The translations under genes and the position numbers were made by a program. The notes beneath the pieces were generated by a model. The model was not told where the DNA came from, searched no databases, and saw only the letters and a list, made by a program, of their open reading frames with translations. A stretch of DNA of 64,000 nt from Balneolaceae bacterium (GTDB lineage Bacteria > Bacteroidota > Rhodothermia > Balneolales > Balneolaceae): contig JAXHMM010000006.1 of NCBI GenBank assembly GCA_034521445.1, positions 310,001 through 374,000 on the forward strand, read 5' to 3'. Shown here in pieces: positions 1 through 64,000 of this stretch (position 1 is the stretch's first letter; every line of letters starts with the position of its first letter).

Positions 1-1
1 C

Positions 2-247
2 TGGCTCATCGCACTCGGCCTGCTGATAGGCGGACTGACCAAGCTTGTCCTGGGCAACAAGGGCGTGGGACTGGTACCCAACGTGGCGGGCGGCGCCGTA
101 GGCTCTGTGGTGGTGGGCGGTATAGGGCTCGCCCTTCAGCTTCCGGGCACGCTGCTCTTCGCGCTGCTGGGAAGCATTTCCATCCTCTTCCTGGCCAACG
201 TATTCTACCTGCAGGAGGATCACGGGCACAACGAAGCGCACCCCTGA
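2..247 (+). CDS. GlsB/YeaQ/YmgE-like small membrane protein (5' end cut off)
   Basis: Only the C-terminal part is present; the reading frame is open from the first bases and stops at 247. The visible 81 residues are hydrophobic and glycine-rich, with two membrane segments separated by a short polar stretch (LGNKGVG), then a polar tail ending in HGHNEAHP. The pattern of GxLxxGxL followed by a glycine-rich second helix resembles the transglycosylase-associated (GlsB/YeaQ/YmgE) family of small inner-membrane proteins, which have no firmly established biochemical role. The family call is tentative because the N-terminus is missing. A strong terminator lies about 75 bases downstream, so this is the last gene of its transcript. 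Confidence 0.55.
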   Translation, partial: WLIALGLLIGGLTKLVLGNKGVGLVPNVAGGAVGSVVVGGIGLALQLPGTLLFALLGSISILFLANVFYLQEDHGHNEAHP

Positions 248-322
248 AGGCCCGTTTCAGGGAGCACTGGCATCTTTTGCGATTTTGTGTAACTTGGTGC
301 CAGGGATGGTGATGAGTTGTAT

Positions 323-373
323 ACCAGGCGCTTTCAGCCCGGTTTTACCGGGATGAGGCGGCCTGGTTTTTTT
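323..373 (+). terminator. Rho-independent terminator, branched stem
   Basis: ACCAGGC (323-329) pairs with GCCTGGT (361-367), an inner stem CCCGG/CCGGG sits inside it, and the outer stem runs directly into a seven-T tract (367-373). It lies downstream of the small membrane protein gene ending at 247. The rest of the 248-469 stretch holds no gene that I can support. Confidence 0.75.
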
Positions 374-469
374 ATGCGGTGCAACAACGCCCCCTCCTGC
401 ATCGTGCAACCGCATGAACTCCCTCCAATCAAAAGCTTCACGGTGTCCTCCGACGCATCCCACGATCGG

Positions 470-1228
470 ATGAGCTTCCAGGAGCTCAGGGAACTCAACG
501 AGCAGCTGGACCGCCAGCTCAGGGAGGGGCCCGCCTCCTCCGGCCCGGCCTCCGCCACGCCGGAGAAGAGCCGGTCGCGCAGCGGACGCAGATCCTGGGG
601 TCCCGGCCGTATCCTGGGCACCATATTGCTACTGGCCGCGGCCATCGTGCTGCCCTTCGTGGTGCTGGTCCGCGTGTCCACGTGGACCTACGCGGCATGG
701 GAGCTTAACGGTTGGCTGGCGCTGGGTGCAGGAGTGGCCGGAACGGTGGTCCTGCTTCTGGCCTACCTGCTCTACGCCTCCCTGCGCTTTCGAAGCGGCG
801 CGTGGCGGCACCGCTACCTGGTGCGCGGTTCCGCGGTTCTGGTGGTGGCCTACTGCGTCTATGCGCTGATCTACATCTCCAGCCTGAACACCAAGACGGA
901 GAATGTGCGCACCTACTACCGTACTCTGCACCCCGTCATGCGCGTGGCGGTCACCACGGTCTCCCTGGCCGACGACCGGCTGCTGCTCACCGACATCGGG
1001 CGCACGCCGGAAGACTACCGGGCCATGGGGCTTACGCCCCGCCAGCAGTCCATGCACTACGTGCAGGAGAGCGGCTATGTGCATGCGGTGGACCTGCGCA
1101 CCATCGGCCGGGCGGAGTGGAAGAATTTCACTTTGAAATGGCTGTTCGAGGGACTTGGATTCGAGACCCTGCGGCATACCGGCACGGCCGACCACCTGCA
1201 CGTATATCTGCCGTTGAATGATTCGTAA
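470..1228 (+). CDS. Membrane-anchored Hedgehog/DD-peptidase-like protein
   Basis: A 252-residue protein. It has a polar, Ser/Arg-rich cytoplasmic N-terminus (1-45), three hydrophobic helices (about 48-70, 81-105 and 118-137), then a soluble C-terminal domain. That domain contains GYVHAVDLR (about 202-210) and ends in TADHLHVYLP (about 239-248). His205, Asp208 and His242 or His244 are spaced like the zinc ligands of the Hedgehog/DD-peptidase fold (M15-type and LD-endopeptidases), so it may cleave peptidoglycan cross-links outside the membrane. The exact SxHxxGxAxD signature is not present, so this is fold-level inference. I chose ATG 470 over an upstream in-frame ATG (317) because the upstream residues would run through the terminator and look non-coding. 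Confidence 0.5.
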   Translation: MSFQELRELNEQLDRQLREGPASSGPASATPEKSRSRSGRRSWGPGRILGTILLLAAAIVLPFVVLVRVSTWTYAAWELNGWLALGAGVAGTVVLLLAYLLYASLRFRSGAWRHRYLVRGSAVLVVAYCVYALIYISSLNTKTENVRTYYRTLHPVMRVAVTTVSLADDRLLLTDIGRTPEDYRAMGLTPRQQSMHYVQESGYVHAVDLRTIGRAEWKNFTLKWLFEGLGFETLRHTGTADHLHVYLPLNDS

Positions 1229-1324
1229 TTCTACTTTAGCTTCACCCTTCGTTTGCCTGTTCACCTTCAATCACACCACCCGGCGCCGGACCCTTTCCAG
1301 CCCGGTAAAACGGACACCTGACGT

Positions 1325-1843
1325 ATGGCGGACCAAGCAGCGTATTCCCTGTGGCTGAGACCTTTCGGCGACATCGCCTTCAGCCTGGAACAGCACATAA
1401 AGAAACTCAGCAAGAAGTACGACACCCCGCAATTCAAGCCGCACGTCACCCTGCTGGGAAGCGTAAAAAAGGGGCGGACCGAGCTGGTGCAGCTGACCGA
1501 CACGCTGGCCCGCTCCACAGCCCCCTTCGAAATACTGTTGACAACCGCGGCTTACAACAACACCTTTTACCAGTCGCTCTACGTAAAGGTGGATCCCGGC
1601 GACGAGCTGATGGCCGCCCGGCGGCGTGCCGAAAAGCTCTTCGGCCTGGAGGCGGCCGAACCCTACCACCCCCACCTGAGTCTCCTCTACGGCGACCTCG
1701 ACCGCGAGGAAAAAGAGCGCATACTCAACGTGATGGGACGTGAGTTTCACCTCCGTTTCTCCATCAGCAGCCTGCTGCTGATCCGCACCGACGGCCTGCC
1801 CCGCGACTGGGAGCACATCCATACGGCCGAATTCGGCGGCTAG
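1325..1843 (+). CDS. 2H phosphoesterase, cyclic phosphodiesterase/RNA ligase-like
   Basis: A 172-residue protein with the two His-x-Thr/Ser motifs of the 2H phosphoesterase superfamily: PHVTLLGSV near residue 40 and PHLSLLYGD near residue 118. These paired motifs coordinate the phosphate in enzymes that open 2',3'-cyclic or ADP-ribose 1'',2''-cyclic phosphates. The overall length and the motif spacing of about 80 residues fit the cyclic phosphodiesterase (CPDase) branch. It is probably a cytoplasmic enzyme in RNA-end or cyclic-nucleotide metabolism; the substrate cannot be told from sequence. It stands alone between a peptidase-like gene and glutamate dehydrogenase on the same strand. Confidence 0.75.
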   Translation: MADQAAYSLWLRPFGDIAFSLEQHIKKLSKKYDTPQFKPHVTLLGSVKKGRTELVQLTDTLARSTAPFEILLTTAAYNNTFYQSLYVKVDPGDELMAARRRAEKLFGLEAAEPYHPHLSLLYGDLDREEKERILNVMGREFHLRFSISSLLLIRTDGLPRDWEHIHTAEFGG

Positions 1844-2015
1844 CCCCTCATCCCTTTCTCAGAAGTCCGCACGGGTGATGGCGCAACATCCTCGCACCGC
1901 TTTTCACGGCTACTTTATCTGTTGACACTCTCCCATAATATTGCGATTGTTTCAAAGCTCTTACACACCCCCCGCTGATGGCGGGTGCGTTGAATGCCAG
2001 TTTCATCCCGTTTAC

Positions 2016-3419
2016 ATGTCTGACTACAAGTTTTTCGAGCAGGTCAACCGTGCATTTGACAAGGCTGCCAGTCATTCCCGGTTTGAAAAGGGCCTGCTGG
2101 AGCAGATCAAGATCTGCAACAACGTTTTGCATATCACCTTTCCCCTCCGCCGCGACGACGGCACCATCGAAGTGATCCAGGGCTGGCGCGTGGAGCACAG
2201 CCATCACAAGCTGCCCACCAAGGGCGGCATCCGCTTCAGCAAGGCTGTCAACGAGGACGAAACCACGGCCCTGGCCGCCCTGATGACCTACAAGTGCGCG
2301 GTGGTGGACGTCCCCTTCGGCGGAGCCAAGGGCGGGGTCCGTATTGACCGCTCGAACTACTCGGAGGCGGAGATCGAGCGCATCACCCGCCGCTACACCT
2401 TCGAGCTGATAAAAAAGGATTTCATCGGGCCGGGAACCGACGTGCCGGCGCCCGACTACGGCACCGGCGAAAAGGAGATGGGCTGGATCATGGACACCTA
2501 TCGCCAGATCACCAACAACATCAATGCCGAGGCCTGTGTCACCGGCAAGCCCATTCCCCAGAGCGGCATCCGCGGGCGTACCGAGGCCACCGGGCGGGGC
2601 GTTTACTTCGGCATCAGGGAGGCATGCCGGAACGAGGAGGATATGAAACAGCTTGGCCTTGATCCCGGCCTGGAGGGCAAGACCTTCGTCATACAGGGAT
2701 TGGGCAACGTGGGCTACCACGCCGCCAAGTACCTCATCGAGGGCGGCGCCAAAATGGTGGGCGTCTCGGAAATCGAGGGATCCATCTACGACGAAAACGG
2801 CATCGACCTGGAAAAGCTCATGGCCTTCCGTGAGGAGACGGGTTCCATCCTTGGCTTCGGGGACACCAGAAAGCTGAACGGCAACAAGGCGGTGCTGGAG
2901 GCCGAGTGCGATATCCTGGTCCCGGCCGCTCTCGAAAACCAGATCAACAAGGAGAACGCCCCCAATGTCAAGGCGAAGATCCTCGGGGAGGCTGCCAACG
3001 GACCGACCACGGCCGACGCCCACGAGATACTGTCCAAGAAGGGCGTACTGATTATCCCCGATAACTATCTGAACGCGGGAGGGGTCACCGTCTCCTATTT
3101 CGAATGGCTGAAAAACCTCTCCCACGTGCGTTTCGGGCGTATGGAGAAGCGCTTCGAGGAGACCAGCTACCGAAATATCCTGGGTGTGATCGAGAATATC
3201 TCCGACCGCACCTTTACCGAGGAGGAGCTCCAGGGCCTGGCCAAGGGAGCCGGCGAGTACGACCTGGTGGACTCAGGCCTGCAGGAAACCATGATCGTGG
3301 CCTACAACGAGATTAATTTACTGCGCAAGAAGCACGATATTGACCTGCGCACGGCGGCTTTCCTGAGCGCTATTGAGAAGGTGGGCATCATCTACGAGCA
3401 GATGGGTATTTTCCCCTGA
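2016..3419 (+). CDS. gdhA: Glutamate dehydrogenase (Glu/Leu/Phe/Val family)
   Basis: A 467-residue enzyme that interconverts glutamate with 2-oxoglutarate and ammonia using a nicotinamide cofactor. Visible signatures are LPTKGGIRFS (about 66-75, substrate-binding Lys), PFGGAKGG (about 100-107, catalytic Lys region), GTDVPAPDYGTGEKEM, GRTEATGRG, the dinucleotide fold GLGNVG (228-233) followed by SEIEGSIYD, and NAGGVTVSYFEW near the C-terminus. I chose ATG 2016, giving MSDYKFFEQV, because residues encoded upstream of it do not match the family. The acidic residue after the second beta strand suggests NAD preference, but this is uncertain. The gene is likely monocistronic; the hairpin downstream has its T-run on the opposite strand. 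Confidence 0.93.
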   Translation: MSDYKFFEQVNRAFDKAASHSRFEKGLLEQIKICNNVLHITFPLRRDDGTIEVIQGWRVEHSHHKLPTKGGIRFSKAVNEDETTALAALMTYKCAVVDVPFGGAKGGVRIDRSNYSEAEIERITRRYTFELIKKDFIGPGTDVPAPDYGTGEKEMGWIMDTYRQITNNINAEACVTGKPIPQSGIRGRTEATGRGVYFGIREACRNEEDMKQLGLDPGLEGKTFVIQGLGNVGYHAAKYLIEGGAKMVGVSEIEGSIYDENGIDLEKLMAFREETGSILGFGDTRKLNGNKAVLEAECDILVPAALENQINKENAPNVKAKILGEAANGPTTADAHEILSKKGVLIIPDNYLNAGGVTVSYFEWLKNLSHVRFGRMEKRFEETSYRNILGVIENISDRTFTEEELQGLAKGAGEYDLVDSGLQETMIVAYNEINLLRKKHDIDLRTAAFLSAIEKVGIIYEQMGIFP

Positions 3420-3437
3420 TCCGCAGGCAAAAAAAAA

Positions 3438-3471
3438 CCCCGTCCTCCCGGCGGTGCCGGAAGAAACGGGG
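3438..3471 (-). terminator. Nested hairpin with T-run on the minus strand
   Basis: CCCCGT (3438-3443) pairs with ACGGGG (3466-3471) and encloses a second perfect stem, CCGGC/GCCGG (3448-3460). An A-run (3429-3437) lies on the left side, so only a minus-strand transcript would end in the U-tract of an intrinsic terminator. There is no minus-strand gene to the right, so it may simply mark the end of gdhA or block antisense transcription. The rest of the 3420-3613 gap shows no gene or tRNA. Confidence 0.55.
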
Positions 3472-3613
3472 ACAAGGAATCTGGATACGTAATCTACAGA
3501 AGGTTTCCTTGTTTTGACGGTTATCGATAAGGAGTAATCGTTTGTAAGCCCCGTTATGTAATAACCGCTGAACAGTACCTGTTACGAAGCGGAGCCTGAA
3601 GAGTTACACTGTC

Positions 3614-3712
3614 ATGATCTCTTTCTACCTCATCATGTTCGTGTTGCCGGTGCTTATTGTCGGGCTGGCCGTTTTTCTCTCGGAAAGGGAAAAGGGTACC
3701 TTCAATGGATGA
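3614..3712 (+). CDS. 32-residue membrane peptide, putative symporter accessory protein
   Basis: A short frame starting at ATG 3614 encodes 32 residues. It begins MISFYLIMFVLP, forms one membrane helix of about 20 residues, and ends in the charged tail SEREKGTFNG. Its stop codon overlaps the start of the symporter by eight bases (3705-3712), the hallmark of translational coupling. Short single-helix proteins encoded immediately upstream of sodium:solute symporters are a known arrangement, and tiny accessory subunits have been proposed for this transporter family. No sequence family could be verified here. The coupling and the clear helix are the evidence that it is a gene. Confidence 0.55.
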   Translation: MISFYLIMFVLPVLIVGLAVFLSEREKGTFNG

Positions 3713-5198
3713 AACCCAAGCCGTACAGCTGGCGGTGGACCAGACCGCCGTCTACGCCTTCGTAGGCTACCTGTTGCTCCTGGTGGGGATCGGCCTCTAC
3801 TCCGCACGCTTTTCATCGGAGGGTATCAGCGAATTCTTTATCGGGGGCCGCAAAATGAACCGCTTTGTGGTGGCCCTCTCCGCGGTGGTATCCGGCCGGA
3901 GCGCCTGGCTGCTGCTCGGCGTGACCGGCATGGCCTACGCCCAGGGCGCCAACGCGGTTTGGGCGGTGGTGGGATACACCACGGTGGAGCTTTTCCTTTT
4001 TCTCTATTACGCCCGCCGTCTGCGCAACTTCAGCGAAAGCTACGACTGCATTACGGTACCTGATTTCTTTGCCGAACGCTTCAACGACCGCAACGGCTAC
4101 CTGCGTATGGCCCTGGTGGCCGTCTTTCTCATATTTATGGTAGGTTATGTCTCCGCACAGTTCGTGGCCGGCGGCAAGGCCTTCGCCTCCAGCTTTCACA
4201 TCAGCCAGACCAGCGGCATCCTGATCACGGCCGCCATCATCCTGGCCTATACCGTGGTCGGCGGCTTTCTGGCGGTGAGTCTCACCGACATGTTCCAGGC
4301 CATTTTCATGATATTCGCCCTGGTGGTACTGCCCATGATCGCCATCGCCGACGCAGGCGGTCTGGGCACCGTTCTTTCGCAGCTGACCGATATGGAGGGT
4401 GCCGCCTTTGTGGATCCGGCGGCCATTACTCTCGGGGGACTTGCCGGATTCCTGGGCATAGGCCTGGGATCGCCCGGGAACCCGCACATCCTCTCCCGCT
4501 ACATGTCCATCGACGATCCCAAACAGCTCCGCTGGACGGCCGTGATCGGTACCGTCTGGAATGTGGTTATGGGCTGGGGCGCCATTTTCATCGGACTGGC
4601 CGGACGGGTGTACTTCCCCGAGGCGGACCTGCTGCCGGCGGCCGACACCGAAAATCTCTATCCCGTGCTCGCCCAGCAGCACCTCCATCCCGCTGTTTTC
4701 GGGGTGGTGGTAGCCTCCATTTTTGCCGCCATCATGTCCACCGCCGACTCCCAGCTTCTGGTGGCCGCCTCGGCGGTGGTACGGGACATCTATGACCGCA
4801 TTATTTGCAAGGGACGTGATATTTCCCAGCAGAAACTGGTGCGCTACAGCCGCCTCGTGGTCGTTGGACTGGTGGCCGTTTCCCTGGTCTTTGGCCTTCT
4901 GGCGCAGGAGCTGGTCTTCTGGCTGGTACTCTTTGCATGGGCCGGACTGGGCGCCACCATCGGTCCCACTTCCATCCTGGCTCTCTACTGGCGCGGCACC
5001 ACGCGGGCAGGTATCTTCGCCGGACTGCTGACCGGCACCGTGGTTACCATCGTCTGGTACTACACTCCGGTGCTCAAGGACAACCTCTACGAGCTTATTC
5101 CCGCTTTCTTCCTGAGTCTTCTGGCTACCTGGGCCGTCAGCAAGCTCACGCGCAAGCCCGAGCGCATCGACGAGGTTTTCGTGGAAATGGACAAATAA
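3705..5198 (+). CDS. Sodium:solute symporter (SSS family, PutP-like)
   Basis: A 497-residue polytopic inner-membrane protein with about 13 hydrophobic helices. The N-terminal part carries FFIGGRKMNRFVVALSAVVSGRSAW, the characteristic unwound first-helix region of the SSS family, followed by GVTGMAYAQG. Residues downstream such as ITVPDFFAERF and IMSTADSQLLVAASAVVRDI match the PutP (sodium/proline) branch. It couples inward sodium flow to solute uptake; proline or a related amino acid is the best guess. ATG 3705 is chosen because it overlaps the small upstream membrane peptide gene; an earlier in-frame ATG (3657) would add a basic, non-homologous leader. Proline uptake next to glutamate dehydrogenase would make metabolic sense. 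Confidence 0.88.
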   Translation: MDETQAVQLAVDQTAVYAFVGYLLLLVGIGLYSARFSSEGISEFFIGGRKMNRFVVALSAVVSGRSAWLLLGVTGMAYAQGANAVWAVVGYTTVELFLFLYYARRLRNFSESYDCITVPDFFAERFNDRNGYLRMALVAVFLIFMVGYVSAQFVAGGKAFASSFHISQTSGILITAAIILAYTVVGGFLAVSLTDMFQAIFMIFALVVLPMIAIADAGGLGTVLSQLTDMEGAAFVDPAAITLGGLAGFLGIGLGSPGNPHILSRYMSIDDPKQLRWTAVIGTVWNVVMGWGAIFIGLAGRVYFPEADLLPAADTENLYPVLAQQHLHPAVFGVVVASIFAAIMSTADSQLLVAASAVVRDIYDRIICKGRDISQQKLVRYSRLVVVGLVAVSLVFGLLAQELVFWLVLFAWAGLGATIGPTSILALYWRGTTRAGIFAGLLTGTVVTIVWYYTPVLKDNLYELIPAFFLSLLATWAVSKLTRKPERIDEVFVEMDK

Positions 5199-5291
5199 GA
5201 TCCCCTGCAGCCCCTCCTGAACCATAGCGAACGCAAGGCCTGGCGCGGCGGCACCTTCTCCGGCCTCCACCATCGCCTCGGAGCCCATCCC

Positions 5292-7049
5292 ATGGACGGC
5301 GGACACGGCGTGCGTTATGCCGTCTGGGCGCCGCACGCCGTCCGCGTGGGCGTGGCCGGCGATTTCAACGGCTGGGAAGCCGGCCGCAATTTACTTGAAA
5401 AGGACCCCGAAAGCGGCATATGGCAGGGTGTGGCGGGGGAGGCCGCCCCGGGCGACCGCTACAAGTACGCGATATGGCCGGACGGCGGTGAGGGCGGGAA
5501 GGACGACGCGACCGATGCCTTCCTGAAATCCGATCCCCTGGCCTTCCGTACCGAACCGCCTCCCCGCACGGCCTCGGTGGTACCCGGCCTGGAGGACTGG
5601 GCCTGGGATGACGGCGAATGGATGCGCGGTCGCGCGGGCCATGCCGCAGAGGATGCCCCGGTGGCCATTTACGAGATGCACCTGGGCTCCTGGCGTCCCC
5701 CTGGGGAGGGCGGGCAGGTTACCTACCGGGAAGCGGGGGAGGCGCTGGCCCGATACGTCTCCGAACTGGGCTTCACGCACGTGGAGCTCCTGCCGCTGGC
5801 CGAACATCCCTATGGGGCGAGCTGGGGTTACCAGGTGACCGGATTTTTTGCACCCACCGCGCGATACGGTCCCCCGCAGGGGCTCAAGGCACTGGTGGAG
5901 GCCTGCCACCGCCGCGGCTTGGGAGTGATTATGGATTGGGTGCCGGGTCACTTTCCCAAGGACGAACACGGGCTTCGGCAATTCGACGGGACTCCTCTTT
6001 ACGAGCACCCCGATCCCCGGCGCAGCGAGCACCCCGACTGGGGCACCCTTAATTTCGACCTGGACAAGGGTCCGGTGCGAAGCTTTCTGCTCTCCTGCGC
6101 CTCCTGGTGGTGCTCGGAGTACCATCTGGACGGGTTGCGCGTGGATGCGGTGGCCTCCATGCTCTATCTGGATTACTCTCGAGATAAGAAGGAGTGGCTG
6201 CCCAATGTCTACGGGGGCAAGAAAAATCTGGGAGCGGTGGCCTTTCTGCAGGACCTGCACCGCATGCTCCGCGAGGAGCACCCGGACGTGATCACCGTAG
6301 CCGAGGAGTCCACCTCCTGGCCAGGGGTTACCCGGCCGCCCGGCGAGGGGGGGCTGGGTTTCGACTACAAGTGGAACATGGGGTGGATGAACGATACCCT
6401 ACACTACGCCAGCCTCGATTCCGGAGAACGCGGAGAGGTCTCCCACGGCATTACCTTTCCGGCCACCTATGCCTTTAAGGAGCGCTATGTGCTGCCCTTT
6501 TCCCATGACGAGGTGGTGCATATGAAGGGCTCGCTTTGGGAAAGGATGCCCGGCGGACCCGCCGAGAAGTTGCGCAACCTGCGCCTGCTCTATCTATACT
6601 GGATGACCTGTCCGGGTAAAAAACTGCTCTTCATGGGATCTGAATGGGGACAGCGGAGCGAATGGTCGGAAGGGCATTTCCTCGCCTGGGAGGAAGTCCG
6701 GGAGCTGCCGGGTCACCGCGCGCTGCAGGAGTATCTGCGCCGGCTGCTGCGCTTCTACCTCTCTTCCCCCGCCCTTCATGCCGAGCCCTCGGGCTGGGAG
6801 GGATTTGCCTGGGAGGATCTCACCGGCAGGGAGAAGGGACGCTTCTCTTTTCGTCGCCGTGATCCGCGGAGCGGCCAGAACCTTCATGGTTTCTTCAACT
6901 TCGGCCCGGATCCATGGAGACTGGGATCAGGAGACGCGAAAAAATACGGCGCCCCGCTTATTTTCAGCCGGGAGTACGATACCGAACTTGTTTCGGACGA
7001 CGGCTCCCCCCGGCTCCCCCCGTGCAGCGGGGCACTGTGGGAGGGCTGA
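5292..7049 (+). CDS. glgB: 1,4-alpha-glucan branching enzyme (GH13)
   Basis: Makes alpha-1,6 branches in glycogen. An N-terminal CBM48-type module (VRYAVWAPHAVRVGVAGDFNGW) precedes a GH13 barrel with all four catalytic regions: DWVPGHF, GLRVDAVASM (nucleophile Asp285), AEEST (acid Glu338) and SHDEVVH (Asp406), counted from ATG 5292. A C-terminal beta domain follows. At 585 residues it is short, and homology continues upstream of this ATG: the in-frame residues HHRLGAHP directly before it are typical of the family. The frame is open from 5199 without an ATG, so translation probably begins upstream at a non-ATG codon such as CTG 5205 or 5217. It is the first gene of the glycogen-like cluster. 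Confidence 0.93.
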   Translation: MDGGHGVRYAVWAPHAVRVGVAGDFNGWEAGRNLLEKDPESGIWQGVAGEAAPGDRYKYAIWPDGGEGGKDDATDAFLKSDPLAFRTEPPPRTASVVPGLEDWAWDDGEWMRGRAGHAAEDAPVAIYEMHLGSWRPPGEGGQVTYREAGEALARYVSELGFTHVELLPLAEHPYGASWGYQVTGFFAPTARYGPPQGLKALVEACHRRGLGVIMDWVPGHFPKDEHGLRQFDGTPLYEHPDPRRSEHPDWGTLNFDLDKGPVRSFLLSCASWWCSEYHLDGLRVDAVASMLYLDYSRDKKEWLPNVYGGKKNLGAVAFLQDLHRMLREEHPDVITVAEESTSWPGVTRPPGEGGLGFDYKWNMGWMNDTLHYASLDSGERGEVSHGITFPATYAFKERYVLPFSHDEVVHMKGSLWERMPGGPAEKLRNLRLLYLYWMTCPGKKLLFMGSEWGQRSEWSEGHFLAWEEVRELPGHRALQEYLRRLLRFYLSSPALHAEPSGWEGFAWEDLTGREKGRFSFRRRDPRSGQNLHGFFNFGPDPWRLGSGDAKKYGAPLIFSREYDTELVSDDGSPRLPPCSGALWEG

Positions 7050-7127
7050 CGGCGGAACGAGTCCACTGCCTCATGTTTTTAGGAGCTTTATATAGAAGGA
7101 TGGTTTTAGTATCTTAGACCGTTTAAA

Positions 7128-7976
7128 ATGTCAAATTATATGGATTCAATGGCCTTCAAGCTGAATCACCTCCCTTCCCGTACCGAAAAACCGAGGGATA
7201 AAGGGATGACCCTCGTGCTGGACAAGGGACTCAGCGTCCGGCAGGTAGAGGATATCTGCGAGGCGAGTTCGGGTTACATTGACATCGTCAAGCTGGGATG
7301 GGGTACCAGCTACGTCACCCAGAACCTGGAAGAAAAGCTTTCCGTTTATGCCAGCGTGGACATCCCGGTCTATTTCGGCGGCACCCTCTTTGAGGCCTAT
7401 GTGCTGCGCGACCAGCTCGAGGACTATATGCGCCTGCTGGACCGATTTAATCTCGAGCACGCCGAGGTGTCCAACGGTACCATCTGGCTTTCCGACCAGC
7501 GCAAGCTGGAGATCATCCGCCGGATGAGCAAGCACTTCACGATCTTGTCCGAAGTGGGAAGCAAGAATCCCAACGACATCATCCCCCCCTACAAGTGGGT
7601 CAAGATGATCAATCAGGAGCTGGAAGCCGGCGCCTGGAAAATCATATGCGAGGCCCGCGAAAGCGGCACCGTGGGGGTTTTTCGCCCAAACGGCGAAGTG
7701 CGTTCCGGCCTGATCGACGAAATTGCCGATCAGGTCTCCGTCGACAGCCTCATCTTCGAGGCGCCCAAAAAGGAGCAGCAGGTCTGGTTTATCAAAAAGT
7801 TCGGCTCCAATGTGAACCTGGGCAATATCCTGCCGGAGGAAGTCATTCCGGTAGAGACGCTTCGCCTGGGACTTCGCGGGGACACCCTCTTCGACTTCTA
7901 CTCCCTGGACGACGAGGACATGAACCAGTTTTACCTGGACCGCGACAAGTCGGGACCCTCCCAACAAGACCAATAG
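7128..7976 (+). CDS. comA: Phosphosulfolactate synthase (ComA family)
   Basis: A 282-residue protein predicted to add sulfite to phosphoenolpyruvate to give (R)-phospho-3-sulfolactate. In methanogens this is the first step of coenzyme M synthesis; in bacteria the product can feed sulfolactate or other sulfonates. The family features are the TIM-barrel start GMTLVLDKGLSV, then IDIVKLGWGTSYV, VYFGGTLFEAY, EVSNGTIWLS, LSEVGSKNPND and IICEARESGTVGVF. No other coenzyme M genes are nearby. It lies between branching enzyme and a glycogen-synthase-like gene, all on the same strand with short gaps. Bacteria of this lineage often make sulfonolipids or sulfolactate, so a sulfonate product is plausible but unproven. 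Confidence 0.85.
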   Translation: MSNYMDSMAFKLNHLPSRTEKPRDKGMTLVLDKGLSVRQVEDICEASSGYIDIVKLGWGTSYVTQNLEEKLSVYASVDIPVYFGGTLFEAYVLRDQLEDYMRLLDRFNLEHAEVSNGTIWLSDQRKLEIIRRMSKHFTILSEVGSKNPNDIIPPYKWVKMINQELEAGAWKIICEARESGTVGVFRPNGEVRSGLIDEIADQVSVDSLIFEAPKKEQQVWFIKKFGSNVNLGNILPEEVIPVETLRLGLRGDTLFDFYSLDDEDMNQFYLDRDKSGPSQQDQ

Positions 7977-8006
7977 GAACTCCAACGCTTCATTCGAAAC
8001 GTTTAT

Positions 8007-8819
8007 ATGAAAGTTTTATACGCCGCCGCTGAAATTTCCCCATTTGCCCGAATGACCAACACCGCCGATCTGCTGCGGTTTCTGCCGGCCTCCCTGCAGG
8101 ACAAGGGCTACGAGATTCGTATCCTGCTGCCCAAGTATGGCAAGATTAACGATCGCCGGAACCGCCTGCACGAAGTCATCCGCCTGTCGGGCATCGAGGT
8201 GGAGGTGGGCGAAGACACGGCCAATATGCTCATCAAGGTGGCCAGTATCCCCAACGCAAAGCTGCAGGTCTACTTTCTGGATAACGAAAAGTACTTCGGG
8301 AGGAAGGCGCTCTTCATGGACCCGGAGAGCGGCGAGCATTACGAAGACAACGATGAGCGGATGGTCTTCTACAATAAAGGCGTGCTTGAGACTGTTATCA
8401 AGCTTGGCTGGGAGCCGGATATCATCCACTGCCACGACTGGCCGTCTGGATTGATCCCTCTCCTCGTCAGGGAGAACTACAAGGATGTCGATCTGTTTAA
8501 AAATTCGAAGATCGTGTACAACATCCACCATCCCGAAAACAACGGGGTGTTCGACCGGAAGATTCTCGATCTGTTGAACCTGGGCGAAGACTTCGACACC
8601 GGCGATCTGGTGGAGGATGGCAAGGTTGATATACGGACGCTCGGATTGAAGTTCAGTGATCACGTGGTCACGGGTAACCAGCTGAGCGATCAGCTGGACG
8701 ATCTATTCGAGAATATGGGTATCAAACCCACCAGCATCCAGGGATCTCCCGAAGACGTTTCCTCGAAGTTTGCCGAATACTATGAAGAGATTGCAGGCAG
8801 TGACGACGAAGAGGAATAA
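8007..8819 (+). CDS. Half-length glycogen/starch synthase-like protein
   Basis: A 270-residue protein matching only the N-terminal Rossmann domain of GT5 glycogen synthases: MKVLYAAAEISPFA at the start, LLPKYGKIND, DIIHCHDWPSGLIPLL and VYNIHHPENNGVF. The C-terminal nucleotide-sugar domain is absent; the protein ends in an acidic tail. The glucan/ADP-glucose-binding motif K-T/V-G-G-L that follows PFA is replaced by R-M-T-N-T (15-19), so the usual catalytic function is unlikely. Stand-alone proteins of this size next to a DUF4270 gene occur widely in Bacteroidota, indicating a stable family with its own, unknown, role rather than a truncation. The DUF4270 gene follows at once. Confidence 0.8.
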   Translation: MKVLYAAAEISPFARMTNTADLLRFLPASLQDKGYEIRILLPKYGKINDRRNRLHEVIRLSGIEVEVGEDTANMLIKVASIPNAKLQVYFLDNEKYFGRKALFMDPESGEHYEDNDERMVFYNKGVLETVIKLGWEPDIIHCHDWPSGLIPLLVRENYKDVDLFKNSKIVYNIHHPENNGVFDRKILDLLNLGEDFDTGDLVEDGKVDIRTLGLKFSDHVVTGNQLSDQLDDLFENMGIKPTSIQGSPEDVSSKFAEYYEEIAGSDDEEE

Positions 8820-8845
8820 AACCAAATTTTTTAGGAAGTATTTCA

Positions 8846-10072
8846 GTGCAGGTTTTTGAGTATACCGCCGGACACGGCAGAATTGGTTTTTTATTGCTGA
8901 CCGGCCTCATAATGGGCGCAATGTTCCTTTCCGCCTGCGAAAACCCCGGATCTGTGGGATCGGGATTCGTAAACGAGGAGACAGAGGTCGTGGTTGACAC
9001 CCTGGAGCTTGGCGCGGTGGAGAGCCGAAGCTTCTCAGCTTTTTCCGGCAACTATCCCTTTCTATCGGCCGGTACATTCGACGACCCTCTCTTCGGCCGG
9101 TTGATGGCTGTGGGCTATCTGAAGCCCGTCCTGCCGAATATAAGCGAGGATGTCACCTTTCGCGCCAATGCCGAAATGTCAATGGATATCCGCATCGACC
9201 AGTCGCGGGTTTACGGGGACAGCCTGGCCAATGTTCGCTACGACCTGGTGGATGTAGGAGAGCTCTGGAGAGGAGGATCTATGAAGATAGACGACCGGGT
9301 GGCTCTCGGCGAAGCAACGATAGGGTCTTTTACCATCGGAACACATACCCAGGTTTCGGTGGACCTTAGTCGTGAATGGGTGGATAGCTACCGCAATTTC
9401 TATGAAAACAGGGAGTCCAATCGCGACTCGCTCTACCGGGTCGATTTCCACGGCCTTGCCCTCATGGCCAGGGAAAGCGGTAAAATTCTTCCTATCAACA
9501 CCGACGAAAGCCAGTTCGTCGTGCACAACCCCGGGGGGGATACCCTAAACATTGGTCTGTCAACCTGGGGCTATACGCTTGAACGGGACAACGTCCCAGA
9601 GTTTTTGGGACAGAGTTCCCTGCATGGCACCCTGGAACAGGTACTGAAAGTGGAGCTGGATACCCTAAATGATGCAGGAAATGCACAAAATATTTCACGT
9701 GTTGAGCTGGTTATCTACGAGGACAGCCTTCTCATGGAGAGCAGCCTCGACGACCTGTCCGGTTCGGCTACACGACCCGACATGCCGCGCCTTCGACTGC
9801 AGCGCGTGGAGCAGGGCACTACGCCCGAAAGCATTGACCCTGGAAGCGCCGTTGCCATGGGTCATTATGACCCGCGGGATCAGGCTTTTCACTTTGATCT
9901 GACGGACTTTGTACGCGGCGGCGGACTTCAGGCTGACGGGGGATACGAATATTACGTGACCGGTCCGGCACATGGTGGAGTTATCCGATCCAGCCTGCTG
10001 TTCAACGATAAGGCTCCTTACGACAAAAGACCGAAACTGATTCTTACCTCTATACAAACGGTTAGTAATTGA
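8846..10072 (+). CDS. DUF4270 family lipoprotein
   Basis: A 408-residue envelope protein of unknown function. The N-terminus has a hydrophobic segment ending in the lipobox FLSAC at about residues 27-31, so the mature protein should be lipid-anchored. The motif VGSGFV just after the cysteine, DTLELG and the later DDPLFGRLMAVGYLKP fit the DUF4270 family of Bacteroidota. The start is GTG 8846, supported by a good ribosome binding site AGGAAG (8833-8838) eight bases upstream, one of the few visible in this window. It follows the half-length glycogen-synthase-like gene, a conserved pairing, and its stop overlaps the start of the next gene by one base, which couples it to the outer-membrane barrel. 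Confidence 0.8.
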   Translation: MQVFEYTAGHGRIGFLLLTGLIMGAMFLSACENPGSVGSGFVNEETEVVVDTLELGAVESRSFSAFSGNYPFLSAGTFDDPLFGRLMAVGYLKPVLPNISEDVTFRANAEMSMDIRIDQSRVYGDSLANVRYDLVDVGELWRGGSMKIDDRVALGEATIGSFTIGTHTQVSVDLSREWVDSYRNFYENRESNRDSLYRVDFHGLALMARESGKILPINTDESQFVVHNPGGDTLNIGLSTWGYTLERDNVPEFLGQSSLHGTLEQVLKVELDTLNDAGNAQNISRVELVIYEDSLLMESSLDDLSGSATRPDMPRLRLQRVEQGTTPESIDPGSAVAMGHYDPRDQAFHFDLTDFVRGGGLQADGGYEYYVTGPAHGGVIRSSLLFNDKAPYDKRPKLILTSIQTVSN

Positions 10073-11373
10073 TGTTACGCGAGGCGTACATACCCATTCT
10101 CATTTTCGCCTTTCTGATCATGGTCCAGCCGGCAATGGCCCAGAACGATTCAGAGGGCAGCAGTGGATCGGTCTATTCCAAAATTGGGCTGGGAGCGCCG
10201 GTGGATCCCGCCAACTCCAGTGCCTACGGTATGGGTCTCTTCGGCGTCTCCTATATAGAACCCCAGGTTCCCAGCCTGGGCAACCCCGCGCACTGGGGAC
10301 TTACACAGTACGGTATTGCCAGCGGTGGTTTTGAGCTCCGCACAACCCACGCCTCAGATGGAAACGACCAGACCAGCAACACCCGGCTTTCGGCCACCGA
10401 CTTCCAGCTTCAGGTCCCGCTGTGGCAGGGCACCTGGGGCGCCTCGCTCTCATTTTACCCGTCCACGCAATCCATGTACCGCATGGTGCGCGACGGCCAA
10501 CGGGTAATCGGGACCGGTGCGTCGGCCGATACCGTGGGATACACCACCGATAGCAGCGGTAGCGGGGGAATTAACAACATCGAACTTGGTTTTGGATGGA
10601 GTCCCAATCAGAACCTGGCCGTCGGCTATGCCGCCAAGCTGGTTGTTGCCTCTATTGACAACCAATTCCTGACTACGTTTGATGATGAGGGCTATCAAAC
10701 GGTGGACTTCACCCTGCAGACCAGCGGCACGGCCATCAGTCACCGTTTCGGCCTCTACCTGCAGTTCCCCGGTCTCCTTGGTGATGACGATCTGCTTTCG
10801 CTGGGCGCAACCGCTGACCTGCCCGCTACTATCAACGCCACGCGCAACGAGGAGGACAACGAACTTCAGGAAGGCTCTTTTCTCCGCGGATCCAGCGCCG
10901 TAGGCGAGGCGGAAATCTCGACGCCCTTGAGTCTTTCCGGTGGAATTACCTATCGTGTCAACCTCCTGACTTCTTTTACCGTTGAGGGAATGTACCAGAA
11001 TTGGGGTGATGCCACCTACGCTTATAATGCAGGCGACGAAGCTATGTATTCCAACCGCGTGAAAGTAGGGGCAGGCCTGCGATATCATCCCTTCGCCAAC
11101 GGCACAACGAACGTTCTGTCAATTTTTAAATACAGGCTGGGGGTTTCCTACGACACCGGTCATCTGTCCATCAATGGGAAGGACATCACCACCCTCAAGT
11201 TTTCCGGCGGCATCGGCATCCCCTCCTCCCGTACGGGCTCGACCATCGATCTGGGGATGTACTACGGTTTCCGGGGTTCCCAATCTCAAAATCTTGTTAA
11301 AGAAAATGTCTGGGGCTTGCGTCTTACGCTTAATTTGGCTGAATTGATGTTCACCCGCAGCCGATTGCAGTAA
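10072..11373 (+). CDS. Predicted outer-membrane beta-barrel protein
   Basis: A 433-residue protein with a signal peptide (cleavage likely after PAMAQ, about residue 24). The rest is dominated by alternating hydrophobic/polar strands with many Gly, Thr and Ser and no long hydrophobic helix, ending in VWGLRLTLNLAEL. This is the look of a FadL/OmpP1-like or other Bacteroidota outer-membrane barrel. I cannot assign a transported substrate. ATG 10072 overlaps the stop of the DUF4270 gene (TGATG), so the two are probably co-translated and may form one envelope complex. An earlier in-frame TTG (10069) is a less likely start. Confidence 0.65.
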   Translation: MLREAYIPILIFAFLIMVQPAMAQNDSEGSSGSVYSKIGLGAPVDPANSSAYGMGLFGVSYIEPQVPSLGNPAHWGLTQYGIASGGFELRTTHASDGNDQTSNTRLSATDFQLQVPLWQGTWGASLSFYPSTQSMYRMVRDGQRVIGTGASADTVGYTTDSSGSGGINNIELGFGWSPNQNLAVGYAAKLVVASIDNQFLTTFDDEGYQTVDFTLQTSGTAISHRFGLYLQFPGLLGDDDLLSLGATADLPATINATRNEEDNELQEGSFLRGSSAVGEAEISTPLSLSGGITYRVNLLTSFTVEGMYQNWGDATYAYNAGDEAMYSNRVKVGAGLRYHPFANGTTNVLSIFKYRLGVSYDTGHLSINGKDITTLKFSGGIGIPSSRTGSTIDLGMYYGFRGSQSQNLVKENVWGLRLTLNLAELMFTRSRLQ

Positions 11374-11428
11374 AATAAAATGAGGCCGGAACAGTTTTAA
11401 TATTAAACTATATACAAATAGTAGAACG

Positions 11429-12763
11429 ATGAAGAAGTTGACTATCATACTGGGATTGATCCTGTTGGGCAGTGGAACGGCCGTAGCCCAGGAGGCGGCC
11501 TCTCCTCCGGGAGGCCTGGAGAAACCTCAGGCCGTGTCCCTCTGGAACGAGAATTTTCGTAACGATGACTACAAAAGGGCCCTTCGCTTTGGCCGCTGGA
11601 TCTGGAGGAGCATGCCGCGCTCTTTCGAATTCTGGCCGGGCTATGAACTCGAGCAGCACATGGGCCGCTTCGTCACCATTTACACCACGCTGGCAGAACA
11701 AGCCGAGGACCCCTCCATCAAGTCGGCCTATGTCGATTCCGTCAACCTCACCTACGGAAAGGTTTTCAATGAGATGAAGGAGGACGAGTACGATGTCTTT
11801 GACTGGCGCGTCGATTACGGGCGCTTCTTTCAGAACTTCGGCGATGTGATTGAGAACTCTCTGCCCAAGGCCGCCGAACAGTACACCCTGGCCATGGAGC
11901 GTGACCGCCAGCGCCTGATCGATGAAGGTGAGGGCTATTACGTGCGCGCCATCGTGCTGAGCAAGATCAACGAGGGCGATGAGGATGCCGCCCTGCAGAT
12001 GATGGACGAGCTGGAGTCCGAAGTCAACCAGCAGGTGGCTGACTGGTTTGATCAGCAGCGCGAACAGCTGTTCGACACCCCCGAGGAGCGCTTGGAGTTT
12101 CTCAACAAACAGTTGAGCGAGGACCCTGAAAACGTGGAGCTGCTGCGGGAGATCCGCTCCATACACCGGCGCCAGGACAATACCCAGGAAATTGCCCGCA
12201 TCAACCAGAAACTGTACGAGCTGAATCCCAGTTACGAGAATACCATGGCGCTGGCCGAGGCTGCGGTGGGCAACGCCGAAAACGAGCGTGCTCTTGAGTT
12301 GCTTTCCGAAGCTATGGAGAAGGCTCCAGACGACGCTACCCGCTCCGACATCGCCCTGCAGATCGCCGACATTCACTACAACCAGGACAACCTGCAGCAG
12401 TCGCGTAGGTTCGCGCGTCAGGCCGCCGAGCTCGATCCCTCCAACGGCGATCCCTATATGCGCATCGGGGCCATCTATGCGCGCGCCGTCAGCAACTGCA
12501 CCTCCGGACGCGAAACGAACCGCGACGACCGCGCCGTCTACTGGCTGGTTATCGACTACTACCAGCGGGCCAAACAGACTGAACCCTCGCTGGCTAGCCA
12601 GGCTGACGCCCAGATCGACCGCTACATGAGCGTGGCGCCCCAGTCCACCGACGTTTTCATGCGCTCCGCCTGGGAGGAAGGGGCCACCCTGCAGATCAAC
12701 GGCGATCTGAACGAATGCTACAGCTGGATCAACGAGTCCACTACCATCCGGCTCTACAAGTGA
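11429..12763 (+). CDS. Exported tetratricopeptide-repeat protein
   Basis: A 444-residue protein with a clear signal peptide (MKKLTIILGLILLGSGTAVAQ, cleavage near 21). The rest is alpha-helical with degenerate tetratricopeptide-type repeats, for example EDPENVELLREIRSIHRR, NPSYENTMALAEAAVGNAEN and LDPSNGDPYMRIGAIYARA. Such periplasmic scaffolds bind other proteins. Cysteines at about residues 358 (SNCTSG) and 430 (NECYSW) could form a disulfide. It follows the outer-membrane barrel after a 55-base gap and ends in a strong terminator, so the block from the branching enzyme or ComA to here may be one transcript. A partner role for the upstream envelope proteins is inference. Confidence 0.7.
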   Translation: MKKLTIILGLILLGSGTAVAQEAASPPGGLEKPQAVSLWNENFRNDDYKRALRFGRWIWRSMPRSFEFWPGYELEQHMGRFVTIYTTLAEQAEDPSIKSAYVDSVNLTYGKVFNEMKEDEYDVFDWRVDYGRFFQNFGDVIENSLPKAAEQYTLAMERDRQRLIDEGEGYYVRAIVLSKINEGDEDAALQMMDELESEVNQQVADWFDQQREQLFDTPEERLEFLNKQLSEDPENVELLREIRSIHRRQDNTQEIARINQKLYELNPSYENTMALAEAAVGNAENERALELLSEAMEKAPDDATRSDIALQIADIHYNQDNLQQSRRFARQAAELDPSNGDPYMRIGAIYARAVSNCTSGRETNRDDRAVYWLVIDYYQRAKQTEPSLASQADAQIDRYMSVAPQSTDVFMRSAWEEGATLQINGDLNECYSWINESTTIRLYK

Positions 12764-12815
12764 GTGGTATTGGCTTTCCCGGCGATCCTTCGTATCTTCA
12801 CCTAAGAATTAATGC

Positions 12816-12843
12816 CCGTGCGGCTCCAGCCGCACGGTTTCTT
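12816..12843 (+). terminator. Strong Rho-independent terminator
   Basis: CCGTGCGGCT (12816-12825) and AGCCGCACGG (12828-12837) form a perfect stem with a tiny loop, followed by TTTCTTT. It ends the transcript of the TPR gene and isolates rho downstream. The interval 12838-12973 has no other gene. Confidence 0.85.
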
Positions 12844-12973
12844 TCACCTCTTCACGTGCTGCCGACTGATATTTGACCCTCCCGGCACGCCTCTTTACCC
12901 ACTTGACACTGTTGTACCGTATCGGCAGGGCAGGCGCCCGGGATACCTAAACCTAAGCAAGCGAATAGCCAAC

Positions 12974-14170
12974 ATGGGACGTTCCAAAAAGAAGGGCCGC
13001 AATCGCGGCAAGAAAAACAAAAACGTATTTGTACCGCGTTTTAACGAGAACCAGAACGTGCGCGTGGCCGGCCGCTACCGGGGCGTGGTGGAGATCAACG
13101 AGAAGAATTACGGTTTTGCCCGCAAGATCGACCACGAATTCAGCTACGAGCCGAGCGACCCCTTCCTGAAGCCCGATGAGGTGGAACACTACGACCTGCG
13201 CCCCGGACTGGTGATCGAAGGCGAGTACGAGGAGGACGGCCACGGCCACCGGCACATTCACTCCATCGAGAAGATCAACGACCGCGATCCCATCGACTGG
13301 ACCCACACCACCCGTTTTGAGCTGCAGACGCCCATTATGCCGGTGGAACACATCAAGCTGGGCCACGAAGCCGACGACATTGAGATGCGGGTGATGGACC
13401 TGGTGGCGCCCGTGGGCAAGGGGCAGCGCGGCATCATTGTAGCCCCGCCGCGCACCGGCAAGACGGTGCTGCTCAAGAAGATCGCCGACTCCATCACCAA
13501 AAACTACGACGACATCCACACCGGCGTGCTGCTGGTGGACGAGCGCCCCGAGGAGGTCACCGATTTCCTGCGCACCACGGACGCCGAGGTATTCGCCTCC
13601 TCCAACGACAAACCCAATGAAAGCCACATCCGTGTCACCGAACTGGCCCTGGGCTACGTGAAGCGCAAGGCGGAGATGGGCGAGGATGCCGTGCTGCTCA
13701 TCGATTCCCTCACGCGACTGGGACGCGCCTACAATACCGCCCAGGAGAACAGCGGGCGGACGCTGAGCGGGGGACTGGACATACGGGCGCTGGAGATACC
13801 CAAGAAAATTTTCGGTTCGGCCCGCAAAATCGAGGGCGGCGGCTCGCTTACCATCATCGCCACCTGCCTCATCGAGACCAACTCGCGCATGGACGACCTC
13901 ATCTTCGAGGAGTTCAAGGGCACCGGCAACATGGAGCTGGTGCTGGACCGCGACCTGGCCAACGACCGCATCTTTCCGGCCATCAACATCGCCTCCTCGG
14001 GTACGCGCAACGAGGACAAATTCATCGAGGACTCCCTGGAGGAGCGCAACATGGTGCGACGCTACCTGCTCAAGAAATCACCCCAGGAATCCATGCAGAG
14101 CCTGTTGAAGGTGCTGCGCAATACCGACAGCAACCAGGAGCTGCTCAACCAGATTGCGGCCATGGTCTAG
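12974..14170 (+). CDS. rho: Transcription termination factor Rho
   Basis: A 398-residue hexameric RNA helicase that ends transcription of untranslated RNA. The N-terminus is a short basic stretch (KKKGRNRGKKNKN), followed by the OB-fold RNA-binding domain (RGVVEINEKNYGFAR, about 36-50) and the RecA-type ATPase domain. This domain carries APPRTGKT (157-164, Walker A), LLVDERPEEVTDF and AVLLIDSLTRLGRAYN (Walker B). The canonical helical N-terminal Rho_N domain appears to be missing, so the protein is shorter than the roughly 420 residues of E. coli Rho. ATG 12974 is chosen because the frame upstream of it runs through the preceding terminator. Confidence 0.95.
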   Translation: MGRSKKKGRNRGKKNKNVFVPRFNENQNVRVAGRYRGVVEINEKNYGFARKIDHEFSYEPSDPFLKPDEVEHYDLRPGLVIEGEYEEDGHGHRHIHSIEKINDRDPIDWTHTTRFELQTPIMPVEHIKLGHEADDIEMRVMDLVAPVGKGQRGIIVAPPRTGKTVLLKKIADSITKNYDDIHTGVLLVDERPEEVTDFLRTTDAEVFASSNDKPNESHIRVTELALGYVKRKAEMGEDAVLLIDSLTRLGRAYNTAQENSGRTLSGGLDIRALEIPKKIFGSARKIEGGGSLTIIATCLIETNSRMDDLIFEEFKGTGNMELVLDRDLANDRIFPAINIASSGTRNEDKFIEDSLEERNMVRRYLLKKSPQESMQSLLKVLRNTDSNQELLNQIAAMV

Positions 14171-14194
14171 GGCGTCCGGCTCACGGTGTGTGGT

Positions 14195-14524
14195 TTAATA
14201 GACGGGCAGGCTGGTGTCGATTTCCCTGGCCCAGCGGTTGATGCCTCCCTTCAGGTTTTTCACCTTCTCGAAGCCGTGCTCTTCGAGCAGCTTGCAGGCT
14301 TTTTCGCTTCGACCACCGCTGCGGCACATGCAGACGATCTCCTCCTCGCGGCGGGATTCCAGCTCGCCCAGCTTCTCGGAGAGCTGTCCGAGCGGAATGA
14401 GCTCGGAGTTTTCGTAGTCGATCTTCGACTGGTACTGCTCGAAGGGTTCGCGCACGTCGAGCAGGAAGACCTTCCCGCCGGCGTCGATTTTCTGCTTGAA
14501 CTCCTGAACGGTGATCTCTTCCAT
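14195..14524 (-). CDS. Single-domain rhodanese-like sulfurtransferase
   Basis: A 109-residue cytoplasmic protein of the GlpE/PspE type: MEEITVQEFK at the start, LLDVREPFEQ (CH2A-like motif) and the active-site loop CMCRSGGRS with catalytic Cys67. It would carry persulfide sulfur on that cysteine. ATG 14524 gives the right family length; the longer open frame upstream (to 14704) encodes low-complexity Arg/Trp-rich sequence overlapping lptB. It is the last gene of the minus-strand miaA-to-lptB block and converges on rho with only 24 bases between the two stop codons. Confidence 0.9.
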   Translation of the reverse strand: MEEITVQEFKQKIDAGGKVFLLDVREPFEQYQSKIDYENSELIPLGQLSEKLGELESRREEEIVCMCRSGGRSEKACKLLEEHGFEKVKNLKGGINRWAREIDTSLPVY

Positions 14525-14588
14525 AATTGTGTAGTGTCCGTCTGCCGTTAATGAGATGATTGTGATGCGAGCCGGGGCGCAGAAGATC

Positions 14589-15389
14589 TCACTCCTGCTG
14601 GCCGTAGCGGTCCAGCCGGAACTGGCGCCCCAGGTAGAGGCGGCGCGCCTCCTCGTCCTCAGCCAGCCGGTCGGCCGAGCCCTCCATGAGGATCTTGCCC
14701 TCAAACATCAGGTAGGCGCGGTCGGTGATGGCCAGGGTTTCGTGGACGTTATGGTCCGTAATGAAAATGCCGATGTTGCGGTGCCGGAGCTGGGCGACGA
14801 TCTCCTGGATGTCCTCCACTGCGATGGGATCCACCCCCGCAAAGGGCTCGTCCAATAAAATAAACTTGGGATCGGTGACCAGGGCGCGGGCGATCTCCGT
14901 GCGCCTGCGCTCGCCCCCCGAGAGGTTGTACCCCTTGCTGCCGGCCACGCGCTCCAGTCCGAACTCCTCGATGAGGGCGTCGGTGCGCTCGCGGATCTGC
15001 GCGGAGGGCAGGTCGTGGAATTGCAGCACGGTCTCCAGGTTTTCGCGCACCGTCAGATTGCGAAAGACGCTGGCCTCCTGGGCCAGGTAGCCTATACCGC
15101 GCCTCGCTCGCCGGTACATGGGCATGCGGGTAATATCCTCTCCGTCCAGGAAGATGTGCCCGCTCCCGGGCTGAATGAGTCCCACAAACATATAAAAGGT
15201 GGTGGTCTTGCCCGCCCCATTGGGACCCAGCAGGCCCACGATCTCCCCCTGGGTCACGTCGATGGAAACATCGGAGACCACCTCCCGCTTGCGGTAGCTC
15301 TTGGTGAGTCCCTTGCTGTAGAGGGTGCGGGAGGCCGCATGGGCTTCGGCGCCCGATTCGCGCTGCGTGATGGAGTTGGCGGAACTCAC
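14589..15389 (-). CDS. lptB: LPS export ABC transporter ATP-binding protein LptB
   Basis: A 266-residue ABC ATPase that powers extraction of lipopolysaccharide from the inner membrane by LptFG. Visible motifs are the Walker [10 protein letters not shown] (55-63), the Q-loop in [18 protein letters not shown], the signature LSGGERRR and Walker [15 protein letters not shown], then the switch histidine in [22 protein letters not shown] is characteristic of LptB. The first 20 residues are an extra polar extension. The start is GTG 15389, overlapping the purQ stop by four bases (GTGA), so translation is coupled. Confidence 0.93.
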
Positions 15390-16090
15390 GTGGCGAGGGC
15401 CAATTCGTTAAGCATGCTTTCGAAGATCCTGCGGCCGTCCTCGGAACCCAAGCTGCCCTCCACGGCGCGTTCGGGGTGGGGCATCATGCCCAGTACGTTG
15501 CGCCGGCGGTTGCAGATGCCCGCAATGTGGTCCACCGACCCGTTGAAATTGGCTTCGGGTGTCAGCTGTCCCGCCGGGTCGCAGTAGCGGAAGATCACCT
15601 GCTCGTTGTCACGCAGCTTCTTGAGGGTATCCTCGTCCGTGAAGTAGTTGCCCTCCCCGTGGGCCACCGGGATCTGCAGCACTTCGCCGGGTTCCAGTCC
15701 GCGGGTGAACAGGGTGTCGGTGGAGTCGCAGCGGATGTGGGTCTGCTTGCAGACATAGCGCAGGTTCTTGTTATGCAGCATGGCGCCAGGCAGCAGTCCT
15801 GCCTCCAGCAGGATCTGGAATCCGTTGCAGATGCCCAGCACGGGATGTCCCCGGTCGGCGAAGTCCACTACCGACCGCATGATGGGCGACTGGCTGGCGA
15901 TGGAGCCCGAGCGCAGGTAGTCGCCGTAGGAGAATCCGCCCGGAATGAGCAGCAGGTCGATGCCCGACAGGTCGGTATCCTTGTGCCACAGGAAGCGCGC
16001 ACGGGCCTCCATTACATGCTCCAGGGCGTGGTAGGCGTCGTGGTCGCAGTTGGAACCGGGGAATACGATAACTCCGAAGGTGTTAGACAC
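15386..16090 (-). CDS. purQ: Phosphoribosylformylglycinamidine synthase subunit PurQ
   Basis: A 234-residue glutaminase subunit of FGAM synthase (purine pathway step 4). It supplies ammonia from glutamine to PurL, working with the small PurS subunit. Class I glutamine amidotransferase residues are all present: nucleophile Cys88 in LGICNGFQ, with His205 and Glu207 in [22 protein letters not shown] is diagnostic of PurQ. It lies downstream of purS with clpS between them, which is unusual; purL is not in this window. It overlaps lptB downstream by four bases. Confidence 0.95.
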
Positions 16091-16094
16091 GTGT

Positions 16095-16448
16095 TCAGCC
16101 TTTGATTTCGGTGATAAGTTGAATTTCCTTGAGCACCCCGTTGATCTCGAAGCACTCTTCGAAGGGCCCCTCGTACACCTGGGCCTTGCCTTCGTTGTGC
16201 ACCTTGTAGGTCAGCTCCTCGGCGCGGGACCGGCTGCAGCCCAGCGCTTTTCTGAGCTGACCGATGACCTCCTCGAAGGTGTGTACGTCGTCGTCGTAGA
16301 GAATGACGCGCCACGGGGTGTCCTCCTCCTCGTCGGTCTCTTCCTCCTCCAGCACCTGGGTCTCCACATCCGGGGCCGCGGGTTTCGGTTTCTCTTTCTC
16401 GCCGGGACCCGGCCCGGATCCGAATGTCTGCTTCTCCGGATCGAACAT
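16095..16448 (-). CDS. clpS: ATP-dependent Clp protease adaptor ClpS
   Basis: A 117-residue adaptor that hands N-degron substrates to a ClpA-type unfoldase. After a flexible, Pro/Glu-rich N-terminal extension (1-42), the core has [17 protein letters not shown], the N-degron pocket region, and [24 protein letters not shown]. The Asp-Asp-Asp-x-His-Thr stretch stands where the canonical DDxxTP is found. It is flanked by purS and purQ on the same strand with gaps of eight and four bases, so it is co-transcribed with purine genes. Confidence 0.92.
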
Positions 16449-16456
16449 AGTCTCTG

Positions 16457-16717
16457 CTAACCGCTTGCTCCGTTCGTATGTACGGTGATCTCGAAGTCTT
16501 CCATCACCTGGTTGGCCAGAAGCTGCGTGCAGGCGTTCTCGGCGATCTCCCGCGCCTGCTCCTCCGACTGGGCGTCGATATCGAGCTCGATGCTCTTGCC
16601 GATGCGCACCCCTTCGACCTCTCGGAGCCCCAGGTTTTGCAGGGCGTGGTGCGCGGCTTTACCCTGCGGGTCCAGGATGGAGGGGCGTAGGGTGATGTTT
16701 ACGGTTGCTTTGTACAT
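16457..16717 (-). CDS. purS: Phosphoribosylformylglycinamidine synthase subunit PurS
   Basis: An 86-residue protein typical of PurS: MYKATVNITLRPSILDPQGKA, GLREVEGVRIGKSIEL and a C-terminal acidic helix. It dimerises and bridges PurL and PurQ in the three-subunit FGAM synthase. Its length matches the family. It follows miaA with a 39-base gap and precedes clpS by eight bases. Confidence 0.92.
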   Translation of the reverse strand: MYKATVNITLRPSILDPQGKAAHHALQNLGLREVEGVRIGKSIELDIDAQSEEQAREIAENACTQLLANQVMEDFEITVHTNGASG

Positions 16718-16756
16718 GCGCGTGGTGCTTGGCGGTTAGGGATCACTCGACTAAAG

Positions 16757-17698
16757 TTAATCTTTATTTGACTTAGCTGCTAAACGCTTGTCGGCGATCG
16801 TTCGGGTGATTTCCGCGGGAGATTGTCCGTCTGCGTCCACCCACCGGATGAAGTCCCAGCGCCGGAACCAGGTGAGCTGGCGCTTGGCGTAGCGGCGTGT
16901 GCGCGCCTGAATGCGGCGCACCATCTCCTCGCGCGAGATCTCCCCGCGGAGGAAGGCGGCCGGCTCGCGGTAGCCCACGGTGTTCAGCCCGGGGTCGTCG
17001 GTGGTGTAGCCCGCCTCCAGCAGACGCTCGACTTCTTCTACCAGGCCCTCCTCCGCCATGCGTTTCGCCCGCAGGTTGATGCGCCGGTAGAGCTCCTCCC
17101 GCTCGCGCCGCAGCCCGAAGACGGCGATGTGGTCCGGCGGCTGTACTTCCCCGCCGGTGTGGAAAGAGCTGAAGGGACGGCCGGTCTGCATCCAGACGTC
17201 CAGGGCGCGGACGATGCGCTGGGGATTCATGCCGTCCATCTGCCGTGCGTAGTCCGGGTCGACCTCTCGGAGCTCCCCGTAGAGGGGCTCCACCCCCTCG
17301 CGCTCCAGGCGCTTTTCCAGGGCGTCCCTGTTTTCCTCGTCAGCCTCGGGCACCTCGTCGAATGGCTGAAGCAGGCACTGCAGGTGCAGGGTGCTGCCCC
17401 CCACGTAGAGCACCTTTCGCGCGCGTGCGCGAATGCCCTCGGCCCAGGCACGGGCGCGTTCGCAGAAGTCAGCGGCGCTGTCGCGCTCCTTCGGGTCGAG
17501 GATACCGATGTTATGGTGGGGCACCCGCTCCCGTTCCCCGGCGGAGGGGGTGGCCGTGCCGATGTTCACCTCCCGGTAGCACTGGCGGGAGTCGGCTGAG
17601 ATGATCTCCCCGCCGAGCAATTCAGCCAGCTCCAGGGCGACGGACGATTTGCCCACGGCGGTGGGTCCCAGGAGCATAATGTCGGGCAAAGTCTTCAT
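16757..17698 (-). CDS. miaA: tRNA dimethylallyltransferase MiaA
   Basis: A 313-residue enzyme that adds an isopentenyl group to A37 of tRNAs reading codons that start with U. The P-loop GPTAVGKSS (11-19) follows MKTLPDIMLL; SADSRQCYREVNIGTATPS, VPHHNIGILDP, VGGSTLHLQCLL and NPQRIVRALDV are the family motifs. ATG 17698 was chosen because the frame upstream adds MAPFSVSWLL, which does not fit. It is the first gene of a minus-strand operon leading into purS, clpS, purQ, lptB and the rhodanese gene, and it is divergent from dnaN, with both promoters expected in 17699-17865. Confidence 0.93.
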   Translation of the reverse strand: MKTLPDIMLLGPTAVGKSSVALELAELLGGEIISADSRQCYREVNIGTATPSAGERERVPHHNIGILDPKERDSAADFCERARAWAEGIRARARKVLYVGGSTLHLQCLLQPFDEVPEADEENRDALEKRLEREGVEPLYGELREVDPDYARQMDGMNPQRIVRALDVWMQTGRPFSSFHTGGEVQPPDHIAVFGLRREREELYRRINLRAKRMAEEGLVEEVERLLEAGYTTDDPGLNTVGYREPAAFLRGEISREEMVRRIQARTRRYAKRQLTWFRRWDFIRWVDADGQSPAEITRTIADKRLAAKSNKD

Positions 17699-17865
17699 GA
17701 GAAGCCAACTTACGGAAAAGGGCGCCAAGCTTCATGCCTCACGCGCCCCCTCCAGGCCCTCCTGAAGGGCGAACACAGGTTGCTAAGAGAGCAAGGATTT
17801 GTTAGTATAAGGTACCTTTTTAACAGGGCTTTTTTGCACCCGGCACCGTAACCAATTATCCTCTT

Positions 17866-18981
17866 ATGAGATTCAATATTTCGAGCAGCGACCTGGTGAA
17901 AGCGCTCTCCGCCGTATCCGGCGCTGTTCCCAACAAGGCCACCCTTCCCATCCTGGAAACCATTCTGTTTGAGAGCGAGGACGGGAAGCTGCGCCTCACG
18001 GCCACCGATCTCGAGATCTCCATCATCGAGTACGTGGAGGCCGACATCCAGGAGGACGGTGCCGTGGCCATCCCCGCCCGGCGGCTGACCGAAACGCTCA
18101 GGCAGCTGCCCGACATCCCGGTGGACTTCGACATCGACGAGAAGTTCAACGTGAAGTTCAGCACCGACAAGGGGACCTACAAGCTGGTGGGCGAGGACCC
18201 CGACGAGTTCCCCGAAGTGCCCGACCTGAACGAGGGAACCACCCTAGAGACGGAGAAGGACCTGGTGATCAAGGCCATCAACAAGACCCTCTTCGCTGTT
18301 TCCAACGACGACCTGCGCCCGGCCATGATGGGCGTCTACTTCGACATTGGTCCCGAGGAGAGCAAGTTCGTGGCCACCGACGGCCACCGCCTGGTCAAGT
18401 ACATCATCAGCAACCTGACCTCCGACGAACCGATGCAGTTCATCGTCCCCGAGAAGGCGCTGAGCCTGGTGGAGAAGGCCCTGCACGCCGACGAGTGCCA
18501 GCTGACGGTGACCGAGGACCATGTGCGCTTCAAAAGCGGCAACACCATCGTCATTACCCGCCTCATCAACGAGCAGTATCCCAACTACGAGTCGGTTATC
18601 CCCAAGGATAACGACAAGCAGCTGGTCATCTCCAAGGATCAGATGCTCTCCACCGTACGGCGCGTCGCCATCTTTTCAAGCACCACCACACGCCAGATCC
18701 GCCTCCAGATGAGCCCCGACTCGCTCACCATCCGGGCGGAGGACATCGACATGAGCAGCGAGGCGAAGGAGACCGTCGCCTGCGAGTACGACAACGACGA
18801 GATAGAGATCGGCTTCAATGCCAAGTACCTCTCCGACGTTCTCAGCAATGTAGACGGCGAGGAGGTCTACTTCGAATTCTCCAGCCCCAACCGGGCCGGT
18901 ATCGTGAAGCCGTCCGAGGAGGAGGAACACGAGCAGATGCTCATGCTGGTGATGCCGGTGATGCTCAACACCTATGCGTAA
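17866..18981 (+). CDS. dnaN: DNA polymerase III beta subunit (sliding clamp)
   Basis: A 371-residue ring-forming clamp that tethers polymerase III to DNA. It begins MRFNISSSDLVKALSAVSGAVP and carries TLPILETILF, TATDLEISIIEY, FVATDGHRLVKY and the C-terminal MLMLVMPVMLN, all typical of the three-domain clamp. Length is standard. No dnaA or recF is nearby, so this is not a conventional origin cluster. Its last eight bases overlap the start of the SAM hydroxide adenosyltransferase gene, implying co-translation. Confidence 0.96.
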   Translation: MRFNISSSDLVKALSAVSGAVPNKATLPILETILFESEDGKLRLTATDLEISIIEYVEADIQEDGAVAIPARRLTETLRQLPDIPVDFDIDEKFNVKFSTDKGTYKLVGEDPDEFPEVPDLNEGTTLETEKDLVIKAINKTLFAVSNDDLRPAMMGVYFDIGPEESKFVATDGHRLVKYIISNLTSDEPMQFIVPEKALSLVEKALHADECQLTVTEDHVRFKSGNTIVITRLINEQYPNYESVIPKDNDKQLVISKDQMLSTVRRVAIFSSTTTRQIRLQMSPDSLTIRAEDIDMSSEAKETVACEYDNDEIEIGFNAKYLSDVLSNVDGEEVYFEFSSPNRAGIVKPSEEEEHEQMLMLVMPVMLNTYA

Positions 18982-19774
18982 AATTATCACCCTCACGACC
19001 GATTTCGGTCTGCAGGACTATTACGTCAGTGCCATGAAGGCCGTCATGCTGGGCATCGTGCCCGAAGCGCGGCTGGTGGACATTTCTCACGACATTCCCT
19101 CCCAGGACATTATGGCCGGATCCTGGGTACTCCGAAACTCGGCCATGCTCTTCCCGCCCGGCACCGTGCACACGGTGGTGGTGGACCCCGGCGTGGGCAC
19201 CGACCGCAAGCCCGTGGCCCTGGAGATCAACGACCGCTTTTTCGTGGGACCCGATAACGGCATTTTTTCCCAGCTTACTGAGGAGCACGGGTTCCGCGCG
19301 GTTCACCTCACCAACGAAACGTACTGGCGCGAGGAGGTCTCCCGTACCTTTCACGGCCGCGATATTTTCGCCCCGGTGGCCGCACATCTCGCCGCGGGCG
19401 TGTCGCTCGAGGAGCTGGGCGAGCCGGTGGAGGAGCTTGAGACCTACCGGTGGGCGGTACCCATAGCGGACAAGGACGGCCTGCAGGGCTGGGTGATCCA
19501 CATCGATAAATTTGGCAACCTGGTGACCAACATCCCGCAGTCTCTTATCGAGGAGGTGGCCGGCGGCCGCGCCGTGAAAATCTACGTGGGGAATACGATA
19601 TTGGACGAGGTGGTGGAGACCTTCGGGTCGGTGGAGGAGGGCGAGCCGGCTGCGCTCATCGGCAGCTCCGGCATGCTTGAGGTGGGCATCAACAAGGGCG
19701 ACGCCGGACAGATGCTGGGCGTGAAGAAGGGCGCGCAGATCTCCCTGGTGCTGCAGAAGGACCACGCCGTGTAG
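18974..19774 (+). CDS. S-adenosyl-L-methionine hydroxide adenosyltransferase
   Basis: A 266-residue protein of the DUF62/SAM hydrolase family, which splits S-adenosylmethionine into adenosine and methionine using water. Typical stretches are ITLTTDFGLQDYYVSAMK at the N-terminus, VDISHDIPSQDI, VHTVVVDPGVGTDRKP, GPDNGIFSQL, FHGRDIFAPVAAHLA and WVIHIDKFGNLVTNI. It starts within the end of dnaN (eight-base overlap). The physiological need for SAM removal beside a replication clamp is unclear, though the pair could share growth-linked expression. Confidence 0.92.
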   Translation: MRKIITLTTDFGLQDYYVSAMKAVMLGIVPEARLVDISHDIPSQDIMAGSWVLRNSAMLFPPGTVHTVVVDPGVGTDRKPVALEINDRFFVGPDNGIFSQLTEEHGFRAVHLTNETYWREEVSRTFHGRDIFAPVAAHLAAGVSLEELGEPVEELETYRWAVPIADKDGLQGWVIHIDKFGNLVTNIPQSLIEEVAGGRAVKIYVGNTILDEVVETFGSVEEGEPAALIGSSGMLEVGINKGDAGQMLGVKKGAQISLVLQKDHAV

Positions 19775-19912
19775 GTGGTCCGGGACACCCGCGGCTGTAA
19801 CACCGCGCCCTCCTCCTGCGTACGCTAACAACAGGCCGGGAATCCGGCTCCACCCCCCCGTAACGGGCCGACGGCGGGCGAATCTTGCTACCTGGAATGT
19901 CATACCGCACCC

Positions 19913-20719
19913 ATGGCTCTTGAAATCCGATCCCCGCAATACGAGCGGGCCTCCATTCACATCCCCGAAGAGGTGGCGCAGCTGCAGAAGCCCTTCAACG
20001 GCACCATCTGCTCCAACAAGGGGGACGAGTACCCCATCGACAACAACATCGTCGACCTGCTCGGAGGGGAGTCCGTGGAGATGTCGTGGGCCCAGAGCTC
20101 CAACCACTGGAAACTGACGGCCGCCATCTACGAGGACATCTGGCGAAAACGCTCTCTCTCGCTTCTTTCGGGAGAGGAGTTTCCCATTGAGAAAGAGCGA
20201 GAGCTGCTCATTGAGTGGCTGGCGCCCGAGGACGGCAAACGCTACCTCGACGTGGGCTGCTCCACCGCCCTCTACGCCCGCCTGGTGGCGCGCGAGGCGC
20301 CCGGTGCCCGGGTGGTGGCCCTCGACTTCTCCCGGCAGATGCTCCAGGAGGCGCGCCTGAAGGCCGAGGCCGACCAGGCTGATCTGTTTCTGCTGCGGGC
20401 CGACGCCCGCTACATGCCCTTTTACGGGGCCACCTTCGACGGACTGATGATGGGCGGTACCCTCAACGAGCTCACCGACCCCCTGAAGGTGCTCTACGAG
20501 TGCCGGCGCGTGCTCAAGAAAGACGGGGTCTTTTTCATGATGCATCTGGTCAAGTCGGCCGCCTGGTACGGGCGGCTGCTGCAGGAGTCGGCCGGCCTGA
20601 GCGGGCTGCAGTTCTGGACGGAGGAGGAGAGCGATACCATGTTTGAGCGCGCCGGCTTTACGGTGGACCAGCAGATGACCCGCGGTATCGTCTGCCTCAG
20701 CAGGCTGCTGCCAGCCTGA
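19913..20719 (+). CDS. Class I SAM-dependent methyltransferase
   Basis: A 268-residue protein. Residues 27-50 (PFNGTICSNKGDEYPIDNNIVDLL) resemble the short Trm112-like leader found before some methyltransferases, but with a single cysteine. The Rossmann core follows with YLDVGCSTALYARLVA (motif I, about 112-127), VVALDFSRQML and a motif-IV region MMGGTLNELTDP. The substrate cannot be told; small lipids or quinone-like acceptors are common for this type. It is separated from the SAM-consuming enzyme upstream by 138 bases without a terminator, and converges on argS with one base between the stops. Confidence 0.8.
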   Translation: MALEIRSPQYERASIHIPEEVAQLQKPFNGTICSNKGDEYPIDNNIVDLLGGESVEMSWAQSSNHWKLTAAIYEDIWRKRSLSLLSGEEFPIEKERELLIEWLAPEDGKRYLDVGCSTALYARLVAREAPGARVVALDFSRQMLQEARLKAEADQADLFLLRADARYMPFYGATFDGLMMGGTLNELTDPLKVLYECRRVLKKDGVFFMMHLVKSAAWYGRLLQESAGLSGLQFWTEEESDTMFERAGFTVDQQMTRGIVCLSRLLPA

Positions 20720-20720
20720 G

Positions 20721-22358
20721 CTACATCTGGTCGGGCGCCGAGATGCCCAGGATGGTCAGCCCGTTGGCCAGCACCACGGCCGTGGCCCGCGCCAGCCTGG
20801 TGCGCGCCATCGCCAGTTCCGGCTCCTCGCCTAAGATGCGGCAGTCGTGGTAGAAGGTGGTGAAGTGGGAGGCCAGGTCGTTCAGGTAGCTGATCAGCCG
20901 GTGAGGCTCGCGGTGCTCGGCGGCGCTCTGGACGATCTCGGGGAAGCGCACCATGCTTTTGATGAGCTGCGTTTCGGAAGGGTGGTCCAGCCGCTCCAGC
21001 TCGGCCGCGCTCTCGTCCTCCCCATACTCTTCGGCCACCTTGCGCAGGATGCTCTGGATGCGCGCGTGGGCGTACTGCAGGTAGAAGACCGGGTTTTTTT
21101 CCCCCGCTTCCTTGGCCTCGGCGATATCGAACTCCAGGTGGGTGTTGGGCGAGCGCATCAGGAAGAAAAAGCGGGTCACGTCGGCTCCCACCTCGTCCAT
21201 GAGCTCGTCCAGCGTCACAAAGTTGGCCTTGCGGGTGCTCATCTTGAAGGGCTTGCCCTCCTTGACGATGCTGACGAACTGGTAGACCACCACATCCACC
21301 TTCGAGGCATCGTAGCCCAGCACCTCCACCCCGGAGAGCACGTCGGGGAAGGTGTCGATGTGGTCGGCCCCGAAGACGTCGATGTGCAGGTCGTAGTCGC
21401 GCTCCAGCTTGTCGGCGTGGTAGGCGATGTCGGGCAGCCGGTAGGTGGGCTCGCCGCTGCTCTTTACCAGTACGGTGTCCTTATCCTTGCCGAAGTCGGT
21501 GGTCCGGAACCAGACGGCTCCCTCTTCGTCATAGGTCAAATTCTTCTCCCGGAAGACCTCCAGCACGCGGTCGATGGAGCCGTCCTCGTACAGGCTGCCC
21601 TCGTTGAAGTAGCGGTCCATGCGGATGCCCATGCGTGCCAGGGTGGCCTGGATCTCCTCGAAAATCATCTCCTTGGCCTTCTCCCTGAAGGGCTCCACCT
21701 CGTCGGTATCCGCCAGGTCGTCGCCGTGTTCGTCGGCCATCGCCCGCGCAATCTCGCGGATGTACTCACCCTGGTAGCCCTCCTCCGGCAGCTCGGCCCC
21801 GCGGCCCAGCTCCTGCAGGTACCGCGCGCGCACGCTCTCGCCCAGCAGGCGCATCTGCCGCCCTGCGTCGTTGAAATAGTACTCGCGGTCCACCTCGGCG
21901 CCCGACCACTCCAGCAGCCGCGCGATGGTGTCGCCCAGCACAGCGTTGCGCCCGTGTCCCACCGTCAGCGGCCCGGTGGGGTTGGCGCTGACGAACTCCA
22001 CAAGTGCCTTCTGTCCGGCGTAGCTGCCGGTGCGGCCGAAGTCTTCTCCCTGCCCTTCGATGCGTGACAGCTCGTCCACCAGCCAGGCGTCAGCGTAGCG
22101 GAAATTGATGAAGCCGGGTCCGGCGATCTCCACCGAGGCCACGCGGCGCTCGTCGTAGTCCAGGGCCTCCACGATGCGGCCGGCGATGCTGCGCGGGTTG
22201 TCGCGCAGGGTCCCCGCCAGCTGCATGGCGAGGTTGGTGGCGGCGTCGCCGTGCTCGGGCTGGTTGGGCTTCTCGATCTCGATTTCGGGAATCTCCTCCT
22301 CGTTTACGTCAAGGGCGAGCAGGGCGTCGCGTAGTATGCTGCGAAGGTAGTCCTTCAT
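20721..22358 (-). CDS. argS: Arginyl-tRNA synthetase
   Basis: A 545-residue class I aminoacyl-tRNA synthetase. It shows the N-terminal Add-1 domain, then VEFVSANPTGPLTVGHGRNAVLGDTI with the HIGH-like VGHGR, ADHIDTFPDVLSG, FKMSTRKANFVTLDEL (KMSKS-like) and the C-terminal anticodon domain rich in DALR features (RLISYLNDLASHFTTFYHDC). ATG 22358 is used rather than the adjacent TTG. The length is typical. It is followed on the minus strand only by the converging methyltransferase gene. Confidence 0.96.
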   Translation of the reverse strand: MKDYLRSILRDALLALDVNEEEIPEIEIEKPNQPEHGDAATNLAMQLAGTLRDNPRSIAGRIVEALDYDERRVASVEIAGPGFINFRYADAWLVDELSRIEGQGEDFGRTGSYAGQKALVEFVSANPTGPLTVGHGRNAVLGDTIARLLEWSGAEVDREYYFNDAGRQMRLLGESVRARYLQELGRGAELPEEGYQGEYIREIARAMADEHGDDLADTDEVEPFREKAKEMIFEEIQATLARMGIRMDRYFNEGSLYEDGSIDRVLEVFREKNLTYDEEGAVWFRTTDFGKDKDTVLVKSSGEPTYRLPDIAYHADKLERDYDLHIDVFGADHIDTFPDVLSGVEVLGYDASKVDVVVYQFVSIVKEGKPFKMSTRKANFVTLDELMDEVGADVTRFFFLMRSPNTHLEFDIAEAKEAGEKNPVFYLQYAHARIQSILRKVAEEYGEDESAAELERLDHPSETQLIKSMVRFPEIVQSAAEHREPHRLISYLNDLASHFTTFYHDCRILGEEPELAMARTRLARATAVVLANGLTILGISAPDQM

Positions 22359-22424
22359 CAATAGGTGGATTTGTGCGTTCGGTTCGGGGTCAAATATAAC
22401 GCTTTTACATCCATCCTACAGTCC

Positions 22425-23144
22425 CTAGCTGACGATACCCTCGGCCTTGAGGCTGGTGTAGCCGTCACCGGCGATGATGATATGGTCGTCCACGGGAATG
22501 CCCAGCAGCTTGCCCGACTCCATGAGGCGGCGCGTGAGCTGCACGTCGGCCCGGGAGGCGGCTGTGTTGCCGCTGGGATGGTTGTGCAGCAGCAGGATGC
22601 TGACGGCCTGGTTGAGGATGGCCTGCCGCATCACCTCGGCGGGATCGACGATGGTGGCCGTGGCCCCGCCCGAGCTGATGCGACGGAAGCCGGTCACCGT
22701 CTTGGCGTTGTTGAGAAAGGCCACCAGGAAGACCTCGCGGGACAGGTCCCGCAGCCGCGGGCCGAAATAGGCCACGGCTTCGGAGGGACAGGTGATCTGG
22801 ACCTGTTCGCCCAGGGAGGCGGTCTGCAGGCGCCGCCCCAGCTCCAGCGTGGCTTCCAGGATAAGCGCCTTCACCTCGGCGATGCCGGGAATCACCCGCA
22901 GCTCCTGCCAGTTCTTGCGCGCCAGCCGCCGCAGCCCCCCGAAATGGTCCAGCAGGGCCTGCGACATCTGCACCACGTTCATGCGACGGGTGCCGGTGCG
23001 CAGAATGATGGCCAGCAGTTCGGCGTTGGAGAGGCTCTCCGGGCCGTAGCGCTTGAGCTTTTCGCGCGGCTGCTGCTCGGCGTGCATCTCCTTCACGCTG
23101 CGGTTGAGGGGCAGTTCGGACTGAAAGTGCTCTTCGGCGGACAT
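22425..23144 (-). CDS. radC: RadC family protein (JAMM/MPN+ metalloprotein)
   Basis: A 239-residue protein with an N-terminal helix-hairpin-helix part (SLSNAELLAIILRTGTRRMNV, VIPGIAEVKA) and a C-terminal JAMM domain, where the metal ligands are seen in LLLHNHPSGNTAASRADV (H-x-H-x7-D pattern). Despite the name, a role in DNA repair is not established. ATG 23144 is selected; residues upstream of it are Arg-rich and atypical. It sits 66 bases upstream of argS on the same strand, downstream of AMP nucleosidase. Confidence 0.93.
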   Translation of the reverse strand: MSAEEHFQSELPLNRSVKEMHAEQQPREKLKRYGPESLSNAELLAIILRTGTRRMNVVQMSQALLDHFGGLRRLARKNWQELRVIPGIAEVKALILEATLELGRRLQTASLGEQVQITCPSEAVAYFGPRLRDLSREVFLVAFLNNAKTVTGFRRISSGGATATIVDPAEVMRQAILNQAVSILLLHNHPSGNTAASRADVQLTRRLMESGKLLGIPVDDHIIIAGDGYTSLKAEGIVS

Positions 23145-23230
23145 GGCGGGGGCTTGCGTTCGCGGGTGTAGAAAGGAGAGCCGCCGCTTGCGCATTCCTT
23201 ACAGCCGGCCTGCTGCCCGCCCGGCGGCTC

Positions 23231-24412
23231 CTACTCGCTGCCGCCCATCAGCGGTTCGTTGGGGGCGCGGATGCTGGCGTTGGGCAGTCCCTCGGGGTAC
23301 AGGTCCTTGCAGAGATTCAGCGTCTCGATCACCATGTCCAGATGCACCTCCTTGGAGGTCTCGTAGAAGTCGCGCGCCTCGGCGCTCAGCTTGGGCTTGC
23401 CGTGCAGGGGCTTGTCACTCACGCAGAGCAGAGTGGCGTTGGGGATACGGTAGCGGTAGCCGTTGGTGGCCACGGTGGCCGACTCCATGTCGATGGCAAT
23501 GCTGCGGCTCATGTGGATCTGCTCCTCCGTGCGCCGCTTGGCGAACTCCCAGTTTCGGTTGGCGGTGGTGTAGATGGTGCCCATGCGGTGGTTACGGTTG
23601 TATTTGTCGAGCACCTCCTTCAGGTAGACGTTGAGCAGGTAGTTGGGGGTGATGGGGATGTTCAGAGGCAGGATTTCGTCGAGCACCCCGTCGGCGCGCA
23701 TGAAGCCGGTGGCCAGTACGAAGTCGCCGATCGCCTGGTGGTTGCGAAGCCCCCCGCAGTGACCCGCCATGATCATGGCGTCGGGGCGCAGAACCGCCAC
23801 GTGGTCGGTGATGGTCTTGGCATTGGAGGGCCCTACCCCCATGTTGACCAGCGTCACCCCCTTGTGGTCGGGCAGGGTGTGGTGGTAGGCCGGCATCTGA
23901 ACGCCCGGGCTGTCGGGTTTCACGCAGTCGGGAAAACGGTCCAGAAAGACCTGCACGTGCATGTCGTAGTTCGTAAAGATGATGTAACGCTGGAAGTCCT
24001 CCGGCTGGGTGCCCGTGTAGTGGTGCAGGCGGTTCAGGGAGATGTCGATGCGCTCCGGACTGAAAAGAAAGAGCTTCTTCCGGGTGATGTCCCAGTCGTC
24101 CTCATCGGTATTGTCCAGCAGATCGGGGTCATTGAAGGCCAAACGCTCCCGGGAGGGCAGGATCTTGATCTCGGCTCCCTTCTCGGCCAGCTTGCGCAGC
24201 TCCCTCAGCAGGTACCAGCGGTAGGCGCGGGGGCGGGCCATCTCTCCCGTAATAACCGGGTTGTGGCGGGACCAGGAACGTTTGACCAGCACCTTGGGAT
24301 ATTCCCCGTTATCGTATATCCTTTCCATGAGGTCGCAGGCCTCCTCCATGCGACGGCTGATTTCTTCCTGCGAGGAGGCCTCCTCCGAATCGAATACAAA
24401 CCTGTTATCCAT
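23231..24412 (-). CDS. amn: AMP nucleosidase
   Basis: A 393-residue enzyme hydrolysing AMP to adenine and ribose 5-phosphate. The N-terminal regulatory domain (ITGEMARPRAYRWYLLREL and nearby) is followed by a phosphorylase-fold domain with MGVGPSNAKTITDHVAVLRP, IMAGHCGGLRNHQAIGDFVLA and IAIDMESATVATNGYRYR, the conserved Met-Glu-Ser at the ribose site. Its start is only five bases from the start of the divergent Nudix gene, so the two genes' control regions must overlap each other's coding sequence. Confidence 0.92.
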   Translation of the reverse strand: MDNRFVFDSEEASSQEEISRRMEEACDLMERIYDNGEYPKVLVKRSWSRHNPVITGEMARPRAYRWYLLRELRKLAEKGAEIKILPSRERLAFNDPDLLDNTDEDDWDITRKKLFLFSPERIDISLNRLHHYTGTQPEDFQRYIIFTNYDMHVQVFLDRFPDCVKPDSPGVQMPAYHHTLPDHKGVTLVNMGVGPSNAKTITDHVAVLRPDAMIMAGHCGGLRNHQAIGDFVLATGFMRADGVLDEILPLNIPITPNYLLNVYLKEVLDKYNRNHRMGTIYTTANRNWEFAKRRTEEQIHMSRSIAIDMESATVATNGYRYRIPNATLLCVSDKPLHGKPKLSAEARDFYETSKEVHLDMVIETLNLCKDLYPEGLPNASIRAPNEPLMGGSE

Positions 24413-24417
24413 AAGCT

Positions 24418-25002
24418 ATGAGTGAAGGCGATTTTGAATTCCGTATCGAACCCTGGAGCGTGGAGAAGGAAAATAAAGAATATGAGACACCCATATTCAA
24501 CCTTTTGAAGCGCCGGATGCACCTGGAGGCGGAGGGCAGGACGTGGGAGGGCGACTTCTACGCTATTCAGGCACCCGACTGGATCAACGTGATCCCGGTG
24601 ACTCCGCAGGGAGAGGTGGTGCTGGTCGAGCAGTTCCGCTACGGCCTGCTGCAGCCCACCCTGGAGATCCCGGGAGGCATGATCGACCCGGGGGAGGAGG
24701 CCGGGGAGGCCGCCAGCCGCGAGCTCCGCGAGGAGACCGGTTACCGGGCGGAGGAGATGGTGTCGCTGGGCAAAGTGAGCTCCAACCCGGCCATCCTCAC
24801 CAACTTCGCCCACCTCTTCCTGGCCAAAGACTGCCGCCATGTGGGGGGCTTCAATCCCGACACCGACGAACGCATCAACGTGCACCGCGTGCCCCGCGAG
24901 CGCTTCCTTGCGATGGCGCGGGAGGGCACCGTCCACCATACCATCGTGATGGCGGCTGTAGCCCGATTGCTGCTCTACGAGGCCGAACAGGGCGTGCTGT
25001 AA
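24418..25002 (+). CDS. Nudix hydrolase, ADP-ribose pyrophosphatase-like
   Basis: A 194-residue enzyme with a perfect Nudix box: G87-x5-E-x7-REL-x-EE-x-GY in GMIDPGEEAGEAASRELREE (87-106) and on. The leading part WINVIPVTPQGEVVLVEQFRYG and the overall length match ADP-ribose/ADP-sugar pyrophosphatases. It would cleave a nucleoside diphosphate-X substrate. Divergent from AMP nucleosidase at a five-base distance; both would act on adenine nucleotides, which suggests shared control of AMP and ADP-ribose pools. Confidence 0.9.
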   Translation: MSEGDFEFRIEPWSVEKENKEYETPIFNLLKRRMHLEAEGRTWEGDFYAIQAPDWINVIPVTPQGEVVLVEQFRYGLLQPTLEIPGGMIDPGEEAGEAASRELREETGYRAEEMVSLGKVSSNPAILTNFAHLFLAKDCRHVGGFNPDTDERINVHRVPRERFLAMAREGTVHHTIVMAAVARLLLYEAEQGVL

Positions 25003-25183
25003 GGAAGGCGGGGGCGTCGGGTCATCCGGCCAGGGTTGCGAGAATGGAATTGCCCTGTGCCCGGCAGGCTTGTATTTTGTCCGATCTGCCTGAACCGGGA
25101 CCGGCAGAACGATCACCGCCCGTATGGAGTTGCATGGTACGGCGGCGGAAAGCCTGGCCCGAACGATCAACAGGAAAAACGAC

Positions 25184-25663
25184 ATGATTGAAACCGGCGA
25201 ACGCATAGACACCGATTTCGAACTCGACGTGGTAGAGGGCGGGGAGCACCGCACGCTTTCCTTCGGTGAGCTGCTGGACCGGCCCACGGTGGTGTCCGTC
25301 TATATGAAAAACAACACCTCCTCCTGCGACCGGCAGGTGGCCAGCCTGGCCGGAGAGTCCGGCTGGTTCGACGAGCGGGGCTACAACCTGGTGGCCCTCA
25401 GCAAGAACGGCTGGCGCTCGCACCGCAACTACGCCGAGAAGATGAACGTGGATTTCGTACTGGCCTCCGACCCCGACTACCTCTTCGCCGAAGCCACCGA
25501 TTCGGTGGTCGAAAAGCAGATGTTCGGGAATAGCTACGAGGCGCCCTCCCGCTCGGCCTGGGTAATCGGCACCGACGGCACCGTCCTGGGACGTATAGCA
25601 AACGTGAATACCAAAGAACACGCCGCCGAGCTCAAGGAGCTTATCGGCGGCCTGAAGAAGTAG
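25184..25663 (+). CDS. Peroxiredoxin (AhpC/TSA, Bcp-like)
   Basis: A 159-residue thiol peroxidase fold. The peroxidatic motif is NNTSSCDRQ with Cys48 and Thr45; Arg in SAWVIGTDG is a plausible partner. The usual family motif has Pro before the Thr (PxxxTxxC), and here it is less regular. ATG 25184 gives [14 protein letters not shown]; a longer frame from 25124 encodes non-homologous residues. It is followed by topA after 23 bases on the same strand, so both may be co-transcribed. Confidence 0.82.
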
Positions 25664-25686
25664 AACCCCTTTGTAGATTATCCTTT

Positions 25687-28236
25687 ATGAAATCACTGGT
25701 CATAGTAGAGTCGCCCACCAAGATCAAGACCATCAAGAAATTCCTCCCCAAGGACTACGTGATTGATTCGTCCATGGGACACATCCGCGACCTGCCGGCC
25801 AACGCCAAGGAGATCCCCTCCAAGTATAAAAAAGAGGAATGGGCCAACCTGGGCGTGAATGTGGAGGAGAATTTCGAGCCTCTCTACGTGGTGCCCTCCG
25901 GCAAGAAGAAGGTGGTCACCAAGCTCAAAAAGCAGCTCAAGGACTCCGACGAGCTCATCCTGGCCACAGACGAGGACCGCGAGGGCGAGGCCATCTCCTG
26001 GCACCTGGTGCAGGTGCTCGATCCCGATATTCCCGTCAAACGCATGGTTTTCCGCGAGATCACCAGGGAGGCCATCCAGGAGGCCATGAACCACTACCGC
26101 GACATCGACATGAACCTGGTCAACGCCCAGGAGACGCGGCGCATTATCGACCGGCTGGCCGGCTACACCATCTCCCCGCTGCTCTGGAAGAAAATCTCCC
26201 CGGGCCTCTCGGCCGGGCGCGTACAGTCGGTGGCCGTGCGCTTCCTGGTGGCCCGCGAGCGCGAACGCATGAAGTTCCGCTCGGCGCGATACTGGGACCT
26301 CAAGGCGAAGCTGCACAAGGAGGAGGACGATTATATCTTCGATGCCGACCTGACACACCTGGATGGCAAGCGCATCGCCTCGGGCAAGGACTTCGACGAG
26401 AACACCGGCAAGCTGAAGAAGCCCGACTCGGTGGTGCTGCTCGACGACCAGACCGCAGGCGCCCTGCGCGACGAGCTGGAAGATACCGAGTGGACGGTGG
26501 CGCGGGTGGACAAGAGCCGCAAGAAGCGCAATCCCTCCCCCGCCTTCATCACCTCCACCCTGCAGCAGGAGGCCAACCGCAAGCTCGGCTGGACCGCCAA
26601 GTATACCATGCAGGTGGCGCAGCGCCTCTACGAGAACGGATATATCACCTACATGCGTACCGACTCGGCCCGCCTCAGCGGACAGGCCATCGGCGCGGCC
26701 CGCACCGCGGTGGAGCAGGAGTACGGCAAGGACTATCTCTTCGACCGGCCCCGGAACTACGGGGGCGGCTCCAAGGGCGCCCAGGAGGCCCACGAAGCTA
26801 TCCGGCCCTCCGGCAGCTCCTTTCGCAAGCCGGAGGAGGCCGGGCTCGGCGGCTCGGAGTTCAAGCTCTACGACCTGATCTGGAAGCGCACTGTCGCCAC
26901 CCAGATGGCCGAGGCCGAGCTGGAGTTCACCAACGTGACCATCGAGGCGGACGCCGACGGAAAGACCGCCTCCTTCCGGACCAGCGGCAAGAAGATCCTC
27001 TTCCCCGGCTTCTTCCGGGCCTACGTGGAGGGCAGCGACGACCCCGACGCCGCCCTGGAAAACCAGGAGAACTACCTGCCCGAGATGAGCGAGGGCGAGA
27101 CAGTGGTCGAGGAGGGCATCGAACCCATTTCCCACGAAACCAAGCCCCCCGCCCGCTATACCGAGGCCACCCTGGTCCAGGAGCTGGAGAAGCGCGGCAT
27201 CGGCCGCCCCAGTACCTACGCCACCATTATCTCCACCATACAGGACCGCGGCTACTGCGACGCCGAGGGCAAGACGCTGGTGCCCACCTTCACCGCCTTT
27301 GCGGTCACCGAGCTGCTTGAGGAGCACTTCCCCGAACTGGTGGACAGCGACTTCACCTCGGAGATGGAGGGGCGGCTTGACGAGATCGCCCGTGGGCGCG
27401 CCGACACCAAGGAGTACCTGCATTCCTACTACATGGGCGAAAAGGGACTCAAGAGGAAAGTGGACCAGCGCGAGGACAAGATCGATCCCCGCGATGCGAA
27501 GCACCTGGATCTGCCGCTGGAGGGTCTTGACGGCATGAAGGTCTTTGTAGGCCGCTACGGACCCTATGTGCGCGCCGAGCGCAGCGGCGAGGAGCTTACC
27601 ACCTCCATCCCCGATTCCTGGAAGCCCGGCGACATCAGCGTGGAGAAGCTGCGCGAGCTGCTGGACGCCGAAGAACAGGGTCCCCAGAGCCTGGGCGAGC
27701 ATCCCGAATCCGGTGAGCCGGTCTACGTGCTGACGGGCCGCTACGGGCCCTACGTGCAGGTGGGCGAGGCCACCGACGAAAAACCCAAGCCTCCGCGCGC
27801 CTCCCTGCTGAAAGGCATGAAGCAGGAGGAGGTGGATCTCGACCTGGCCCTGCAGCTGCTGGACCTGCCCCGCACCTTGGGCAAACACCCGGACACAGGC
27901 AAGGAGGTGAAGGCGGGGGTTGGGCGCTACGGACCCTTCGTGCTGCACGACGGCACCTTCGCCTCCCTGCGCCGCGGCGACCACGTGCTGGAGGTGGAGC
28001 TGGACCGCGCCCTGGATCTGCTGGCCAGCAAGAAGAACAAGAAGAAGCGAAGTTCGGTCATCAAGGAACTGGGCGACCATCCTGCCGAGGGCAAGCCGGT
28101 GCGCGTACTGGACGGGCGCTACGGACCCTACATCAAGTTCGGGAAGACCAACGTGAGCCTGCCGGACGACCTCAAGCCTGAGGAGGTCACCATGGAGCAG
28201 GCCGTGGAGCTCATCGCCGAGAAGCGGAGCAAGTAG
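25687..28236 (+). CDS. topA: DNA topoisomerase I
   Basis: An 849-residue type IA topoisomerase that relaxes negative supercoils. The Toprim domain opens with [19 protein letters not shown] and contains [15 protein letters not shown]; the active-site tyrosine is Tyr322 in YITYMRTDS. The C-terminus carries four GRYGPY/F repeats at about residues 621, 684, 746 and 810, spaced about 63 residues apart (Topoisom C-terminal repeats), and no cysteine zinc fingers like those in E. coli TopA. The linker near 767-789 is Lys-rich. Probably co-transcribed with the peroxiredoxin gene before it. Confidence 0.96.
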
Positions 28237-28295
28237 CCTCCCGATGGTCAATTGACAGGTGAATATGAGTTCCGAGTTTTCTACTTTGAATAGTC

Positions 28296-28868
28296 ATGGA
28301 CAAGAAATCGGACCTCCATTTCGAATACCCGCCCAATCTTCATGAGCTGGATCTGGCCACGCTCGTGTCGATGTACCGGGAGCGGGGCATCCCGCGGAAG
28401 GCGCGCCCCGGGGAGTACTTCTCCTGCGCCCTTTCCCACCGTCTGATCAAGGAGGGCAAGTGGTGGTTCGGCCGCTACTACAGCCAGGACTCATGGAACA
28501 ATATGCTGACCAAGGGCTGTGAGGGCTACCCGCTGACCGAGGTGGAGATGAACCTGCTGGGCATGGCCTACGCCGCCGAGGAGGAGCCCCCCGGGCGCGA
28601 GGAGGCGGAACAGAACTGCGGGGCCATTTCCAAGCTGGCCTACATGATCGTCAACGACCTGAAGGAATTCGGCTTTCTCTCCATCGACGAACAGGGGCGG
28701 CTGCTCATTACGCCGCGCGGCGAGAAGGCGCTGCAGGGTCTGGCCAAGCGTATCTACGGCAAGAACTTCCGGCCCGGCATGCTGAAAGTGAACCGCGAGG
28801 GCGCAGCGCCCAATCCCACCATCGAGCGCGCCACCAAAAAGGACAGCGACCAGGCCAGTCTCTTCTAG
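28296..28868 (+). CDS. Conserved hypothetical protein
   Basis: I do not recognise this 190-residue soluble protein. It has no signal peptide or membrane helix. The central part (FSCALSHRLIKEGKWWFGRYYSQDSWNNML) is rich in aromatic residues, and residues 110-150 (KLAYMIVNDLKEFGFLSIDEQGRLLITPRG) look like a winged-helix segment, hinting at DNA or protein binding. It lies 59 bases behind topA on the same strand, so it may be co-expressed. Its stop is immediately adjacent to the stop of the converging malic enzyme gene. Confidence 0.7.
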   Translation: MDKKSDLHFEYPPNLHELDLATLVSMYRERGIPRKARPGEYFSCALSHRLIKEGKWWFGRYYSQDSWNNMLTKGCEGYPLTEVEMNLLGMAYAAEEEPPGREEAEQNCGAISKLAYMIVNDLKEFGFLSIDEQGRLLITPRGEKALQGLAKRIYGKNFRPGMLKVNREGAAPNPTIERATKKDSDQASLF

Positions 28869-30050
28869 CTAGCTCTCCTTTCTTTTCCTGCAGATATCTT
28901 GCACCGATTCGGCTACCTGCTGGGCGACTCTTTTGTCGAAGGCGCTGGGGATGATCTCCTCGGGCGTGGGCTGTTCCACACAGTCGGCAATGGCGCGGGC
29001 GGCAGCCACGAACATGGGGTAGGTGAAGTCGCGTGTTCGGGCGTTCAGGGCGCCGCGGAAGAGACCCGGAAAGGCCAGCACGTTGTTGATCTGATTGGGG
29101 AAGTCGGAGCGTCCCGTCGCCACGATACCGGCACCGGCCCGGTGCGCCTCGTCAGGCATGATCTCCGGTACGGGGTTGGATAAGGCAAAAATGATGGGGT
29201 CGTCGTCCATCTTGCGGATCATGGAGGCGTTGAGCACCCCGGGTACCGATACGCCTATAAAGACGTCGGCGTCGACCAGGGCGTCCTCCAGGCTGCCGGT
29301 GACCCCGCGCCGGTTGGTCAGGCGGGCCATTTCCTGCTTTACGGGATTGAGCCCGTCGCGTCCCTCGGCGATGATGCCGCGGCTGTCGCACATGATCACC
29401 TCCTCCACGCCCATGTGCTGCAGCAGCCTGACCACGGCCACCCCGGCGGCGCCGGAGCCATTGATCACGATGCGCAGCTCATCCATGGTGCGTCCGGTGA
29501 CCCGCATGGCGTTGATCATGCCGGCCAGGGTGACCACGGCGGTACCGTGCTGGTCGTCGTGCATCACGGGGATGTCCAGCTCCTCCTTGAGGCGCTCCTC
29601 GATGTCGAAGCACTTCGGCGCGGCGATGTCCTCCAGGTTGATGCCCCCGTAGGTGGGGGCGATGGCCTTCACGGCCGCGATGATCTCCCCGGGGTCCTGG
29701 GTGTCGAGCACCACCGGTACGGCATCCACCTGCGCAAACTTTTTGAAGAGCACGCATTTGCCCTCCATGACCGGCAGGGAGGCCTCCGGGCCGATGTTAC
29801 CCAGTCCCAGCACCGCCGAACCGTCGCTTACCACGGCCACGGTGTTGCTCTTCCAGGTGTAGTCGTAGGCTTTGCTGCGGTCATCCGCGATGGCCCTGCA
29901 GGGCTCGGCCACCCCGGGCGTGTAGGCGATGCTCAGGTCCTCGCGGGTGTCCAGCGGCATCTTGGATTCGATCCCCAGCTTGCCCCCGTATTTGCGGTGG
30001 GCGTCGAGGGACTGCTGCCCGTAGTCTCCTTTGGTGTCGTCCGGTGCCAT
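28869..30050 (-). CDS. NAD(P)-dependent malic enzyme (oxaloacetate-decarboxylating)
   Basis: A 393-residue short-form malic enzyme converting malate to pyruvate and CO2. Family hallmarks: SIAYTPGVAEPCRAI, GNIGPEASLPVMEGKCVLFKKFA, GGINLEDIAAPKCFDIE, MHDDQHGTAVVTLAG and the dinucleotide-binding INGSGAAGVAVVRLLQ, then FALSNPVPEIMPDEA. The short size without a phosphotransacetylase domain matches the roughly 400-residue bacterial type. It converges on an unknown gene with no gap and follows the M1 peptidase gene by nine bases on the minus strand. Confidence 0.93.
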   Translation of the reverse strand: MAPDDTKGDYGQQSLDAHRKYGGKLGIESKMPLDTREDLSIAYTPGVAEPCRAIADDRSKAYDYTWKSNTVAVVSDGSAVLGLGNIGPEASLPVMEGKCVLFKKFAQVDAVPVVLDTQDPGEIIAAVKAIAPTYGGINLEDIAAPKCFDIEERLKEELDIPVMHDDQHGTAVVTLAGMINAMRVTGRTMDELRIVINGSGAAGVAVVRLLQHMGVEEVIMCDSRGIIAEGRDGLNPVKQEMARLTNRRGVTGSLEDALVDADVFIGVSVPGVLNASMIRKMDDDPIIFALSNPVPEIMPDEAHRAGAGIVATGRSDFPNQINNVLAFPGLFRGALNARTRDFTYPMFVAAARAIADCVEQPTPEEIIPSAFDKRVAQQVAESVQDICRKRKES

Positions 30051-30059
30051 GGTGTGCGG

Positions 30060-31961
30060 TCAGTTGTCGGAATTCTGCATGGTGTAGGAGCTCATGTCGA
30101 GGGTGTCGTTGCTGCGGTCTATGTCGGCCACCCGGTTGGTGGGATCGAGCTCCACCGAGTCGATCTGCGAGGCGGGCCGGTCGATGCGCAGCGTGTAGGT
30201 GGGGTTGGTCCACGGCCAGTCCTCCAGCACCGTGCGCGGCACGTCGGTCTCGGCGGCCTTCTCCCCGCGCATGATGCGCAGCGGGATGTAGAAGAGCTCG
30301 CGGCTGCCGTCGGCGTAGGTGACCAGCACCTCCTGCGGCATGGGGGTGAGCTCGTGGCGTTTGAGGGTGACGAAAGTTTCGCCTCCCTCGCCCACCACGC
30401 CGGTTATGCCGTAGTCAATATGGCGCGTGGACTCGATGAAGTGCTGGTAGTACCAGTCGAGCACCATGCCCGACTCGCGCTCCATCACCCGCAAGAAATC
30501 GCGTCCGTCGGGATGCTTAAACTTCCAGGCATGGAAGTAGCGCTTCATGCCGCGGTCGAAGACCTCGTTGCCTACGATGTAGCGCAGCTGGTTCAGGAAG
30601 ACGGCCCCCGTGGAGTAGGAAGCGGCGCCATAGGCCCGGTTGGTGTGGTAGTGGTCGGCGTGGGTATCCAGGGCCTCCTGGTCAGAGGACTCCACGATGC
30701 CGAAGTAGGTGTTGTAGGCGCCGGAGTGCGGGTTCGGGTCTTGTCCGTCCCCGAAGAGGTGGCCCATGGTGAGAGCGGAGGCGTAGGTGGTGAAGCCCTC
30801 GTCTATCCAGGGGTAGCGGCTCTCGTTGGTGGCCAGCACCCCGTAGTACCACATATGGATGAACTCATGCACGGTCACCCCGACGAGGCTTCCCAGGGAG
30901 CGTCCCCCGGTAATCAGCGTGCCCATGGGGTACTCCATGCCGCCGTCGCCGCCCTGGATCACCGAGAAGGTTTCCCACGGATACTGCCCGAAGTTTTCGC
31001 TCATGAATTGGAAGGCCCTGACGGTGTGGGAGGGCAGCTGGCGCCAGTTCTGCAGGTACTGCTGCTGCTCTTCGGGGTCGTCGTTCTCGGTCACCGGGTC
31101 GGTCTGGTAGAGGAAGTGCAGCAGGGGTCCTCCCGGCACCTGCGCGGTGGTATGGGTAAAATCGGGATCGGCGCCCCACATGAAGTCGTGCACCTGCTCG
31201 GCGCGCCAGCGCCAGGTGATCATCTCATCCTCCCCGTGGGAGACCTCCACGCCCTCCTCCTGGTAACCGTGGCCGATCTCATCGGGATTCTGCAGCTGTC
31301 CGCTGGCGCCCATCACGTAGTCGGCATCGATGGTGATGTTCACTTCGAAATCGCCCCATACCCCGTAGAACTCACGCGCCACGTAGGGATTGGGATGCCA
31401 GCCGTCCTCGTCGTATTCGCTGAGCTTGGGATACCACTGGCTCATGGAAAACTCCACACCCTCGGCGTTGTCGCGGCCGGAGCGGCGGATCTGCAGCGGC
31501 ACTTGGGCCTGCCACTCCATCTCGAAGGTGGTGCTTTGGCCCGGAAGAATGGGTTCGTCCAGGGTGACCTCCATGACGGTGCCCTCCACGGTCCACTCCA
31601 CCGCCTCGCCGTCCTGGGTGAGGCTGCCGATGCGCTGGTAGCCTATCTCCTCCTCCGACAGTCCAACAATGCGGTCTCCCACCCGGCTGTCAGGGTCCTC
31701 GATGGTGCGCGAGCGCACGTCCATCATGCTGCCCGGCTGGAAGGCGTTGAAGTAAAGGTGGTAGAAGACTCGCCGGAGGGTGTCCGGGGAGTTGTTGGTG
31801 TAGGTGAGCACCTGGTGGCCGTCGTATTGGTGGTTCTCGGCGTCCACCGTGATGTCCATCCGGTATTCGGCCCGCTGCTGCCAGTAGTCGGTGCCCTGGC
31901 TCCAGGCGGTGCCGGCGAGGGTGAGGCTGAGAATCGTAAGTATGAGAAACTTCGGATGCAT
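30060..31961 (-). CDS. Exported M1 family metallopeptidase
   Basis: A 633-residue zinc aminopeptidase-like protein with a signal peptide (MHPKFLILTILSLTLAGTAWS, cleavage near 21). An N-terminal beta-sheet domain precedes the gluzincin motif HEFIHMW (zinc ligands His365, His369 and catalytic Glu366), with the third ligand Glu388 in YPWIDEGFTTYAS. GGDGGMEYPM before it is the exopeptidase GxMEN-like region. It should act in the periplasm or outside the cell on peptide N-termini. The malic enzyme gene lies nine bases downstream; recR is upstream by 34 bases. Confidence 0.9.
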   Translation of the reverse strand: MHPKFLILTILSLTLAGTAWSQGTDYWQQRAEYRMDITVDAENHQYDGHQVLTYTNNSPDTLRRVFYHLYFNAFQPGSMMDVRSRTIEDPDSRVGDRIVGLSEEEIGYQRIGSLTQDGEAVEWTVEGTVMEVTLDEPILPGQSTTFEMEWQAQVPLQIRRSGRDNAEGVEFSMSQWYPKLSEYDEDGWHPNPYVAREFYGVWGDFEVNITIDADYVMGASGQLQNPDEIGHGYQEEGVEVSHGEDEMITWRWRAEQVHDFMWGADPDFTHTTAQVPGGPLLHFLYQTDPVTENDDPEEQQQYLQNWRQLPSHTVRAFQFMSENFGQYPWETFSVIQGGDGGMEYPMGTLITGGRSLGSLVGVTVHEFIHMWYYGVLATNESRYPWIDEGFTTYASALTMGHLFGDGQDPNPHSGAYNTYFGIVESSDQEALDTHADHYHTNRAYGAASYSTGAVFLNQLRYIVGNEVFDRGMKRYFHAWKFKHPDGRDFLRVMERESGMVLDWYYQHFIESTRHIDYGITGVVGEGGETFVTLKRHELTPMPQEVLVTYADGSRELFYIPLRIMRGEKAAETDVPRTVLEDWPWTNPTYTLRIDRPASQIDSVELDPTNRVADIDRSNDTLDMSSYTMQNSDN

Positions 31962-31995
31962 GGGAATGGGGTGTCTGGTTTGCTATTGAAGGGTT

Positions 31996-32604
31996 TCAGA
32001 AGGAACTGCGGCTGGCAAAGGCCCGCGAGAGGGTGGCCTCGTCAATGAATTCCAGCTCGGAGCCCATGGGAATGCCGTAGGCGATGCGGGTGACCCGAAT
32101 ATCCTCGTGGGGCCGCAGTAGCTTGTTCAGATAGTAGCTGGTGGCCTCCCCCTCGGAGTCGGGGTTGAGGGCGAGGATGATCTCCTCCACCGTTTCCCCC
32201 TCCTCGTTGATGCGCTGCATGAGCTCGCGTATGCGCACGTCGTCCGGGCCGATGTTGTCCAGGGGGGAGATGACCCCGCCGAGCACGTGGTAGCGTCCGC
32301 GGAACTCGCCGGTCTTTTCGATGAGGTAGACGTCCTGCGACTCCTCTACCACGCAGATGAGTCCGTTGGCCCTCTTGGGATTGGAGCAGATGGAGCAGGG
32401 GTCGTGGTCGCTGATCACCCCGCAGGATTCGCAGCGGGTGATGGAGCGCTTGAGACTGATGAGGGATTCGGCCAGCCTGACCACGCTGTCCTCGTCCTGC
32501 TTGAGCAGGTGGAGGGCGATGCGTCGCGCCGATTTTCGGCCGGTCCCCGGCAGTTTGGCCAGCTGCTCGATGGCCTGTTCCAGGATTTCGGAGGTACCCT
32601 GCAT
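31996..32604 (-). CDS. recR: Recombination protein RecR
   Basis: A 202-residue DNA-binding protein of the RecFOR gap-repair pathway. N-terminal helix-hairpin-helix (LAKLPGTGRKSARRIALHLL), a four-cysteine zinc finger (CESCGVISDHDPCSICSN) and a Toprim domain with ICVVEESQDVYLIE. Its ATG overlaps the stop of the upstream ybaB gene by one base (TAATG), giving the common dnaX-ybaB-recR order. Confidence 0.95.
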   Translation of the reverse strand: MQGTSEILEQAIEQLAKLPGTGRKSARRIALHLLKQDEDSVVRLAESLISLKRSITRCESCGVISDHDPCSICSNPKRANGLICVVEESQDVYLIEKTGEFRGRYHVLGGVISPLDNIGPDDVRIRELMQRINEEGETVEEIILALNPDSEGEATSYYLNKLLRPHEDIRVTRIAYGIPMGSELEFIDEATLSRAFASRSSF

Positions 32605-32948
32605 TACATCCCCAGCTTGCTCATGTCCATGCCGGGGATGCCGCCGCCGGGCATCATGTCCTTGTAGGTGTTCTGCATTTTCTCCTGGGCGGCCTCCTCG
32701 GCTTTCTCGAGGGCCTTGTTGACCCCGGCGACCACCAGGTCCTCCATCATTTCGGCGTCGTCGGGATCGATGACGTCGGGGTCGAGGGTCACGCTCAGGA
32801 TCTTGCGCTGTCCGTTGGCGCGCACCTTCACCATGCCCCCGCCGGCCTCGGCTTCCACTTCCAGTTCGGCCAGCTGCTGCTTGGCCTGTTCAACTTTCTC
32901 CTGCAGTTCGGAAAACTTTCCGAACATGTCTGCCATATTCTTGTTCAT
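32604..32948 (-). CDS. ybaB: YbaB/EbfC family nucleoid-associated protein
   Basis: A 114-residue small DNA-binding protein that forms tweezer-like dimers. It starts MNKNMADMFGKFSELQEKVEQAKQQL (coiled coil) and has GMVKVRANGQRKILSVTLDPDVID and the family C-terminal Gly/Met-rich tail (MMPGGGIPGMD). It lies between dnaX and recR, overlapping recR by one base; this conserved arrangement ties it to replication or repair. Confidence 0.94.
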   Translation of the reverse strand: MNKNMADMFGKFSELQEKVEQAKQQLAELEVEAEAGGGMVKVRANGQRKILSVTLDPDVIDPDDAEMMEDLVVAGVNKALEKAEEAAQEKMQNTYKDMMPGGGIPGMDMSKLGM

Positions 32949-32970
32949 AATACGCTTGCTTTGGATTGGG

Positions 32971-34857
32971 TCACGGATTTAAATTATAATCGAGTTCGGC
33001 TCCGAATAGTTCGACCAGGGTTTTGATGGCCGGATCGCGTTCCTGCAATTTCTTAAAGCGCTCGTAGGGCGATTCCGACTCCTCCTGCTCCTTTTCGGTG
33101 CGCTGTACCCGGCATTTCAAACTCAGGAAGGCCCCCAGGTACTGCTGGAGAATCTTGCCCAGGGGACGGCTGTTCTCGTCCACCATCTGCCTGGCGAAGT
33201 CGTCGCTGCAGCGCAGCACCAGATCGCGGTTTTTTAGCTCCACCGGCTCCACGCGCTGCATCTGCAGGTGAAGGGTTTTCGGCAGGTGCTCCCCGATGTC
33301 CTCCAGGTAGTCGGGCCAGCATGCGTGCACATCCTCCATGCTGATATCCTTGGGCGCGCGCTTCGGGACGGAGCTGCCGTTGCGCTGCGGACCGCCGGAG
33401 GCCTGCCCGGCCGGTGTGCCGGAGGCGATGCCCTTGCCGCCTGAGCGGTTTCTGCCGCTCCCCAGGGAAGGTTTGCCCATCACATTCTCTTCTTCCTCTT
33501 CGGAGGTCTCCGCCGGCTCTGAATCGGCTACGGCTACCTCCGCGGAAGCCTGGCGGCCGTTGGCGCCGGCCGGCCTCTCCGGTTTCGGGGCGTCTGCGGT
33601 CTTTTCCTCTCCGGTTTCGGGCGTCTCGTCGGAGGGTTCCTCGCTCCCGTCGTTGTCCTGTCCATCGTTGCCGGTGGCGTCGCGATCGGCCTCGCTGCCG
33701 TCGGAATCGTCGGACCCGGCCGGGGCGTCCGGCTGTTCACTCAGCTTTTTTTTTAAAGCCTCCAGCTCGCCCAGCAGGGCGTTCAGGTTCTGCGTGCGCT
33801 CCATATGGATGAGCTTCAGCAGGGTAATCTCAAACTGTATCTTGGGCTGGTGGGCTTCCCTGATCTTGTACTGCGCTTCGCTGACGATATGCAGCATGCG
33901 CATCAGATCGTCCTCGCTGAAGGCATCTGCCGCCCCCCGGTAGCGTTTTTTCATCTCTTCGGAGGCCTCCACCAGGTGCATCTTGGCGGAGTTCCTGGCT
34001 ACGTAGAGGTTGCGCAGGTGTTCGGTGAGCCCGATCAGGTACTCCTGTATGTCGTAGCCCTCCTGCAGCAGCTCGTTGACCAGCTCCAGTCCCCCGCCCG
34101 CATCGTGCTGCTCCACGGCTTCCATAAACTGGAACATCCGGTCGGTGCTCACCACATTGAGCGCGCGCAGCAGTTCCTCATGGCGGATATCGCTTCCGCA
34201 GAAGGCGATGGCCTGGTCGAGCAGGCCCAGGGCGTCGCGCAGGGCCCCGTCGGCCTTCTTGGCGATCACGTGGAGGGACTCGCGGTCGATGCGGATCCCC
34301 TCTTCCGAGGCCACCTTGTCAAGATGGTCCACGATCTCCTCGATGCTCAGGCGCTTGAAATCGAAGCGCTGCACCCGCGAGAGGATGGTGGGGAGCACCT
34401 TGTGGGGCTCGGTGGTGGCGAAGATGAAAATTACGTGGTCGGGCGGCTCCTCGAGGGTTTTCAGCAGGGCGTTGAAGGCGGCCTTGCTGAGCATGTGCAC
34501 CTCGTCGATGATGTAGATCTTGTAGCGCCCGTTCTGGGGAGGGATGCGCACCTTCTCGCGCAGGTCGCGGATGTCGTCCACCCCGTTGTTGGAGGCGGCG
34601 TCGATCTCCACCACGTTGAGGGTCTGATTGAGAGACTCCCCGTCTACCTCGGCGTCGATGTCGTTGACGGCGCGGGCGAGCACGCGGGCCATGGTGGTCT
34701 TGCCCACGCCCCGGGGGCCGCTGAACATGTAGGCGTGCGCCAGGCGGTTCTTTTTGATGGCGTTGCGGAGGGTGTCGCTGACGTGCTTCTGCGACACGAT
34801 CTCGTCAAACGTGTGGGGCCGGTAGGTGCGGGTTAGTGCGCGGTAATTGTCTGACAT
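32971..34857 (-). CDS. dnaX: DNA polymerase III gamma/tau subunit
   Basis: A 628-residue clamp-loader ATPase. Walker A GPRGVGKT (47-54), IYIIDEVHMLSKAAFNALLKTLEEPP (Walker B and sensor region) and TILSRVQRFDFKR are clear. The zinc module of four cysteines normally present just after the Walker A helix is missing: VLARAVNDIDAEVDGESLN runs directly into EIDAASNNGVDDIR. A Ser/Asp/Glu-rich linker (about 365-500) separates the ATPase from a C-terminal tau-like domain, as in other long forms. First gene of the dnaX-ybaB-recR set. Confidence 0.95.
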   Translation of the reverse strand: MSDNYRALTRTYRPHTFDEIVSQKHVSDTLRNAIKKNRLAHAYMFSGPRGVGKTTMARVLARAVNDIDAEVDGESLNQTLNVVEIDAASNNGVDDIRDLREKVRIPPQNGRYKIYIIDEVHMLSKAAFNALLKTLEEPPDHVIFIFATTEPHKVLPTILSRVQRFDFKRLSIEEIVDHLDKVASEEGIRIDRESLHVIAKKADGALRDALGLLDQAIAFCGSDIRHEELLRALNVVSTDRMFQFMEAVEQHDAGGGLELVNELLQEGYDIQEYLIGLTEHLRNLYVARNSAKMHLVEASEEMKKRYRGAADAFSEDDLMRMLHIVSEAQYKIREAHQPKIQFEITLLKLIHMERTQNLNALLGELEALKKKLSEQPDAPAGSDDSDGSEADRDATGNDGQDNDGSEEPSDETPETGEEKTADAPKPERPAGANGRQASAEVAVADSEPAETSEEEEENVMGKPSLGSGRNRSGGKGIASGTPAGQASGGPQRNGSSVPKRAPKDISMEDVHACWPDYLEDIGEHLPKTLHLQMQRVEPVELKNRDLVLRCSDDFARQMVDENSRPLGKILQQYLGAFLSLKCRVQRTEKEQEESESPYERFKKLQERDPAIKTLVELFGAELDYNLNP

Positions 34858-34957
34858 CCGTTGCTCGCCTTGAGCCTTAAGCCATGTTCCTTGAATAGGA
34901 TAAGGTACAAAATGTGAAGGCCAATATCGTGGAAAAATGGGTACCGCGGGGCGGTCC

Positions 34958-37057
34958 TCAGTAACCCTTCGCCCCCTTCAGGTGCTCCTCGAAGAACTGC
35001 CAGATGCGGTAGTACTCGTCGTGCCAGGCGTCGGGGTCCTGAAAGCTGTGGCGCTCGGAGGGGTACATCATCATCTCGAACTCCTTGCCGCCCGCCTGCA
35101 CCAGCTCCTCGATGTACTGGGCGGCGTCCTGGAATCCCACGTTGTTGTCAATCAACCCGTGTAGGATGAGTACCGGCCGCTCCAGCTCTTCGGCGTATGT
35201 GACGGGCGAGCTGCGGGCGTAGTTGGCCGAGTCGGCCTCCGGCGTGCCCAGCCGCGGCCAGGTGTACCCGGGGTTGGTGTGGTAGTAGTTCTCCCAGTTG
35301 GTGACAGCGCGCAGGGCGGCGGCCGCGTCGAAGTATTCCGGCTCCACGCTGGCGGCGTAGAGGGCCATGAAGCCCCCGTAGCTTCCCCCGTAGACGCCCA
35401 CGCGCGAGGTGTCGGCCTGGGCGTAGCCGGCGGCCAGGTGCTCGATGCCGTCCACAATGTCGTGGGTCTCATAGCGTCCCATCCAGCCCGTAACGTCCTC
35501 CCGGAACGCCCGCCCGTAACCCGTGCTGTGGCGGTAGTCCACCTCCATGACGTAATAGCCGTTGGCGTTCAGCATCTGGTGAAACATGTACTCGCGGTAG
35601 TAGCTGTTGGACCATCCCTTGTAGACGTTCTGCAGGGAGCCGGCGCCGTGGACGAAGACCACCACGGGGTACTTCTGGCCGGGCTGCATGTTGTGGGGCT
35701 CCAGCACCGACATGGAGATTTCGGTCTCCCCGTCACGCCCGGTGAAACGCAGGTAGTCCTCACGCTGCCAGTCGATAGCGCGGAAACGCTCGGGAATCGT
35801 CTGTGTAAGGCGGGTCTCACGCCCGGGCCGCTGCAGATCCACGGCGTAGAGCTCAAAGGGCTCGTTGAAGAAGGTGTACTGGTAGACCACGTGACGTCGG
35901 TCGTGGCTCAGGTCGAAGGACTGCCGGTAGCCTTCCATTTCGGTCACCTGCTCGATGCGGTCGCCCTCCAGGTCCAGCGTATAAATGTGCCGCTCGCCCG
36001 GGTCCACCTCCGTGGAGGCGAAAACCATCGATTCGGGGCCGGTCCACTCCGCCCAGGGAATGTCGAATGCTCCGCGGGTGTGCTGCGTCATGTCGGAGCC
36101 GTCGGGCAGTATGGTGTAGATATGGTTCCATCCGTCACGCTCCGACTGGATCATCAGGCGGTTTCCGCCCTCCGGCGCAAACTCCATACGGGTGCCGTAG
36201 AGCCAGCCTTCGGTGGATTCCTCAAAAACCACCATGCTGTCGCCCTCCTGCAGGTCGTGCATGGTGATGGTGCGCTGCTTCATGGGCGGGTCGATGGTTT
36301 CCACCGCCAGGTAGCGTCCGTCGGCGCTGGCGCTGGTGCTGACGTAGCCCTTGTGGCGCGCCAGCTCCGTCACGCCGCCCGAGTCGAGGTCAGCCACCGA
36401 AATGACCTGGGTGGCCACCCCGCGGCGGGTGGAGCCGGGCTCTACGTAGTGTCCCACATACTCCGGGAAGAAGTATTCGCGATAGTCGTCGGTCATGTAC
36501 TGGTTCAGCACCAGCCGGCTGCTGCCCACCCAGGAAGCCAGGCCGTAGCCCGGCTGATCGCCGCTGCGGGCGGCGGCCTGTTTCAGACCGGGCTCGTTCA
36601 CGTTCATCACCCAGATATCCCCGCCCTGCACATAGGCGATACGTTCGCCGTCGGGGCTCCAGGCGGCGCCGTACTCCGGCGCGGACGACTCCACCAGTCG
36701 CCGGGCGTTGCCGAAGTCGAGATCAGCCAGCCAGATGTCGCCCCGGCTGCCGTAGAGCAGGCGGTCGCCCTGCGGGGAGAGCTGGTAGCCGCGCTCCAGG
36801 TCGCCGGGCGCCGGCTCCCCGCCGCTGCCGTTCAGGCGCACGCGGAAGAGTTCGTTGTCGCTCATGGCCGAGTCGTTGGCCGTGTAGTAGACCCACTCCC
36901 CGTCCGGGGAAAAAGCGGCCATATCCGGCCGGTGGCCGGCCAGCAGGGGTTCGTAGAAGATGTCGCGCAGGTCGAGAGTGTCCAGTCCCGACTGCCCGCT
37001 TGCAGCGAGGGGGGCCAGCATCAGGGCCAGCAGGAGGGTGCAGGTATAGTTGTTCAT
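34958..37057 (-). CDS. Exported S9 family prolyl oligopeptidase-like peptidase
   Basis: A 699-residue serine peptidase related to dipeptidyl peptidase IV. It has a signal peptide (MNNYTCTLLLALMLAPLAASGQ), a beta-propeller region of WD-like repeats (about 60-450) and an alpha/beta hydrolase domain with catalytic Ser559 (YGGSYGGFM), Asp637 (HGLIDNNVGF) and His670 (SERHSFQ). It probably removes dipeptides from peptides in the periplasm. It neighbours the M24 aminopeptidase on the same strand, with the M1 peptidase further along: several peptide-degrading genes close together. Confidence 0.9.
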   Translation of the reverse strand: MNNYTCTLLLALMLAPLAASGQSGLDTLDLRDIFYEPLLAGHRPDMAAFSPDGEWVYYTANDSAMSDNELFRVRLNGSGGEPAPGDLERGYQLSPQGDRLLYGSRGDIWLADLDFGNARRLVESSAPEYGAAWSPDGERIAYVQGGDIWVMNVNEPGLKQAAARSGDQPGYGLASWVGSSRLVLNQYMTDDYREYFFPEYVGHYVEPGSTRRGVATQVISVADLDSGGVTELARHKGYVSTSASADGRYLAVETIDPPMKQRTITMHDLQEGDSMVVFEESTEGWLYGTRMEFAPEGGNRLMIQSERDGWNHIYTILPDGSDMTQHTRGAFDIPWAEWTGPESMVFASTEVDPGERHIYTLDLEGDRIEQVTEMEGYRQSFDLSHDRRHVVYQYTFFNEPFELYAVDLQRPGRETRLTQTIPERFRAIDWQREDYLRFTGRDGETEISMSVLEPHNMQPGQKYPVVVFVHGAGSLQNVYKGWSNSYYREYMFHQMLNANGYYVMEVDYRHSTGYGRAFREDVTGWMGRYETHDIVDGIEHLAAGYAQADTSRVGVYGGSYGGFMALYAASVEPEYFDAAAALRAVTNWENYYHTNPGYTWPRLGTPEADSANYARSSPVTYAEELERPVLILHGLIDNNVGFQDAAQYIEELVQAGGKEFEMMMYPSERHSFQDPDAWHDEYYRIWQFFEEHLKGAKGY

Positions 37058-37103
37058 GGCGTGATATGCGATGTCGTTGGGATTGGGAGGCGGGAAGGCC
37101 GGC

Positions 37104-38435
37104 TCAGTTCATGGCGGACTCAATGTCGGCGCGCTCCTTGGGTACGTCGGTCAGGTTTTCAAAGCCCTCCTCGGTGATGACCAGGTTGTCCTCGATGCGC
37201 ACCCCCCCGAAACCGTACATCTGCTCCAGCTTGGATCGGTTGAGGTACGGGGCGGTGGATTCGTCCTCCAATGCCGGACCCAGCAGGGCCGGGATGAAGT
37301 AGAGGCCGGGCTCGATGGTCAGCGCCATGCCGGGCTGCAGGGTGCGGCGGGTGCGCAGGTACTTCACGCCCGGGCGCTCGATGCGGTCCACGCCCTTGGG
37401 ATAGCCGCCCACGTCGTGGGTGTCCAGCCCGAGGAAGTGTCCCAGTCCGTGGGGGAAAAAGAGGGCAAAGATGTCGTTCTGCATGAGCTCTTCGATGTCG
37501 CCGTTGACAAAGCCCGCCTCCTTGAGACCCTCCATCATGATGCGGGCGGCCAGAAAGTGGAGGTCCTCCATCTTGGCGCCGGTCTCCACGCCGTCGATGA
37601 CGCCCTTCTGGGCCTGCAGCACCGCCTCGTAAACCGCCGCCTGGGTCTTTGTGAAGCGTCCGTTGGCGGGGTAGGTACGCGTGATGTCCGAGGCGTAGCC
37701 ACGGTACTCAAATCCGGCGTCGATGAGGAAAAGGTCGCCCTCCTCGATCTGCCGGTTGTTCTCCACGTAGTGCAGGATGGCGCTGTTGTCGCCCGAGGCG
37801 TAGATGCCGTTGTAGGCGTCCAGCTGCAGGCCGTTGCGGATCTGGCAGGCCTCAAAAACCGCCTTGAGCTCGTATTCGTAGAGGCCGGGCTTCAGGGCGC
37901 CCAGCACCTCGCGATGGGCCAGGTTGTTGACGCGTCCGGCCTCACGGAGCTGATCCACCTCCCAGTCGGTCTTGAAGACCCTGCAGTGGGTGATGGCGTC
38001 CTCCAGCGTTTCCAGGTCGATGGCCGCCTGGCGGTCGAACTCCTCGATGAACTCCGCCTGCACTTCATCCAGGCAGTAGATGGTGTCGGGATCGAGCTCC
38101 TTCAGCAGGGCCGGAAGTTCAGAGTCGTAGTGCATGTGGTCGGGACGGTACGCCTCCCGCATCTGCTCCTTGCTCTTCACGCGGCCGTGCCAGACGGCGT
38201 ACTGCGCGTCGCGGTTGGGGCCGATCAGATGGTACTCCTGTTTCGAGAGGTCGAGCACCAGGTGATAGTCGGGTTCGTTGACGCCGGTGAGGTACCAGAA
38301 ATTGGACTCCTGTCGGAAGGGGAACTCGTAGTCGGTTTCGTAGCGGTACATCAACTCGCCGCCCTTCATATAGACGATGGCGTTGGACTCCTCGTCCAGC
38401 AGGGAGAAGAGTTTGTCGCGGTGTAGGTGGTTCAT
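37104..38435 (-). CDS. pepP: Xaa-Pro aminopeptidase (aminopeptidase P, M24B)
   Basis: A 443-residue cytoplasmic peptidase releasing N-terminal residues before proline. The N-terminal creatinase-type domain is followed by a pita-bread domain with the two-metal ligands: two Asp in IDAGFEYRGYASDITRTY, His in HGLGHFLGLDTHDVGG, Glu in TIEPGLYF and Glu in GVRIEDNLVI. Lacks a signal peptide. It lies 46 bases upstream of the S9 peptidase gene on the same strand; the pair would degrade proline-containing peptides. Confidence 0.92.
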   Translation of the reverse strand: MNHLHRDKLFSLLDEESNAIVYMKGGELMYRYETDYEFPFRQESNFWYLTGVNEPDYHLVLDLSKQEYHLIGPNRDAQYAVWHGRVKSKEQMREAYRPDHMHYDSELPALLKELDPDTIYCLDEVQAEFIEEFDRQAAIDLETLEDAITHCRVFKTDWEVDQLREAGRVNNLAHREVLGALKPGLYEYELKAVFEACQIRNGLQLDAYNGIYASGDNSAILHYVENNRQIEEGDLFLIDAGFEYRGYASDITRTYPANGRFTKTQAAVYEAVLQAQKGVIDGVETGAKMEDLHFLAARIMMEGLKEAGFVNGDIEELMQNDIFALFFPHGLGHFLGLDTHDVGGYPKGVDRIERPGVKYLRTRRTLQPGMALTIEPGLYFIPALLGPALEDESTAPYLNRSKLEQMYGFGGVRIEDNLVITEEGFENLTDVPKERADIESAMN

Positions 38436-38531
38436 GGTACGGGGGTGCAGGTTGGTGCGGTTTCCGGCTTTGGATGAGATATAACAAAGCTCCGAAGGAA
38501 AGTAAAGACTTATCTGGACGGCCGGGGCCGT

Positions 38532-39482
38532 CTACCCCCCCTCGAGCAGCTCCTCCAGCTCGCGCGCCCATCGGGCGGGGAGGTCGTCTTCCCCGTCGTC
38601 CGCCGGTTCCTGCAGGCGCAGGCGCCCTCCGGCCTCCGTCTCGCGCAGACCCTGCCGGTCGTAAATACGGACCAGGCGGGCGCCGCCCTTCCCGGTCAGG
38701 GCCGGATGCCAGAGGGCCAGGGCCACGTTCTCCCCGTCGCGGTTGAGCACGCCCGCCAGCACGGTTTCACCCCCCGGGCCGGGCAGGGGGGCCAGGGCCG
38801 CGCGATGATCTTCGGCCTGCCGGAAAAGATAGTACTGGTCGACCGGAAAGGGGGCGGGGCCGCCGGGAAGGCCGAGGTAGCGTACCGGGCAGCCCGGGGG
38901 CGACCAGTAGGCGTTGAGCAGGCGTACCAGCGGGTCGTGCAGCTCGGCCGGAGTCTCCCCGCCCAGGAAACCGCGTTCGCGCCACCAGGCGAAGTCGCGG
39001 GGCGGGGGATTTCCCCCGGCGAGTTCGGGCAGGGGCGGGGGTCCCTCCAGGCGCCGGGGGGAGGGCTGGCCCGCGCCGGTCTCGTCGCCAGCCCCGGTCT
39101 CGTACCAGTGGTCCTCCCGCCCGTTGCTGAGCAGCAGCCAGCGCGCTCCCACTTCCTCGTTGTAGCGCGCGGCCTGCCGGGCGGCGCGCTCCCCGAGGCC
39201 TACGGAGCCGGACTTGCACTCCACCAGCAGAGCCGGCTTGAAGTCCTCCCCGTAGCAGACGATGTCGGTGCGAAGACGCTCTTCGGTGAAGCTGCGGTGC
39301 CCCTCCTCGGTGGAGATGCGCGTGCGGGGCCAGCCCGCGGAGGTGAGATAGTCGATCAGCCTGAGGCGCACCCGTTCCTCGGGGCGGTTGCGAAGGGCTG
39401 TGCGGGTGACGGGATTCCAGAGCAGGAATTCCCCGTCGCGGCGGAGGCGGCGGGGGTATTGTCCGCTGCAGACGCTAGGCAT
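38532..39482 (-). CDS. HsdR_N-like restriction-nuclease-fold protein
   Basis: A 316-residue protein resembling the type I restriction enzyme R protein N-terminal (HSDR_N) family. The PD-(D/E)xK-like core is seen in RTDIVCYGEDFKPALLVECKSG: Asp73, Glu88 and Lys90. The N-terminal half begins RRLRRDGEFLLWNPVTRTAL; the C-terminal half is Pro/Gly-rich and unrecognised. No hsdM, hsdS or helicase domain is near, so it is not a complete restriction system. ATG 39482 overlaps the stop codon of yidC by eight bases, meaning coupled translation with an essential insertase gene, which is odd for a nuclease. Confidence 0.65.
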   Translation of the reverse strand: MPSVCSGQYPRRLRRDGEFLLWNPVTRTALRNRPEERVRLRLIDYLTSAGWPRTRISTEEGHRSFTEERLRTDIVCYGEDFKPALLVECKSGSVGLGERAARQAARYNEEVGARWLLLSNGREDHWYETGAGDETGAGQPSPRRLEGPPPLPELAGGNPPPRDFAWWRERGFLGGETPAELHDPLVRLLNAYWSPPGCPVRYLGLPGGPAPFPVDQYYLFRQAEDHRAALAPLPGPGGETVLAGVLNRDGENVALALWHPALTGKGGARLVRIYDRQGLRETEAGGRLRLQEPADDGEDDLPARWARELEELLEGG

Positions 39483-41325
39483 TGGCTTTTTCGGCGTCAA
39501 GCTGACGGTTGATGATCAGCTGCTGTCCGATGGACATGACGTTGTAGACCAGGTAGTAGAGGCTGAGTCCCGCGGCGAAGTTGTTGAAAACGAACAGCAG
39601 CATCACCGGGAAAATGTACTTGAGAGCCGCCATCTGTCCGCCCATGGCGCCCCCGCCTCCCATCTCGCCCATGCCTCCCATCACCTTGCTCTGGAAGAAC
39701 ATGGCGACGGTCATCAGCAGCACGAAGCCCGCCAGCTGGTCACCCAGGAAGGGAATGCTGAGGGGCAGGCTGAGGATGTAGTCGGGGGCCGACAGGTCGG
39801 TGGCCCAGAGGAACTCCTCCTGTCGGATGATGATGGAGTTCTGGAAGAATCGCCAGAGGGTCAGCAGGATGGGCAGCTGCAGCAGGTTGGGCAGGCAGCC
39901 TCCGAGGGGATTCACCCCGGCCTCCTTGTAGAGCTTCATGGTGGCCTCCTGCTGCTTCTGCGGCTTGTCCTTATACTTCTCCTGGATCTCCTTCATTTTG
40001 GGCTGAAGTTCCTTCATGGCGGCCATGCTGCGGTAGCTTTTCATGGTCAGCGGAAAGAGGACCACCTTGACCAGCACGCCGAAGAGCACGATGGCCAGCC
40101 CGATGCTCATGTAGTCGTCTATGGCATAGAAGTAGGGGACAATCACGTAGCGCACCAGCGGATCAGAGAACCAGCGGATCCACGAGTAGCCCACGTCCAC
40201 CATGTCGTAAGCCTGGTCGTCGAAGCTGCTGAGGGCGTAATAGGACATGGGTCCCGCATAGAGCTGGAACTGCGCGGTGAACTCCTGCGGGAGGTCGATG
40301 GTGACGTAGGACTGGTAGTTGTGGCGGGTGGAGGGCGCGTCGGGCACGCCGGTTACCTCCCCGATCATCAGGGCGCCGTCGGTGGGCGACTGCGGTTTGA
40401 TGATCTGCGTAAAAAACTTGGTGCGGGTGGCCACCCAGTCGATGTTGCCGTTGATGGTCTGCTCCCGGCTCCCGGCCTCGCTCAGCAGCAGCTGAGTCAG
40501 CTCCTCCCCGGCGTAGGTGTAGGCCGAGAAGTAGACACTCTCCTGGCTGATGCTGCGCTCGGTGGGCGCCAGCGGAGACGTCCAGCCAAAGTCCACCGTT
40601 CCCCCCACGATGTTCTGGGAGAGTCCTTCGAATCGCACATCCAGGTCCATTTCGTGGGTGCCACCCCGTAACGTGTAGACGAATTCCACCCGCCGCCCGT
40701 CGGATAGATCCAGGGCATAGGTGAGGGTCTGCTCCTCGCCCTCCTCCAGCACCAGGGTGTCGCCTGGGGTGACCTGCTCGAACAGCAGATGCTGGGTCTC
40801 CACGTTGTAGTTGCCCGTGGTCAGGAAGCCGGCCGAGTAGGCCGAATGGGTGGTGTCGCGGATCATCTGGATCTGCTGGTGGTCCCAGGTCTGGCTGTTG
40901 TCGCCCAGCAGGGTGAGGGAGCGCGGACCGGCGCCCAGGTTGGTGAAGGTGGCGCGGTAGAGGGGCGATTCAATGTGAATCTCCGTGGTGTCGCCCACCG
41001 CGGCGCTGGCATCGCTGAAGATGCCCATCTCCCGGGGCTCATCCTGATCGGGTCCCAGCCGCTGGCCGCCCGCCTGCTGTCCCCCGGCCTGCTGCTGTCC
41101 TGCGGTCTCTCCCTGCCCCTGTTCTCCCCCGCCGGCCTCCCCGGTGTCGGGGTCGGCGGCCGCCATGGCCGAGTCCTGTTGCGCCTGCGCCGCGGCGATA
41201 CTGTCCTGCCGCATCTGTTGGGCCTGCTGCTGGCGCAGCTCCTCCTCGCTGGGCATGGAGACGTAGGCCCAGGCGACCATCACGATGAAAATGAGAATAA
41301 GTCCTGTTACGGTGTTGCGGTCCAA
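39475..41325 (-). CDS. yidC: Membrane protein insertase YidC
   Basis: A 616-residue inner-membrane insertase of the YidC/Oxa1 family. One N-terminal helix (about 5-25, RNTVTGLILIFIVMVAWAYVSM), a long Gln-rich spacer, a large periplasmic beta-domain (about 115-365) and the conserved hydrophobic C-terminal insertase core. That core contains GLAIVLFGVLVKVVLFPLTMKSYRSMAAMKELQPKMKEI and later GGCLPNLLQLPILLTLWRF. The order rpmH-rnpA-yidD-yidC is the widespread arrangement. It overlaps the HsdR_N-like gene behind it by eight bases. Confidence 0.96.
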   Translation of the reverse strand: MDRNTVTGLILIFIVMVAWAYVSMPSEEELRQQQAQQMRQDSIAAAQAQQDSAMAAADPDTGEAGGGEQGQGETAGQQQAGGQQAGGQRLGPDQDEPREMGIFSDASAAVGDTTEIHIESPLYRATFTNLGAGPRSLTLLGDNSQTWDHQQIQMIRDTTHSAYSAGFLTTGNYNVETQHLLFEQVTPGDTLVLEEGEEQTLTYALDLSDGRRVEFVYTLRGGTHEMDLDVRFEGLSQNIVGGTVDFGWTSPLAPTERSISQESVYFSAYTYAGEELTQLLLSEAGSREQTINGNIDWVATRTKFFTQIIKPQSPTDGALMIGEVTGVPDAPSTRHNYQSYVTIDLPQEFTAQFQLYAGPMSYYALSSFDDQAYDMVDVGYSWIRWFSDPLVRYVIVPYFYAIDDYMSIGLAIVLFGVLVKVVLFPLTMKSYRSMAAMKELQPKMKEIQEKYKDKPQKQQEATMKLYKEAGVNPLGGCLPNLLQLPILLTLWRFFQNSIIIRQEEFLWATDLSAPDYILSLPLSIPFLGDQLAGFVLLMTVAMFFQSKVMGGMGEMGGGGAMGGQMAALKYIFPVMLLFVFNNFAAGLSLYYLVYNVMSIGQQLIINRQLDAEKANA

Positions 41326-41336
41326 GATTACGGTCG

Positions 41337-41633
41337 TTAGGGTTGGCGGTTGGGGTGGGAATCGGGGCTCTCAGCCGGCTGCGTCGGGAAAGACGCCGCG
41401 GTTTTGGAAGGCGCGGCCGGGCCGTCCGGAACGGGGTCGTGTCCCCCGGCGCTCCAGGGGTGGCAGCGCGCAATGCGCTTGAGTCCAAGCCAGCCGCCCT
41501 TGATGGCGCCGTGACGGCGCACCGCCTCCAGGGCGTAGGAGCTGCAGGTGGGGTGGTACCGGCAGGAGCCGGGGAACCACGGCGAAATGACAAGCTGGTA
41601 GGCCCGGATGATGCCGATGAGCAGGTATTTCAT
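41337..41633 (-). CDS. yidD: Membrane protein insertion efficiency factor YidD
   Basis: A 98-residue protein with the typical start [22 protein letters not shown], three conserved cysteines in [20 protein letters not shown] and CHPWSAGG. YidD helps YidC-mediated insertion. The C-terminal 25 residues after HDPVPDGP are low-complexity. Its start overlaps the 3' end of rnpA by four bases. Confidence 0.93.
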
Positions 41634-42064
41634 AGACGAGGTCCGGAAGCGGCGGTCAGTCGTTCCCGCGCCTGCTCCAGGAGCGAGCGCACGTCCCCTT
41701 CCAGTTCATGGTATCCGGCATCGATGGAAGTGGCCATGAGGGCTCCTTGGAAGGTGATCTGTTGGGTGTCTACGGTTTCGGAAAGGTGGGTCTGGTGATG
41801 CCGGAAGGCCTCCTTGAGGCGCCGGCGGCACTGGTTGCGCCTGACAGCCTTCCCCATTCTCCGGGGTACGATAAACGCCATTTTGTACTCCGGATTGTCC
41901 GAGGGGCGGGTGTGGTAGCGAAGGTCGGCATAGGTCCCGCGCAAGTGACTGGCGTTGCGGGAAAAGAGGTTCTGGAACGCCTTGCGGCCCCTCAGGATGC
42001 GGTTTCTGGGGAGGCTGCGGTCAGGCTCGTCGGCCGAAGATGTCCTACTTCGGTCCTTTCTCAT
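41630..42064 (-). CDS. rnpA: Ribonuclease P protein component
   Basis: A 144-residue basic protein that assists the RNase P RNA in trimming tRNA 5' ends. The RNR motif region is [24 protein letters not shown]. An N-terminal extension of about 25 polar residues precedes the core. ATG 42064 is chosen (GTG 42067 is possible); either way its start lies inside the 3' end of rpmH, so the two genes overlap by about 20 bases. Confidence 0.92.
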
Positions 42065-42200
42065 CACTGATGGTCAGGCGATGACGGCCTTTCTTCCGGC
42101 GGCTTTTGAGTACATTCTTGCCGTTCTTGCTGCTGTTGCGCTTGCGGAAACCGTGCTTGTTCTTGCGCTTGCGGCTGCTGGGTTGGTAGGTACGTTTCAT
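42045..42200 (-). CDS. rpmH: 50S ribosomal protein L34
   Basis: A 51-residue ribosomal protein: [20 protein letters not shown] is the near-invariant start and [16 protein letters not shown] the family core. It is longer than the usual 44-48 residues because the C-terminus extends (ISDEKGPK) into the overlapping rnpA start. First gene of the rpmH-rnpA-yidD-yidC operon, divergent from secA. Confidence 0.97.
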
Positions 42201-42430
42201 GGTTACTGAGGACTCTTTCTTTCGCTGCTTCCGTTTTTGATCAGACCCCCAATTTAAAAATTATCTGGGACAATAAGAACCCTCATTTGCGGGTTAGAAG
42301 CGTGCAGGGCGGGTTGGCCCGTCTGCAGGGGTTCACGCACCCGCACATTAATTTGAACAGGCAGTGCCTAAGCTGTAACTTTAATAATTACTCACCATGA
42401 CAAGTCGCACCACACGCGAGGCGAAGCTCC
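42201..42430. promoter_or_regulatory. Divergent intergenic region between rpmH and secA
   Basis: This 230-base gap must hold the promoters for both the rpmH operon (leftward) and secA (rightward). It contains an AT-rich patch near 42251-42268 and a second near 42345-42390. No clear consensus of the lineage's TTTG/TAnnTTTG promoter type was found, and no RNA gene is visible. Confidence 0.4.
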
Positions 42431-45847
<3,417 letters not shown>

Positions 45848-45850
45848 TTC

Positions 45851-46618
45851 ATGGAAGTACTGGGCATTGACATCGGCAGCTACGGGGTGAAAGGCTGCAT
45901 CGTGGATACCGAACAGGGCGAGATCCTGTCGGATCGCTACAGTACCGACCGCCTGGAGGACACCTCCCCCAAACAGCTCCTCTCGCTCATGCACAAGGTG
46001 GTCCGCAAGCATTTCCAGTGGGACGGTCCCGTGGGCTGCGCCTTTCCCGCTCCCATCAGCCACGGCATCGTGCTCGACACCAAGCGCGTAGACGATTCCT
46101 GGATGGACGTGGACGCCCGACAGCTCTTTTCGGAGATCACCGACAACGAGGTGCATGTGATCAACGACACCGACGCCACCGGCCTGGCCGAAATGCACTT
46201 CGGAGCGGGACGCAACCACAACGGCATGGTGATTGTGCTGACGGTGGGCACCGGAATCGGCTCCTCGTTGTTTATGGACGGCACGCTGGTGCCCAATTCC
46301 GAGCTGGGACGCATTAGCATCGACGGGCAGACCGTGGAGGAGCTCGCCTCCAACCGCGCGCGGAAGGAGGAGGGCATCGGCAAGAAACGCTGGGCCAAGC
46401 GCCTGCAGAAGGTGCTGGAGACCTACGAGAAGCTATTCCATCCCGACCTTTTTATTCTCGGGGGACAGCTGAGCCGGAAGACCGAAAAGACCCTGCCCTA
46501 TATCAAGATCAACACCAGCTTCAAGGCGGCCAGCTTCCAGAACGACGCGAGTATTGTGGGCGCGGCCATGGTGGCGGCCGACCGCAAGAGCCGCCGGAAG
46601 GACACCTTTTTTCACTGA
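45851..46618 (+). CDS. ROK family kinase, polyphosphate glucokinase-like
   Basis: A 255-residue sugar kinase. LGIDIGSYGVKGCIVDTEQG is the phosphate-1 loop, VHVINDTDATGLAEM holds the catalytic Asp and VLTVGTGIGSSLFMDGTLVPNSELG is the second phosphate loop. Short ROK proteins of this type are usually polyphosphate glucokinases or glucokinases; the cysteine-rich zinc motif of typical ROK proteins is missing. It starts three bases after secA and is probably co-transcribed. It would supply glucose-6-phosphate to the glycogen-type enzymes seen elsewhere in the window. Confidence 0.8.
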   Translation: MEVLGIDIGSYGVKGCIVDTEQGEILSDRYSTDRLEDTSPKQLLSLMHKVVRKHFQWDGPVGCAFPAPISHGIVLDTKRVDDSWMDVDARQLFSEITDNEVHVINDTDATGLAEMHFGAGRNHNGMVIVLTVGTGIGSSLFMDGTLVPNSELGRISIDGQTVEELASNRARKEEGIGKKRWAKRLQKVLETYEKLFHPDLFILGGQLSRKTEKTLPYIKINTSFKAASFQNDASIVGAAMVAADRKSRRKDTFFH

Positions 46619-46686
46619 GTGGGTTGGGTTGCTGGCGGCGTGGCGGCGTGATGCACCCCACAGGCCGATTTTTCACACCTTTATTT

Positions 46687-46778
46687 TTGTGAAATTTTCA
46701 CAAGTCCTTCCTTTGTCAGATGCATTTGAAAGCTGTTACGGGCATATGAGCATTCTGAATTTGTGAAAAAATCACAAA
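46687..46778. promoter_or_regulatory. Pair of TTGTGA...TCACAA palindromes (possible operators)
   Basis: A perfect palindrome TTGTGAAATTTTCACAA (46687-46703) and a second with five central bases, TTTGTGA/TCACAAA (46760-46778), lie about 73 bases apart in AT-rich DNA between the glucokinase and an orphan antitoxin. They look like two binding sites for one dimeric regulator. The region 46619-46897 otherwise has no gene. Confidence 0.45.
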
Positions 46779-46897
46779 TCTAAACCAGGGAAAATGGACG
46801 AGAGGGGGATAGTCCGATCGTATGGGATATCTTACTTTAAAGCAGGTTTTGTGGAAGAATCGAGGAAGGCCGTGTTATGTGTCCTCCTCCACAAATC

Positions 46898-47077
46898 CTA
46901 TTCATGGGCTAAAGATCGGAGATCCTGGCCATCCAACTTACCCTTCAGTTTCAAGGAGCGGATATTAGGCCTGGACTTGCCCTTTTTATCCAGAGAAGAG
47001 AGGTACATATATACCATTTTCAGTTCCTTTTCGGAAAGCCGGTCAATTTCCTTCTTTAATTTCTCTTTTGTGATCAT
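46898..47077 (-). CDS. Orphan VapB-like (DUF2281-type) antitoxin candidate
   Basis: A 59-residue frame from ATG 47077 to TAG. The N-terminal helix EKLKKEIDRLSEKELKMVYMY and the C-terminal RSLKLKGKLDGQDLRSLAHE match the pattern of small antitoxins that end in KGKLD-x4-L-x2-LAHE or LAYE. A PIN-domain toxin would be expected just downstream on the minus strand, but no intact frame follows (46897-46780), so the toxin has been lost or the gene is an orphan. The surrounding DNA is AT-richer than the flanking secA and MurF-like genes, suggesting transfer. Confidence 0.5.
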   Translation of the reverse strand: MITKEKLKKEIDRLSEKELKMVYMYLSSLDKKGKSRPNIRSLKLKGKLDGQDLRSLAHE

Positions 47078-47140
47078 AGCCCAATGAGCTTCGCACCTAT
47101 TGAAATGAAATTAACGGTCGCGAAAGTTCATAAGTACTGA

Positions 47141-48823
47141 TCATTCGTCGAAGGAGTCCGGCAGGTCATTTTCGTAGAGTACCACGTCGCCTTCCCGGGC
47201 GAAGTCCTGCATCATCTCGTTGGCCTGGAAGAGTCCCCCGGCCCGCTTCACCTTTTCCATGTCGAAGCCGGTGGAACGGATGCCCTCATAGATAGGCTCG
47301 GTGCGCTTCTCCCCCACCAGAATCACCAGGTCCAGCCCCGCCCGCCCGATCTGCTCGCCGAACTCGCGGTTCTTCTCCTCCTGCAGCTCGCCCAGCTCGA
47401 TCATGCCGGGGGTAATGATCACCCGCCTACCTCCCTCGAAGGAGCCTAGGATCTCCAGGGCGTTGCGGGCGCCGGTGGGATTGGAGTTGAAGGCGTCGTC
47501 GATCACCGTGAGCCCGTTCTGCTTTTTCAGCTCCAGGCGGTGCTCCACCGGCTCGATGCGCCGGGCCGCCACGGCGATGGTCTTCAGCCGCAGGCCCATG
47601 TGCCGCGCCACGGCGGCAGCCAGCAACAGGTTCTGCACGTTGTGGGCGCCCAGCAGGCGCATGCTAATCTGCTCGCGCCCCTCGACGTCCTCCCCTTCCA
47701 CCAGTGTGAAGCTCGTGCCCTCCGGCCCGTAGGCTACCTCCCCCGCCCGCAGGTCGCCGCCCTCCATCCCCGCCGTAATCACGCGGATGTCATCGCGCTC
47801 CCCGCCCATGGCCCGCACTCGCTCGTCGTCGGCGTTCAGTACAGCGACCCCGCCGGCCGGCAACCGCCGCACCACGGTGGACTTGGTCCGTGCGATCGCC
47901 TCCTGCGAGCCGAAGGTCTCCAGGTGCGCAATCCCCACGTTGGTGACCACCGCAATGTCGGGCTCGGCGATGTCGCAAAGCTCGTCGATGTTGCCCTCGT
48001 AGCGCGCCCCCATCTCCAGGATCAGCACCTGGTCGTGGGCCTCCAGGCGGTTGTTGATCACCTTGCAGATGCCCATGGGGGTGTTGTAGCTGGCCGGGGT
48101 GGCGCAGACGCGGTAGCGCTCCCCAAGCAGGTCGCGCAGCATGAATTTGGTGGTGGTTTTCCCGTAGGAGCCCGTAATGGCCACCACCGTCAGCTCCGGC
48201 ATGGCAGCCAGTTTTTCGCGGGCCTGGCGGATGTAGCCCTGGTTGATGCGCTCCTCCACCGGCTGCATGATGCGCCCTGCGGCCCAGATCCAGAGGGGCG
48301 GCAGCGCGTCGGCCAGCACCCAGCCGAAGGCAAGTATGTAGATGTCGGCCATCTGAAGCGGCGGCGTCCGGAAACTGAGTCCCGTACCCGGGATGTAGCC
48401 GGCCATCGAGGCCATGGTGGCCGCAAAAGGCAGCAGCAGCGAAAGCAGGACGAAGGGAACCAGAAGGCGCTTGACCCTGTCGGTGAGCACCAGCGGTTTC
48501 TTGCGCTTCTCCTCGGCGTAGTAGTCGAAGCGCCCGAACCAGAAGATGCCGAAGACGCTCAGGATGATTACCGCCGCGCTGCCGGTGACGGTGTCCGACA
48601 GCAGCCAGAGCAGGATGAGAATGAGCAGGTTGTAGAGCACGTGCTCGGGAGTGATCACCCGCTCGTTCCAGTGCTCGAAGCACCACTGCCGGTATTCGTT
48701 GAACTTGTAGCCCTTCAGCTGGAAGATGTGGAGGAAAAAGCGGCTCCGGAGGAAGGTGTGGCGGGCCATTACCAGCAGGAAGGCCACCGTGAGCAGGTCA
48801 ATAAATGTGAGGTACCAGTTCAA
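47141..48823 (-). CDS. MurF-like Mur ligase with N-terminal membrane domain
   Basis: A 560-residue protein. Residues 1-180 contain about five hydrophobic helices separated by basic loops; the rest is a Mur-ligase ATPase domain with the P-loop ITGSYGKTTTKFML (216-229), EMGARYEGNIDELCDIAEPDIAVVTNVGIAHLE (central domain) and VIDDAFNSNPTGARNALEIL (MurF-type). MurF normally joins D-Ala-D-Ala to UDP-MurNAc-tripeptide and is soluble. A membrane-tethered form could act on a different cell-wall or polymer precursor. It stands alone, divergent from the nucleotidyltransferase gene at 48949. Confidence 0.8.
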   Translation of the reverse strand: MNWYLTFIDLLTVAFLLVMARHTFLRSRFFLHIFQLKGYKFNEYRQWCFEHWNERVITPEHVLYNLLILILLWLLSDTVTGSAAVIILSVFGIFWFGRFDYYAEEKRKKPLVLTDRVKRLLVPFVLLSLLLPFAATMASMAGYIPGTGLSFRTPPLQMADIYILAFGWVLADALPPLWIWAAGRIMQPVEERINQGYIRQAREKLAAMPELTVVAITGSYGKTTTKFMLRDLLGERYRVCATPASYNTPMGICKVINNRLEAHDQVLILEMGARYEGNIDELCDIAEPDIAVVTNVGIAHLETFGSQEAIARTKSTVVRRLPAGGVAVLNADDERVRAMGGERDDIRVITAGMEGGDLRAGEVAYGPEGTSFTLVEGEDVEGREQISMRLLGAHNVQNLLLAAAVARHMGLRLKTIAVAARRIEPVEHRLELKKQNGLTVIDDAFNSNPTGARNALEILGSFEGGRRVIITPGMIELGELQEEKNREFGEQIGRAGLDLVILVGEKRTEPIYEGIRSTGFDMEKVKRAGGLFQANEMMQDFAREGDVVLYENDLPDSFDE

Positions 48824-48948
48824 ACGCGGCTGCTTTTGGGGTGCGGGGAGGGGCGCCGTCCGGTCGCTAAAGTAGATTCATTCCGTTATATTAACGGGCT
48901 GCTCCGGCAGCGTCATACGGAACACTCATCTCAAAGGTCCACCAATAT

Positions 48949-49956
48949 ATGAAATTAATCATCCCGATGGCAGGCCGCGGGACCCGCGTCCGCCCCCACT
49001 CCCACACCGTACCCAAACCCCTGCTGCCGGTGGCCGGCAAGATGATCGTGGAGCGCATCGTGGAGACCTTCGTGCGCACGCTGGACCGGAAGATCACCGA
49101 GATCGTCTTTATCCTGGGACCTGATTTCGGGCGGGAGATCCGTGAGTCTCTGGAGGCCATGAGCGAGCGTCACGGGGCCGAGGCCCATTTTCGCATCCAG
49201 GAGGTGGCCGAAGGCACCGCCCACGCCGTCTACAGCGCGGAAGACCAGCTGGATGGGGAGTGCATCATTGTCTTCGCCGACACCCTTTTCGACACCGAGG
49301 GAACGGTCTCCCTGGAGGGCGCCGACAGCGTCATATGGCTGAAGCAGGTGGACGATCCCTCCCGCTTCGGCGTGGCCGTATATGAGGGCGACCGCATCAC
49401 CGATTTCGTGGAGAAGCCCGACGAGCCCATCTCCGACCAGGCCATCATCGGGGTGTACTACTTCCGCGACGCCTCCAGCCTGAAGGAGGAGATCGAATAT
49501 CTGCTGGACAACGACATACGGGGACACGGGGACGAATTCCAGCTCACCGACGCCTTGGACCGCATGCTCAAGAAAGGGGACGTCTTCAAACGGGCGTCCG
49601 TAGACGAGTGGCTCGACTGCGGCACCCTCGACGCTTGGCTGGAGACCTCCGGCGTGATCCTGGAGAAAGAGGGAAGGGAATACGACGAAGACGACTTTAC
49701 CGAAACTCGCATCATCCCGCCCGTCTATATAGGGGAGAACGTGGAGCTGGAGAACTGCATTATCGGCCCCCACGCCAGCATCGCCGACGGCTGCAAGCTG
49801 TACAAATGTACCATCAAGAACAGCTTGGTGCAGGAACACGCCGACTTGGAAAACTGCCGCCTGCAGGATTCAACGGTAGGGCGACACACTCGCCTGCACG
49901 GGGTAGACCAAGAGGTGCATGTGGGGGACCATTCTACGGTGGGGGTGGAGATCTAA
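48949..49956 (+). CDS. Sugar-phosphate nucleotidyltransferase
   Basis: A 335-residue enzyme activating a sugar 1-phosphate to an NDP-sugar. The N-terminal signature IIPMAGRGTRVRPHSHTVPKPLLPVAGK matches the RmlA/GalU-type superfamily; later VEKPDEPISDQAIIGVYYF is a substrate-loop region. The C-terminus has left-handed beta-helix hexapeptide-like repeats (GPHASIADGCKLYKCTIKNSLVQEHADLENC). Which sugar and nucleotide are used is unclear. It begins divergently from the MurF-like gene, so both may serve envelope polymer synthesis. Confidence 0.85.
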   Translation: MKLIIPMAGRGTRVRPHSHTVPKPLLPVAGKMIVERIVETFVRTLDRKITEIVFILGPDFGREIRESLEAMSERHGAEAHFRIQEVAEGTAHAVYSAEDQLDGECIIVFADTLFDTEGTVSLEGADSVIWLKQVDDPSRFGVAVYEGDRITDFVEKPDEPISDQAIIGVYYFRDASSLKEEIEYLLDNDIRGHGDEFQLTDALDRMLKKGDVFKRASVDEWLDCGTLDAWLETSGVILEKEGREYDEDDFTETRIIPPVYIGENVELENCIIGPHASIADGCKLYKCTIKNSLVQEHADLENCRLQDSTVGRHTRLHGVDQEVHVGDHSTVGVEI

Positions 49957-50101
49957 AGATCTTTCCGTTCTGATGTAATCTTCCTGTCTACTTTCATTTT
50001 TCCTGAACAGTTACACCTATTGAGTAGGGAGGAGGTCAAAAGCGACGACGTCGGGCATTCTCAGAGATACCCAAAACTATCAACACTATAAACCGGAGCA
50101 C

Positions 50102-50428
50102 ATGCAGAAAGAGATTTTACGTCAAATGGTCGAACAGAGCCGGAAGGACTGTTTAAGAATTTTAAAGGATATAAATGCCGATAACGCCGATTACCGCCTG
50201 ACAAAAGAAACCGCCTCCGTGGGGTTCATTTATAGATATATCGGCGAGGCGACAAATATGATGGCTCAGTTCTTTGGCTATGACACCGACGTAGAGGGAA
50301 CTACGATGGGGCAAATAGATACGGGAAAAGATTATGACCTTGAAAAAAGCCGGATGCTTTTTGAAAACGGATACAAGACGCTTGAAAAATTGGTGAAGGA
50401 AATCTCTCTCATCACTGCGGGCAAATAG
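50102..50428 (+). CDS. DinB-like protein, short
   Basis: A 108-residue helical protein. TKETASVGFIYRYIGEATNMMAQFFG and TTMGQIDTGKDYD match the N-terminal half of DinB/YfiT-type four-helix-bundle proteins, which normally have 150-180 residues and a conserved His triad. Here the second half is missing and no remnant is visible downstream in any frame, so it is either a minimal family member or a truncated gene. It is AT-richer than the backbone and starts the accessory region. Confidence 0.45.
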   Translation: MQKEILRQMVEQSRKDCLRILKDINADNADYRLTKETASVGFIYRYIGEATNMMAQFFGYDTDVEGTTMGQIDTGKDYDLEKSRMLFENGYKTLEKLVKEISLITAGK

Positions 50429-50510
50429 CATCGGCTATAGTGAAGGGGAAGGAGTTTTGAAAAATCCAGGACACGGATGGATTCATTCATTGATCTGAAC
50501 TCACATATAC

Positions 50511-51389
50511 ATGGCTCCAATCCGATTCAAACATGCCGGACACTGGCAAAATCTTAGCCATCTGGTTAAGCAGCTTCAGCTTATTGAGGCATTGAGTGTA
50601 AGCGATCGGGTTGAGGTTGCTTCACAAGGATTTGCCACTCCATTCCAGGTAATTCCATTGGCCTGTGTAATAAATGCCAAAAAATTGTCGCCATATGTGA
50701 AGAATGAACATTCTGATATTGCAGCGTACTTGAATACGATTCGATTTCCAACCGGAATAAGGGCTGAGGAAGCAACACCCGGAGCAAGCGGCAATTACCT
50801 CCCCATAGCCAGGATCTCCGATGCAAAAAGTCCCGGTTCACGGAGTGAAGAATCTTACAAGCATCTTGAGGATCAGTACAGAGAATTGATTCTGTCTTGT
50901 TTTCCAGCGATCAGGGAAAAATTAAGCAATGCCATTGCATTTTTTCTCTCGGAATTGATTGAAAATGCCAAAGATCATTCCGAAGCGAAAAATTTTTACA
51001 TTTTTGCACAATACTGGCCTGCACTCGGAGAATTTGAACTTTGTATGATGGACGACGGAATAGGTCTGAGGGGCTCCCTTTCCAAAAGGTATGAGCACGT
51101 TACTACCGACGAAATTGCCGTGCGGGAAGTTATTCAACGTCAACTATCTGCCAGAATTAGTGAGGTGGAGGCTTTACCGGGTACCGGCTTAGCGAATACC
51201 ATTCGGATAGTTACCAATAAAGAACTGGTAAGTACGTTTACTCTGTTATCCGGTAATTATGGATATAGCTGTTCGAATGATCAATGCCGATGGGTAAAAC
51301 CCGGAACCCTATCTCTTTCAGGAACATTGATTAACATTCGATTAAAAGAACCGAAGGAAAGGCTTAATATTTTCAGTTATATTCAATAA
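50511..51389 (+). CDS. GHKL ATPase (anti-sigma/histidine-kinase-like)
   Basis: A 292-residue soluble protein. The ATP-binding motifs are SELIENAKDHS (N-box, Asn152), MMDDGIGLRG (G1 box, Asp181-Gly183-Gly185) and LPGTGLANTI (G2). The preceding part (1-140) has no recognised domain. There is no transmembrane helix, no HAMP and no phospho-acceptor H-box, so it is not a typical sensor kinase but resembles a SpoIIAB/RsbW-like serine kinase or a stand-alone GHKL regulator. It precedes a STAS-like gene by 11 bases, strongly suggesting a two-component pair. AT-rich, unlike secA or murF. Confidence 0.75.
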   Translation: MAPIRFKHAGHWQNLSHLVKQLQLIEALSVSDRVEVASQGFATPFQVIPLACVINAKKLSPYVKNEHSDIAAYLNTIRFPTGIRAEEATPGASGNYLPIARISDAKSPGSRSEESYKHLEDQYRELILSCFPAIREKLSNAIAFFLSELIENAKDHSEAKNFYIFAQYWPALGEFELCMMDDGIGLRGSLSKRYEHVTTDEIAVREVIQRQLSARISEVEALPGTGLANTIRIVTNKELVSTFTLLSGNYGYSCSNDQCRWVKPGTLSLSGTLINIRLKEPKERLNIFSYIQ

Positions 51390-51400
51390 AGAATAATCCA

Positions 51401-51718
51401 ATGCTGTCCCTGAAAGAGACATATCGAACCACACATCTTACCACCCGGTCTCTGGCTAAAAAGGTGTTTGAAGATCTTATGCAGAGGAACGCCTCAGAAC
51501 AGGTGTTGGATTTTTCAGACATCGAATTTGTTTCCCGGTCGTTTATGGTGCAGCTTTACGCAATGTTGGCCAAGAAGCGTTCACAGGCACGGTTTATCAA
51601 CATGAATGACGAAGTTGAGCAGATGTATCAGCTTGCAGTCCGTGCCTATAATACACCCGCCATTCTTACTGATTCAATGTCAAATAGCAGTACACCCACT
51701 GTTTTGACGATCTCCTGA
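51401..51718 (+). CDS. STAS-like domain protein (DUF4325 type)
   Basis: A 105-residue protein following the GHKL ATPase by 11 bases. The central VLDFSDIEFVSRSFMVQLYAML is the conserved core of the STAS-like DUF4325 family, including the Ser-Phe stretch where STAS anti-anti-sigma proteins are phosphorylated. The pairing with a GHKL ATPase mirrors RsbW/RsbV or SpoIIAB/SpoIIAA switches but with unusual versions of both domains. The partner sigma factor or effector is unknown; no sigma gene is directly attached. Confidence 0.7.
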   Translation: MLSLKETYRTTHLTTRSLAKKVFEDLMQRNASEQVLDFSDIEFVSRSFMVQLYAMLAKKRSQARFINMNDEVEQMYQLAVRAYNTPAILTDSMSNSSTPTVLTIS

Positions 51719-51836
51719 CCAAGCAAATCAATAAGCAGGGGGCATTAACTTCTGGTTATTAATAAGCTTCGGGACTACGATGGAGCGGTCTTGCTCTGCC
51801 ATCCCGCACGTGAATCCCGGTACCGCCCGGCAGATT

Positions 51837-53111
51837 CTATCCCCTCTCCCGCACCGGTGTCATCTCAATGCGGAATTTTCGTACCATCTGGGTTGACAGG
51901 TTCAGGGGATTGGTGTCCAGGTAATAGAGTGCGCCATTCTTGATGATATAGTTATCGGAATCGTGGCCGGGAAAGGCATTCAGCAGTTTTCGTGGCCAAT
52001 CGAATGATCCCAGCAGGTTGCCCTCCTCGTCCAAAACCCGCCACTCCGTGGAGTCCATGCTGTCGGTGTATATGGATACCCAGAGCCGGTTTTGATCATC
52101 CACTACGATCTGATCCAAAAGCGGCCACCGATCCGGTACCTCCAAGACGTTAAAAGTGCGGGATATCGCTGACCATGTATCCAGGAGGGTGTCACGGTGT
52201 GCCCTTGTAAATGAGGTTGCTTCCCACGGGGCGTATACAGCCCGCGCATAGGTGCCGTCGGATCGGTACGTGCGGATAAGGAATTCGTCTGTATAGGCCC
52301 TGTATATATGTCCGGACCCGGAAATCACCATCAGGTGTCGATTAGCCAACGGAAAGGAACGTTTGTTGACCCTTGAGCCAGATCCGGTTCTGATGATTTC
52401 CGGATGCTCGTATTCCATGATCACATCGGACACCGGCTCTATGTTCTGGTCAAAGTGAACAAAGTATGATCTCAAATTCGTTATCGAGGGCGCTTCGTCA
52501 GCGGACAAACTAATACCGCCAATGCGAAACTGGACCAGATAGGTACCATCCTTCCTGTAATAGAAATCGAAGGGACGCCGGCCCGAGATCGTATCGATGT
52601 GATCCCAGTTGCGCATCTCCAGATTTGCCACGTCGGCCAGCTCATAGGTGTCCAGGTAGAATCGGCTGACCCTGAAGTTGGTGTCGTCATACACAAACAG
52701 GTATTCCTCATTCACCCCTATATTCAGACCGCCGCGTGTAGTCAGGAACTCACCCGGCCCGCGGCCAGCCCTGCCTATGGATTGCAGAAAACTCCCGTCG
52801 GGATTATACACGTGGATCCTGTCGTTGCTCATGTCCGCCAGGTAGACCCGGCCCCGGTCGTCCACCGCGAAATCGTTGATGTAGCCGAGGTGGACCACTT
52901 CGTCGTATTTGTCGCCGAAACTATGCTCCTCAACCAGCTCGATTTTGTACTGCGGCTCCGGATTCTCCGGCAGCACAGTCAAATTTTCCACGTCCTGCAG
53001 GTGCTCGGGGATATCCCCGTTCGATTCGGGGGAGTGGTTCTGGTCCGGTCCACCTGAGGAACAGGCAACAAACAGAAGCGAAACGGACAGTAGACCGGTA
53101 AGCAGGCGCAT
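51837..53111 (-). CDS. 6-bladed beta-propeller lipoprotein
   Basis: A 424-residue lipoprotein: MRLLTGLLSVSLLFVACSSG has a lipobox ending at Cys18. The mature part contains NHL/6-bladed-propeller style blades, e.g. VHLGYINDFAVDDRGRVYLAD and IHVYNPDGSFLQSIGRAGRGPGEF, which are typical of Bacteroidota surface or periplasmic proteins. Function is unknown; such proteins bind peptides or sugars. ATG 53111 is chosen over an upstream in-frame start at 53177 because of the lipobox. Confidence 0.8.
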   Translation of the reverse strand: MRLLTGLLSVSLLFVACSSGGPDQNHSPESNGDIPEHLQDVENLTVLPENPEPQYKIELVEEHSFGDKYDEVVHLGYINDFAVDDRGRVYLADMSNDRIHVYNPDGSFLQSIGRAGRGPGEFLTTRGGLNIGVNEEYLFVYDDTNFRVSRFYLDTYELADVANLEMRNWDHIDTISGRRPFDFYYRKDGTYLVQFRIGGISLSADEAPSITNLRSYFVHFDQNIEPVSDVIMEYEHPEIIRTGSGSRVNKRSFPLANRHLMVISGSGHIYRAYTDEFLIRTYRSDGTYARAVYAPWEATSFTRAHRDTLLDTWSAISRTFNVLEVPDRWPLLDQIVVDDQNRLWVSIYTDSMDSTEWRVLDEEGNLLGSFDWPRKLLNAFPGHDSDNYIIKNGALYYLDTNPLNLSTQMVRKFRIEMTPVRERG

Positions 53112-53452
53112 GGGCCTGGGATAGGGTTTTGGCTCTTTGTAATACCAACTTAGTAATATTGAGGCCAAATTCAACAAAGTCCCGCGGGGTGTCCCCTCAA
53201 GTAGTTTTCCAGTGGGTCAGGCCGCATCTGGAATTGGAACACGTTGCTTGTGGATTGTCATGCCTTCCCCTAATCTTGCTGTTCGCAAATTATCTGCTAA
53301 ATTAAGATCAAAATTACCACGCCGGTTATTTGCCAGGTCGGTACAGCCCATCTCCAAGAATTGTAAAATCAATCAAAAAAGGAGAAAAACTGTAATTCTG
53401 ATCTTTAGAAAGCAACTAATGCTATAGCACATGATGCAAATACCTGGCTGCT
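53112..53452. other. Intergenic region, no gene assigned
   Basis: This stretch separates the minus-strand lipoprotein from the plus-strand sigma factor and must hold promoters for both. A 71-residue frame (53212-53427) has no recognisable protein-like sequence and no initiation signal, and was not called. A weak minus-strand coding-like patch (53230-53360) is not identifiable. Confidence 0.4.
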
Positions 53453-53950
53453 TTGAATAGAAAAGAATTCGAACAGGAATTTATCGACAAGGTCATGGAC
53501 GCGCAGGGAATCGTCCATAAAGTGTGTGGTATGTACTGTGACGACGAGGAGGACCGGAAAGACCTGTTCCAGGATATTCTTATAAACTTGTGGAAGTCCT
53601 ATCCTTCGTTTCGCGGTGATTCCAAATTTTCGACCTGGATGTATCGCGTGAGTTTGAATGTGGCGATACAGCGACTCCGAAAATCAAATAAAGAGAAGGA
53701 GGATGCCACTCAACCCATAGATCTTGATGCGATGGCGTCCCCTCCTGAGGAAAATTTGCCGGAAAAGGAATTACAAATGATGCATACAGCCATCGAGCAA
53801 TTAAGTGATGTGGAAAAAGCAATCGTGATGTTATACCTGGATGAAAAAGGAAATGAAGAAATTGCGGAAGTCATGGGAATCAGCCAGAATTATGTGCGGG
53901 TTAAGATGACGCGCATCCGTGAGAAACTTAAAAAAATGGTGGAGGCTTGA
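53453..53950 (+). CDS. ECF-type RNA polymerase sigma factor
   Basis: A 165-residue sigma-70 family factor with region 2 (EEDRKDLFQDILINLWKSYPSFRGDSKFSTWMYRVSLNVA) and region 4 (LSDVEKAIVMLYLDEKGNEEIAEVMGISQNYVRVKMTRIREKL). The start is TTG 53453, the only sensible in-frame one. No anti-sigma domain is encoded in it; the next gene, whose ATG is three bases past its stop, encodes a membrane protein that probably regulates it. Its stress signal is unknown. Confidence 0.88.
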   Translation: MNRKEFEQEFIDKVMDAQGIVHKVCGMYCDDEEDRKDLFQDILINLWKSYPSFRGDSKFSTWMYRVSLNVAIQRLRKSNKEKEDATQPIDLDAMASPPEENLPEKELQMMHTAIEQLSDVEKAIVMLYLDEKGNEEIAEVMGISQNYVRVKMTRIREKLKKMVEA

Positions 53951-53952
53951 TC

Positions 53953-54618
53953 ATGGAACTCGAGCAACTGAAAGCCGCCTGGGAAAAAACGATCGAGCAT
54001 GATGTTGAAGGCTACTTTGTAAGTAAGGAAGAAGTTCAGCGACTGATCGGTAAACGCTCGAACACTACGATTTCCCAGATAAAACGAAAAATTAAAACCA
54101 AAGTTTTTATAGCGGGAAGCATTGGGTTGCTGCTGCTGGCATTTACTGCGTATGTGTTTATAGCTGAAGAACCGGTATTTGACTGGTTGGAGTTCTTTTC
54201 CAGCCGGGAATCAAATTTAGAGATTGGAATTTTCTACCTGGTTTTTGGGCTGGTGATTTGCTTCATATCGGCATTTAATGCGTTCAGCTATCGCAATATT
54301 TTAAAGATTGAAGAACGGGAAAGTGATTTAAAATCATCCATCAAGAATATTTTGGCGATACTGAATAATGCGATAAGAGTTAAAGTATACTCCGATACCC
54401 TCGTTGTGCCCGCTACCTTTTTGGTACTTGTAATTATTGATTTAATTCGTGGCATCGGGATTTTCCCGGATGCAACCATCCTATTGTTATTTGTTTTGGG
54501 TGCGGTTGTGTTTGCATTGTTTTCCTATTTCATGGCCAAATATAGCCAGAACAGGAGATACGGCAGTCAAATTCGTGCCTTGGAAGAGTGCTTGGAAGAG
54601 CTTGAAGAAGAGAGATAG
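53953..54618 (+). CDS. Membrane protein, putative anti-sigma partner
   Basis: A 221-residue protein: a helical soluble N-terminus (MELEQLKAAWEKTIEHDVEGYF... up to about residue 50), then four hydrophobic helices (about 53-71, 90-110, 151-169 and 174-194) and a charged C-terminal coil (LEECLEELEEER). The position two bases after the sigma gene's stop, in the same direction, and the membrane topology are what one expects of an anti-sigma regulator, though no zinc (HxxxCxxC) motif of the ZAS family is present. I do not recognise the family. Confidence 0.6.
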   Translation: MELEQLKAAWEKTIEHDVEGYFVSKEEVQRLIGKRSNTTISQIKRKIKTKVFIAGSIGLLLLAFTAYVFIAEEPVFDWLEFFSSRESNLEIGIFYLVFGLVICFISAFNAFSYRNILKIEERESDLKSSIKNILAILNNAIRVKVYSDTLVVPATFLVLVIIDLIRGIGIFPDATILLLFVLGAVVFALFSYFMAKYSQNRRYGSQIRALEECLEELEEER

Positions 54619-54717
54619 CTCAGCAAAAAGTTACCGCACACGTGTAATTCTGATAATCCTTTCTGCAACTAACCCTCCGAAACCAAAAATCTATTCTTAA
54701 CCAATACCTCAGAAAAA

Positions 54718-56088
54718 ATGAGTCTATTACAAAAGTTTATACCAAAAACCTTGGTTCAAATAGTGGGCAGCCTGCTTATTTTGGTAAGCGGTATACTTGT
54801 GGCAGCAAGAATTTTTGGTGCAGCTCCAGACTTTGAACTGATAGAAAACAACTGGTACTGGTCACCTTTCAATTACTGGTCGTCTTACTTTTTCCTGATA
54901 GGTGCCTTTCTATATTGTTCGCCAAAAATTATCAAGAAACTAAGAAAGCAAAAACAGAATTCAGCTGCTCCATTAATTTTTTTATGTGCCTTTTTTTTAA
55001 TCGCACCTACTGTTTCCGCCCAGAATTATTCAAAGCAGGTAGATGCCCTAGCTGAAAGTTTCAAATCCAAAAGTATCGATTCGGTCAAATCATATCTGAG
55101 TGCGGATCTTCAGTTTGGACCAATACCTGCCGTAAACTCAACGGCCATTCTAACCAACATGGTCACTAACTTTCCTCTCTTAAACTCCCTGGAGATTGTT
55201 GAATCAAAAAATGGGGAAGCCATCGTGAAGTTCAATTTTGTGCAGCTTGGCGAAAATGAATCTTCCATTTTGTTTGATGAGGAAGGTAAAATCACAAAGA
55301 TCGAATACCTTGAAGAGTTTGTACTGCAGGAAATTCGTGCTCAGCAACGATTGCAAAATAGTGTACAGCAACCGGCACCTGGTGAGTTAGGAGCACAATA
55401 TCCTCCCGAAAAAATACAATTTGATGCAGGCGACGGACTTACGATTACCGGCAATCTGTATGAAGTTGACCCGTCTGCTCCAATAATTTTACTCTGCCAT
55501 TCGGGTGGCAGCAACAAATATGAATATGCGGATATCGCACCCAAACTTAATGCGAAAGGATTCAACGCACTTGTTATCGATCAGCGATCGGGAGGTATGG
55601 TATACGGAAAAGAAAACGAGACCTTCCTACGTGCAGAAAAAGAAGGGTTTGGTACAGAGTTCGTGGATGCCCAACAGGATATAGAAGCAGCCATCGATTA
55701 TTTAGTAAATGAATATGGTAGGAAAGTTACCCTCTGGGGTAGCTCCTACTCCGCAGCATTATCGTTGTATGTCGTTCAGCAAAATGAAAACCTGAACGGA
55801 TTGATTTTGTTCAGTCCCGGTGATTATCTGGCGGATGTGAAAGGTAGCTTAAAAGGCGAACTCACATCTATCGGTGTTCCTTTTCTGATAACTTCTACAC
55901 AGGACGAAGCGAAAGGCATTACAGATGTGTTGCTATACGGAGCTACACTAACCGAATCTCAAATTCAATATGTTCCTTCGTTTGAGGGATTCCACGGAGT
56001 GCGGGCTCTCTGGGAGGGGCAAGTGGGAAGCGAAGAATATTGGGAGGAAGTATGGAGAACGCTTTCAATTATTTATCCTGATAAATAA
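54718..56088 (+). CDS. Membrane-anchored alpha/beta hydrolase
   Basis: A 456-residue protein with an unusual layout. Residues 10-30 and about 55-70 are membrane helices, and a third hydrophobic segment (about 82-101, ending SAQN) looks like an internal signal sequence. An NTF2-like region follows (DALAESFKSKSIDSVKSYLS through EEGKITKIEYLEEFV). From about 235 an alpha/beta hydrolase domain has ILLCHSGGSNKYEYADIAPKL (oxyanion region), nucleophile Ser in LWGSSYSAAL and a C-terminal His in FEGFHGVRALW. The substrate is unknown. Gene order behind the sigma/membrane pair suggests it could be one of their targets. Confidence 0.7.
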   Translation: MSLLQKFIPKTLVQIVGSLLILVSGILVAARIFGAAPDFELIENNWYWSPFNYWSSYFFLIGAFLYCSPKIIKKLRKQKQNSAAPLIFLCAFFLIAPTVSAQNYSKQVDALAESFKSKSIDSVKSYLSADLQFGPIPAVNSTAILTNMVTNFPLLNSLEIVESKNGEAIVKFNFVQLGENESSILFDEEGKITKIEYLEEFVLQEIRAQQRLQNSVQQPAPGELGAQYPPEKIQFDAGDGLTITGNLYEVDPSAPIILLCHSGGSNKYEYADIAPKLNAKGFNALVIDQRSGGMVYGKENETFLRAEKEGFGTEFVDAQQDIEAAIDYLVNEYGRKVTLWGSSYSAALSLYVVQQNENLNGLILFSPGDYLADVKGSLKGELTSIGVPFLITSTQDEAKGITDVLLYGATLTESQIQYVPSFEGFHGVRALWEGQVGSEEYWEEVWRTLSIIYPDK

Positions 56089-56114
56089 CCGCTCCGACAA
56101 CTAAGATTTCTATC

Positions 56115-56473
56115 ATGGACAATCTAAATCCGGTTTTAAATGCTGGAGAGTATATTTATTGTAGCTTCGCTGATCATGGTGGAATGAAAATTCATGATCC
56201 AGTAATGGTATTTCAAGAATCTGAGGGAAAGACGGTGATCATCGAAAAACAACAGGCTGCAGAATTGGGAATATCATACCGGAAATTTTTTCCTGGATTA
56301 CTTTGACGGTCTACTCTTCACTTGAATCAGTTGGACTTACAGCTGCCTTTTCAAGGGCACTGGCAGAAGAAGGTATTAGTTGTAACGTAGTAGCGGGCTT
56401 TCATCACGATCATTTATTTGTGCCCATTGAACAGACAGATAAAGCGATGGAAATCTTGATATCATTTCAGTGA
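56115..56473 (+). pseudogene. ACT-domain (COG3602/ACT_3) gene with frameshift
   Basis: The first frame (56115-56306) encodes 63 residues beginning MDNLNPVLNAGEYIYCSFAD and ending RKFFPGLL. A second frame picks up at about 56293 with WITLTVYSSLESVGLTAAFS, then SCNVVAGFHHDHLFVP, the typical C-terminal part of COG3602-type ACT-domain proteins, to a stop at 56471-56473. Both halves fit end to end if one base were added near TTTTTTCCTGG (56286-56296); the lost base follows a run of six T. It may be a true inactivated gene or a base-calling error in a homopolymer. Confidence 0.72.
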
Positions 56474-56688
56474 AGAAATAATTGTAGATGAGTATTCATT
56501 GAACCTTGACCGTCCAGCAGCTGGCTATTCGATTCGGGGACCGGTTGCCCCTGGATCTGCCACGTAATCCTCTCGACCAATGATCAACAGACAGAGTTCA
56601 GTTTACACTCCCAACCTTTCGGAAATCACCGTCCACCCCATGTTTTCTTAGGTGCTGTTGTAGCACGTTATTTTACTTTATTTCTCAC

Positions 56689-57069
56689 CTATTCGTTTGA
56701 CTGTACAAGAGGTTTGAATCCTCCATAGACCATCCTACTGGCGTCAAAAATCAATTTTTCAGCATTGGTCAATGGCGCGATTAATTCTGTCATTCTTGGG
56801 TCTGTAGGAACTTTTTTGTTGGCTAAATCACGAATCTCCTTTGAAGGAAAAACGACCCAACCAAATACAATTTCCTCGTCTTCATTTGCATCTACGGTTT
56901 CTATAAAAGATTTCGTGCCTTCTAAAGACAAATCATCACCAACAAATTCGAAGTATGCAATTGCACCATAATCTTTCCAAATTTCAGCTACCTTTTCAGC
57001 CACACTCCTGTATTCGTTCAGGTGAATTCGTGGAACTGGAAGGACAAAGCCATCTATGTAATTTGTCAT
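56689..57069 (-). CDS. DUF1428 family protein (YbaA-like)
   Basis: A 126-residue soluble protein. YIDGFVLPVPRIHLNEYRSVAEKVAEIWKDYGAIAYFEFVGDDL and EEIVFGWVVFPSKEIRDLANKKVPTDPRM are the conserved DUF1428 (E. coli YbaA) features, a ferredoxin-like fold of unknown function. It lies in the AT-richer accessory region and is transcribed against its neighbours. The gap 56474-56688 upstream of its stop holds nothing I recognise. Confidence 0.85.
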   Translation of the reverse strand: MTNYIDGFVLPVPRIHLNEYRSVAEKVAEIWKDYGAIAYFEFVGDDLSLEGTKSFIETVDANEDEEIVFGWVVFPSKEIRDLANKKVPTDPRMTELIAPLTNAEKLIFDASRMVYGGFKPLVQSNE

Positions 57070-57173
57070 AATTCTATCTTATGGTTGTGGTATTCATTTT
57101 TTCGGTTTGTCTAATGTACTACAACAATCCTGAGTTCAAGTCATAAGTGCTACACGAAATATTTATCCTGCAG

Positions 57174-57429
57174 GCCGATACCTACTTTACCCGCCCCTAT
57201 AACTCTTGGGATAAAAGAACCGTAGAAAAAGCATCTGGCTGATTTCACGGTTTTTTCGAAAGGGACGGACCTGCGAGAAATATCCCGTCAGCGCATCAAA
57301 ACCGTCGAGAAGTACCTGAACATTCGACCGACTCGTAAATTTGATTACCTTTCACCCATTCAACAAGCCCTGAAACACCGCTGTGTTGCATTAATCACTG
57401 AACACGGTCCTAAATTAATCTATAGCTAA
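57174..57429 (+). mobile_element. Remnant of an IS30-family transposase (C-terminal end)
   Basis: Reading plus-strand frames gives DTYFTRPYNSWDKRTVEKASG then a TGA stop (about 57248), and after a one-base shift KGTDLREISRQRIKTVEKYL followed by NIRPTRKFDYLSPIQQALKH and a stop at 57427-57429. This matches the C-terminal DDE part of IS30-family transposases: the Y-F-A-x-P-Y-x-S-W-E-R-G-x-x-E-N-x-x-G stretch and N-x-R-P-R-K-x-x-x-Y. The copy is broken by a stop and a frameshift, lacks the N-terminal half and has no terminal repeats that I can see. Confidence 0.72.
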
Positions 57430-57442
57430 TTTCTCTTTCCAC

Positions 57443-58330
57443 ATGTCAAACCGCATATTTTCTGAGGAGGAAGTACAAAAGTTGATCAAGCGGGCTGCTG
57501 AGCTTGAGGCTGAGCGGTCCGTATCTGAAAGAGACAGCAGCGAAAACGGTTTGACGATTAATGAACTTAAACATGTTGCATCTGAAGCGGGTCTTGACCC
57601 AGAGCTCATTGAACGAGCCGCTTCCGAAATGGGGAAAACGCTACCGGATGTAAAAGAAAAAGTTCGTGTCAATCGTAAGGAAATTGCCACAGAAATCTGG
57701 CTGGATCACCAGCCCGATAGAGAAACAATGGACGTGCTCGTTACGGAATTGAACCACATCTATGGAACCACCGATGAACTGAACTGGTGGGATAATCTTT
57801 GGGGCACCCATGAGGGAAAAGCGAAAGTTACCAGGTCATCCAGCACTACAGAATGGAATTACAAGACAGAAGGAGGTGTCTATTCAACTCGCGTTTTGAT
57901 GCAGCAACGAGGTGAGAGGTTTCGGATACGTGTAAGCAAACGTCAAATTTTTGGTCTGGAGTGGGACAACACGGTATCGCAATTCTATATGGTACTTCCG
58001 ATTGCTGTTACTTTAGGAGTAATCGGCGGAGCTCTCAGCAACTCTATACTTGGTACAGGATGGCCCGGCATAACGGCGGGAATAGTCCTTGCCATTTGCA
58101 GTTATCCTATCATGCGCTACTTTGTAAAACGCTCCGTTGAAAAAAATAAAGCCGAAGTTGCCAATACTGTGCGTCAACTCTCCAATTTGGTTTTACAATC
58201 CTCTAACAAGAAAAAAAGCAAGTCAAACGCCTCAACAACGACCCGTTCAGCCTCGGAAATTGAGATTCCGGATGAGCCGAATTCAGCTGAAGATCCTCCC
58301 GGTAGCCTTAGAAATAATCTCAGAGAGTAA
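57443..58330 (+). CDS. Uncharacterised membrane protein with N-terminal helical domain
   Basis: A 295-residue protein. Residues 1-75 are a helical, charged domain (FSEEEVQKLIKRAAELEAER and INELKHVASEAGLDPELIERAASEMG) of a type found at the start of several uncharacterised proteins in this lineage. A central polar part (about 80-170) is followed by two membrane helices (about 180-200 and 207-228) and a basic, Ser-rich C-terminus. No catalytic motif. It starts 14 bases after the IS30 remnant and is AT-richer than the CDF gene that follows. Confidence 0.6.
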   Translation: MSNRIFSEEEVQKLIKRAAELEAERSVSERDSSENGLTINELKHVASEAGLDPELIERAASEMGKTLPDVKEKVRVNRKEIATEIWLDHQPDRETMDVLVTELNHIYGTTDELNWWDNLWGTHEGKAKVTRSSSTTEWNYKTEGGVYSTRVLMQQRGERFRIRVSKRQIFGLEWDNTVSQFYMVLPIAVTLGVIGGALSNSILGTGWPGITAGIVLAICSYPIMRYFVKRSVEKNKAEVANTVRQLSNLVLQSSNKKKSKSNASTTTRSASEIEIPDEPNSAEDPPGSLRNNLRE

Positions 58331-58481
58331 TTGTAGTGCGGGAAAAAGTTAACTGGTGCCAATAGAAGCTGATCGCCTGGCCGCTCATCCAAAAAAGAAA
58401 TAGTTGTTATCCAATGGAAGCGGCAATATAGCTTGATTTAATCGAACGAGATATTTTCTCGAATGGCAGGTAAGATCCCGT

Positions 58482-59414
58482 TTAAATAAAATCCCTGAGC
58501 GGCCGTTCCTGCTCGGCGTCCTCAAGCGTCTTGTGCATTTCTTCGTGATGGCCGGCGGGTTCCAGGTGAATGGTCACGATCACGTCGCCTTTTAATGCAT
58601 TGATGAGGTTTTTTTCCAGCACGGTGGCATCTTCGTGGGCTTTCTTGAGGTCTACTCCGGACTGAAAGACCGCGTGCAGTTCGATCCAGGTGGTCTGTCC
58701 GGTGGTCCGATGCCGCAGGTTGTGCACGCCGGTCATGTCCCCGGGCAGTTCGCCCTTCACGATCTTGCGTATGATGCGGTCGGCCTCCGCGTTGCGGGTG
58801 TCCATGAGCCCGTCCACGGCGTAGCGCAGCAGCTTGAATCCCTCGTATAATATATAGGTGGCCAACAGCCCGCCCACGATGGAGTCCAGCAGCTGCCAGC
58901 CGGTGAACCGGATGATCAGCAGCGTGGCCACGGCCCCCAGGCTGGTCCACACGTCCGTCAGCGTGTGCTTGCCGTTGCTGACCACCATCATGTTGTTCTC
59001 CTCCCGACCGACGCGTACCAGGTAGCGTCCCAGCAAGAAATTAACCAGCCCCGCCCCGGCCAGCAGGGCCACGCCGGCGTCGAGGTTCTGCACGGTGTGG
59101 CCGAGCAGGTAGTTGCTGATGGACTGGTAGACGATGGTGAAGCCGGCGAGGGTGATCACCGCGCCCTCCACGCCCACCGATATAAATTCCACGCGTTCGT
59201 GCCCGTAGAGGTGCTCCTCGTCGGCGGGCTTGGAGCTCAGGTGAAATCCCCAGTAGACGAAGGCCACGGCCAGGATGTGTACCACCGATTCGGCGGCGTC
59301 GGATAGGGCGGTAGTGGAGTCGGTCAACCAGAAACCTGTTCCTTTGGCTGCCAGGGAGAGGAGGGACACCCCCAGGCTGAGTCTCAGGGCGAATTTGGAT
59401 CGGGAGACGCTCAC
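58482..59414 (-). CDS. Cation diffusion facilitator (CDF) transporter
   Basis: A 310-residue metal efflux carrier with about six membrane helices. GTGFWLTDSTTALSDAAESVVHILAVAFVYW (helices I-II), HLYGHERVEFISVGVEGAVI and NGKHTLTDVWTSLGAVATLL, containing the HxxxD metal site in helix V, identify the family; the cytoplasmic C-terminal domain (about 210-300) has VHNLRHRTTGQTTWIELHAVF. Zn, Fe or Mn export is likely. The start is GTG 59414, and the start codon and first codons lie within the repeat copy R1 (59393-59480). Confidence 0.88.
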   Translation of the reverse strand: MSVSRSKFALRLSLGVSLLSLAAKGTGFWLTDSTTALSDAAESVVHILAVAFVYWGFHLSSKPADEEHLYGHERVEFISVGVEGAVITLAGFTIVYQSISNYLLGHTVQNLDAGVALLAGAGLVNFLLGRYLVRVGREENNMMVVSNGKHTLTDVWTSLGAVATLLIIRFTGWQLLDSIVGGLLATYILYEGFKLLRYAVDGLMDTRNAEADRIIRKIVKGELPGDMTGVHNLRHRTTGQTTWIELHAVFQSGVDLKKAHEDATVLEKNLINALKGDVIVTIHLEPAGHHEEMHKTLEDAEQERPLRDFI

Positions 59415-59480
59415 ATCGAGGTATTGGGTTCGGGAGCCGAAAGATTGAGCAAAGAATACCTGAAAGCAAGTCGATTACTT
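59393..59480. repeat. Direct repeat R1 flanking the toxin-antitoxin island
   Basis: The last 44 bases (59437-59480, from CCGAAAGATTGAGC to GATTACTT) are identical to 61533-61576. The left part (59393-59436) is similar to 61491-61532 with several mismatches and a two-base gap, both beginning ATTTGGATCGGGAG. R1 covers the first codons and upstream DNA of the CDF gene, and its last base is the first base of the stop codon of the island's minus-strand gene (TGA at 59480-59482). Confidence 0.92.
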
Positions 59481-60247
59481 CAATTGTCCAGTTTAAAACT
59501 TTGCTTCAATTGGTTAATTAACTGATCCGTGTTGAGCATGGTAATGCCCATCGCTTTCAAAAGATCTTTGGTTTGTGGCGGGTTATCTTCCATCATTTCC
59601 ATGAAAGCGCTCATATCTTTCTGAATGCTTTCTGGTAGTGTAATCTGATCTTCATCGGTTAATGTAGCTGCCAATCGGAATATATCTGATCGATGTTTTT
59701 TGATCGTTTTGGAATCAATACGTTGACCCTCCTTCTTACGCTGGCTTAAATCAAGAAATGCTTTGGCCTTCAAACAGACCAGGGCCAACTCATTGGCCCG
59801 ACGTAATTCACCTTCGGTCGTTGAATGTTCAAGCGTAAAATGGTAATAGTCGCCATCCATCAAAATAGCAGAAAGACTGGATAGGTCTTCATCGGTCGGG
59901 ATAACGGTAAATCGCGCATCATCAATCGGAGGGATAATATCCGGCGTGCGGCTGAACAATTCTATCTGCGCCGGAAACCCTTCTATCTCCGGATCTATAA
60001 ACCGATAATATTGCCATCTATCAGACTGTTCATTTCGTTTATACTTTCCTGCTTTAATAAAATCCCAGAATCGAGATATAAAATCATCATCTACCGCCTC
60101 CACCACGAGAATCATATCGATATCCTTGGTCACACGGAAGTTGATTCCTTCCCGCTCGAAATAATCTTCGCAGGCAGCTCCACCAATAACGATATATGAG
60201 TCGGTGAAATCTTTAAAAAACTCCGTAAATGTTTTAAGCCCAATCAC
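59480..60247 (-). CDS. AbiEii-like nucleotidyltransferase (toxin candidate)
   Basis: A 255-residue protein. VIGGAACEDYFEREGINFRVTKDIDMILVVEA holds the Gly-Gly motif and the Asp42/Asp44 pair (TKDIDMIL) of the DNA-polymerase-beta nucleotidyltransferase superfamily, the group that includes type IV AbiEii and MenT toxins. The C-terminal half is helical, as in AbiEii. It starts at GTG 60247, overlapping the end of the upstream regulator gene by four bases (GTGA). The pair sits in an AT-rich island between direct repeats. Toxin function is inference; a metabolic nucleotidyltransferase cannot be excluded. Confidence 0.65.
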   Translation of the reverse strand: MIGLKTFTEFFKDFTDSYIVIGGAACEDYFEREGINFRVTKDIDMILVVEAVDDDFISRFWDFIKAGKYKRNEQSDRWQYYRFIDPEIEGFPAQIELFSRTPDIIPPIDDARFTVIPTDEDLSSLSAILMDGDYYHFTLEHSTTEGELRRANELALVCLKAKAFLDLSQRKKEGQRIDSKTIKKHRSDIFRLAATLTDEDQITLPESIQKDMSAFMEMMEDNPPQTKDLLKAMGITMLNTDQLINQLKQSFKLDN

Positions 60248-61212
60248 AATATTCTGCTAATCATATTTTCGAGTTCTATCTGTATTCGTTCATCCTGATC
60301 ATATACAGAAGACAGATAGAGAGAAAAAGGATCTACAAAATCATCTCTTGTCAGTACAGTTGGATCATAGCTCCATATTTCAAGCCGTACGTCATGTTCA
60401 TTATAGACAGTTGGATGGATTTCCCCTCTACTTCGTAATTCTTTAAATACTTTTGCATCGATCGCAAACGATTCAATATCACCTGAACTGATATTTGAAT
60501 AGTAAGACAATGCGCCAAGCCCTGCTATTCTGGCTTCCTCAATATTTTCTGTCAGAAACAGCCATTCTGTTTTTTTAACAGGAGTCTTAAAATAGTCTTG
60601 AACGGTTTCCCATATCTCCCTGTCCGTTTTATCAAACTTGAGATATTTGGATCTTCCACCAACTATACTGCATGCGCCGGCTTTCTTCAGTTCTTCGGCG
60701 CATCGTCCAATCGTCCGGGGTGCGTATTTGAAAATATCTGCAATCTCCTGAAAGTTTAAATCCTCGAGTGATTCCATCCACAGATGATAAATCAATATGC
60801 ATTGTGCAGAAGGGGAAAAAGATTCTGTTCGGGTTGTTCTTACTTTTTGCTGTTCATTCAATTCCATAAACATGAATGGAATGAATAGTTGTTTGCCAGG
60901 CACAACAAATGATATCCTGGATTTGATAAGCTGCTCTTTCAGATAGTACGTCACCTCATTAAATACCCAAACAGCCGGACATTCAAATGCGGATTCGATT
61001 TTTGAAATGTGTTTTTGAAGCTGACTGGGAGTTACATCGTTCTCTGACTTGGGCTCAACAAAAACAACTTCGCGATCATGAAAATCAGCATATAAAAAGT
61101 CGTAACCTTCTTTGATAAACAATGGAAGTTGTTTCAAGGCATTTGCCGGGTAGCCAAGCTTTTCCACCTCAAGCCCTGTAACTTTTTCGAGATAGGATAT
61201 AAGTGCACTCAT
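60244..61212 (-). CDS. AbiEi-like regulator/antitoxin candidate
   Basis: A 322-residue protein, first of the two-gene island operon. Residues 1-120 have an endonuclease-like flavour (FLYADFHDREVVFVEPKSE) with no proven catalytic set, about 134-190 is a helical part with a likely winged helix (QEIADIFKYAPRTIGRCAEELKKAG, SIVGGRSKYLKF), and the rest is mixed. This organisation resembles AbiEi-type antitoxins, which bind DNA at their own promoter and neutralise the toxin. Two TTATGTCAT repeats lie 39-66 bases before its start. No firm homology could be checked. Confidence 0.6.
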   Translation of the reverse strand: MSALISYLEKVTGLEVEKLGYPANALKQLPLFIKEGYDFLYADFHDREVVFVEPKSENDVTPSQLQKHISKIESAFECPAVWVFNEVTYYLKEQLIKSRISFVVPGKQLFIPFMFMELNEQQKVRTTRTESFSPSAQCILIYHLWMESLEDLNFQEIADIFKYAPRTIGRCAEELKKAGACSIVGGRSKYLKFDKTDREIWETVQDYFKTPVKKTEWLFLTENIEEARIAGLGALSYYSNISSGDIESFAIDAKVFKELRSRGEIHPTVYNEHDVRLEIWSYDPTVLTRDDFVDPFSLYLSSVYDQDERIQIELENMISRIL

Positions 61213-61250
61213 CAGCGAATAATGACGTAAATATTTAACAATGACAATGG

Positions 61251-61278
61251 TTATGTCATAATAAAAAAATTATGTCAT
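61251..61278. promoter_or_regulatory. Direct TTATGTCAT repeats, candidate operator
   Basis: TTATGTCAT occurs at 61251-61259 and 61270-61278, 19 bases apart (close to two helix turns), separated by an A-tract, in the AT-rich region upstream of the minus-strand toxin-antitoxin operon. Two related TGAC-containing sequences lie at 61222-61227 and 61240-61245. This layout suits self-repression by the antitoxin. The remaining gap 61279-61490 has a CGACGC/GCGTCG stem (61461-61482) but no gene. Confidence 0.45.
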
Positions 61279-61490
61279 TAAACCTATCTGTACGGCAGAT
61301 TTCAAAGCGGCTCAATGTAACGCCGATTGGTCAAGTCATAGCAGTCAAAAAGTGAAAAGCCCTATAAATAGAACTGCCATGACCTTTAGCATCAATGTCA
61401 ATACATTGATTTCAGGAAGTAACTTAATAAACGAAGGTCCACCTATCTCAACTTTGTAGTCGACGCGCATCGGTTAGCGTCGCAGCATGT

Positions 61491-61576
61491 ATTTGGATCG
61501 GGAGCCGGGTACAATGGTGCTTGGTTCGGCAACCGAAAGATTGAGCAAAGAATACCTGAAAGCAAGTCGATTACTT
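61491..61576. repeat. Direct repeat R2 flanking the toxin-antitoxin island
   Basis: Second copy of the repeat: 61533-61576 is identical over 44 bases to 59437-59480, in the same orientation. The left part (from ATTTGGATCGGGAG) corresponds to the CDF gene start in R1 but is degraded. It ends 46 bases before the start of the tRNA nucleotidyltransferase gene, so deleting everything between the repeats would restore a CDF / single repeat / tRNA nucleotidyltransferase arrangement. Confidence 0.92.
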
Positions 61577-61622
61577 CTTATTTTTACGCTCATTTTCGCA
61601 TACCCATGGAAGCGCGCAACTT

Positions 61623-63065
61623 TTGCAGGACCTCAATCCCGAACATAAGAAGATCTTCGACGTCATATCCCGGGCCGCCTCTGCGGTGGACCAGCCCGCG
61701 TGGGTGGTGGGCGGCTACGTGCGGGATTACTACCTGAGCCGCCTGGAGGAGAGCGGCGTCACCGACATCGATTTTGTAACCGTCGGATCGGGCATCACCC
61801 TGGCGCGGAAGGTGGCCGAGCTGCTGGAGACCGGCAATATCAATGTCTTCAAGCGCTTCGGTACCGCCCAGGTGAAGTACAGGGAGCTGGACCTGGAGTT
61901 TGTGGGCGCGCGCAAGGAGAGCTACAACCGCGACTCGCGCAAGCCGGTGGTGGAGGACGGCACGCTGGAGGACGACCAGCTGCGGCGCGACTTTACCATC
62001 AACGCCCTCTCCTGGTCGCTCAACGAGGAGACTTTCGGGGAGCTGGTGGATCCCTTCGAGGGCATACAGGACCTCAAGAAGCGCCTGGTGCGTACGCCGG
62101 TCGATCCGGTGCAGACCTTTGACGACGACCCGCTGCGGATGATGCGGGCGGTGCGCTTCGCCACCCAGCTTCACTTCGACATCGAAGAGCAGACCTTCCG
62201 CTCCATCGAGCGCATGGCGGGGCGCATCGAGATCGTCTCCAAGGAGCGCATCATCGAGGAGCTCAACAAGATCGTCATGGCGCCCGTCCCCTCCCGGGGC
62301 TTCACCATGCTCTTCAAGGCGGGCCTGCTGCACCACTTTTTCCCTGAGCTGGTGAAACTGCACGGGGTGGAGGAGGTGCGCGGGGTGCGGCACAAGGACA
62401 ATTTCTGGCACACCCTGCAGGTATTGGACAACACCGCCGAGATGAGCGACAACCTCTGGCTGCGATGGGCCGCCATCATGCATGACATCGCCAAGCCGGC
62501 CACCCAGCAGTATGTGCCGGGCACGGGATGGACCTTCCACGGGCACGATGCGCTGGGCGCCAAGTGGGTGGAGTCGATCTTCCGGCGATTGGGACTGCCC
62601 CTTGATGAGCGCATGCGCTACGTGCGCAAGCTGGTGCGCCTGCACCTGCGCCCCATCGCCCTGGTGTCGGAGGACGTCACCGACAGCGCCATCCGCCGGC
62701 TCATCTACGACGCGGGCGAAGACATCGACGACCTGATGACCCTCTGCCGGGCCGACATCACCTCCAAGAACGACCGGAAGGTGGCGCAGTACAACCGCAA
62801 CTTTGACTACGTGGAGCAGAGAATTGTGGAGGTGGAGAAGAAGGATCGCATCCGCAGGTGGAAGAACCCCATTGACGGCGAGGAGATCATGGAGACCTTC
62901 GGCATCGATCCCGGACCGGTGATCGGCGACGTCAAGGACGCCATCAAGGAGGCCATCCTGGACGGGGTGATCCCCAACGAGCACGATGCGGCCTACGACT
63001 ATATGCTGGAGATCAGGGATCGCTTTCCGGAGCTGGCCGATTCCCAACCCAAGGAGCAGGAGTGA
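61623..63065 (+). CDS. tRNA nucleotidyltransferase / poly(A) polymerase family, HD domain
   Basis: A 480-residue enzyme of the CCA-adding or poly(A) polymerase family. WVVGGYVRDYYL and TDIDFVTVG supply the GG and DxD catalytic motifs; RRDFTINALSWSL and PLRMMRAVRFATQLHF follow, and an HD domain is seen in WAAIMHDIAKPATQ (about 280-294) with HGHDALGAK. It would repair or add tRNA 3'-CCA ends. No ATG is in frame near the start; TTG 61623 is used, and a non-ATG start slightly upstream is also possible. It is followed by ispE with a two-base gap. Confidence 0.9.
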   Translation: MQDLNPEHKKIFDVISRAASAVDQPAWVVGGYVRDYYLSRLEESGVTDIDFVTVGSGITLARKVAELLETGNINVFKRFGTAQVKYRELDLEFVGARKESYNRDSRKPVVEDGTLEDDQLRRDFTINALSWSLNEETFGELVDPFEGIQDLKKRLVRTPVDPVQTFDDDPLRMMRAVRFATQLHFDIEEQTFRSIERMAGRIEIVSKERIIEELNKIVMAPVPSRGFTMLFKAGLLHHFFPELVKLHGVEEVRGVRHKDNFWHTLQVLDNTAEMSDNLWLRWAAIMHDIAKPATQQYVPGTGWTFHGHDALGAKWVESIFRRLGLPLDERMRYVRKLVRLHLRPIALVSEDVTDSAIRRLIYDAGEDIDDLMTLCRADITSKNDRKVAQYNRNFDYVEQRIVEVEKKDRIRRWKNPIDGEEIMETFGIDPGPVIGDVKDAIKEAILDGVIPNEHDAAYDYMLEIRDRFPELADSQPKEQE

Positions 63066-63067
63066 CC

Positions 63068-63946
63068 ATGTGGCTGGCCTATTCGCACGCCAAGATCAAC
63101 CTGGGGCTGCAGGTGCTGGAGCGCCTGCCCGCCGGCTACCATCGCATCGCCACCGGCATCTGCTTCCTGGAGTGGAAGGACCGCTTTGAGGTGGAGCGGG
63201 CGGGGCGCTACAAGCTGGAGATCGACCAGGAGGAGGGACGCGAGCAGGACATTCCCACCGGCGACCGCAACCTGGTCACCCGCGCCGTGCAGGCCATGGA
63301 TCGGTATGTGGGACTCGATCACCATTACCATTTTCGCATTACCAAGAACATCCCGGCCGGGGCGGGACTCGGGGGAGGCAGCAGCAACGCCGCCCTCGCC
63401 CTGCGCATGCTCAACAAGATGGAGGATATCGGGCTGAGCGACGACAGGCTGGTGGACATCGGACGCGATCTCGGGGCCGACGTGCCGCTGTTTATCAGGG
63501 GACACACCGGCATCGCCACGGGTATAGGACATGAGATCGAGGAGCTGGACCTGCAGCCCGGCTACTGGATCGTCACCTGCTTCCCGGGCGAGACCAGCGG
63601 CACGGCCGAGGCCTACCGTTTCTGCGAGCCCAATCCCGAGCCTGACTTCCCCCTGCGCCGCGTGCTCACCGAAGAGCCGGTGGAGGAGTGGCGCTACATG
63701 CTTTCCAACGACCTGGAACCCGCCGTCTTCCCCCGCGTCAACGTGTCGGGCAATCTAAAGGACCAGTTCTACGAGCTGGGGGCGGTCTACGCCTCCATGA
63801 GCGGCAGCGGGTCGGCCGTCTACGGGCTTTTCGAGCAGGATTTTGTGGCCATCAACGCCTACGAGGGACTCCTGGAGCTGGGGCTGCGGACCAACCTGAC
63901 GCGGCCGGATTTCTCGCCCGATACCGGCATCTACCGCAAGGAGTGA
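63068..63946 (+). CDS. ispE: 4-diphosphocytidyl-2-C-methyl-D-erythritol kinase
   Basis: A 292-residue GHMP kinase of the MEP isoprenoid pathway, phosphorylating CDP-methylerythritol. The signature PAGAGLGGGSSNAALALRML (GHMP ATP loop) and the start MWLAYSHAKINLGLQVLERLPAGYHRIATG are typical of IspE. ATG 63068 is used; it lies two bases after the stop of the preceding gene, with which it is likely co-transcribed. The last 54 bases of the window show nothing further. Confidence 0.95.
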   Translation: MWLAYSHAKINLGLQVLERLPAGYHRIATGICFLEWKDRFEVERAGRYKLEIDQEEGREQDIPTGDRNLVTRAVQAMDRYVGLDHHYHFRITKNIPAGAGLGGGSSNAALALRMLNKMEDIGLSDDRLVDIGRDLGADVPLFIRGHTGIATGIGHEIEELDLQPGYWIVTCFPGETSGTAEAYRFCEPNPEPDFPLRRVLTEEPVEEWRYMLSNDLEPAVFPRVNVSGNLKDQFYELGAVYASMSGSGSAVYGLFEQDFVAINAYEGLLELGLRTNLTRPDFSPDTGIYRKE

Positions 63947-64000
63947 GTTGCCGCATATTAGGAATTGGGAACCGGGATTGGTTATTTGTGTGGAAGGTGT

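What the first reader, a model, noticed from the sequence alone, without database searches (positions are those of the whole stretch)
3614..3712. Overlapping 32-residue membrane peptide before a sodium:solute symporter
A single-helix peptide gene overlaps the symporter start by eight bases, so both should be made in equal or fixed ratio. It is too small for routine annotation. It could be a regulatory or stabilising subunit of the transporter, similar to small membrane subunits known from other transporters.
Basis: partly seen in the sequence, partly recalled or inferred. Interest (0 to 1): 0.55.

Follow-up and report, generated by a model that had tools for sequence, protein, structure and literature searches.

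The report
Tiny partner helix of sodium symporter
A 32-residue membrane peptide encoded just in front of a sodium-driven transporter is a real, ancient, conserved protein, and when it disappears in evolution one outward-facing tryptophan of the transporter nearly always disappears with it, which suggests the two form a complex.

Summary
The ORF at 3614-3712 encodes MISFYLIMFVLPVLIVGLAVFLSEREKGTFNG and overlaps the start (3705) of a PutP-like sodium:solute symporter by 8 bases.

It is a genuine protein family. Homologues with an invariant mid-helix proline stand directly upstream of orthologous symporters in 48 of 69 scorable Balneolales loci, 19 of 19 distinct Bacilli genomes, and Calditrichota, KSB1 and Acidobacteriota. 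Codon-level selection is clear: pN<pS in 435 of 435 pairs. No Pfam, NCBIfam or PHROGs model reaches significance.

The strongest result is a coupling between peptide and transporter. Symporter residue 291 (TM7, predicted lipid-facing side) is Trp or Tyr in 79 of 79 peptide-bearing rows, but in only 1 of 32 rows without the peptide. It changed in 6 of 7 separately scored loss lineages; the next best of 155 conserved columns changed in 3. Three Tyr rows carry Phe before the proline, where 76 of 76 Trp rows carry Leu, Val, Ile or Met.

Best explanation: a co-translated single-helix subunit docks on TM7 at residue 291 and stabilises or tunes the symporter, working like MAP17 on SGLT2. No relation to MAP17 or to the known small symporter subunit TIGR03647 was found. 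Physical binding and the effect on transport are inferred, not shown.

The parts
3614..3712 (+). 32-codon gene for the single-helix peptide (invariant Pro at residue 12)
3705..3712 (+). 8-base overlap (ATGGATGA): symporter start codon and peptide stop codon
   Evidence: 26 of 47 scored Balneolales rows have the same overlap
3705..5198 (+). PutP-like sodium:solute symporter (SSS), 497 aa
   Evidence: model pLDDT 87.6, fold match SiaT 5nva Z 37.5 (rmsd 3.1, 459 aligned) and SGLT2-MAP17 8hez Z 34.0 (rmsd 2.8, 478 aligned)
4575..4577 (+). codon of symporter Trp291 in TM7, the residue that co-varies with peptide presence
1941..3419 (+). glutamate dehydrogenase gene upstream (start codon not settled); conserved neighbour in 44 of 70 Balneolales loci
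3443..3465 (-). terminator-like hairpin, minus strand only; none found on the plus strand between dehydrogenase and peptide

Best explanation
The gene encodes a dedicated single-helix subunit of one clade of PutP-like SSS transporters. SHOWN: the peptide is a conserved protein under purifying selection, found only beside this symporter clade in the genomes searched, and its presence goes with an aromatic residue (Trp, rarely Tyr) at symporter position 291 in TM7. INFERRED: the peptide inserts N-out/C-in (no charge before the helix in most rows, positive tail after it), lies along the outer face of TM7, and packs its proline-kinked middle against residue 291. It is translated just ahead of the symporter so that it is present when the symporter inserts. 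It probably stabilises the bundle side of the transporter, or tunes its cycle, as MAP17 does for SGLT2. Lineages that lose the peptide replace residue 291 with a small or aliphatic residue (two rows with Phe), which makes the symporter self-sufficient.
For: Family across phyla, always adjacent. In 199 Bacillales genomes, strong hits (E<1e-10) fall in exactly the 14 genomes that hold the orthologous symporter, all beside it; the only other hit is weak and inside a 319-aa frame (the profile was built from these peptides, so this tests specificity, not presence). Purifying selection. Position 291: W 68, Y 2, gap 1 of 71 peptide-bearing rows; 0 W or Y of 31 rows without. After adding 11 loci and dropping L184 (gap) and L027 (no upstream DNA): 79/79 aromatic with peptide, 1/32 without. 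Changed in 6 of 7 loss lineages, next best of 155 conserved columns 3, or 2 by the strict count. Prediction written down before residue 291 was looked at in these 11 loci: 10 of 11 agree. Position 291 lies ~140 degrees from the conserved face of TM7, and partly differing positions 295 and 299 lie on the same side. Pro invariant in 79 of 79; P-1 is L/V/I/M in 76 of 76 W rows and F in 3 of 3 Y rows. Bacilli copies mostly follow a GGAGG-like ribosome site. The model lacks a helix equivalent to SGLT TM13, the helix that MAP17 binds (PMC10803289 and PMC10203128, passages).
Against: L205 keeps Trp291 with no peptide upstream or within the 20 kb read; its whole genome was not searched. The tree-based sign test on well-supported branches has only 5 independent pairs (4-5 agree, 0 against, median p = 0.0625). 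The three Tyr rows are one clade, so the Phe/Tyr swap is one event. Two rows without the peptide carry Phe at 291. No complex was modelled, and residue 291's exposure is from a helical wheel, not coordinates. No expression or binding data. Whether it stabilises, activates or inhibits is not distinguished.
Confidence: 0.75

Rival explanations
1. Translation-coupling leader: the short frame serves to open the symporter start by terminating on it; the peptide product is incidental.
For: 8-base overlap in 26 of 47 scored Balneolales rows; many other rows abut within a few bases.
Against: Amino-acid conservation with an invariant Pro across phyla, pN<pS in 435/435 pairs, copies 73 bases (L010) or ~250 bases (L019) upstream, and co-variation with a transmembrane residue of the symporter. 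Coupling may exist in addition.
Confidence: 0.06
2. The peptide is a turnover or inhibitory regulator of the symporter (MgtR-like adaptor for proteolysis, or brake) rather than a constitutive stabilising subunit.
For: Small helices with these roles exist for other transporters (PMC10710835, passages). Loss of the peptide is tolerated repeatedly.
Against: Coded in fixed linkage with its target rather than under separate control, in most members of the clade; near all-or-none coupling with residue 291 looks structural. Not excluded.
Confidence: 0.16
3. The peptide acts on something else (respiratory or dehydrogenase partner, membrane stress) and merely rides with the symporter.
For: Glutamate dehydrogenase lies upstream in 44 of 70 Balneolales loci.
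Against: The dehydrogenase was not detected in the stretches held for the Bacilli, Calditrichota or Acidobacteriota loci scanned, where the peptide is kept; it is still upstream in 16 of 19 loci of the loss clade. Presence follows the symporter and its residue 291.
Confidence: 0.03

Closest known systems
MAP17 (PDZK1IP1), single-helix subunit of human SGLT2 and SGLT1
   Same: Single transmembrane helix that accompanies an SSS/SLC5 transporter; binds the less-mobile side of the transporter and promotes its function or surface expression (PMC10803289 and PMC10203128, passages read).
   Different: No sequence relation found; MAP17 binds TM13, which this symporter lacks; MAP17 is not encoded in an operon with its partner (recalled).
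TIGR03647 / DUF4212, 'sodium/substrate symporter small subunit'
   Same: Small membrane protein encoded upstream of an SSS gene; one copy is in this same genome beside another SSS gene (locus L117).
   Different: About 80 aa; serves a different SSS subfamily; no profile match to the 32-aa peptide.
DUF997 (YhdT type) and DUF3311 small partners of SSS transporters
   Same: Small membrane proteins encoded just before SSS genes (seen at L107 and L104).
   Different: Larger (75-107 aa), no sequence match to the peptide.
AcrZ, MgtU, MgtS and MgtR class of small membrane proteins that bind transporters
   Same: 28-49 aa helices that stabilise or tune a transporter (PMC10710835, passages).
   Different: Different transporters; mostly not encoded in fixed overlap with their target (recalled).

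Membership tests
SSS / PutP-like symporter (the large gene) | SSF domain above curated cut-off and LeuT-type fold | tested here: met
   PF00474 246.8 bits, cut-off 22.8; fold matches SiaT, SGLT2, vSGLT
PutP equivalog (TIGR02121) | score above 515.5 bits | tested here: not met
   392.2 bits: PutP-like, substrate not established
Sodium/substrate symporter small subunit (TIGR03647/DUF4212) | profile match | tested here: not met
   no match for the peptide even at E<=10
MAP17 | sequence relation to MAP17 | tested here: inconclusive
   A1 profile finds only an unrelated chain at E 0.86 in all PDB chains; MAP17 was not compared directly and such short helices leave little signal
MAP17 | docks on TM13 of the transporter | tested here: not met
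   symporter model (497 aa) aligns to SGLT2 residues 21-563 only, so no TM13 equivalent
Dedicated small subunit of an SSS transporter (functional kind) | conserved linkage and co-evolution with the transporter | tested here: met
Dedicated small subunit of an SSS transporter (functional kind) | physical complex and effect on transport | not testable with these tools
   needs co-purification and transport assay

The most novel reading that the evidence does not exclude
A large, ancient clade of bacterial PutP-like symporters (Bacillota, Balneolota, Calditrichota, KSB1, Acidobacteriota) is two-component. A proline-kinked mini-helix docks on an outward Trp of TM7, doing on the bundle side what TM13 plus MAP17 do in SGLTs. 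Loss of the mini-helix is tolerated once that Trp is replaced, so a single residue reports which symporters need a partner.
Probability: 0.55. Interest if true: 0.75.

Novelty: new variant of a known kind. Interest (0 to 1): 0.64.

Why it matters
SSS transporters are usually treated as one-gene machines in bacteria, and expression or structure work on this clade would normally leave the 32-aa gene out. If right, such preparations lack a subunit. The residue-291 code gives a direct, cheap test of how a single helix can be gained or lost as a transporter subunit, a bacterial counterpart to the SGLT-MAP17 question of what a lone auxiliary helix does.

Tried and rejected
Considered and rejected: (1) chance ORF: excluded by conservation, selection and shuffles. 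(2) Known families: Pfam, NCBIfam and PHROGs gave only sub-threshold chance hits. (3) RNA element at the junction: no Rfam match. (4) Peptide copies without a symporter: the weak profile hits in Bacteroidota fall in longer frames or overlap other genes; I treat them as chance. (5) Fusion of peptide and symporter into one frame: none noticed in the loci read; no dedicated search. (6) Plasmid-borne orthologues: none at E<=1e-100. (7) Promoter: no sigma-70-like site, but that consensus does not cover these phyla.

Literature: ten searches of the held library. sought small SSS, PutP or symporter partners in bacteria and their listings showed no paper on such a peptide; (YhdT, PanF) listed papers that were not read; two searches found the SGLT-MAP17 papers. 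Subscription papers are mostly not held, so 'not in print' is not claimed. Whether RefSeq annotates the peptide was not checked.

Rows dropped or merged: L027 (only 77 bases upstream, undetermined) and L184 (fragment, gap at 291) were left out. Eleven of the L032-L053 loci are the same contigs as L004-L014 and L143-L169 loci and were not counted twice. L138 is the same genome as L057; L203 duplicates L043, L208 duplicates L054, L209, L210 and L213 duplicate L056, L127 and L059, and L214 duplicates L041. In one search the seven loss lineages were set by hand from the tree.

Full report
WHAT IS THERE. The frame at 3614-3712 is real and reads MISFYLIMFVLPVLIVGLAVFLSEREKGTFNG; its last eight bases are the first eight of the symporter gene that starts at 3705. 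The symporter is an SSS protein (PF00474, 4.7e-73), PutP-like but below the PutP equivalog cut-off. A glutamate dehydrogenase gene (1941-3419) lies upstream. The only terminator-like hairpin between them is on the minus strand.

CONSERVATION. I collected orthologous symporters from relatives, named genome contigs, Bacillales, Acidobacteriota, Bacteroidia, Bacilli and Calditrichota, and scanned upstream with a profile of the peptide. Balneolales: 48 of 70 loci have the peptide, 21 do not, and one (L027) has too little upstream DNA. Bacilli: 18 of 18 loci (L138 is the same genome as L057, so 17 genomes) plus L211 and L212, 19 of 19 genomes. Calditrichota: L041, L215, L216, L217 and L218 have it, L219 does not. 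KSB1: L046 has it. Acidobacteriota: L043, L048, L204, L206 and L207 have it, L205 does not. Eight Bacteroidales/Marinilabiliales loci and L049 lack it. Divergent copies share F..MF.LP..I or GIFF.L..VP..II, with the proline invariant. The Bacilli copies mostly have a GGAGG-like ribosome site in front. No Pfam or NCBIfam model matches.

IT IS A PROTEIN. On 30 ungapped Balneolaceae copies, pN<pS in 435 of 435 pairs. pN/pS is 0.37 in frame (pS is near saturation), 0.95 and 1.69 in the other frames. The pairs are not independent, but the frame contrast is clear. The profile hits 0 of 1400 shuffled upstream stretches at 15 bits, 47 of 70 real ones.

IT BELONGS TO THIS SYMPORTER. In 199 Bacillales genomes the Bacilli profile hits 15: the 14 with the orthologous symporter, each beside it, and one weak hit inside a longer frame. 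In 247 Bacteroidota genomes the 11 strong hits (E<=2.4e-8) all lie beside the symporter; the weaker ones, where looked at, are in other reading frames or longer ORFs. On a symporter tree of 102 rows the presence label needs 5 changes (shuffled mean 26.8): a Balneolaceae clade of 19 and a Bacteroidales clade of 8 lack it, with a few singles. The Bacilli and other distant groups have it, so presence is the likely ancestral state. In the clade of 19, the dehydrogenase is still upstream in 16 loci, so the neighbourhood stayed and the peptide went.

THE KEY RESULT. I asked which symporter columns change when the peptide is lost. Column 291 stood out: W 68, Y 2, gap 1 in 71 peptide-bearing rows; A 9, G 9, L 7, F 2, V 2, T 1, I 1 in 31 rows without. 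The second-best column differs by 0.76 in frequency against 0.97. I wrote the rule 'Trp or Tyr at 291 if and only if peptide' into the notebook before looking at residue 291 in 11 further loci; the upstream state of the four Acidobacteriota ones was already known. Ten of 11 agreed; L205 (Trp, no peptide found, 20 kb read) did not. Combined, 79 of 79 peptide-bearing rows are aromatic (Trp/Tyr) and 1 of 32 others. Scored by lineage, column 291 changed in 6 of 7 lineages without the peptide; of 155 columns at least 90% conserved, the next best changed in 3, or 2 if only residues never seen in peptide-bearing rows count. Sisters L207 and L219 (64% identical) split exactly along this line. The tree-based independent-pair test has only 5 pairs on well-supported branches (4-5 agree, none against, median p 0.0625), so the statistical weight rests on column 291 being an outlier rather than on that test.

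GEOMETRY. In the AlphaFold2 model of the symporter (pLDDT 87.6) residue 291 lies in helix 272-303, TM7 of the bundle by LeuT numbering (counted here). A helical wheel puts 291 about 140 degrees from the conserved face, with 295 and 299, which also differ in part, on the same side. That is the side expected to face lipid or a partner. The peptide has no net charge before its helix in 70 of 80 copies and a mean +1.5 after it, so N-out/C-in. Its proline and residue 291 would then sit at similar depth (inference). In the one clade with Tyr291 (L131, L137, L212) the residue before the proline is Phe, against Leu, Val, Ile or Met in 76 of 76 Trp copies, and P+3 is Val against Ile in 71 of 76. That is a plausible size swap but a single event.

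HOW IT PROBABLY WORKS. The peptide is made just ahead of the symporter, inserts as one helix and docks on TM7. The closest working analogue is MAP17 on SGLT2: a lone helix bound to the less-mobile part of an SSS-fold transporter, needed for stability or surface expression rather than for the transport step (PMC10803289 and PMC10203128, passages). MAP17 binds TM13, which this symporter lacks (model aligns to SGLT2 residues 21-563), so the site must differ. Known bacterial small SSS partners are different families: TIGR03647/DUF4212, which occurs in this genome beside another SSS gene, DUF997 and DUF3311. Stabiliser, tuner or brake cannot be told apart by sequence; I favour stabiliser because of the fixed linkage.

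LIMITS. No expression, binding or transport data; no complex model; substrate unknown; L205 is an exception. PMC10710835 (passages) tabulates small-protein regulators of bacterial transporters; none of the passages shown names a small helix for SSS transporters.

Noticed in passing
L030 1310-1474, L031, L085, L086, L139, L140, L141 (upstream of more distant PutP-type SSS genes; coordinates on the symporter strand): A second, different mini-helix family (pattern WFWLFVPM...ILS...YF.E) stands at the same place before another PutP-type clade, also without a significant Pfam or NCBIfam match where tested. Residue 291 there is F or L.
   Followed up: partly
L092 (before an SSS gene of G284) and L122 (own genome, contig C7): Further unclassified single-helix frames (33 aa; about 64-77 aa) immediately upstream of other SSS genes, so lone-helix partners may be common in this superfamily.
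   Followed up: partly
window 1941-5198: Glutamate dehydrogenase followed by the symporter, with or without the peptide, is found in 44 of 70 Balneolales loci, hinting that the substrate feeds glutamate metabolism.
   Followed up: partly
L145 (same contig as L036), symporter start: The usual symporter start is followed at once by a stop (ATG GAT TAA), so this symporter must start elsewhere or the assembly has an error; the peptide frame there runs on to 42 codons.
   Followed up: no
L205/L221 (G602): The one symporter found with Trp291 but no peptide; a distant copy in trans or a recent loss are both open.
   Followed up: partly
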